Of a stretch of DNA of 30,396 bases, positions 1-30,396 are shown piece after piece. Origin of the DNA: a virus; the IMG/VR virus record IMGVR_UViG_3300018067_000022, positions 1 through 30,396 of that record; one strand, given 5' to 3'. Each line of letters opens with the position of its first letter. The stretch's first letter is position 1. The notes beneath the pieces are model-generated. The model saw only the letters and a list, made by a program, of their open reading frames with translations. It was not told the DNA's origin and ran no database searches. The position numbers and the translations under genes are program-made.

Positions 1-1
1 C

Positions 2-667
2 GTCGAGCGGGTGATTGACGGCAAGCTGGCCCGCCAGTCCCAGAACTGTGGATTCTTCATCGACGCAGAGTCGTTCTCTGGCATTGCCCCCGGTGGCCTG
101 TATCGCCTAGAGGTACCCAGCGGGCTGGTCCGTCAGGACGTGCCCCAAGTGGTTACGTCGTCCTATGGGGCCATCAACGGACCCTTCTCGGATTCGTATG
201 CGCCCCTCGACACGGGGCTGATGAAGTTCGATTACAATCGGGGCTACCTGTACGTGGATGCCGCCACCTACGCCAATCACCATGTCAAGCTCCAGTGTGA
301 TACGGGGTACGAGGATGGCACTCGCCCGTTGCCGATAGCTGGACTGCCGTCGTATGCCGTCGGTACGACGTACCAGCCCGGAGACGTGGTGGAGTACAAC
401 GGGGCGGCGTATCGGTGTATTGCCACCATCACGGGCACGGCTCCGCCTGTAGCGGCCTACTGGGCAGTGGCCTATGTGCCGCAGGAACCGATTCCGGATG
501 CCATCTACGAGGCCATCATGGCGCTGGTCCCAATGGTGTTCAACGCCCAACAGACGACCAATCGGAGCGAGGACGCCAAGTCCCAGTATGTGACGCTGAC
601 GGACCACGCCAACCTGTTGCTCCAGCCCTACGCCCGCACGCAAGGGTTTACGTTCCGGTCGATATGA
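2..667 (+). CDS. Neck / head-tail connector region protein with carbohydrate-binding-like segment (5' partial)
   Basis: The reading frame is open from the left edge (V-E-R precede a GTG at position 11), so the true start probably lies outside the window. About 220 residues are visible. Residues about 117-152, counted from the GTG, read YAVGTTYQPGDVVEYNG then AYRC and a closing W, the pattern of small CBM5/12-type carbohydrate-binding folds (aromatic, GD-V-x-YNG, Y, W). The last part, with IPDAIYEAIMALV, looks like the helical end of head-tail connector proteins. The gene lies just before the tail completion gene, where such connectors normally sit. The role is inferred from position; the sugar-binding segment is a motif-level impression only. 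Confidence 0.5.
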   Translation, partial: VERVIDGKLARQSQNCGFFIDAESFSGIAPGGLYRLEVPSGLVRQDVPQVVTSSYGAINGPFSDSYAPLDTGLMKFDYNRGYLYVDAATYANHHVKLQCDTGYEDGTRPLPIAGLPSYAVGTTYQPGDVVEYNGAAYRCIATITGTAPPVAAYWAVAYVPQEPIPDAIYEAIMALVPMVFNAQQTTNRSEDAKSQYVTLTDHANLLLQPYARTQGFTFRSI

Positions 668-707
668 TGCTCACCCTGAACATCAGGCCCACTCTCTCAG
701 GGTTAGC

Positions 708-1172
708 ATGAGACTCCTCACGGTCACGGTCCAAGGGCAACCGGGGTTGCTCAAGGCGATCCAAGGGCTGAACGATGCCTTGGATACGACCAAGATTCTC
801 GATGAGGGAGCAGCGGTGATCTACAACCGCCTGCGCTCCCGGTTCCTCCTTCAGCAGGCCCCGGACGGTTCGACATGGCCTGTAAGCCAAGCGGCTCTGC
901 GCCGAGCCCGCACGGGACGTGGTGGCGGTACCCTGTTCGATACCGGGAGGTTGTTCCGGAGCATCCAGTTGTTCGCGGACAGTGCGACCACCCGGTCCAT
1001 CGGGACCAACGTCACGTCTCCACAAGGCTTCCCCTACGCGGAGAAGCACCAGTTTGGGATCGGCTTCCCGCAACGGCAGTTCTTGGGCTTCGCGGATGAA
1101 GACATGGACGTCATGGCGAGAGTGATCATCAACCGGATCGCACGAGGGCTCCAGCAGGGAGCGGTGCCGTGA
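708..1172 (+). CDS. Tail completion / virion morphogenesis protein (Mu gpG-like, Phage_tail_S)
   Basis: This 154-residue protein has the hallmarks of the phage virion morphogenesis family (Mu gpG, P2 gpS): an N-terminal amphipathic helix, then DGSTWP, then LFDTGRLFRSIQ, then a Y-x3-HQFG segment and PQRQFLGF before the last helix. Members cap or complete the tail before it joins the head. The length is normal for the family. The ATG at 708 follows a short 40-base gap after the connector gene with only a weak ribosome site. The stop codon overlaps the GTG start of the next gene by four bases, which points to coupled translation. Confidence 0.8.
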   Translation: MRLLTVTVQGQPGLLKAIQGLNDALDTTKILDEGAAVIYNRLRSRFLLQQAPDGSTWPVSQAALRRARTGRGGGTLFDTGRLFRSIQLFADSATTRSIGTNVTSPQGFPYAEKHQFGIGFPQRQFLGFADEDMDVMARVIINRIARGLQQGAVP

Positions 1173-1633
1173 GCAAGTTGACGGACATTCTGGATGAAGC
1201 CAGCGAAAAGCTGTTGCAACTGAACGCCCCACCGGTCAACCTCACCGGGAAGGTGGTGGTGGCCTATGACGAGAACGATCTGCTGGATGTCCTGAAGGGC
1301 GTGCGGTCGTTCCCGGCGGTGGGGATCATCTACGAAGGCATGCGTTCGATGTCCGAAGGCGGGCCGACTGCCAAGGTGGGCCTGTCCTGTGAAGTGGTGC
1401 TGGGCTTCGTGCTGGTGGAACGGGGGGATGAGATTCACCGCACGGACCAGAAGAAGGTCCGGGCCATCGAGTACTTGGATGCGATGCGGCTCCAGTTCAT
1501 GACCAAACGCAGTACGGTAACGAATCACTTCTGGCATTTTGTTGTCGAAGCCCCGGCTGCACTGCGGACGGGTGCCGTCTGCTGGGTACAACGATGGAGC
1601 CTCCCCGTTCAACTCCCGCATCAACCCCGCTAG
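1169..1633 (+). CDS. Probable tail terminator / minor tail protein
   Basis: A 154-residue protein starting at a GTG that overlaps the stop of the tail completion gene (GTGA). It contains an alternating beta/alpha pattern with VGIIYEGM near residue 50, a central strand CEVVLGFVLVE and a final FWHFVVEAP...VCWVQRW strand pair, which resembles small siphovirus tail terminator or Gp37-like proteins. Position between tail completion and the tail proteins also suits a tail terminator, the ring that stops tail tube growth. The last 40 bases are shared with the start of the downstream glycosyltransferase, in another frame. Function is an inference from fold pattern and gene order. Confidence 0.5.
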   Translation: MSKLTDILDEASEKLLQLNAPPVNLTGKVVVAYDENDLLDVLKGVRSFPAVGIIYEGMRSMSEGGPTAKVGLSCEVVLGFVLVERGDEIHRTDQKKVRAIEYLDAMRLQFMTKRSTVTNHFWHFVVEAPAALRTGAVCWVQRWSLPVQLPHQPR

Positions 1634-2313
1634 TTTCCTGCATTCTGCCGACAAAGAACCGAGCGGCGTACATCGGAGACGCCATTCGGAGCTATCAATC
1701 TCAAACGTACCCGCATACAGAACTGATCATCGTAGACAATGGCGATGACTCCACGGAAGCGGTGGTCCAGACCCACGCCAGCGTGGATGTGCGGTATGTC
1801 CGGGTACCGGGGAGAACTCTCCCCACGGGGGATATGCGGAACCTGTGTGTAAAGCACGCACAGGGGGAATTTATCTGCCATTTCGATTCCGATGACTGGT
1901 CCGCACCCGAACGAGTGACCGATCAGGTCAACCGGCTGGGGGCACACGGCGTGGTCACCGGCTACTGCTCGATGTTGTTCTATGACGAGCGGGATGGCCG
2001 CTGTTACCATTGGCAGATGTCTCATGCGCCGTACAAGTTTGCGTTGGGCACGTCGCTGTGCTATCGCCGGGAGTGGTGGCGACATCATCCGTTTCCGTCT
2101 CTCCGGATAGGGGAAGATATCCGGTTCTTTCAGCAAGCCCAGCGAGAAGCCCCCCGGCTGGTGATGACGGTGCCCGGAGGGCAGATGATGGTGGCGCGGG
2201 TCCATAACCAGCAGACCAGCCGCAAGACGTTGAATAAAACGAGCTATACACCCGTCCCGAAAACCACCCTTCCACAAGCCTACCCATGCGGTTCAATATC
2301 ATTAGCAACCTGA
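1594..2313 (+). CDS. Glycosyltransferase family 2 (GT-A fold)
   Basis: The 239-residue protein begins its domain at about residue 13 with VSCILPTKNRAAYIGDAI and ELIIVDNGDDST, the classic GT2 nucleotide-sugar binding start. D98-S-D100-D101 is the DxD-type metal/UDP-sugar motif, and E174-D175 in GEDIRFF matches the acceptor-side ED motif. GT2 enzymes move a sugar from a nucleotide donor to an acceptor; donor and acceptor cannot be read from the sequence. It has no membrane segment, so it should be cytoplasmic. The start overlaps the upstream tail gene by 40 bases and the end overlaps the next glycosyltransferase by 28 bases. It is the first gene of a four-gene modification block. Confidence 0.85.
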   Translation: MEPPRSTPASTPLVSCILPTKNRAAYIGDAIRSYQSQTYPHTELIIVDNGDDSTEAVVQTHASVDVRYVRVPGRTLPTGDMRNLCVKHAQGEFICHFDSDDWSAPERVTDQVNRLGAHGVVTGYCSMLFYDERDGRCYHWQMSHAPYKFALGTSLCYRREWWRHHPFPSLRIGEDIRFFQQAQREAPRLVMTVPGGQMMVARVHNQQTSRKTLNKTSYTPVPKTTLPQAYPCGSISLAT

Positions 2314-3155
2314 CCAATGGTGTCGGGCTGCAGCGGAACTACGAACTGTTCAAGGGGGCGCTGGAAGCCAGAGGCCATGTGGTGCAGGGCGTGCAGTTCA
2401 ACGCCAAGCCCTTCCTCATCCACCCCGCTGACGTCAATATCTTTGATGAAGTCGTCCAACCACTGGCCTTCAAAGTCGCTCCGAAACAATGGGCCATGCC
2501 CCATCCGGAGTGGTGGTTTGCGGGGTGGTACGTCCACCCATGGGATAAGGTACTGGCCAAGACCCGAGACTGCGAGCGTATCTTCCGAGCGAAGGTTGGG
2601 GATCGGTGTCAGTATCTGGGGTGGATTGCCAAAGATTTGTATCAGCCAACGGTCAAACGGGAACGACGGTTCCTGCATGTGGCCGGGAAGTCCCGGTTCA
2701 AGAACACGGCAGCGGTGGTCCACGGGTGTCAGATAGCAGGCGTGCCGTTGACGGTGATTGGGGAGTACGCTGGAGTGGTTCGCCGCCGAGCGCCGGAGTC
2801 CGAGTTGATTCGTCTGATGAATTCACACTTCTGTCAGGTGATGCCCTCCGCCTATGAAGGCTACGGCCATGTGCTTCATGAGTCCCAGAGCACGGGACAG
2901 GTACTCATTACCACGGACGCCCCACCGATGAATGAACTCCGACCGGCGTTCTGTGTACCCAGTATCGCCACGGCTCCTCATCATGAAGGCACGCTGCATA
3001 CGGTGTCGGCACTCGACGTGGCGAAGATGGTCAAGCATGTGATGGGGCTGTCCGCGAGCGAAGTCGATCAGTTGAGTTTGAATGCCCGAGCCGCATACCA
3101 ACGGGACGTACAGCAGTTTTATCATGCGCTGGATGAACTGGTAGGAGGCCGATGA
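2286..3155 (+). CDS. Glycosyltransferase, GT4-like (GT-B fold)
   Basis: This 289-residue protein looks like a compact GT-B glycosyltransferase. The C-terminal half holds RRFLHVAGKSRFKNT, the usual donor-domain opening, then VMPSAYEGYGHVLHESQ, in which E191 and E199 form the EX7E motif of GT4 enzymes. The N-terminal half (ISNLTNGVGLQRNYELF) fits the acceptor domain. It is shorter than typical 350-400 residue GT4 proteins, as phage versions often are. Start and stop both overlap the neighbouring genes (28 and 4 bases). It probably acts with the flanking glycosyltransferases and the methyltransferase on one glycan; the target is unknown. Confidence 0.75.
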   Translation: MRFNIISNLTNGVGLQRNYELFKGALEARGHVVQGVQFNAKPFLIHPADVNIFDEVVQPLAFKVAPKQWAMPHPEWWFAGWYVHPWDKVLAKTRDCERIFRAKVGDRCQYLGWIAKDLYQPTVKRERRFLHVAGKSRFKNTAAVVHGCQIAGVPLTVIGEYAGVVRRRAPESELIRLMNSHFCQVMPSAYEGYGHVLHESQSTGQVLITTDAPPMNELRPAFCVPSIATAPHHEGTLHTVSALDVAKMVKHVMGLSASEVDQLSLNARAAYQRDVQQFYHALDELVGGR

Positions 3156-3694
3156 TGCTGTTTACCAATCACGGTCAGACGTTTGCGCTGCATAATGTGT
3201 TGCACTCAATTGCCGCCCAACGGAAGATTACCGCGTATCTGGAGGTGGGCGTGTGCTATGGACACTCCTTGAAGGTGGTGCTGTCCCAGCAATTTCCTGA
3301 TCGGCTGGCGCTGTGCGATACGTGGGGTGGAGAGTACGGTGGTGAACAGTTTGGTGGGCCGACGCACATCGAGACGTTACTGAGGCACGAGAAGTATCGC
3401 CGTCCCGTGACGTTTCTGAACGGCAATTCGCACGAGCTACTGAAGACGGTGCCGGAGTTGTTCGATTTGATTCTGGTGGATGGGGATCACAGTGCGGCAG
3501 GAGCCCGTGAAGACTTGGAGGACTGCTGGTCGTTGCTGATGCCCGGTGGTCTGCTGGTGTTTGATGATCTGGCGCACCCGGCACACCCGGAGTTGCCGGA
3601 AGTGTTTTCTGCGTTTGTTGGGTCTGTCCATGCTCAGGTGGTGCATGAAGACCTGACCCCGATGGGGGTGGGAGTCCTATGCAAAACCTTGTAA
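3152..3694 (+). CDS. Class I SAM-dependent methyltransferase
   Basis: A 180-residue Rossmann-fold methyltransferase. Motif I is YLEVGVCYGHSLKVVL (about residues 29-44), and LILVDGDHSA with D110, D112 and H113 is the post-III motif of the Methyltransf_24/CmcI-like group, followed by MPGGLLVFDDL. Relatives include O-methyltransferases that act on sugars. The start ATG overlaps the previous stop (ATGA) and has GGAGG upstream. Lying between glycosyltransferase genes, it most likely methylates a sugar of the same glycan. Methylation of protein or a small molecule cannot be excluded. No target-recognition domain of a DNA methyltransferase is visible. Confidence 0.75.
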   Translation: MMLFTNHGQTFALHNVLHSIAAQRKITAYLEVGVCYGHSLKVVLSQQFPDRLALCDTWGGEYGGEQFGGPTHIETLLRHEKYRRPVTFLNGNSHELLKTVPELFDLILVDGDHSAAGAREDLEDCWSLLMPGGLLVFDDLAHPAHPELPEVFSAFVGSVHAQVVHEDLTPMGVGVLCKTL

Positions 3695-4500
3695 TCATAC
3701 CGACGTATGACCGGCCTGAGATGTTGTGGCTCTGCTTGGAGCATCTAGCCGAGTGCCCCCATCAGGAATCCATTCAAATTCGCGTCGTGGTGGATGCTCA
3801 TATCGGCCAACCACCGACGCCCACCGCAGACATTCAAGCGGTCTTGGAAAAATTCCCCCAATTGTCGTTGCAGGTTGGGTATCGGACGCCGCACCAATTT
3901 CCGGGCAATAGCTTCAACGTGTTGATGGCGTATCGGGATGCCTACCATCAAGCCGAGTCCGAGTACGTCTATCTGGTGGAAGACGATGTGATGGTGCATC
4001 CGCTGTTCTTCGCGTGGCATCAGATGCAGCACGAGACGTACCCAGACTTAGGGTGCAGCATTGCGGTGATGAAAGAGCCACAACACGGACACTATGCGTC
4101 GTTGGGCGTGTGCTTCCGTCGAGAGATGCTGAAGTTGATCCTCCCCCATTGCCGGGTGGCGTACTTTCAGAACGTGCGAGCCTACTGCAGGGCTCGATTC
4201 CCTCCCTCCAAGTCTGATTGTGAACAGGATGGGCTCTTTTGCCGACTGTTGATCGGGCATCGGATCATCTGGGCCACATCAACCCTCGCCCAGCATGTGG
4301 GGTGGTATGGGTACCACCGCAGGCGGAGTGTCCGCCCCATCGGTACGCTGGAGGACCGCTATATTCAGGTGAAACACGCCTTGGCTAATTCTGAGATTTT
4401 ACAAGGGCATGTGAAGGATTTTTGGGACATAAAACCCTTGCAATTGACTGCACCGTCAGGCACAGTAGTGGCGCAGCCGAGCAGGTTGCCACGTTCATAA
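3679..4500 (+). CDS. Glycosyltransferase, GT-A type
   Basis: The 273-residue protein starts LVIIPTYDRPEMLWLCLEHL, typical of a GT-A glycosyltransferase, and carries YVYLVEDDVMVHP with E101-D102-D103 as the metal-binding DxD-like motif. A later segment (SDCEQDGLFCRLL) may hold the acceptor-side catalytic acids. It differs clearly in sequence from the GT2 gene at the start of the block, so the two are not a recent duplication. The start overlaps the methyltransferase end by 16 bases with a GGGAG site upstream. It ends the block, 13 bases before the next structural gene. Confidence 0.75.
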   Translation: MQNLVIIPTYDRPEMLWLCLEHLAECPHQESIQIRVVVDAHIGQPPTPTADIQAVLEKFPQLSLQVGYRTPHQFPGNSFNVLMAYRDAYHQAESEYVYLVEDDVMVHPLFFAWHQMQHETYPDLGCSIAVMKEPQHGHYASLGVCFRREMLKLILPHCRVAYFQNVRAYCRARFPPSKSDCEQDGLFCRLLIGHRIIWATSTLAQHVGWYGYHRRRSVRPIGTLEDRYIQVKHALANSEILQGHVKDFWDIKPLQLTAPSGTVVAQPSRLPRS

Positions 4501-4513
4501 GGAGAACGCTGCT

Positions 4514-5665
4514 ATGAGTATGGTAAATGTTAAGAACCTTGGGTTTGGTGGATCGGGCGTCCCCGATGCCTTGCCCAAGGCGATTGCCGAACTCCAAGGC
4601 ATGAGAATGACCGTGGTGACTGGAGCGGCGGCGGGCACCGTGGTGCCGGTGTCGGGCATGGACCCGGAAGATCACATCGGAGCCGTCGTCAATCTGACGG
4701 ACCTTGTCGATGTCGCACTCAACACCATCACCATCGGGGCTCGCAACGCGCAAGGCGTGATCACCTGTCTGACCACAGCAGTGGATGGTGACACCGTGGC
4801 CGTCAACGGCAAGGTGTACAAGTTCAAGGACGTGATCGTTCACACCAGTTACAACCCTCCGCCCGGAGTGGTCCCCATCGACATCACGCCCAGCGGCACT
4901 GATTCCGAAGTGTCGGCGGAGCGGCTGGCCAAGGCCATCATGTCCGGAGACAGCACCGTGACGGCCACCGTGGGGCTGGGCGCGGGGTCACCCCCGCTCA
5001 GGAATGTGGTGACGGTGAAGGTTCGTCAGCCGGGAACCGCTGGCAACGCCTACACCCTGACCAAGACCGGCAGTGCGGTGTCGGTATCCGGGGCGACGTT
5101 CACCGGAGGCACGGCGGCAGGCAGTTCAGGCTTCACCAGCAGTGCCAGCTTGGCAGGCAAGAAGCTGCTGGTGCTCTGGTACGACAAGGCCCCCGGCGTG
5201 GCGACCAACCCGCTGCTGTTCCAAGCCATGGAACATTCGGAGCGGGACGAGGACTACGAGTTGTCGATCACCGAGTTGGAGCCGAACACGGCGGCAGTGG
5301 GTGACGAGAGCTTCACGCTGCACGTCCACGGCACCGGCTTTGGCCCGGATTCCCAGATCATTTTCAACAACCACGAAGAGCCCACCACGTTCGTCTCGCC
5401 GCAGGAAGTGACGACTGGCGTCAACATGGACGTCTGGACCAATCCCTCTGAACCGCTGCCGGTGAAGGTCCGTACGGGTGTTGGAGACGAGAGCAACGAA
5501 GAGATGTTCACGTTCTTGGCCGAAGGCGAGACTGCCTCGCCACCGGAAGCAGGACGGTCAGGACGCAAGGGTCCGGGTGGACCCGGTGGGCCGGGTGGAC
5601 CGGGGAAACCGGGTGGTCCGGGCAATCTGAACATCAAGACACCGTCACGGAAGACTGGCCGCTAA
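4514..5665 (+). CDS. Virion structural protein with TIG domain and collagen-like C-terminal tail
   Basis: This 383-residue protein follows a good ribosome site (AAGGAG, nine bases upstream). The N-terminal third is without a recognised fold; residues about 95-205 contain GDTVAVNGKVYKFKD, AERLAKAI and RQPGTAGNAYTLT, a beta module seen in phage structural proteins. Residues about 252-335 look like an IPT/TIG immunoglobulin-like domain (FTLHVHGTGFGPDSQIIFN). Residues 350-370 form a Gly-X-Y stretch rich in Gly and Pro with a few Lys/Arg, then a basic end. It sits directly before the tail tube gene, so a tail or virion surface decoration role is likely. It could alternatively be a second tail subunit. 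Confidence 0.6.
   Translation: MSMVNVKNLGFGGSGVPDALPKAIAELQGMRMTVVTGAAAGTVVPVSGMDPEDHIGAVVNLTDLVDVALNTITIGARNAQGVITCLTTAVDGDTVAVNGKVYKFKDVIVHTSYNPPPGVVPIDITPSGTDSEVSAERLAKAIMSGDSTVTATVGLGAGSPPLRNVVTVKVRQPGTAGNAYTLTKTGSAVSVSGATFTGGTAAGSSGFTSSASLAGKKLLVLWYDKAPGVATNPLLFQAMEHSERDEDYELSITELEPNTAAVGDESFTLHVHGTGFGPDSQIIFNNHEEPTTFVSPQEVTTGVNMDVWTNPSEPLPVKVRTGVGDESNEEMFTFLAEGETASPPEAGRSGRKGPGGPGGPGGPGKPGGPGNLNIKTPSRKTGR
5574..5625 (+). repeat. Collagen-like Gly-X-Y coding repeat
   Basis: A run of near-identical nine-base units (variants of GGTGGACCC and GGTCCGGGT) encodes several consecutive Gly-(Gly/Lys)-Pro triplets near the end of the TIG-domain structural protein. Such tracts form trimeric collagen-like stalks in many phage fibres. 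The short length (about six triplets) makes a stable triple helix uncertain. Confidence 0.65.
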
Positions 5666-5692
5666 CTTCAAAAGGACAAGAGGGAGAAGAGC

Positions 5693-6526
5693 ATGAGTAC
5701 TTTTGATGCGGCCAACTGGTACTTCAGTGGCCAAGGTGTCATCATGGTCGGTCGGCGTGACCCCATCACGGGGAACCCGGTTGGCCTGCGTCCCGTGGGC
5801 AACTGCCCTGAAATGCGCCTCACCGTCGCAACGACCGTGGTCAACCACAAGGGCTCACAAGATGGCCAGCGAGCCACCGATGCCCGCCTGCAGACTGAAG
5901 TCAATGTGACGGCCTCTATCACCGTCGAGAACTGGAACGCCAAGAACCTCTCGGAAGCCACCCGTGGTGACGACCTGTTGATCCCGGCAGGCACCTACAC
6001 GGAAAACCTGATGGGCGTCCCCGGTCGGGTCACGTCGCTTCGTTACATCGACGTGAACGGCGTGACGGTCAACGGCGGATCGCCCGCCGCCGCGATGACC
6101 GAGTACACGGACGGCACCGAGCCGTGGGACTACAAGCTGAACGCGGCAGCAGGTTCCATCATGCTGAACGACGGCATCCTGATGGACTTCGACGGCTACA
6201 GCCCGTCATCTCCGGCCAACCCCGAAGGTGATCCGCTGACGGTCAGCTACAGCTACGGCGAACAGTACCTCGTCTCGGCACTCACGCGCCCGATCACCGA
6301 CAACTGGCTCAGGTTCGAAGGGCTCAACACCATCGAGTCGAACAGCCCGGTCATCGTGGACGTGTTCCGCTTCAGCAACGATCCATTGAAGGAACTGGCC
6401 CTGCTGTCCGACACCTTCGGACAGTTCGTGATCGAGGGCTCGGTGCTCAAGGACGACACGCGCCTCTACGGCAGCAATTACTTCAGCATCAAGAAGCTGA
6501 AGTTCGCAGCGGACAACGCCTTCTAA
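5693..6526 (+). CDS. Major tail tube protein
   Basis: A 277-residue soluble beta-rich protein with a GGGAGAAG ribosome site. The region MRLTVATTVVNHKGSQDGQRATDARLQTEVNVTASITVENWNAKN (given here as the span of residues 43 to about 87) has the alternating strand pattern of siphovirus tail tube subunits, and the end (FVIEGSVLKDDT) also fits. Tube subunits stack as hexamers around the tape measure. The gene lies directly before a strong terminator and the chaperone pair, exactly the place of the tube gene in lambda-like tails; the terminator would let this abundant protein be made in excess. Confidence 0.7.
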   Translation: MSTFDAANWYFSGQGVIMVGRRDPITGNPVGLRPVGNCPEMRLTVATTVVNHKGSQDGQRATDARLQTEVNVTASITVENWNAKNLSEATRGDDLLIPAGTYTENLMGVPGRVTSLRYIDVNGVTVNGGSPAAAMTEYTDGTEPWDYKLNAAAGSIMLNDGILMDFDGYSPSSPANPEGDPLTVSYSYGEQYLVSALTRPITDNWLRFEGLNTIESNSPVIVDVFRFSNDPLKELALLSDTFGQFVIEGSVLKDDTRLYGSNYFSIKKLKFAADNAF

Positions 6527-6541
6527 CGAGGGCGTTTCCAC

Positions 6542-6585
6542 CGGGTGGATGGTAACTGGGACCAGCCATCCACCCGTTCTTATTC
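6542..6585 (+). terminator. Rho-independent terminator after the tail tube gene
   Basis: An 11-bp perfect inverted repeat (CGGGTGGATGG at 6542-6552, CCATCCACCCG at 6566-6576) with a 13-base loop is followed by the T-rich stretch TTCTTATT. It begins 16 bases after the tail tube stop codon. It is expected to end or reduce transcription so that the tail tube is made in far greater amounts than the chaperones and tape measure. Confidence 0.75.
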
Positions 6586-6610
6586 ATTCGTGATGGCCAA
6601 CAAGGAGTGT

Positions 6611-7075
6611 ATGGCTAAGACCGTTGTCAAGATTGCCGACCTCGCCCAACTCAGCCGACCTGTCGATATCTCCGACGATGAGCAAATCATGGTGCGGGCG
6701 CTGAACCTGCGCGAGATGGTGACGCTCTTCGTGGAGTCGCGGGACGTGTTTATTCCGCTCTACGCGGCATCGTTGGAACCGGGTACCAACCCTGCGGAAG
6801 CCTTGGCTCCCTTTCTTTTGTCAGCCCCGGAGGTGGTCGCCAAGATTATTGCGATGGCGACGGACGAGCCGGAGGCAGCGAACATCATCCAACAGCGGAT
6901 GCCTGCCACGGTGCAATTGATTGCGCTGTCGGAGATTTGGAAGGCGTCCGTACCCGATCAAAAAAAAGCGAGCCAATTGTTATCCGAGGTGACCAGTCTG
7001 TTGCAAAAGCTCTCAGAAAGAGGGGAAAACATGATCCAGCAGAAGTCTGGTCTGACGAGCTTGCAACCGCAATAG
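6611..7075 (+). CDS. Tail assembly chaperone, unshifted form (lambda gpG-like)
   Basis: The zero-frame chaperone, 154 residues from the ATG at 6611. AAGGAG stands at 6602-6607, only three bases from this ATG, which is tight; the in-frame ATG at 6593 is the alternative but has no ribosome site and lies directly behind the terminator. The protein is helical after residue 20 (LNLREMVTLFVESRDVF; LLSAPEVVAKIIAMAT; TVQLIALSEIWKAS), as in siphovirus tail assembly chaperones that coat the tape measure before tube polymerisation. It carries the slippery A-run near residue 117. Position between tube and tape measure is canonical. Confidence 0.75.
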   Translation: MAKTVVKIADLAQLSRPVDISDDEQIMVRALNLREMVTLFVESRDVFIPLYAASLEPGTNPAEALAPFLLSAPEVVAKIIAMATDEPEAANIIQQRMPATVQLIALSEIWKASVPDQKKASQLLSEVTSLLQKLSERGENMIQQKSGLTSLQPQ

Positions 7076-7272
7076 AATTACTCGTCGCACACGGGCACCG
7101 ACTTCATGATGTGTGGGGCTACACCATGCGGATGGTGCAAATCTATGCGGAACTGATTGCGCTTCGTCAGCGGCAGGAACTCCATGCGTTGACGGTGGCG
7201 GTTCGCCATACACAGGGATCGGACGCTAAGGTGTTTCGGGAGTTTCTGAAGAGTTTGTCAGGAGACGAGTAG
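6611..7272 (+). CDS. Tail assembly chaperone, -1 frameshift fusion (lambda gpGT-like)
   Basis: A second open frame, -1 relative to the gpG-like gene, is protein-like downstream of the A-run (EVWSDELATAIELLVAHGH, VWGYTMRMVQIYAELIALRQRQ) and ends at 7272, directly before the tape measure ATG. It has no good start of its own. Slipping by -1 at 6960-6967 joins K119 of the first frame to S-E-P-I-V of the second, giving about 220 residues. This is the G/GT arrangement known from lambda and most long-tailed phages, where a fixed low ratio of the fusion is needed to assemble the tail. Confidence 0.75.
6960..6967 (+). promoter_or_regulatory. -1 programmed ribosomal frameshift site (A8 tract)
   Basis: Eight consecutive A residues read as CAA AAA AAA GCG in the chaperone frame. 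The heptamer A-AAA-AAA lets both lysine tRNAs re-pair perfectly after a -1 slip, and the next codon in the new frame is AGC. The shifted frame stays open for a further 101 residues. No clear downstream pseudoknot was worked out by eye. Confidence 0.75.
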
Positions 7273-10200
7273 ATGCCCCCATCTTCCGCCGCGATGGAAC
7301 TGAAGGTACTGATTAGTGTGTTGCAGAGTGGTCAAGCTCTGCAAACGCTGCTGAATCAGACCAACCAGTTAACGACGGCGCTGACGAAACTCCAACAGCA
7401 AGCGGGAAAGATCCCGCCGGGTGGCCCGCCCACCCCACCGGTTCCCCCCAAGAAGGGTATTGATGACACGACAGATGCCCTGAAGAATCTGGATGCGATG
7501 GCCAACAAGGTCATCTCCACCCTCAAATTCTTGGCGGGGGGATTTCTTGCCCTACAGAGCGTCCGATTCCTGAAAGACTTGGCCGATACGGCGGCTCGTG
7601 CCGAAGTGCTGTCTACCGTGCTTCGTGTCGTGGGGAATAACGCGGGTTATTCCACCGAAAAACTCAATCAAGCAGATCGCCAGATTCAAGCACTGGGGAT
7701 CACGGCCTCAGCGTCTCGTCAATCATTGACCCAGTTCATCCAAGCCGAATTGGATTTGGCGGATGCGCCTCTGTTGGCCCGAGCCGCACAGGATGCAGCG
7801 GTCATTCTTGGTACGAACTCGTCGGATGCCTTCGAACGATTGGTGACAGCGGTCCAGACCACGAACACCTTGATGCTCCGCCACATGGGCATCATCGTGT
7901 CAGCCGATACGGCCTACCAGAAATACGCCCAGTCCATCGGTAAATCAGTCACGCAATTAACGTCGGCACAGCGGGCACAAGCCTTTCTCAATGCGACCTT
8001 GGTGCAGACTCAGCGCATTCAGGGATCGTACACGGCGGCGATGGGAGACGTGGGCAAGCAGATCACGTCTCTTGAGCGGTTGACGACCGATTTGAAAACG
8101 TCGTTGGGCAACAACCTGCTCCCGGCCTATCTGGCGGTCGTGGAGGAATTGACGGTCTTCCTCCAGCATCTGGGGCTAGCTGCAGACGAGATGTATGGGC
8201 AAGGAGAAGGTGCGAAGCGGCTGGGAGAGGATGTCAAAGCTCTGGCCCGCAACATCCGCATTTTGGCGGAATTTCTGGTGGAACATCGGAAAGAAATTCT
8301 GTACGTCATTGTGTTGTGGGCCGGGGTGTCTAAAATCATCCTGCCGCTGATCAATTTGTTCTTTAAGTTGAAAGATGCTATCGCTGGCGTCGGCGCAGGC
8401 GGCGTTCTCGTCCGAATCGTTCAGGGTATTGGTGCTCTTTCCACGGGCATTATTACGTTGGGCCTGTCCATCATTCTTGCGGAAGTGATGTTTGACCGGT
8501 TCAATGCAGCGATTGGATCGGTTGTCGGGGCCATCTGGACCCTGTTGGAAGCTCTTGATGCGTTGATTTATGCGATTATTCACGGGTTGATAGCCGCCGC
8601 CCGGTCTGTCTATGCCTTTTTCGCCCACCCGTTTACCCCTTCGGAATGGTTGAAACCGTGGAAAGAGTGGGCGGATGGGGTGAGAGCCCAGATTGCGGAT
8701 ATTGGACGGGTGTGGGATTTAACGAAGGCTCGATTTGGTCAAGCCTTTGGAACGAATGCCGCGCAAGCTACTCCTGAACAAGCGGCCCAGCAGTCACGAG
8801 CACAACGGTTTGAAGAAGAAGCCGGTCTGCTCGTGGATATCATGGAGAAAACGCGGGAATACAATGCGCTCAAGAAGACCGGGTCAGCAGAGGATTTGGT
8901 CAGGACGGAAAAAGAACTCAAGGATTTGAAGGAAAAAGCGTCCAAGCTCACCGAAGCCCGGAAGGCTGAGCAGGACGCTCTGAAATTCAGTCCGGGGATG
9001 AAAGAGGCGGAAGAAAAACGGCTGCAACTCAATATTGCTCAACGCGAAGAAGACGCCATCATCAAACGGCTGGATAAGGTCCGTGAGAAATCCAAGTACT
9101 GGTACTTCGAAGGCGAAGTCAGCAAGCCCTTCATGGAACAGATAGGGCAATTCAACGATCTGTTAGAGATTTTTAATCGAGCAGGCAATCAAGCCAAAGT
9201 CACGACCGATGAGTTGGGACGGAATTTGGTCGAATCGGCACAAGTTGCCAAGACCAAGGCGGATTTGGCGGGGCTCCGCAAGAGTCTGAATGAGTTGGTC
9301 AATTCTCCGGAATTCAAGAAACTGCCGCTGGCGGATCAGCGTCAGCTTCGTGAACGGGGCCGTCAAGCCGTCGCGGGCGCAGAAATCAATGTCCGACAGG
9401 AGCGGTTACGAGAGAACGCCGAAGTCGAGAAAGAACGGGAGCAGCATTTCCGCCAGTTGGAAAAACGCCGAGCCGATCATCTTGAGCACGAAAAGAACCT
9501 CATGGCGTCCGCCTTTGAACTCCAAGAGGCGATGGATGAGCAGTCCTACACTCGACGCGGGATGGAACTTGACAAGTATTTCGATAAACGGCTGGCTCGG
9601 TTAATCGAACAGACCGATCAAGAACTGCTGATTGCGAAGAACAATCTCGCGGCGTTGGAACGTGAACGTGAGAAAAAGATCCCGCGCACGCCGCAGGAAA
9701 TCGAAGAACTCGACACCAAGATTACCGAAGCGCAAAACGCACTGGCTGAGTTGCAGGGCGAGTCGGGCACCATTGCGACTCGGATCGCTAAGCTGGGGTT
9801 CGAACGAGAAGGTGCCCGTGAAGACAAGCTGAAGAAATCCAAGCAAACCTTGTTGGATATTGCGGCGATTTACGGGGATGAAGAAGCGGCCCTCGCAGCG
9901 GTCAACAACAAGTACGACGAGCAGTATCAGAAAGCCAATACCAACGAGGAACGGGAAGCTATCCGGGCGGAACAACGACGGGAAGTGTTTGAGACGGAAC
10001 TGAAGTACCGGGAAAAACTCCTCCAACTTTCGTTGAAAACGCAGCAAGAAACGGGACGTCGGTTAGAGCGGGAGCAAGGCCAGATTGATGCGGACAAGGC
10101 ACATATCGCTGCATTAGAAAAGGCTGGGCAACTTTCGAACTATGACGCGATGCGGGCGCGAAATGAACTGTTAGTGCGTCAAATCGCCCACGACCAAGAA

Positions 10201-11079
10201 CTCATTTATACCAAGAGCGTTGAACTCAAGAAGCAGGAAAACGCGCTTATTCGGGAAGAAGCGGCGATTCGGAAGGACATGGCGGGACAGTCTGAAGATA
10301 TGATTCAGGCCCGTCTCCAAGCGGATCTGGCGCAACGGCGGCAGGATATTCAGGGGCTGGTTCTTGACATCACCAAGTTGAATCAGAGTCTTGAGGATTC
10401 CGGAGTCCAAATTGAATCGTACGGGAAGCAAATCAAAGAACACTTCGTAGACGCCTTCTCGGATGCGCTTACCCAGTCCATCGTGAATTTCCGGGAAGCC
10501 GGGAAGGCGTGGGTGAGTCTTGGGAAGTCGATTGCCAATGATATCGTGGAAACGTTTGTAAAAGCCTTCACTCAGCGACTGTTTGCTCGTACCGGCATCT
10601 TCAATCTGATTGACCGATTCATGAATCGGATCTTTGGCGGAGGCGGCGGCGGGATCGTCTCTCCTTACGGCGGGCTACCCGGAGCGATTCCGAATGTCGG
10701 ATTCTTGGCAGAAGGTGGACCGGTGGTCGGTCCCGGCACGGGCACCAGTGATTCGATCCACGCGATGGTGTCGGCTGGTGAGCACATCATGCCTGCGGAT
10801 AAGGCGGCGACGTGGATGCCGCTCTTGGAAGGCATCAGGACCGGCAAGATTCTGCCCTTCCGCACGGGTGGTGTCGTGCAATCAATTGCGCTGTCTCCGC
10901 TGATCCCTCGACGCTATGCCCATGGCGGTGTCGTGGTGTCAGATGGGGGCGCGTCAACGGTGACGACCGGGGGTGGAGGCACCGGTAACATGGTGGTGTC
11001 CCTCCACCCTGACGCGCTGAACCTGACCATGCGGGAGTGGCTGGAGCACGAAGTGGTGCGGCAGCAGGGGAGGCGCTGA
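7273..11079 (+). CDS. Tail tape measure protein
   Basis: The longest gene in the window, 1268 residues. Its length should set the tail length. The N-terminus is helical with a Pro-rich loop (about residues 47-62). Hydrophobic stretches at about residues 340-410 and 412-450 (ILYVIVLWAGVSKIILPLI; ALIYAIIHGLIAAARSVY) fit the membrane-active section used in DNA entry. Residues about 510-1060 are mostly charged coiled coil rich in E, K, R, Q. The C-terminal part is Gly-rich and holds AEGGPVVGPGTGTSDSI with AMVSAGEHIMP, a signature of tape measure ends. ATG 7273 directly follows the chaperone stop with AGGAGA upstream. Confidence 0.92.
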   Translation: MPPSSAAMELKVLISVLQSGQALQTLLNQTNQLTTALTKLQQQAGKIPPGGPPTPPVPPKKGIDDTTDALKNLDAMANKVISTLKFLAGGFLALQSVRFLKDLADTAARAEVLSTVLRVVGNNAGYSTEKLNQADRQIQALGITASASRQSLTQFIQAELDLADAPLLARAAQDAAVILGTNSSDAFERLVTAVQTTNTLMLRHMGIIVSADTAYQKYAQSIGKSVTQLTSAQRAQAFLNATLVQTQRIQGSYTAAMGDVGKQITSLERLTTDLKTSLGNNLLPAYLAVVEELTVFLQHLGLAADEMYGQGEGAKRLGEDVKALARNIRILAEFLVEHRKEILYVIVLWAGVSKIILPLINLFFKLKDAIAGVGAGGVLVRIVQGIGALSTGIITLGLSIILAEVMFDRFNAAIGSVVGAIWTLLEALDALIYAIIHGLIAAARSVYAFFAHPFTPSEWLKPWKEWADGVRAQIADIGRVWDLTKARFGQAFGTNAAQATPEQAAQQSRAQRFEEEAGLLVDIMEKTREYNALKKTGSAEDLVRTEKELKDLKEKASKLTEARKAEQDALKFSPGMKEAEEKRLQLNIAQREEDAIIKRLDKVREKSKYWYFEGEVSKPFMEQIGQFNDLLEIFNRAGNQAKVTTDELGRNLVESAQVAKTKADLAGLRKSLNELVNSPEFKKLPLADQRQLRERGRQAVAGAEINVRQERLRENAEVEKEREQHFRQLEKRRADHLEHEKNLMASAFELQEAMDEQSYTRRGMELDKYFDKRLARLIEQTDQELLIAKNNLAALEREREKKIPRTPQEIEELDTKITEAQNALAELQGESGTIATRIAKLGFEREGAREDKLKKSKQTLLDIAAIYGDEEAALAAVNNKYDEQYQKANTNEEREAIRAEQRREVFETELKYREKLLQLSLKTQQETGRRLEREQGQIDADKAHIAALEKAGQLSNYDAMRARNELLVRQIAHDQELIYTKSVELKKQENALIREEAAIRKDMAGQSEDMIQARLQADLAQRRQDIQGLVLDITKLNQSLEDSGVQIESYGKQIKEHFVDAFSDALTQSIVNFREAGKAWVSLGKSIANDIVETFVKAFTQRLFARTGIFNLIDRFMNRIFGGGGGGIVSPYGGLPGAIPNVGFLAEGGPVVGPGTGTSDSIHAMVSAGEHIMPADKAATWMPLLEGIRTGKILPFRTGGVVQSIALSPLIPRRYAHGGVVVSDGGASTVTTGGGGTGNMVVSLHPDALNLTMREWLEHEVVRQQGRR

Positions 11080-11303
11080 TGGCCGCGTTATATAACCTGA
11101 CCGGCCCTGTGCGACAGTTTAGCGGAGCCATCCTGTGTTTTGTGGGGCCACCGTTGAAAAGTCTGGATTGGCGCATCCTACAGGGCCATGGCACCCTCAC
11201 GCCCTACACCTCCCACACGGATGAACTGGGCCGGTGTTCGTGTCGTTTTGATTCGGCAGGCATCATCGAACGAGTGATCGTCGGTGTGGCCTACGTACCC
11301 TGA
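11079..11303 (+). CDS. Small conserved-looking tail protein, function unknown
   Basis: A 74-residue protein whose ATG overlaps the tape measure stop (TGATG), so translation is probably coupled. It is beta-rich (FSGAILCFVG; RVIVGVAYVP) with three cysteines and no signal or membrane helix. I do not recognise it. Position right after the tape measure suggests a small tail tip component. An upstream in-frame ATG at 11037 would add 14 residues inside the tape measure gene but has no better ribosome site. Confidence 0.55.
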   Translation: MAALYNLTGPVRQFSGAILCFVGPPLKSLDWRILQGHGTLTPYTSHTDELGRCSCRFDSAGIIERVIVGVAYVP

Positions 11304-11305
11304 CC

Positions 11306-12319
11306 ATGGCTGTCCGACTCCTCGCAGGCCCGTTTCATCTCAAGGATCGAGACGGGGTCTTTCCCGTCAATATGACGTTGGTGATGTACTGGCCGGGGCA
11401 GGGTCTATATGGGCAGGGTGACTGGCCCTATGATGGCGGAGTGTTTGGTTCCGGCAGTGCCGTGCAGAAGGTGACCTTCGATGGGGTCTGCTGCCGTACC
11501 GCCGGATCGACCATCGAAAATACGAACCAGAAGGCCAGTTGGTGGCCAAAGCGGAAGAAGTTGGTGTCGTTCAACTATCTTTCCGGCCCCCCAGAGATGG
11601 TGTGGGAGCCGAAAGTCTTCATGGTGCAGGCGGCAGATCCTCCGGGTGAAGGGTTGCAGACCGTCCCGATTTACATGAACGTGACGCCCTACGTGCGCTT
11701 GCTCGATAGGTGGGTGTATCTCTATGGCAATCGGGTGGCGTCGATGCGAGTTGGGGATACCGTCCCCACGCCTGAAGGCCCAGTGTGGCCCTTCAACGTC
11801 TTTTCTGGATTGCGTCCCGGTCGGACGGATGAAGAAGTGTTCGCCCGGAGCAGTGATTTTGGGGCGTTTGATTACACCCGTTGCCTGTTTTACGACACGG
11901 AAACCCAACAGTTTAGTTCGCCCCTGATTTACCTGACCGGTGTCCCTGAGACGGTGTTCTATGCCCCGGAATGGGGCGTGATCATCACGGGCCATCAGAA
12001 CGAAACCATCGAAGGCCAGCCCGGTACTGGTCCCGCCATTCGGATCTGGAGTCTGGAAGTCGAACCGCAGATTCTGACGGATCCAGTGGTTTTTATCGGG
12101 ACCGTCCGGTCAGGACAGATTGTCACCTACCGGGTGCGGTTGACTGGGCTGCACAACGATCCGGCTCCTGATGAACTGGTGGACTGGACCATCGAAGGCG
12201 TCGGAGAGTTATTGGAGGTGCAGTCCAAGACCGACGTTGAGGGCTACGCCATCGCACGGGTGGAGTATCACGTCGGAGAGACGGGCGATTCCATCGTGAG
12301 CGCGAGCGTGAAATGCTGA
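11306..12319 (+). CDS. Tail tip structural protein with C-terminal Ig-like domain
   Basis: A 337-residue beta-rich protein with many Trp, Tyr, Gly and Pro and no membrane segment. The last about 95 residues, with GQIVTYRVRL, VDWTIEG, GYAIARVEYHVGETGDSIVSASV, have the strand order and G-x-A-x-V-x-Y pattern of bacterial Ig-like (Big) domains. The first 240 residues are not recognised. It begins two bases after the small tail gene and ends with a seven-base overlap (ATGCTGA) with the next gene. Placed between tape measure and hub, it is probably a distal tail or baseplate component. Confidence 0.55.
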   Translation: MAVRLLAGPFHLKDRDGVFPVNMTLVMYWPGQGLYGQGDWPYDGGVFGSGSAVQKVTFDGVCCRTAGSTIENTNQKASWWPKRKKLVSFNYLSGPPEMVWEPKVFMVQAADPPGEGLQTVPIYMNVTPYVRLLDRWVYLYGNRVASMRVGDTVPTPEGPVWPFNVFSGLRPGRTDEEVFARSSDFGAFDYTRCLFYDTETQQFSSPLIYLTGVPETVFYAPEWGVIITGHQNETIEGQPGTGPAIRIWSLEVEPQILTDPVVFIGTVRSGQIVTYRVRLTGLHNDPAPDELVDWTIEGVGELLEVQSKTDVEGYAIARVEYHVGETGDSIVSASVKC

Positions 12320-13983
12320 GGGAGATTTTTCGGACGGTGCCGATTCCGTATCGGACGGGTAGCCCACCCTCGTTTAACTATCTACCCAGTCAGGTGCCAC
12401 CATATCTGGAGAGTCTGCAGAGCATTCAGGGTATTCATGTTGGCAGAAACCCGGAGACTGAAACGGGATTGGATGGGGCCACCTCGATTTATCTGTGGGC
12501 TCAGTTGTTCACGGCGGAGTGGCCCGGTGTAGGCCACGGGTACTTTCGGTTTGATGGGAAGTCTGGCAAGTTTCTGCGTCGAGTATTTGGGGCGTTCGAA
12601 GGCGTGGCCAGTCTGATCATCATGAGCCGGGTCATGACGTCGCGGAAGGGCGCACCGTATACCATCAATGCCTTCCAAGACACGATGTACAAGATCACGC
12701 TGGGAAAGTCGATTAACGAGCCCATCGGTGAAGAGTTGGAAGAGCCCATCGAGACGTGGGGCATTGTCAATGAAGGGTCCACGACGGGCGGGGTGCTGCA
12801 AGGCGTCGTGGGCTATCCGTGTACGCGGTTGGGGCTGACCTTGTATGGTCTGACGGCGTTCGATGATCTGCAGAATATCTTCATCAATACGCAGTTTAAG
12901 ACGCTCTCGGTCTACGAGTGGCTGACGGGTCAGTTGCGGTACTCCATCACGTTGCCCCAAGGAGCATTGGCCACGGCGCTGGAAGAAGACCAGCACATGT
13001 ACATCCTGCTCCAAGACCGCACCGTGTTGTTGTTTGATTACATGCGGAATGAGGTGTTAGGGGCTTCACGCATTCCGCCCTTACCGGGCGGATCGGCCAT
13101 CACCGCGATAGGGATCAAAATTGGGTATGATTCGGTGTACAAGCGGATGCTTGTGCTAGAGCCCACGCCGAATGCGACCACGGGCGCGTGTACGACGGTC
13201 ATTCGTGGCTATCGTATGGTGCCTGAGCCGGTGCGCTTGACCCGTCCGATTCCGTTAAAAGTCCCTCGCCAACGGCGCATCATCCCAGTGCTGGTGCAAG
13301 CGGTCGGAGATTCCAATGAAGGCGTCGGTGGCTATGTCGTGAATGCTGCTGTCGGAGGATCCGGATCGCTCGTTGGCATCCCGATTTCCGACAACATGGG
13401 GAATGCGCTCATTCACGTCGCCTGCGAAGGCTCTTCCTTGTTTGTGGGGGCTGAAGACTGGGAGACGACGGGATCCCCGGATGCGGTGCCGCCCCATTGT
13501 GGGCTGGTGACCATTGATGCCAATGTGACGGTGTATCTCCCTGACCCCCAGAGCCTGCCGACGAGTGGAGTGGGCACGGCTATCCCACGCCCACCGGGGG
13601 GAACCCCCGGACAACCGGGCGGGGGGTTAGGCGAGACTGCGCCTAACATGCTGTATATCCTGCAACAAGTCTTTGACGCCGGATCGCCCCGTGGACCATG
13701 GCAGTTCACCATGGGCAATGCCTATGACCAGACAGAGATTGATGGTCGAGGGGCGTTTATGGAGAAAGCGGTACAAGCCATCCACGATGTGGACGCCCGG
13801 TTTGGGCACATTCGCAAAGACCCCGGCCAGAATCAGTACAACGGCCATGCCGTGGATGCGCTGGTGTTCAAGAATGACGACGGCGTGACGGGAGAGGCGT
13901 TTGACGTGATCGGTACCACGATTACGTGGGGATTTATCATTCGTGACACCGTGGCGCTGAGCAAGTGGTATTACCCCGCGTAG
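12313..13983 (+). CDS. Large tail tip protein: propeller-like, Ig-like and conserved C-terminal domain
   Basis: A 556-residue protein. Residues about 40-330 have repeated four-strand units (YMYxx-type strands such as HMYILLQDRTVLLFDY and SVYKRMLVLEPTP), suggesting a beta-propeller. Residues about 335-415 look Ig-like (VQAVGDSNEGVGG, GNALIHVACEG). A Pro/Gly-rich linker follows at about 422-443. The last about 110 residues hold DVDARFGHIRK, HAVDALVFKND and EAFDVIGTT with TWGF, a module I have seen as a recurring end of phage structural proteins, without a known function. It lies in the tail tip block and shares style with both neighbours. Fold calls are by eye only. Confidence 0.5.
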   Translation: MLREIFRTVPIPYRTGSPPSFNYLPSQVPPYLESLQSIQGIHVGRNPETETGLDGATSIYLWAQLFTAEWPGVGHGYFRFDGKSGKFLRRVFGAFEGVASLIIMSRVMTSRKGAPYTINAFQDTMYKITLGKSINEPIGEELEEPIETWGIVNEGSTTGGVLQGVVGYPCTRLGLTLYGLTAFDDLQNIFINTQFKTLSVYEWLTGQLRYSITLPQGALATALEEDQHMYILLQDRTVLLFDYMRNEVLGASRIPPLPGGSAITAIGIKIGYDSVYKRMLVLEPTPNATTGACTTVIRGYRMVPEPVRLTRPIPLKVPRQRRIIPVLVQAVGDSNEGVGGYVVNAAVGGSGSLVGIPISDNMGNALIHVACEGSSLFVGAEDWETTGSPDAVPPHCGLVTIDANVTVYLPDPQSLPTSGVGTAIPRPPGGTPGQPGGGLGETAPNMLYILQQVFDAGSPRGPWQFTMGNAYDQTEIDGRGAFMEKAVQAIHDVDARFGHIRKDPGQNQYNGHAVDALVFKNDDGVTGEAFDVIGTTITWGFIIRDTVALSKWYYPA

Positions 13984-13992
13984 AGAACAGCC

Positions 13993-15432
13993 ATGCCGAT
14001 TCTGAATCGTAGCGGTCAAATTTCCCACGGCCAAGATGGCTATGGTGCGTTTATCAACAACGTCAAAGTCGCTGACGGGGATAATCCGCACTGGTACAAC
14101 CAGATCACGCTGGTGTACCAGCACATCGGTGTGGATGGGACGTATCTGGCCCTGTACGACACGTTGTTGTCCCCTCCCGTCGTCGCTCAAATCCATCCGA
14201 CCGGGGCCGTCCGGATTTATGCGAGTGGCTTTGGTCAATATGCCGCGTGGAGTCCCGGTGTCGGCACATGGGCATGGGACGGGTGGACGACGCCCGGTGT
14301 GTTGACCGACATGGGGCCAGATGCGGCCATCGCCTATATAGACGGTTCAGGTACCCATGTCCGAGAGAAGACGGGCACAGAGTGGCTGTTGACGGATAGT
14401 AATACCGCCTCCGATGTGCGACTGCTCGGAGAAGGCCGCGCTATCTGGGTGGATGGCGGCACGTTGAAAACCGTGGGCTTGCCCACGCTCAAGGTGTTGG
14501 CGGGACAACTGCGGCGTCCAGAAGCGGTGGTGATCGATAACAAGTGGTGGGTGGAATATTTCATTGAAGCCACCGGAGAAACGGTGATTCACCCGTTTGA
14601 CTCCTTTGATGGCTATCAGCTTGGTCCCCAGATCCGCTCCGACATGAACGTGTTGGAAGGCACTGGAACCATTCGCTTTGCGTGGGGCACGTCGGATCAC
14701 GAAGAAGCCGGGACGATATTCTACCGGGACATTCTGACCCTCCCGATGCCGGGACCACCCGGTACGGGTGTAATCCCAGCGGAGCCCACGGTTCCCCTCG
14801 CGCCTCCCGGCACACCGACCGTGACCATCCCCGGCCTTGCGCCGACTGGAACGGCGGTCAGTAGCGATGGATCGATGACGCTCACCAGCACCGCCACCTT
14901 TGGAGTTGCGGCGGCGGCGGAAGAACTGGTGATGCTGCCCATTGATATTTTCCCGGCCTATCCCTCTGAAAGTGGGCATGGCCGGATTGTCCATCCGATT
15001 CTCGGAGCCTTCGACTATGAAGTGAAGCCCGATGAATGGGTGAATATCGATGCCGACGCCATCATCCCACCCGTGTGGGCGTCCTCACGGACGTTGACCA
15101 GTGCGGCCAACGTGTTGTGGCAAGGCCATCTGCGAGATGTCGTGGTGGAGGAACGCTGGAAGGCGCTGGGGGGATTGGCCATGCCGATTACCCAGTTGCG
15201 AATGTTGCTCGCCATCTGGACGTCGCCCATGGATCCCGATGTGGGCTATGTCCACTGGTTTCCGAATTACATCACCCAAGTGGGGTTCAAAGTTCTGCCG
15301 TTGCAATTGAGTGCAGGCGGGCAGGGGATTGAATTCGATGACGTGGTGAACTACAAGGACGAGCACGGCGAGCCCATCGGCTGGATTACCGCCCCGGTGA
15401 CCTTCCAGTTGAAGCTGGTGGAGCGGCTCTGA
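13993..15432 (+). CDS. Tail tip protein: propeller-like N-terminus, distal tail-like C-terminus
   Basis: A 479-residue protein. Residues about 1-265 show repeated short strands with YLALYD, AIAYIDGSGTHVRE, GRAIWVDGGTLKTV and GTIRFAWGT, again suggesting a beta-propeller. A Pro/Gly/Thr linker (about 253-285) separates this from a C-terminal part beginning near residue 325 (HPILGAFDYEVKPDEW; VEERWKALGG; MPITQLRMLLAIW; YVHWFPNYITQVGFKVLPLQL), which resembles a distal tail or baseplate adaptor domain. The stop overlaps the hub gene start (TGATG), consistent with joint assembly at the tail tip. Confidence 0.5.
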   Translation: MPILNRSGQISHGQDGYGAFINNVKVADGDNPHWYNQITLVYQHIGVDGTYLALYDTLLSPPVVAQIHPTGAVRIYASGFGQYAAWSPGVGTWAWDGWTTPGVLTDMGPDAAIAYIDGSGTHVREKTGTEWLLTDSNTASDVRLLGEGRAIWVDGGTLKTVGLPTLKVLAGQLRRPEAVVIDNKWWVEYFIEATGETVIHPFDSFDGYQLGPQIRSDMNVLEGTGTIRFAWGTSDHEEAGTIFYRDILTLPMPGPPGTGVIPAEPTVPLAPPGTPTVTIPGLAPTGTAVSSDGSMTLTSTATFGVAAAAEELVMLPIDIFPAYPSESGHGRIVHPILGAFDYEVKPDEWVNIDADAIIPPVWASSRTLTSAANVLWQGHLRDVVVEERWKALGGLAMPITQLRMLLAIWTSPMDPDVGYVHWFPNYITQVGFKVLPLQLSAGGQGIEFDDVVNYKDEHGEPIGWITAPVTFQLKLVERL

Positions 15433-17078
15433 TGGACGGACGCTGGAAACCAGTCAGCCGGGATAGCAAGAAGGATGTGAAGGTCATTCTGCATCCCACA
15501 GCGGCTATCTGGGAAGTCCGACGCGGGATGGATCCGGGGTCTGATGACTCGGTGGATTTGTCGGAGTTTGTGTCCCAAGGCACACAGTCGGTGTTCGAAG
15601 CCAGCGTGACCCTGAAATTCAATCGGGAATTGTTTGGAGACGCCCAACCGGCCCCTAACCAGATTCTCGAAATTCAATTGTGGCAGTCCGGCATCTGGAA
15701 GCCGATCTGGCTCGGCATCATCGACGCCATCAGTTCGTTCACCCTCCAGCGGGGTGAGCGGTCGATGGTGATCACGGCCAAGACTCGTGAGCAACAGGAT
15801 GTGTGGAAGTCGGTGAAGCGCCTGACGCCCATGTTCCCGCAGATGACAGACTTTGGCTACATTGCCCATCGCGTGGCTCGGAGCGCCGGGATGCAAGGCG
15901 ATGAAATCATCCTGCCGCAAAGCGCATTTTCGACCAAGCACAGCAACACGCAGATGGCTGACATGAGCGCATGGGAGATGCTCCAGCAAGTGTGCGTGCC
16001 CTTGGGGTGGTCGCCCTTCATTGATGGATTGGGACGGCTCCGAGTGGCCAGCCGCGAACTGCAGCATCGGACACCGGACATCATTCTGGAGGATGATCGG
16101 CTCATCAAGGTTGGGGGCCAACGGCAACGACCACCGATGTCCCGCGTGCGGGTGCAGTGGTTGAACCCCACGATGAAGAAATACAAGAAGATGGACCAGC
16201 AATTGGGGCAGTCTCAGACCGTGACCATGGGATGGTTCCTGCCGTATTGGAAGCGGACGTTCTGGTTTTCCGACGATAAGACGCTGCGAGCGGAGAATGC
16301 TCGGATTAATTGGTCCAAAGACCATAGTCAGAGTGCCAACTTGTTTCCCCAGACACCGTTTGGCGCGTTTGTCTCTGAAAACTTCCAGCAGATAGCGGAG
16401 AATAAAGGCCGCTTGTTGTTGATCAACAAGGCGTTTGCGGTAGCTCTCCCACTGGCCATCAATCTGATCCGTGCCACGGCGACGAGGACCGATAAGGTGA
16501 TGGGGACCATTAACGTGACACAACCCACACTAATTTCCGATCCGCTTGGTGGTCCTGTGTTTGGCACGATTCCCGTTGACGGGACGATGTTACACACGGT
16601 GCCTACGCCTGTCACCGGATCAGTCTTCGAAAGCATCCAGTTAGCCGCATGGGTGTACATCATGATGACCATTCAGAATGGCGTCTATGAAATCTGGGGG
16701 ACACCCTATGACTGGGTCCATGCCCGGAACACCTCGGAAGCCTTTGACAGTTCCGTGCCCACCTACGTGGACAACGTGATGGACATCGAGAACGATTTCA
16801 TCGTGGATGAATCCCATGCCAAGGCCGTAGCCATCCGCGAATTGATTTACTCAGCCCGCTCGGCCAATAGATGGTCGGTGACACTGGTGGATGATCCTCG
16901 GATTGAGTACGGTGACATTCTGAAGTTTACGGACGGCAGTCAGTTGTTCGTGGAGGATGTTAGTCGGCAGTTGGAGCGAGGATCGGAAGCCATCCTTGAT
17001 GTGCAGGGGTTCATCATTCCGTTGACCAAGACGTCCTCCACGGGGGTGATTGATTTGCCCTCCCCGGTGTCGCCATGA
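15432..17078 (+). CDS. Tail hub / tail-associated protein (gp27-like)
   Basis: A 548-residue protein with the start pattern of tail hub proteins: beta domain with ASVTLKFNRELF, then LEIQLWQSGIWKPIWLGIIDAI and RSMVITAKTREQQDVWK, the second hub barrel, and later AWEMLQQVCVPLGWSPFID, GRLRVASR. Hub proteins form the trimeric ring that closes the tail tube and contacts the tape measure and fibres. No peptidase or lysozyme motif is evident. The start is coupled to the previous gene. The middle (about 270-420) has TIP/PVTG-rich loops that may be an inserted domain. Confidence 0.65.
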   Translation: MDGRWKPVSRDSKKDVKVILHPTAAIWEVRRGMDPGSDDSVDLSEFVSQGTQSVFEASVTLKFNRELFGDAQPAPNQILEIQLWQSGIWKPIWLGIIDAISSFTLQRGERSMVITAKTREQQDVWKSVKRLTPMFPQMTDFGYIAHRVARSAGMQGDEIILPQSAFSTKHSNTQMADMSAWEMLQQVCVPLGWSPFIDGLGRLRVASRELQHRTPDIILEDDRLIKVGGQRQRPPMSRVRVQWLNPTMKKYKKMDQQLGQSQTVTMGWFLPYWKRTFWFSDDKTLRAENARINWSKDHSQSANLFPQTPFGAFVSENFQQIAENKGRLLLINKAFAVALPLAINLIRATATRTDKVMGTINVTQPTLISDPLGGPVFGTIPVDGTMLHTVPTPVTGSVFESIQLAAWVYIMMTIQNGVYEIWGTPYDWVHARNTSEAFDSSVPTYVDNVMDIENDFIVDESHAKAVAIRELIYSARSANRWSVTLVDDPRIEYGDILKFTDGSQLFVEDVSRQLERGSEAILDVQGFIIPLTKTSSTGVIDLPSPVSP

Positions 17079-17091
17079 TTCGGATCTAACG

Positions 17092-17688
17092 ATGCCTGTT
17101 CTCACAGATATGGCCTCGGCAGAGGTCAAACATCGCGTCAAAAAGCTGTATGGCACCACGCTCACGCGACCGACGCTGTTGATTTCAGATGGCCTGAATG
17201 AAGTGTATGCCTGTGATGTCAACATCGGTGCGACCGATCCGTCTGGAGCCATCCAGCAGTACATGGTGGAAGAGGCCAATCGGAAGGGCGAGCATCGATC
17301 CACCTATCTGGTAGGGTTACCGGGACAGACACCGCAAGACTGGCAGTTGGACGACAGCCTGCCGGGACACGTCGATACGACGCTGCACAACGTGGCCATC
17401 TCCCGCAATAATGTGGATTTGGTGTATGCCGATGTCGGCAGTCCCGTGGTGTGTGAGCGGGATGATACCGGGCAGTGGCAGATTACCGGGTTCTCCATCG
17501 AGCAACCGGGCACACACAAGTTGTACCCCGTGGATCTGCAAGCGATGACCATCGGGACCGTGATTGACCTGTCGGTCGATACGCGGCTGTTAACGCTGGC
17601 GGAGATGGGTGAAAAGCGTCCGTTTGGGACACTCCCATTCGGAGCCAGTGCCATTTTCCGGGGTGGCGTGTTGATTCAAATCGTGTAG
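17092..17688 (+). CDS. Minor tail protein, function unknown
   Basis: A 198-residue protein. I chose ATG 17092, thirteen bases after the hub stop; the frame is open further upstream to 17050 only with a TTG inside the hub gene. It is beta-rich (TLLISDGLNEVYACDV; DWQLDDSLPGHVDTT; NVDLVYADVGSPVVCERD) and lacks a membrane segment. I do not recognise the family. It lies between hub and first fibre gene, so a small tail tip or fibre-attachment protein is the natural guess. Confidence 0.55.
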   Translation: MPVLTDMASAEVKHRVKKLYGTTLTRPTLLISDGLNEVYACDVNIGATDPSGAIQQYMVEEANRKGEHRSTYLVGLPGQTPQDWQLDDSLPGHVDTTLHNVAISRNNVDLVYADVGSPVVCERDDTGQWQITGFSIEQPGTHKLYPVDLQAMTIGTVIDLSVDTRLLTLAEMGEKRPFGTLPFGASAIFRGGVLIQIV

Positions 17689-17697
17689 GGAGCAGAC

Positions 17698-18714
17698 ATG
17701 GCGATTGACCTTCGTGAGTTTGCCAGTGGCGATACCGACTATATCGCCAAGATGAACGCCAATGTCTCGGACATTGAGAACGCCATCAATGCGTTACAGG
17801 CACAAGCCGCCGCTGCGGGTCCGGGCACCGCCATCGCTGCGGGGCTGTTCATGGTGGCCTTGTTCAATGACGCCGACTGCCTGATTGGCCCCGATAGTTA
17901 TTTTGTCACTCAGCACGCCACCACGCTCACCGTGGATCCGGGGGCCATGTATATCGCCAGCACCGGGGTTGTGGTGCGGTTGTATACGCAGACCTCCATC
18001 AACATGGCCGGTCAGACCGCAGGCCAGAAGTACATCGTGGTGGATGCGGCAGGCACCCCGCTCCTGAACACCAGTCAACTCCCCGGCACCGTGTACTCGG
18101 TGTACTGGAATGGGAGTGCCTTCATTGGCCAACCCGTCCGCATCTGCCCGGTGTTCTACGACGCTGCTGAGTCTACTGCCTCCCGCGAAAGTACGATACT
18201 GGGGCTGGATGAATCGCCCCCGGAAACGATGTCGTACCACACGCTGGATGACCGGCTGGAAGCCACGGAGGAAATGTCTCTGCAGGCGTCACAGGACGCC
18301 GCGAACGCCTTGGCGCTGGCCTATGAACTGGGTGGGGCGGCAGTCAAGATTCGCAAGGTCGGGTGCTCGGTCGATGGGACGACGGGTGTCAAAGGGACTA
18401 TTCAGATTGATTTCGCGGGCACCATTATCGGATGGAGTGTGATCGCGGATGGTGTGGGCACGTTACAGGTGGAAGTGGATCGTAAAGCCTCCAGTGCCCC
18501 CCCTGCCGTGCCTGCCATTCCCAACACCACGACGGATAAGATTTCAGCTTCCGCCCCTATTGCCTTGGCCAGTGCTCAATCTGCCGCCCGTGCGGCGGCG
18601 GGGGTAGCGTCATGGTCCACGACACTGGCGCAGTGGGATGTGCTCCAATTTAACGTCGTCGCCGTCACGGGAGTGACCCGCGCCACGCTGTATCTGCGGA
18701 TTGAAGAAACGTAG
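17698..18714 (+). CDS. Tail fibre / receptor-binding protein
   Basis: A 338-residue protein with AGGGAGC upstream. The N-terminus (MAIDLREFASGDTDYIAKMN, then a heptad-like helix NVSDIENAINALQAQAAA) resembles fibre attachment and trimer coiled-coil regions. The middle is beta-rich. The C-terminal about 120 residues (GTIQIDFAGTIIGWSVIADGVGTLQVEVDRK and onward, ending ATLYLRIEE) match a terminal module common to phage tail fibres that often forms the receptor-binding tip. A helix of about 25 residues (TLDDRLEATEEMSLQASQDA) links the two. First of three consecutive adhesin-like genes. Confidence 0.6.
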   Translation: MAIDLREFASGDTDYIAKMNANVSDIENAINALQAQAAAAGPGTAIAAGLFMVALFNDADCLIGPDSYFVTQHATTLTVDPGAMYIASTGVVVRLYTQTSINMAGQTAGQKYIVVDAAGTPLLNTSQLPGTVYSVYWNGSAFIGQPVRICPVFYDAAESTASRESTILGLDESPPETMSYHTLDDRLEATEEMSLQASQDAANALALAYELGGAAVKIRKVGCSVDGTTGVKGTIQIDFAGTIIGWSVIADGVGTLQVEVDRKASSAPPAVPAIPNTTTDKISASAPIALASAQSAARAAAGVASWSTTLAQWDVLQFNVVAVTGVTRATLYLRIEET

Positions 18715-18723
18715 GAGACTGAC

Positions 18724-19796
18724 ATGGCCCTCTTGTTCATGGATTCATTTGACCATTACGTCACAGCGGATGTGGCAAAAAAATGGTCGTCTCGATCAGC
18801 CGACACGGGGAACACTACCGCTATCAATGCGACCGGTGGTCGGCATAGTTCCGCGTCGTTTCGGTGCGTGAAAGTCAGTCTGAATCGGTCGATGTGGACG
18901 AAGCTCCTTGTTCCGACAGGAAACATCTGTGTGATGGGTGTTGCCTACAAGATTGCCAGTGCGACGACTCAGCCGATACAGATGATGACCATTTTCAGCA
19001 GTGGTGGCGGACAAGTCACATTAAGAGTGAACGCTGATCTAACGGTGTCCATGATGCGGGGTGGAACCGTACTGGGCACATCTGGCATTTCGCTGGCCGT
19101 TGCAACCTTCACGTATGTCGAGATGAAAGTTACGATCAGTCCCACAGTGGGGACTGTGGATGTCCGGTTCAATGGCGTACTGGTGCCCGGACTGAGTGGG
19201 TTGACAGGTCTGAACACGGCAAACGTAGGCGGCTCGACGTGGTCAGGGATCGCGCTGAATGAGTATGACGATTCTGCGCTGGGCATCGTGGGCACGACGC
19301 TGGATTACGATGATTTCTACGTGCTCGATGGCAGTGGTGCGGCTCCGTGGAACACGTTTTTGGGAGACGTGCGTGTCGATGCTCGGTTCCCAACTGGAGC
19401 CAGTGCGAACGGGGCTCCAAACACGGGATGGACGCCCTCGGCTGGGGCGAATTGGCAGAATGTCGATGACACCCCCGGCCCCAATGATGACACCGATTAC
19501 AACGAGACGGTGACGAGTGGGGTTCTTGACACCTTCGTAGTGCAGGACATTCCGGTCACGGGTGCGTTGGTGTATGGCGTGCAGCACAACATGGCCCTGA
19601 AAAAATGGATGCGGGGTTGTGTTTGGTCGCCCCCGTTGTGCGGCATAGCTCGGTGAACTATGTGGGGACAGATGTGAGTCCTTCCACGGCGTATGGGTAT
19701 GCCACCCAGATTATGCAGGTCAACCCCGGTACCTCGGCCCAGTGGACGGAAGCCGGATTCAATGCGGCGGAATTTGGCTACAAGCGAACCACCTAA
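18724..19796 (+). pseudogene. Tail fibre adhesin, split by a -1 frame change at an A6 tract
   Basis: Frame one starts at 18724 (AGGAGA upstream) with a concanavalin/laminin-G-like domain (LLFMDSFDHYVTADVAKKW; YVEMKVTISPTVGTVDVRFNG) and then a stalk domain (GPNDDTDYNETVTSG; ALVYGVQHNMALKK). It would stop at 19656 after an improbable 15-residue end. The -1 frame from the A6 tract (19600-19605) continues the domain with DAGLCLVAPVVRHSS, a Y-G-Y-A-T-Q strand and WTEAGFNAAEFGYK, and ends at 19796, exactly adjacent to the next ATG. The shifted product would be about 357 residues. It may be a true mutation, a homopolymer sequencing error, a phase-variable tract or programmed slippage. Confidence 0.7.
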
Positions 19797-21887
19797 ATGG
19801 CTATCACTCTCGCCGCCTCAGTTACCTTTGGTGGAGTAGACGGCGGAATCTCCGCAGCGATAGATACGACTGGGGCCAAGCTGCTCGTCATTTCGGTTGG
19901 GTATTTTGCCACAATCGGCACGGTTAGCGATTCAAAGGGTAATAGTTGGACGCCGCTGACGGAACGTACCACGGGGAGCACTGCGAAGCATCGCTTCTAC
20001 TACGTGCTCAACCCTGTGGTTGGGACGGGGCACACGTTCAATGTCTTCGGTATCAACACGTTCCTCGGTTACGTCGTTCACGCCTATGCTAACCCTGCTG
20101 GGGCACTGATCTTTGAGTCGCAGAACGGCGCGGCGGCGGCGTCAGGTACTAGTCGTAGCACCGGCAGCGTGACACCAACGACCGACGGCTCGCTCATCGT
20201 GAGTGGGTTGTCGCTCGGTGATGCGAGCAACAGTCCTACGGTGGACTCCGGGTTGACCTCCACGTTGCGAGCGGGCGTAGCAGGCGTTTCGCTTGGTTGC
20301 ACGCTCGCCTACAAGGTCCAGTCCCCGGCGGCAGCGATCAATCCGACGTGGTCGTGGACCGCGAGTGCCGAGCACGCCGCATCGGTAGCGGTGTTCAAGT
20401 CCGCCCCTGCATTTACTCCTGTAGCCTCTGCCGTTGCAACGGGGGCCACGACGTCAGCCATTGACACTACAGGTGCGTCTCTGTTGGTGGTCAATGTATC
20501 GTGGTGGGAACCGGGTGGTGCGGTGACGGTGAGTGATTCCAAGGGGAATACGTGGCAACCTGCGAATCTTTATGGCTATGCAGGAGCGGCGAGACACCGA
20601 TTTTGGTATTGCCTAAATGCCGTGGTGGGAACGGGACACACCTTCACCGTTACTGGGCAATCGTCGTTTGTGGTGCAGGCGTTTTCCATAAGTGGGGGAG
20701 CCGCGATCCAAGGCTCTTCTCAAAGCGGAAATACGGGTGTGTTTGTTAGCAGTCTGGCCAGTGGAGTGGTGACGCACACGGCGGGGGATCTGATTGTCAC
20801 CGGATTTGGTGCGGATGGAGCCGGAGGAGTAGATACGGTTCCCACTGGTTTTACGGCTGTGGGTCCGTCGTTCATCGCCGCAGCCAACATGGAGTGTACC
20901 GGTGGATATTTGGTGGCTGGTACGACGGGCTCCACAAATCCCACATGGGCACTATCGGGATCACACACCTATAACGTCGTATCCTCGCTCGTCTTTTCCA
21001 TTATTCCTGCAGGACTCACCAAGATCCAGACGACTGGCGTCGTAGGTGCGGCTGGAAGCCCTAGCGTTGGTGTGGGGTTTGGGTTTACCCCCTTGGTGGG
21101 CAGTGGCATCGTGGTCATGGCCCATGGGTGGAATTCCGGCCCGATGTCCGCGAGTGATAATTACGGGAACACCTACCAGACAGCCGTTGTTCGCAACACC
21201 AGTAACCACTACTCCGCAATTTTGTACTGTTCGAAAGTGGTCAATAGTGGACCATCCTTCGTGGTCACAGTGGTTGGCGGGGGTGCGACGTATTTCGCGG
21301 TGCAGGCCCATGAAGTCGTAGGCGTGGGGTATGGGTTAGTTGCTGTTGCTACAGCGGGAGCGACGGGCAGTTCCACGACGCCCGCTACGGGAGCGACAGC
21401 GGCCAGTCCCGTTGCCAATGTGTTCGCGGTGGCCGTTATGGGCGTCCAGCCCACCCAGTCCACGATTACGGTCGAAACCGTGAGCCCCGTGTGGGCGCAA
21501 GATGCGGAAGTCCTCAGTAATTCTGGCCAATCTGCTACAGAATTTGATTCGCGGATGTTGACGGGAGTGTCTGGAGCGACTCTCAGCAGTAGCTGGACCA
21601 ATGGGACGACCGGGGCATGGACGGCCATCATGGCAGGCTTTGCCTCCATCAATGACTTGCCACCGGCATCGGGACGAGTCACCCACGATCCGATTGAGGT
21701 GTTGAGTTTACCGACGCCTGCGGCTCGGGTGACCCATGATGCCGTAGAAGTCTTGTTCATCCCGTTGGCCACCGCTCGGGTCACGCAGACAGCGATTGAA
21801 GTCGTCACGCCCTATGTGCCAGAAACCACGACCGGCGGGGTGGGCATCTGGATGGGTGATGGCGCAGGCAACATCTGGATTGAGTAA
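19797..21887 (+). CDS. Large tail adhesin with three tandem beta domains and short C-terminal repeats
   Basis: A 696-residue secreted-like surface protein rich in G, A, S, T, V with few charged residues and no signal peptide. Three units of about 200 residues align: IDTTGAKLLVISV / IDTTGASLLVVNV / VGSGIVVMAHG, and DSKGN, DSKGN and DNYGN at residues 45, 247 and 454, each followed by a conserved Y/W-C/V-LN and VVGTGHTF-type strand. Residues about 627-674 hold three short repeats (RVTHDPIEVL, RVTHDAVEVL, RVTQTAIEVV). The start codon directly abuts the previous stop. It is most likely a fibre or spike subunit; each domain may be a jelly-roll. Confidence 0.6.
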   Translation: MAITLAASVTFGGVDGGISAAIDTTGAKLLVISVGYFATIGTVSDSKGNSWTPLTERTTGSTAKHRFYYVLNPVVGTGHTFNVFGINTFLGYVVHAYANPAGALIFESQNGAAAASGTSRSTGSVTPTTDGSLIVSGLSLGDASNSPTVDSGLTSTLRAGVAGVSLGCTLAYKVQSPAAAINPTWSWTASAEHAASVAVFKSAPAFTPVASAVATGATTSAIDTTGASLLVVNVSWWEPGGAVTVSDSKGNTWQPANLYGYAGAARHRFWYCLNAVVGTGHTFTVTGQSSFVVQAFSISGGAAIQGSSQSGNTGVFVSSLASGVVTHTAGDLIVTGFGADGAGGVDTVPTGFTAVGPSFIAAANMECTGGYLVAGTTGSTNPTWALSGSHTYNVVSSLVFSIIPAGLTKIQTTGVVGAAGSPSVGVGFGFTPLVGSGIVVMAHGWNSGPMSASDNYGNTYQTAVVRNTSNHYSAILYCSKVVNSGPSFVVTVVGGGATYFAVQAHEVVGVGYGLVAVATAGATGSSTTPATGATAASPVANVFAVAVMGVQPTQSTITVETVSPVWAQDAEVLSNSGQSATEFDSRMLTGVSGATLSSSWTNGTTGAWTAIMAGFASINDLPPASGRVTHDPIEVLSLPTPAARVTHDAVEVLFIPLATARVTQTAIEVVTPYVPETTTGGVGIWMGDGAGNIWIE

Positions 21888-21888
21888 G

Positions 21889-21902
21889 TGCAATTAATTG
21901 CA
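21889..21902. promoter_or_regulatory. 14-bp perfect palindrome between adhesin and next gene
   Basis: TGCAATTAATTGCA is a perfect palindrome in the 28-base gap before the gene at 21916. It could bind a dimeric regulator or form a small hairpin just upstream of the AGGAG site. No T-run follows, so it is not a standard terminator. Confidence 0.35.
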
Positions 21903-21915
21903 ATAGGAGTGCGAC

Positions 21916-22329
21916 ATGCCACAGGTACAGCCCATTGTGGTGGAGGGCATTTACGTGCCTCCCATGAACTGTGTGACGTTGACCCGGTATTTCTATTCGT
22001 GTGAGGAACGATCCGATGGGACGTTGTACCGGCAGTTACTGCGGGCAGAACGGCGAGTAGATCGGGCCATTGTCCGTCCCCTTCAGCCGTTTCAACGGGA
22101 AGCTCTGGTCTGTCTCGTCTCGGATCTGGTGGCCGGATTAGCGGTGTCTCCGAGCGTGACTTTTGAAAAGAGCTTTCTGGTCAAGGCCCTGAACAAGGGC
22201 ATGTTCCAGATCGCGGCGGCAGAGTTTCACGTCTTCTGCTACAGGGATGGCAAGGTGCAGACCCGGCTCTGGGAAAAGCGGCGAGCGGAGCAATATCTGT
22301 TCTCCAGAGGCCACTTGCTCTTCGACTGA
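21916..22329 (+). CDS. Unknown protein between adhesins and replication genes
   Basis: A 137-residue, mixed alpha/beta, basic protein with AGGAG six bases upstream of the ATG. It contains LTRYFYSCEERSDGTLYRQLLR, a central helix QREALVCLVSDLVAGL and a C-terminal EFHVFCYRDGKVQTRLWEKRR. I recognise no family, catalytic motif, signal or membrane helix, so it is not obviously a holin or endolysin. It is the last gene before a 64-base gap that seems to separate late from replication genes. Confidence 0.55.
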   Translation: MPQVQPIVVEGIYVPPMNCVTLTRYFYSCEERSDGTLYRQLLRAERRVDRAIVRPLQPFQREALVCLVSDLVAGLAVSPSVTFEKSFLVKALNKGMFQIAAAEFHVFCYRDGKVQTRLWEKRRAEQYLFSRGHLLFD

Positions 22330-22343
22330 GTACATGCTAAACT
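22315..22343 (+). promoter_or_regulatory. Candidate promoter for the replication region
   Basis: TTGCTC (22315-22320) is separated by 17 bases from TAAACT (22338-22343), which is preceded by TG to give an extended -10. It would start transcription about 50 bases before the AAA+ gene, in one of the few gaps in the window. The -35 matches only half of the consensus, so this is tentative. Confidence 0.35.
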
Positions 22344-22393
22344 AGGGCCACGGTTAATTCAGAAGCCTCCAATGGAGTGGGATCGGTCGTTCT

Positions 22394-23581
22394 ATGCTTG
22401 ATTTTACTACTGCGTTCAAAGCGCATCTGCCGTTCATAGGTGTACACACGGACGATCCTGTAAACGTCCGTACGATTTTGCAACACCTGAGCGGCAAAGC
22501 GGTTCAGCCATTACCGACAGCCAAGCAGGCTCCGGTCGGAGATGCGTATCTCTGGTGGACCGAAGACCCGTTGCAAGTGAACACGGACATGTACCGCAAG
22601 CTCTGTGCGGCAACCGCCAGTTGCGTGGTCGTGAACGCTGACAAGCCCAACCTGCTGGTCTATGACACCGGCATCCTGCAGACGCCCCCGCAGTTCTACC
22701 GGGACTACCTGAAGGATTTCGTCACCCCGGAGCAGATCGAGTCCATCACCCAGCAGTTGAAGGGCCTGAGCCTCAAGAGCGCACAGGAAGTCGTCCAGTT
22801 GACCATGGCACGGGTGCAATCCATTGCACCACATGAGGTTCGCAAGACCCGGCAGATGATGGGCGGTGAAACCCCCGGCCTGATGGTGCTGGAGACGGAT
22901 TACGATTTCTACGAATGGCCCCATGCCCTGAAGGAATGGCTCACGCTCAACGATCAATACTTTCTGGACCTGAACACGCCCCCACAGTTGGTGCCCCGTG
23001 GTCTGCTCCTTGGCGGCGAGCCCGGAGTAGGGAAGACCATGGCGGCTAAGGTGCTGGCCAAGCACTGGGACGTGCCGCTGTTCCGGCTGGACGTGAGCAC
23101 GAGCCTCAACCGCTATCTGGGGGAGTCCGAAAGCCGGATTGCGAAGAATCTGGCGGTCATCGAGCAGAACGCCCCGTGCGTCTGGCTGATGGACGAAGTC
23201 GAGAAGCTGTTCGTGTCCAATGGAGACGAAGGAACGACGCAGCGGATTCTCAGTCAGGTGCTCTGGTGGTTGCAAGCGCACACCGCTCGTGTTTTAACAA
23301 TAATGACCACGAACAATTTGGAAACGATTCCAAGAGAATTGTATCGGGCTGAGCGTTTGGACAAGGTGCTCCACTTAGAAAAGTTACCGATGTCGGCAGC
23401 GAAGGCGTTTGCTGCCAAGGTTTATGAATCAGTATTGGGCCACCCCATTCCGCAAAAGAGGGCCAAACTACTCAGGGAATTGTTGGAAAAAAGCGATAAA
23501 GGCACTTACGCTCATGCAGAAGTGCGAGTGCTGGTGTATGAGACGGTAAAAATCAACGGCTGGTTGAATTCCAATGCTTGA
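22394..23581 (+). CDS. AAA+ ATPase with an unrecognised N-terminal domain
   Basis: A 395-residue protein. The AAA+ core has Walker A GGEPGVGKT (K214, T215), LDVSTSLNRYLGESESRI as sensor/pore-type segment, Walker B WLMDEVEK (D267, E268), and MTTNN as sensor 1, followed by an RAERLDK arginine-finger-like segment. The order resembles FtsH/Vps4/RuBisCO-activase type ATPases more than helicase loaders. The first 200 residues are not recognised and contain FYRDYLKDF and an acidic-helical region. Phage AAA+ proteins of this kind are often seen in replication blocks, with unclear roles. Codon use and G+C change at about 23285, so the last about 100 residues look different from the rest. Confidence 0.75.
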   Translation: MLDFTTAFKAHLPFIGVHTDDPVNVRTILQHLSGKAVQPLPTAKQAPVGDAYLWWTEDPLQVNTDMYRKLCAATASCVVVNADKPNLLVYDTGILQTPPQFYRDYLKDFVTPEQIESITQQLKGLSLKSAQEVVQLTMARVQSIAPHEVRKTRQMMGGETPGLMVLETDYDFYEWPHALKEWLTLNDQYFLDLNTPPQLVPRGLLLGGEPGVGKTMAAKVLAKHWDVPLFRLDVSTSLNRYLGESESRIAKNLAVIEQNAPCVWLMDEVEKLFVSNGDEGTTQRILSQVLWWLQAHTARVLTIMTTNNLETIPRELYRAERLDKVLHLEKLPMSAAKAFAAKVYESVLGHPIPQKRAKLLRELLEKSDKGTYAHAEVRVLVYETVKINGWLNSNA

Positions 23582-24035
23582 GTGGTGGAAGCCGGTTGTT
23601 GGGTATGAAGGCTTGTACCAAGTCAGTTCGCAAGGTCGAGTGCGACGGGTGGACGGCAGAGTGTTGAAGCCCTATCCAACGCCCTACCCACGAGTGAATC
23701 TCTGTAAAGATGGGAAACCTACGACATGGTATATTCACCAACTGATCGTAGATGCCTTTCGTCCGGGTGAACGGTTGCCCGGTCTGGAAGTGAACCACAA
23801 GGACGAGAACAAACAGAATTCCGTGTTATCCAACTTGGAAGTTGTTACGCACCAAGGAAATGCCCAGCACTCCGCAAAGTTGACGGCTGATCAAGTGGCC
23901 TACATCCGAGTGGTCTACGTGCCAAGGAAGGTAACGCGAATATGGCTGGCTCAGAAGTTTGGGGTGACGGTGTCGTGCATCAAGAGCGTTCTGAACCACA
24001 AAAACTGGCCAGTTGACAAACCAAACCCCATGTGA
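23574..24035 (+). CDS. HNH homing endonuclease (NUMOD4 + HNH)
   Basis: A 153-residue free-standing homing endonuclease. Residues 4-25 are the NUMOD4 DNA-binding motif (WKPVVGYEGLYQVSSQGRVR), residues about 52-100 the HNH_3 nuclease with YIHQLIVDAF and NHKDENKQN (H55, H75, N-N pattern) followed by LEVVTHQGN. The C-terminal LAQKFGVTVSCIKSVLN looks like a helix-turn-helix that would bind the target. Such genes copy themselves into lacking genomes by double-strand cleavage. It overlaps the AAA+ gene end by eight bases. Its A+T-rich composition, unlike flanks, indicates a recent arrival. Confidence 0.88.
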   Translation: MLEWWKPVVGYEGLYQVSSQGRVRRVDGRVLKPYPTPYPRVNLCKDGKPTTWYIHQLIVDAFRPGERLPGLEVNHKDENKQNSVLSNLEVVTHQGNAQHSAKLTADQVAYIRVVYVPRKVTRIWLAQKFGVTVSCIKSVLNHKNWPVDKPNPM

Positions 24036-24041
24036 TAAAGT
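24013..24041 (+). promoter_or_regulatory. Sigma70-like promoter with extended -10
   Basis: A perfect -35 TTGACA (24013-24018) is separated by 17 bases from TAAAGT (24036-24041), preceded by TG at 24033-24034. Transcription would start near 24048, about 40 bases before the gene at 24089, which has AAAGGAG. The -35 lies inside the end of the homing endonuclease gene. A second TTGACA at 24041-24046 has no good -10 at the right distance. Confidence 0.65.
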
Positions 24042-24088
24042 TGACAACGGGTCACAAATCAGGCCCGCTAGTCAAAGGAGTGACGAGA

Positions 24089-24712
24089 ATGTCAGCAACT
24101 GCACCGAACGCACCGCTTCGCTACCGTGGGTACAACAGCCAGTACGTGGACATCGCTGTCCGGGGCGCGGACGAGCATCTGGGGCTCGCCATCGAGTACG
24201 CCGCGCACCCGTCGAACATCGGGTGTTTCATCCTCCGGTTCATCGTCCATGGCAAGGGCATCGATCCGAAGAACTACACGCACCTGACCTACCGGGAGAG
24301 CGCCAAGTTCATCATCCCGGCCAGCGAGTCGAACCCCACGGCGGAAATCTTCAAGGGTCTGCGCCTGACCAAGGTGGCCATCCCGGTCTTCAAGCCCGCT
24401 ATCCAGCGGCATGAGGTGGCTGCGCTTGCCGACAAGAACGGGGGCCTGATCTGGGCACAGGTGGCCAACTGGGTGGCCGAACAGGTGGCGGCGGAGGGGT
24501 TCACGCTGACCGTGTCCAGCCTGAAGGACGAGGTTCGTGGGCTGGTCGCCCTGCCGGTCACGTCCAGTGAGGTGGAGGTGGTGCTGGACTTCCCGAAGCT
24601 CGATGCCCCGGAGCAGAAGGCAGCGGCTCTGAAGCTCGTGAAGACGCCGGAGCCGGAAGAGACGGACGAAGAGGATGGGGAAGAGTCGGACGACAAGGAG
24701 TGGTTGAACTAA
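24089..24712 (+). CDS. Unknown replication-region protein with acidic C-terminal tail
   Basis: A 207-residue protein. ATG 24089 was chosen because AAAGGAG stands eight bases upstream; a longer frame from 24032 would cross the promoter. The core alternates strands and helices (YVDIAVRGADEHLGLAIEYAA; CFILRFIVHGKG; GLRLTKVAIPVF). The last about 25 residues are strongly acidic (EETDEEDGEESDD) ending EWLN, like the acidic tips by which single-strand DNA-binding proteins contact replication partners. I see no clear OB-fold signature, so this is a suggestion only. Its own strong promoter implies high expression, which would also suit such a protein. Confidence 0.55.
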   Translation: MSATAPNAPLRYRGYNSQYVDIAVRGADEHLGLAIEYAAHPSNIGCFILRFIVHGKGIDPKNYTHLTYRESAKFIIPASESNPTAEIFKGLRLTKVAIPVFKPAIQRHEVAALADKNGGLIWAQVANWVAEQVAAEGFTLTVSSLKDEVRGLVALPVTSSEVEVVLDFPKLDAPEQKAAALKLVKTPEPEETDEEDGEESDDKEWLN

Positions 24713-24737
24713 AGTTTCAACCGGAGAAGGAGTGCGT

Positions 24738-25550
24738 ATGAAGCAGAAGCGTCCATCACTGGCGGATCGGCTGGTGGTGAAGCTCCGGAAGTTGGGCCTT
24801 TCGGAGCGCAAGGCAACGGCGTTGGCGAAGGGTCTGACGCCCACAGCGGCCCGCGCTGGAGTGACCGGGACGGTGACCGGTAAGTTGACCGCACGGCTGG
24901 TCAAGCTGGGCCTGTCCGAGCGCAAGGCCACGGAGTTGGCCAAGGGGTTGGCCCCCATCGTTCGTGCCGCCATCAAGGCCAAGGCCAAAGCCAAGGCGCT
25001 CACGCTCGATGACGTGACGGACGAGATGGTCAACGAGACGGTGACAAAGGTCACCGATGACGCGGAAGACACGGATTTGGACAAGGTGGCCCCCCGTGTC
25101 AACGGGCACCGGGTCCGTCTGGATCTGCCGGTGGTCGAGCGGAGCATCTGGCAGCGAAAGCCGGTCAGGGGCATCGAACTGCTCCGGGTCATGGATGGCC
25201 TGACCAGCGAAGCCACGTATCTGGTGGCGGCGGTCAAGAGCGACGAAGGCATCGTGGCGGTACGGCAGTTGGGCACGGACCTGTATAACGTGAAGTTCTA
25301 TCCGCACATGGCGTACTGGGGCTACACCCCGGAGCAGTTGGACAAACTGAAGGCCACGGAGTATCTGGCCCGTGAGTGGTATCAGCGGATGCACTTCGAC
25401 CGGGAAGGCGTGGTCAAGCTCCTGAAGCAGTTGGATCTGGAGGCCAAGCCCGCCATCACCCGGTTGTTGTCGCGCCTGATGAACGTGTCAGGACGGGCAC
25501 TGTTCAAAGCCTTTGAGTACCTGCACAAGCGTGTGGGTGTTGCGGCCTAG
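24738..25550 (+). CDS. Basic protein with duplicated KLGLSERKAT motif, function unknown
   Basis: A 270-residue protein started at ATG 24738, five bases after AGAAGGAG; an in-frame GTG at 24732 is inside that site. Two near-identical helical units stand at residues about 11-35 and 49-74, each with KLGLSERKAT and LAKGL, 38 residues apart. A Lys/Ala stretch (about 78-88) follows, then an unrecognised domain with WQRKPVRGIELLRVMDG and FYPHMAYWGYTPEQLDKLK. The positive N-terminus suggests nucleic acid binding. It forms an operon with the acidic-tail gene, 25 bases away. Confidence 0.55.
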   Translation: MKQKRPSLADRLVVKLRKLGLSERKATALAKGLTPTAARAGVTGTVTGKLTARLVKLGLSERKATELAKGLAPIVRAAIKAKAKAKALTLDDVTDEMVNETVTKVTDDAEDTDLDKVAPRVNGHRVRLDLPVVERSIWQRKPVRGIELLRVMDGLTSEATYLVAAVKSDEGIVAVRQLGTDLYNVKFYPHMAYWGYTPEQLDKLKATEYLAREWYQRMHFDREGVVKLLKQLDLEAKPAITRLLSRLMNVSGRALFKAFEYLHKRVGVAA

Positions 25551-25556
25551 AGATTG

Positions 25557-25574
25557 CCCTAGAGACGTCTAGGG
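25557..25574 (+). other. Hairpin directly after the basic protein gene
   Basis: CCCTAGA (25557-25563) and TCTAGGG (25568-25574) pair over a GACG loop, seven bases after the stop codon at 25550. No T-run follows, so it may stabilise the message end or assist termination rather than act as an intrinsic terminator. Confidence 0.45.
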
Positions 25575-25655
25575 AAAGGGGAACGAGTGGAAGGCGGGGG
25601 AGGGCCGGATGTGCCAACGCACCAGAGCACAGCCCCATGAACCTGTTTCCACGTT

Positions 25656-25709
25656 GGTAAAATCCCCAAGCCGGGAATACCTTTACCGGCACTTTTTCCT
25701 CCATGGAGG
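25656..25709 (+). promoter_or_regulatory. Leader with competing hairpins, T-run and masked ribosome site
   Basis: The 164-base untranslated stretch before the initiator gene contains GGTAAA (25656-25661) able to pair with TTTACC (25682-25687), and GCCGG (25670-25674) able to pair with CCGGC (25686-25690). The two share bases 25686-25687 and so exclude each other. The second is followed by ACTTTTT, like a weak intrinsic terminator. Then CCTCCATGGAGG (25698-25709) is a 12-bp palindrome that includes the initiator's ribosome site. Attenuation or translational masking is possible. Confidence 0.45.
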
Positions 25710-25714
25710 GTTGA

Positions 25715-26761
25715 ATGACGCATGCGGTGTTGTTACGCCCAGAGTGTTTGGAGGCGACAGAGGGCGACGTGGTCGTGGCGCTTCTGTTGTCCCAGATTGT
25801 GTACTGGTGCGAGCCTGCGAAGAACGGTCAATCCAAGCTGAAAGTGAAGCGGCATAACGTATACTGGATTGCCAAAACCCGCGAGCAGTGGATGGCAGAA
25901 ACGGGTTTGACGCTCAAGCAATACAAACGCGCCATCGCGGCGTTGAAAGCTCGCCAGATAGTAGATGTGAAGGTGATGCGATTCAAAGGAATTGCCCAGA
26001 GCCACCTACGACTCGTGCAACCAGTTGCAGGGCTGGTCCCAAAGGGACCAACCGGCTGGTCCCAAAGGGACCATCCTGATCGATCTACATATACTACTGG
26101 TACAGAGAGTACTGATCATGTCGTTCTGGCACATAGCAAATCAAGATTTGCCAGTACATACGGGGATCAATGTACCGGGGAAGGAGAAGTAGGAAGAGTA
26201 GGAGAAAGTACCGAGAAGAAGGAAAGTACGGGAGTAAATAGACAGACCAAGGATGCCCGTACAAAAGCACCACAGGGTGTGAAGCAAATTCCAACAGGAA
26301 TGCAGGGGAAATTCATGAAGGCCGCAGATATCCTGAAAGCCCATCAGGCTCCCACCAATGGGAGTTTGAGTGCCTATTGGAAGAGCCGGTGTGCGCTGGT
26401 GTTGAAGGGTTACCAGAAACCGCTGACCGTGAAAGAAGCGGCACAGTTGAAACAGCTACACACGTATCTGGGGAATCAGACCAAGCCAGTGATCGCCTAT
26501 GCTGTGGAACACTGGTGGAAATTCGCCACGCAGGCTGGGGCATCTGCCGGAGTCATCCCGTCCGCCGATCCGAATATCGGATTCCTCCTGAAACACCATG
26601 CCGTGGCGGTGAATTTGCTTACGCCTGTGGTAGCCACGCCTCTGCCCAAGGGGGACGAGGCTCCGGTGCAATTGATTGCCACCGGGACGGAAGAGGTGGC
26701 CGCGTATGTACCTTCGTCTCAGGAGTTGACGGAGCTACTGGATGGCCTCAAGTCTCCGTAA
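25715..26761 (+). CDS. Phage replication initiator (winged-helix, DnaD/O-like)
   Basis: A 348-residue protein. Residues about 1-110 form a winged-helix as in phage replisome organisers: VVALLLSQIVYWCEP, WIAKTREQWMAETGLTLKQYKRAIAAL, then a wing and QSHLRLV. Residues about 110-195 are a low-complexity, Ser/Thr/Glu/Lys-rich linker whose DNA holds tandem dyad repeats and a more A+T-rich stretch, probably the origin. Residues about 200-290 are a helical C-terminal domain (GSLSAYWKSRCALVL; VIAYAVEHWWKFA) as in initiators that recruit the helicase loader. Next come a loader-like gene and the helicase. The arrangement resembles lambda O with its in-gene origin. Confidence 0.7.
   Translation: MTHAVLLRPECLEATEGDVVVALLLSQIVYWCEPAKNGQSKLKVKRHNVYWIAKTREQWMAETGLTLKQYKRAIAALKARQIVDVKVMRFKGIAQSHLRLVQPVAGLVPKGPTGWSQRDHPDRSTYTTGTESTDHVVLAHSKSRFASTYGDQCTGEGEVGRVGESTEKKESTGVNRQTKDARTKAPQGVKQIPTGMQGKFMKAADILKAHQAPTNGSLSAYWKSRCALVLKGYQKPLTVKEAAQLKQLHTYLGNQTKPVIAYAVEHWWKFATQAGASAGVIPSADPNIGFLLKHHAVAVNLLTPVVATPLPKGDEAPVQLIATGTEEVAAYVPSSQELTELLDGLKSP
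26016..26073. repeat. Dyad repeats inside the initiator gene (candidate origin)
   Basis: Two exact copies of GGCTGGTCCCAAAGGGACCA (26031-26050 and 26054-26073) lie 23 bases apart. Each contains the dyad TGGTCCC-AAA-GGGACCA. A third dyad, TGCAAC-CA-GTTGCA, is at 26016-26029. The 23-base period is not a multiple of three, so the two copies encode different peptides (LVPKGP and GWSQRDH), indicating selection on DNA rather than protein. About two helical turns between copies suits binding of initiator dimers on one face. Confidence 0.65.
26074..26262. other. A+T-richer segment with GTAC cluster and nested inverted repeat (possible unwinding region)
   Basis: Directly after the dyad repeats the DNA becomes visibly richer in A+T and purine. 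GTAC occurs seven times between 26100 and 26262 (26100, 26109, 26154, 26172, 26208, 26226, 26259), three of them in AGTAC words preceded by GA or AA. An inverted repeat GCAAATC-AA-GATTTGC (26136-26151) lies within outer arms CTGGCA (26126) and TGCCAG (26149). This could be the melting region of an origin. Confidence 0.4.
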
Positions 26762-26774
26762 GGAGCCAATCGTG

Positions 26775-27323
26775 ATGACGCCAGTGACGGGTTCAGGGGT
26801 GCTCGACGCCAAGGAGCATTCGCGCATTATTGCGGACTTCGAACGAGTGTGTACCGTGGCGGGGATTCAGGGGCATTTCCTCTACGAGTCCATGACCAAG
26901 CACTGTGGTCCCATCGAAGTGGACTGGGTGAAGCGGTTCTGGACCCATCTCCGGCAGGGGGTGCCGGGATTGTGTCTGCAAGGAGTGGCGCGTCCGGATA
27001 CCCGGTGCCAGTCCATTGCCGCCGCCTTGGTGCGGAACTACGTGGACGCCCGCGTCGTGCCGCTGAACACCTTGATCGAGAGCACCTTGGACGGGGGTCA
27101 TCCGCCGTCACCCACGGTTCTGCTGATTCCGAATCTGTTCATGGCCGCAATGGGCAAGAGCGTGCCCGCATGGCGCGTACAGGTGATGTACGACCTGTTG
27201 CTGGAGCGAAGTACCAAATCGAAGCCCACCGTTGTTTATGTCGAAAACCTGCAGGGACTCGTCGGGATGTATGGCGAGCCGTTTCATGATTTCCTGAGCC
27301 GGTTCACGCTGGTCACGGAGTAA
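26775..27323 (+). CDS. Helicase-loader-like protein, apparently without Walker A
   Basis: A 182-residue protein. TAAGGAG stands just before GTG 26772 and ATG 26775; I chose the ATG. The C-terminal half, TVLLIPNLF, WRVQVMYDLLLERSTKSKPTVVYVENLQGL, LSRFTLVT, follows the Walker B, helix, sensor 1 and arginine-finger order of DnaC/DnaI loaders, yet the GxxxxGKS/T loop is missing and the Walker B acids are replaced (IPN). The place between initiator and DnaB-type helicase is where loaders stand. A non-ATPase loader or adaptor is therefore likely; the similarity is by eye. Confidence 0.5.
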   Translation: MTPVTGSGVLDAKEHSRIIADFERVCTVAGIQGHFLYESMTKHCGPIEVDWVKRFWTHLRQGVPGLCLQGVARPDTRCQSIAAALVRNYVDARVVPLNTLIESTLDGGHPPSPTVLLIPNLFMAAMGKSVPAWRVQVMYDLLLERSTKSKPTVVYVENLQGLVGMYGEPFHDFLSRFTLVTE

Positions 27324-27332
27324 GGAGGGAGG

Positions 27333-28622
27333 GTGGCATATGCCTTGGGGACGAGGGCCATTAAGCGTCTGTGTCAGGAACAAAACCCGGTGGGGTGGCA
27401 GAAGGCCAAGCTGTCCCCCGCCTTGTTCAAGCCGTCCGAGCAATCCGTCTACGAGTGGGTCACCGATCATCTGAAGCTCCACCATGCGTTGCCGCATGTG
27501 GAGACGTTGCAAGCGGCCTTTCCCGATGTGGAGCCGCTGGAGATTCCCGAGCCTTCCAGTTACTACGTCCTGCAGCTAGAGCAGCGATACTGTTACGAGC
27601 GGGTTAATAAAGCCAATCTGGAGTCGCAGTCGATCCTCAAGCAGGACCAGACCGCCTCCGAAGAGGCCCTGAACGTCCTCCGGCACGCCATCCGCGATAT
27701 CACCGAGCAGCGGTACCGGGTCCGCATCCTCGATGTCGCCTTGGATGCGCCCACGTTGGTGCTGACGGCCTACCATCAGGTGTCGTCGGCGGAGTATGTG
27801 GCGACCTTTGGGTGGCCGTATCTGGACCACCAGAGCGGTGGGGTGATGCCCGGAGATGTCATCTCCTTCGTCGGTCGCCCAGCGGTGGGCAAGACATGGT
27901 TGACCCTCTGGACCGCCCTGCACAACTGGACGGTGCGGAAGCTCAACGTGCTCTACGTCTCCATGGAGATGATGACGCTGCCGATTGCCCAGCGTATCTC
28001 GGCCCTGTATACCCATCAGAACATCAGTCAGTTGAAGGTGGCCGGGTACAGCAACCAGACCTTCGCCAAGTTCTATGCGGGCCTGAAAACCATGACGCTG
28101 GAGTCGGCCAAGATGTACGTGGTCGATGGCAATCTGGCGGCGAGCGTCGAAGACCTGTTCGCCTTGGCCGACATGCTGGAGTGTCGGGTGATGTTCATCG
28201 ACGGCGCGTATCTCCTGCGCCATCGCAACGTCAAACTCGATAGATTCACCCGAGCCGCCGAAAACGTGGAACTGATCAAGCGGAACTGCACCGATCTGGA
28301 AATCATGGCGTTCTGCTCATGGCAGTTCAACCGCGAAGCCAGTAAGAAACAGAAGAAGGGCAAAGGGGAGCAGGGGGATCTGGAAGATATCGGGTACACG
28401 GATGCCATCGGCCAGATCAGTAGCATTGCCCTGTCGCTGTATCAGGAAGACAGCGTCGAAACCATGAAGCAGCGGAAGATCCAAGTGATGAAGGGCCGGA
28501 ACGGCGAAGTGGGCCAGTTCTCCATCGCATGGGACTTCACTCAAATGAGCTTCGCCCAGACCGATCCGCCCATCGGTCCAGCGGTGAAGGCGGATGACGC
28601 CAAGGAATTACAGTGGGTATAG
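27333..28622 (+). CDS. Replicative DNA helicase, DnaB-like
   Basis: A 429-residue RecA-fold helicase. It starts at GTG 27333, five bases after AAGGAGG. An N-terminal helical domain (about 1-140) is followed by the ATPase core: GGVMPGDVISFVGRPAVGKT is Walker A (K187, T188), VLYVSMEM is the H1a-like motif, VMFIDGAYLL is Walker B (D290), and the late DIGYTDAIGQISSIALSLYQ and KGRNGEVG fit motifs H3/H4. It unwinds DNA at the fork as a hexamer. It is somewhat shorter than bacterial DnaB (about 470), as phage versions often are. No intein is present. Confidence 0.88.
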   Translation: MAYALGTRAIKRLCQEQNPVGWQKAKLSPALFKPSEQSVYEWVTDHLKLHHALPHVETLQAAFPDVEPLEIPEPSSYYVLQLEQRYCYERVNKANLESQSILKQDQTASEEALNVLRHAIRDITEQRYRVRILDVALDAPTLVLTAYHQVSSAEYVATFGWPYLDHQSGGVMPGDVISFVGRPAVGKTWLTLWTALHNWTVRKLNVLYVSMEMMTLPIAQRISALYTHQNISQLKVAGYSNQTFAKFYAGLKTMTLESAKMYVVDGNLAASVEDLFALADMLECRVMFIDGAYLLRHRNVKLDRFTRAAENVELIKRNCTDLEIMAFCSWQFNREASKKQKKGKGEQGDLEDIGYTDAIGQISSIALSLYQEDSVETMKQRKIQVMKGRNGEVGQFSIAWDFTQMSFAQTDPPIGPAVKADDAKELQWV

Positions 28623-28633
28623 TGGAGTAAAGT

Positions 28634-28984
28634 GTGACGCTTCGGATTATTCAAGGCCATCTTCCCGCACATCCGTTATGGCCGCTGATTGCTCCGTGTA
28701 TTGAGATTCAGCACTGCCACAGTCGGCGGGAGCGTACGGAGATTCGATTAGGTTTGTCGATGGGATTGCAAGAAAAATTGCTGGCCGTGACGATGCTATG
28801 TGTCGCCTGTCAGAAGAATGTCATTCACCCCATCAAAAAGCGGAGAGGTTGGCGAACCTTATACCTCAAGGTGACCTGTGATGCCGATATGAATGAGCGA
28901 TGCTGCCGTTCAGCGGCTGCACGTAATGAAGTGGATGCTATTATTGCTGCAGTACGGACCAAGGAGTGGATGGCATGGCGTTGA
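28634..28984 (+). CDS. Small cysteine-containing protein, possible zinc binder
   Basis: A 116-residue protein beginning at GTG 28634 with GGAG nine bases upstream. CVAC (about residues 57-60) and a later CDAD...RCC (about 82-91) could form a four-cysteine zinc site, around a basic strand (IKKRRGWRTLYLKVTC). This pattern occurs in many small phage proteins of unknown role. It ends inside the start region of the next gene (stop 28984, next ATG 28975). Confidence 0.55.
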   Translation: MTLRIIQGHLPAHPLWPLIAPCIEIQHCHSRRERTEIRLGLSMGLQEKLLAVTMLCVACQKNVIHPIKKRRGWRTLYLKVTCDADMNERCCRSAAARNEVDAIIAAVRTKEWMAWR

Positions 28985-29469
28985 AGTTGTTGGCGAAGAA
29001 GCCGGTCCCACAGGTGGAGGTGTCTCCGGTCATCGAACCGGTGGTGCTACCGCCCAAGGTGCTGGTGCAGCCGGAACCCACAGCGGTCGAAGCCTTGACT
29101 TCCGAGTACATCGAGCTATGGAAGAAGTTCGATTACTTCGAAGTCAAGACGCTGGTCAAGCGCATGGAGGACATCCGGAAGCAGTTAGTGACCATCGCCA
29201 ACGAGACGATGGATGAGAAGAAGCCTGCCATCTTTGCCTGCCCAGCCGGGGAAGTGGAATTCTCCGAGCGGGGCAAGGTGTCAGAAGTGCCCCATCCTTT
29301 GGCGTTGATTCAGGTGTTGCTCTCCAAATTTGGTCCGGACGTGACCGCCAGCGTGGTGGATATCGCCATCACGCCGCTCCGGAAGGTGCTGAGTGAGTAC
29401 GAGTTGAAGCAGTATTTGGTGGAGGAGCCGGGAATTCGCACCATCAGAGCCGTGCGTCCAGTAAAATAG
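28975..29469 (+). CDS. Unknown helical protein in replication block
   Basis: A 164-residue protein; ATG 28975 lies eight bases after AAGGAG. A Pro/Val-rich N-terminus (about 8-38) precedes a charged helix (YIELWKKFDYFEVKTLVKRMEDIRKQ as the span 45-70), then a small beta hairpin (IFACPAGEVEFSERG) and another helical part (LALIQVLLSKFG; LRKVLSEYELKQYL). I do not recognise it. The organisation suggests a small DNA-metabolism accessory protein, but nothing in the sequence proves it. Confidence 0.5.
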   Translation: MALKLLAKKPVPQVEVSPVIEPVVLPPKVLVQPEPTAVEALTSEYIELWKKFDYFEVKTLVKRMEDIRKQLVTIANETMDEKKPAIFACPAGEVEFSERGKVSEVPHPLALIQVLLSKFGPDVTASVVDIAITPLRKVLSEYELKQYLVEEPGIRTIRAVRPVK

Positions 29470-29485
29470 CTCCCGAAAGGGAGGG
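29470..29485 (+). promoter_or_regulatory. GNRA-loop hairpin overlapping a ribosome site
   Basis: CTCCC-GAAA-GGGAG (29470-29483) starts on the base after the stop codon at 29469. Its 3' arm forms part of the AAAGGGAGGG ribosome site of the membrane protein gene at 29494, so folding could limit that gene's translation. Confidence 0.4.
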
Positions 29486-29493
29486 ACCGCCTT

Positions 29494-29685
29494 ATGGGTC
29501 TGATTCAACTGATCGTCATTCTGCTCGTCGTCGGGGTGCTGGTGTGGCTCGTGGAGCAAGCCCCGTTCGTGTCACCGACCGTGAAGCCCATTATCCGCTG
29601 GGTGATTCTCGCGGTGGTCGTGTTGTGGCTGTTGTCGGTGTTCATCGGGGACATTCCGCTGCCGCGTCTCGGTGGTAGAGGGTGA
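29494..29685 (+). CDS. Small membrane protein, two transmembrane helices
   Basis: A 63-residue protein with two hydrophobic helices: residues about 3-19 (LIQLIVILLVVGVLVWL) and about 33-52 (IIRWVILAVVVLWLLSVFIG), separated by a short loop with EQAPFVSPTVK. The helices are typical of small phage and bacterial inner-membrane proteins of the Thivi_2564-like kind. It might be a holin by size and topology, but no endolysin is nearby and the setting is a replication block. Its stop overlaps the next ATG (TGATG). Confidence 0.6.
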   Translation: MGLIQLIVILLVVGVLVWLVEQAPFVSPTVKPIIRWVILAVVVLWLLSVFIGDIPLPRLGGRG

Positions 29686-29915
29686 TGGACGAGCCGTTCT
29701 GTGGGTGGACGATTTACTATCGTCCACTCGACTTTCCTCATCACTATGCTGTCCGTATGTGGCGGCTGGTGGAGGACAGTGCTGTGCCCCAGCACTATCT
29801 GGTCGCAGGGCTCTATGACACGCTGGAAGAGGCCCGGATGGATATCCCGGTCGGCACCATCTGTGTGGGGCGGGAAGAGGCAGATGACCCGATAATCGTG
29901 GAGACGTGGTTATAG
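29685..29915 (+). CDS. Small unknown phage protein
   Basis: A 76-residue protein starting at ATG 29685, coupled to the membrane protein stop. It reads as a compact beta-alpha-beta fold (CGWTIYYRPLDFPHHYAVRMW; LYDTLEEARMDIP; GTICVGREEADDP), acidic at the end, without cofactors or membrane segment. Proteins with this WTIYY...F-P-x-Y-x-V-R pattern occur commonly in phage early regions; no function is known to me. Confidence 0.55.
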   Translation: MDEPFCGWTIYYRPLDFPHHYAVRMWRLVEDSAVPQHYLVAGLYDTLEEARMDIPVGTICVGREEADDPIIVETWL

Positions 29916-29933
29916 CCGAAGGGGTCGGTATCC

Positions 29934-30396
29934 ATGACCCAAGAGCAGTGCGTAGCGTTCTTAGAGGCGCTTCGCGCTAAGCAGATTCATGTCAAGGGCA
30001 ATGGCTGGATTGAAGCCAGTTGCCCGCTGGCCCCATGGACACACAAGAACCGGATGGATAGCTCGCCCAGCTTCGGGCTGAGCGTCAGGCCCGGTGAGCG
30101 GAGCCACTTCCTGTGTTTCGCGTGTCGGCAGGGGAGTGCTGAAGAACTGTTGCAGACCATCGAGTTCTATTCCGGGCTGGGTATGGTCGGCCCGAAGTAC
30201 GACTACAACTTCCCCCTGTGTCACCAGATCCTGCAGGATGAGGAGTATGTGATTCCGCTGCCTGAGTACGGGGAGTTTGGTCCACCGGGACAACAGTTCA
30301 GTGAGTGGCCCCAGTACTGGGTGGACAGCTTCACCCATGCGGCATGGGACATGGGAGCCGCGAAGTATCTGGCCTTTCGTGGGGTGTCGGTGACGA
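29934..30396 (+). CDS. DNA primase, CHC2-type zinc domain (3' partial)
   Basis: The frame starts at ATG 29934 with GAAGGGG upstream and is open to the right edge (154 codons visible). C30, H37, C61 and C64, with SSPSFGLSV between and FLCFACRQGS at the end, form the CHC2-type zinc finger of DnaG-like primases, which recognises priming sites on single-stranded DNA. The region near the edge (AAKYLAFRGVSVT) resembles the linker leading to the catalytic TOPRIM domain, which lies outside the window. It completes the initiator, loader, helicase, primase order. Confidence 0.8.
   Translation, partial: MTQEQCVAFLEALRAKQIHVKGNGWIEASCPLAPWTHKNRMDSSPSFGLSVRPGERSHFLCFACRQGSAEELLQTIEFYSGLGMVGPKYDYNFPLCHQILQDEEYVIPLPEYGEFGPPGQQFSEWPQYWVDSFTHAAWDMGAAKYLAFRGVSVT

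Follow-up and report, generated by a model that had tools for sequence, protein, structure and literature searches.

A stretch of viral DNA of 30,396 nucleotides (positions 1 to 30,396 of IMG/VR record IMGVR_UViG_3300018067_000022), referred to here as the window, carries four genes for three glycosyltransferases (GTs) and a methyltransferase that probably form a transferable cassette whose enzymes build a methylated oligosaccharide on a protein of the virion. The enzyme families are intact, the genes are inserted among tail genes, relatives of them recur in the virion modules of unrelated phages, and the methylation slot is exchanged between copies. The genes of the region are as follows.

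708..1172, + strand: tail completion / Neck1 protein, left flank (PF05069, E 2.9e-12; phrog_26, E 1.6e-22)
1169..1633, + strand: probable tail terminator, so named for lying between the Neck1 and tail tube genes; borders the insertion on its left and overlaps the GT2 start
1594..2313, + strand: GT2-family glycosyltransferase, 239 aa (PF00535, E 1.1e-22; D98-S-D-D, G173-E-D)
2286..3155, + strand: GT4-like (GT-B type) glycosyltransferase, 289 aa (PF00534, E 8.3e-5, below cut-off; E191/E199)
3152..3694, + strand: class I methyltransferase, Methyltransf_24, 180 aa (PF13578, E 1.7e-17; D110-G-D-H)
3679..4500, + strand: GT-A fold glycosyltransferase with E101-D-D, 273 aa (model and conserved EDD)
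4514..5665, + strand: p4514, candidate Ig-type virion protein and candidate glycan acceptor (by alignment, core kept between tail genes in cassette-less relatives)
5264..5512, + strand: IPT/TIG Ig-like domain of p4514, aa 251-333 (EBF3 structural match; NF058597)
5693..6526, + strand: major tail tube protein, second candidate acceptor (phrog_807, E 5.1e-57; NF052337 tail_tube, above cut-off)
from 6545: pre-tape-measure protein, right of the tail tube gene

The four enzyme genes are intact and overlap in the order GT2, GT4-type, Methyltransf_24 and GT-A, spanning 1594-4500. The first also overlaps the preceding gene (1169-1633), and the block ends 14 nt ahead of the ORF at 4514. The preliminary description of this DNA had proposed such a block of overlapping enzyme genes within the tail genes, and its coordinates were borne out, with matching Pfam families. 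It had also placed the block between a tail terminator candidate and the tail tube. The placement holds, but "tail terminator" for the gene at 1169 is a positional name, and the gene directly 3' of the block is that of the Ig-type p4514, with the tail tube gene coming only after it. The gene at 1169..1633 is kept in cassette-less relatives and matched no named family in PHROGs. Scans of the block region for promoters and terminators gave nothing above chance.

The catalytic motifs attributed to the enzymes were present at the expected positions (DSDD at 98, DGDH at 110 and EDD at 101). E191 and E199 of the GT4 enzyme were invariant across 12 homologues, one of them from a Streptomyces phage, as were E101 and D103 of the GT-A enzyme across 20 homologues. 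The Pfam match of the GT4 gene to Glycos_transf_1 (E 8e-5) was below the curated cut-off, and that of the GT-A gene to Glyco_tranf_2_3 (E 0.0012) was likewise below cut-off. Structure prediction, which had been suggested for the GTs, gave a GT-A fold for the GT-A enzyme (pLDDT 88.5), and the PDB neighbours of the model were POMGnT1 (Z 19.2), GnT-I (Z 17.9) and bacterial GT2 enzymes (Z ~17.8). POMGnT1 and GnT-I are eukaryotic glycoprotein GlcNAc transferases of family GT13 and, as the nearest solved structures, have the E-D-D region in common with the model, but bacterial GT2-type enzymes are almost equally close, within ~1.4 Z. The profile match of the GT-A enzyme to GnT-I reached only E 0.0017, and Pfam GNT-I was matched by just three of 20 GT-A family members (best E 0.021).

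Judged from its sequence, the methyltransferase is a probable sugar O-methyltransferase. TylF was also matched by its relatives, weakly by the enzyme of L011 and strongly by gp108 of mycobacteriophage Che8. In a defence-system library the only match was a weak, partial one of the methyltransferase to a mads_2 model. No transmembrane segment was detected in the four block proteins, in which the highest 19-residue hydropathy mean was 1.4.

A search for the block at this position in related phages, as had been recommended, found about nine further distinct phage lineages that carry it at this site in the same gene order. Since order and place are conserved in these lineages, the block is not a chance arrangement. 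Across the same-site copies the core GTs are 52-72% identical, and the methyltransferase is either 40-75% identical or replaced; the GT core is fixed, and the methyltransferase slot is swapped for other methyltransferases, a PLOD-type GT or a nucleotidyltransferase fusion. That the block is an insertion follows from its absence in phages that have the tail genes, namely sister contigs such as L107, whose tail tube is 62% identical, and the cultured Stenotrophomonas phages of Delepquintavirus (capsid 70% identical). The Delepquintavirus phages DLP_5, DLP_3 and Summit are the nearest cultured relatives by major capsid protein (~70% identity), and their virion gene order is identical to that of the window. 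In DLP_5 and Summit two small genes are found where the window has the cassette and p4514, and no glycosyltransferase is annotated there. The DNA of the block had no nucleotide similarity to cultured phages.

At least five unrelated lineages, Streptomyces phages included, also have related GT4/GT-A cassettes (~29-47% identical) within their virion modules. The cassette adjoins the genes for the capsid, an IPT/TIG protein and a head-tail adaptor in L025/L026, separates portal/protease from the tail terminator in L043 and L044, adjoins the portal gene in L051, and stands ahead of the tape measure gene in L056 and Streptomyces phage JustBecause. In JustBecause and six relatives the GT4 and GT-A homologues (31% and 29%) are gp47 and gp48, predicted GTs encoded adjacently and in the same order as in the window, in the tail region upstream of the tape measure; unlike in the window, no GT2 or methyltransferase gene lies between them. 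The hosts of cassette-bearing phages range from Streptomyces to, probably, Gram-negatives. GT4 relatives are present in bacterial genomes too, but as these are 26-34% identical and no GT-A match was found in their fetched flanks, they indicate neither host nor origin. Because several unrelated viruses have the cassette among the genes that build the particle, the virion itself is most likely what it decorates.

A comparable set of enzymes is encoded by mycobacteriophage Che8, whose capsid protein is reportedly glycosylated (PMC11256854, citing Freeman et al. 2023); virion glycosylation of Che8 and its relatives is attributed to the same study in both PMC11256854 and PMC12619734. In Che8, gp108 is a fusion of GT2 and Methyltransf_24/TylF, gp109 is GT2-like and gp110 is a GT25 enzyme, so that Che8 and the window alike encode three GTs and one Methyltransf_24 domain together. 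PF13578 is matched by the window enzyme with E 1.7e-17 and by gp108 with E 3.7e-11. An HNH gene (gp112) lies nearby in Che8, as HNH genes do beside some copies of the window cassette. The likeness has limits: the GT genes of Che8 are found towards the end of its genome and not in the tail module, whereas those of the window lie within that module; the GT4 and GT-A profiles did not match the Che8 enzymes, and the GT2 profile gave a weak match to gp108 (17 bits; E 4e-7 with three sequences searched). Virion glycosylation has been reported for Che8, whereas for the window system the virion product is predicted. Overall, the window cassette would be a form of the known phage-encoded virion glycosylation, probably outside the actinophages.

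The proposal made for the block was a pathway directed at the virion, with three or more transfer steps plus methylation, and this gains support from the recurrence in unrelated virion modules, the absence in sister phages and the Che8-like kit. In such a pathway the soluble enzymes would be made together with the late tail proteins, if the genes are co-expressed as we suppose, and would act on virion subunits in the cytoplasm soon after their synthesis. One GT of the three would start the glycan on a virion protein, the other two would lengthen it using nucleotide sugars of the host, and O-methylation of a sugar would fall to the Methyltransf_24 enzyme. We infer that the methyl group is a cap and that the glycan is displayed on particles, and the acceptor, step order, sugars and linkage are likewise proposals.

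The first candidates for the acceptor are the IPT/TIG-domain protein p4514 and the tail tube protein. p4514 consists of a core of ~225 aa, an IPT/TIG domain and a collagen-like tail. The full-length model was poor (overall pLDDT 58), with only the C-terminal domain readable (local pLDDT mostly 70-79); this part has the IPT/TIG Ig-like fold, matching the EBF3 IPT/TIG domain with Z 12.6 over 87 residues and NF058597 above cut-off. No Pfam TIG match was found in p4514. No clear acceptor motif was evident in the C-terminal sequences of the capsid and tail tube proteins. Three possible marks of an acceptor were discarded: the IPT/TIG extension is not obligatory, being missing from the alignment in cassette-bearing L003, L012 and L023; the C-terminal Ser/Thr tail of the capsid protein (TGITGSR) occurs also in cassette-less L107; and the C-terminal extension of the tail tube protein contains no Ser/Thr.

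A broader and tentative idea, possible but short of an even chance in our estimation, is that the cassette is a "virion glycan island" that moves horizontally and is widespread among phages whose families and hosts are unrelated. Its fixed core of GT4 and GT-A, in many cases joined by GT2, would glycosylate an Ig-like (IPT/TIG) protein of the virion, and a tailoring slot open to exchange (methyltransferases, PLOD-type GT, nucleotidyltransferase fusion) would vary the outer sugar between strains, in the manner of bacterial serotypes. Our literature search found demonstrated virion glycosylation of tailed phages only for mycobacteriophages, and the cassette described here belongs to the tail module of phages that, judged by capsid protein, have their nearest cultured kin among phages of a Gram-negative bacterium. 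If decoration of the virion is indeed its role, glycan-bearing phage particles would be commoner than thought and the outer chemistry of the particles would be exchanged between strains.

An unlikely alternative, although the one that survives best, is that the soluble GTs and methyltransferase, working late in infection from the cytoplasm, alter an LPS, capsule or teichoic intermediate, which would keep progeny from readsorbing to debris or shut out superinfecting phages. The best scores of the GT2 enzyme were to the bacterial surface-polysaccharide enzymes TuaG, EpsE and WcaA, all far below cut-offs, phage GTs are filed under host takeover in PHROGs, and bacteria, as noted above, have related GT4 genes. 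However, the repeated placement of the cassette among virion genes, in unrelated phages of such different hosts, speaks against this reading, and nucleotide-sugar synthesis genes (PF00483, PF01370) were not found in the window family. GtrABC-type serotype conversion involves membrane-embedded flippase and GT partners, which are not found among the four block proteins, and their lack of a transmembrane segment counts against surface conversion of this type and against the host-surface reading.

That the GTs instead add sugars to modified bases in the phage DNA, and that the methyltransferase acts on DNA or tailors the sugar, appears highly improbable. Hypermodification of DNA by phage-encoded GTs is known (Pyle et al. 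2024, cited in PMC12619734), and the methyltransferase matches PHROGs named "DNA methyltransferase" (phrog_2675, E 2e-9), but it belongs to Methyltransf_24 and its sequence has no [DN]PP[YFW] motif, and the cassette genes are grouped with tail rather than replication genes. Homologues of thymidylate synthase and TET/JBP were not found, which counts against DNA-base modification: a thymidylate-synthase-type enzyme (PF00303) was found in none of 14 possibly incomplete records, several of them >110 kb, with nine of 14 control genomes positive, and TET/JBP (PF12851) was absent from the 14 records, a weak result as the control search was likewise empty.

Least credible of all is a homing-endonuclease-associated insertion without virion function, maintained by transfer alone: HNH-type genes within the cassette or next to it were recognized by sequence in L003, L009 and L012 (with Pfam support only in L009), and the cassette has a lower third-position GC (0.67-0.68) than the small virion genes adjoining it (0.76-0.82), but most copies have no endonuclease genes, the GT2-GT4-GTA core is maintained across lineages with conserved catalytic residues, and the third-position GC of the tape measure gene is equally low (0.63).

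Open reading frame calls on the window, an IMG/VR virus record of 30,396 bases, gave four overlapping genes at 1594-4500 (hereafter the cassette), exactly as the preliminary description had them, within a series of tail genes:

left of the cassette: tail-completion/Neck1 protein (PF05069, phrog_26)
left of the cassette, after the Neck1 gene: probable tail terminator
1594-2313: GT2 glycosyltransferase (GT)
2286-3155: GT4-like enzyme
3152-3694: methyltransferase
3679-4500: GT-A enzyme
4514..5665 (+), right of the cassette: p4514
5693..6526 (+), right of the cassette: tail tube (phrog_807, NF052337)
right of the tail tube: pre-tape-measure protein, then tape measure

In Pfam searches the GT2 gene matched PF00535 (E 1.1e-22) and the methyltransferase gene matched Methyltransf_24 (PF13578, E 1.7e-17); the GT4-like gene gave a weak Glycos_transf_1 match and the GT-A gene was weakly detected. 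The GT-A assignment is based on a confident structural model (pLDDT 88.5) and its closest solved structures, which were POMGnT1 (Z 19.2), GnT-I (Z 17.9) and bacterial GT2-type enzymes (Z about 17.8). A profile match to GnT-I was also obtained (E 0.0017), and a GT13-like character is possible for the modeled enzyme. The sequence motifs first described for these proteins were located at their expected residues, and catalytic residues were conserved across homologues.

The preliminary description had suggested a search for the same block at the same position in related phages, and it was found in about nine other distinct lineages (several contigs were copies of one virus). Their gene order was tail completion, probable terminator, GT2, GT4, methyltransferase(s), GT-A, p4514 and tail tube. 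Four further contigs, L107 (tail tube 62% identical), L110, L114 and L118, had the same tail genes contiguous and without the cassette. At this site, Stenotrophomonas phages DLP_5 and Summit, the closest cultured phages when judged by capsid protein (about 70% identity), instead carry two small genes. These gene orders indicate that the cassette is an insertion among tail genes. Its third-position GC is 0.67-0.68, versus 0.76-0.82 in the surrounding small virion genes (that of the tape measure gene is lower still), and HNH-endonuclease-like genes lie inside or beside the cassette in L003 (4331-4918), L009 (3446-3889) and L012 (5270-5839), with Pfam confirming that of L009 only. Both features fit transfer.

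A profile scan of viral contigs revealed the GT-A/GT4 cassette, at about 29-47% identity, also in phages with different structural genes. In L025 and L026 it is flanked on one side by a major capsid candidate and a small protein that has an IPT/TIG domain (PF01833, E 1.1e-8) and a linker rich in Ser/Thr, and on the other by a head-tail adaptor. In L043 it lies between portal and protease genes and a tail terminator, in L044 between portal and tail terminator, in L051 beside a portal-type gene, and in L056 and Streptomyces phage JustBecause upstream of the tape measure. Less clear cases are L045 and L046, whose virion matches are weak or distant, and L065, which has a large sugar-gene cluster including an epimerase. 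This repeated association with virion genes, listed here as cases with no enrichment claimed, is our main argument that the cassette would act on the virion. The L025 contig (record G007) also has, upstream of the cassette, a long open frame (19754-22432, minus strand; about 1012 aa) in which several GT2 matches were obtained, and the L026 record has a similar frame.

The main rival, a less likely one, is that the enzymes modify the host surface. Against this, the cassette proteins are without transmembrane segments, no nucleotide-sugar genes were found in the window family, and the virion location is common to different phages. That DNA is the target is unlikely: thymidylate-synthase-type enzymes were absent from the 14 records searched (some of which may be incomplete), the Methyltransf_24 protein has no DNA-methyltransferase motif, and TET/JBP was not found, though the control search was also silent. 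That the block is a mere passenger is likewise unlikely given its conserved catalytic cores.

If the virion is the target, p4514 and the tail tube are, by position, the first candidate acceptors; a diagnostic acceptor motif was looked for and not found. The p4514 core (~225 aa) also occurs in cassette-less relatives, and in the window an Ig-like domain of the IPT/TIG type comes next (NF058597, E 1.3e-14; Z 12.6 against the TIG domain of EBF3), and then a collagen-like GGPGGPGGPGKPGGPG tail. The IPT/TIG part is missing in some cassette-bearing phages. By eye, AAGGAG before p4514 is a strong ribosome-binding site, and none is evident for GT2 and GT4, which would fit catalytic amounts of the enzymes and structural amounts of p4514. 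A scan for promoter and terminator signals gave none above chance in the cassette region. In L132, L153 and L166-L173 the p4514-family gene is not adjacent to the tail tube: it directly follows the major capsid gene and precedes the neck gene. From this location, the family may represent a head or shared decoration protein. The identity of the sugars, the order of the steps and the biological benefit are matters of inference only.

The methyltransferase position varies. A single Methyltransf_24, of one type, is present in the window, L003, L006, L007 and L009; in L010, L011, L012, L025 and L026 a different Methyltransf_24 is paired with a Methyltransf_11 enzyme, and in L023 that Methyltransf_11 enzyme accompanies a third type. 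In L043 the position is taken by a PLOD-type GT domain (9287-9964; PF25342, E 1.4e-16), the domain type of collagen lysyl-hydroxylase glycosyltransferases. The L044 gene at 7668-8966 combines a methyltransferase with a MobA-like nucleotidyltransferase domain (E 1.1e-5, narrowly missing the cut-off) in one fusion, and this domain could serve in sugar activation. In the GT tree, sequences of the window type group as one derived clade (support at the separating node was weak, 0.54); on that basis the ancestral form is probably the longer one with two methyltransferases, and the window has a simplified version. The tail-gene tree was poorly resolved.

The capsid protein of mycobacteriophage Che8 is reported to be glycosylated (PMC11256854), as are capsid and tail tube C-termini in mycobacteriophages (PMC12619734). 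Che8 gp108 is a GT2 fused to Methyltransf_24/TylF, gp109 a second GT2-like enzyme and gp110 a GT25 enzyme; reading from annotation, these would be the enzymes responsible. The two kits are alike in having three GTs and one Methyltransf_24 each. However, their genome positions differ, and profile searches detected no homology of the window GT4 and GT-A to the Che8 enzymes. By analogy, the cassette may work like the Che8 system, of which it is only partly a member.

Capsid similarity, the sole basis used for the host, points to a Gram-negative bacterium; many Streptomyces phages also appear in the capsid search, with lower identity. Elsewhere in the window, a CBM_5_12 carbohydrate-binding module (PF02839, E 1.3e-7) is present in the product of the gene at 2-667, which precedes the Neck1 gene and has the position of a head-tail adaptor, and an AAA-family ATPase gene (22394-23581; PF00004, E 9.9e-27) is found upstream of one for a DnaB-type helicase (27333-28622). 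ORFs 6545-7075 and 6937-7272 overlap in frames offset by -1, with a run of eight A (A8) near 6960, and resemble the frameshift pair of a tail assembly chaperone. In Summit, a frameshift product is annotated at the matching place.
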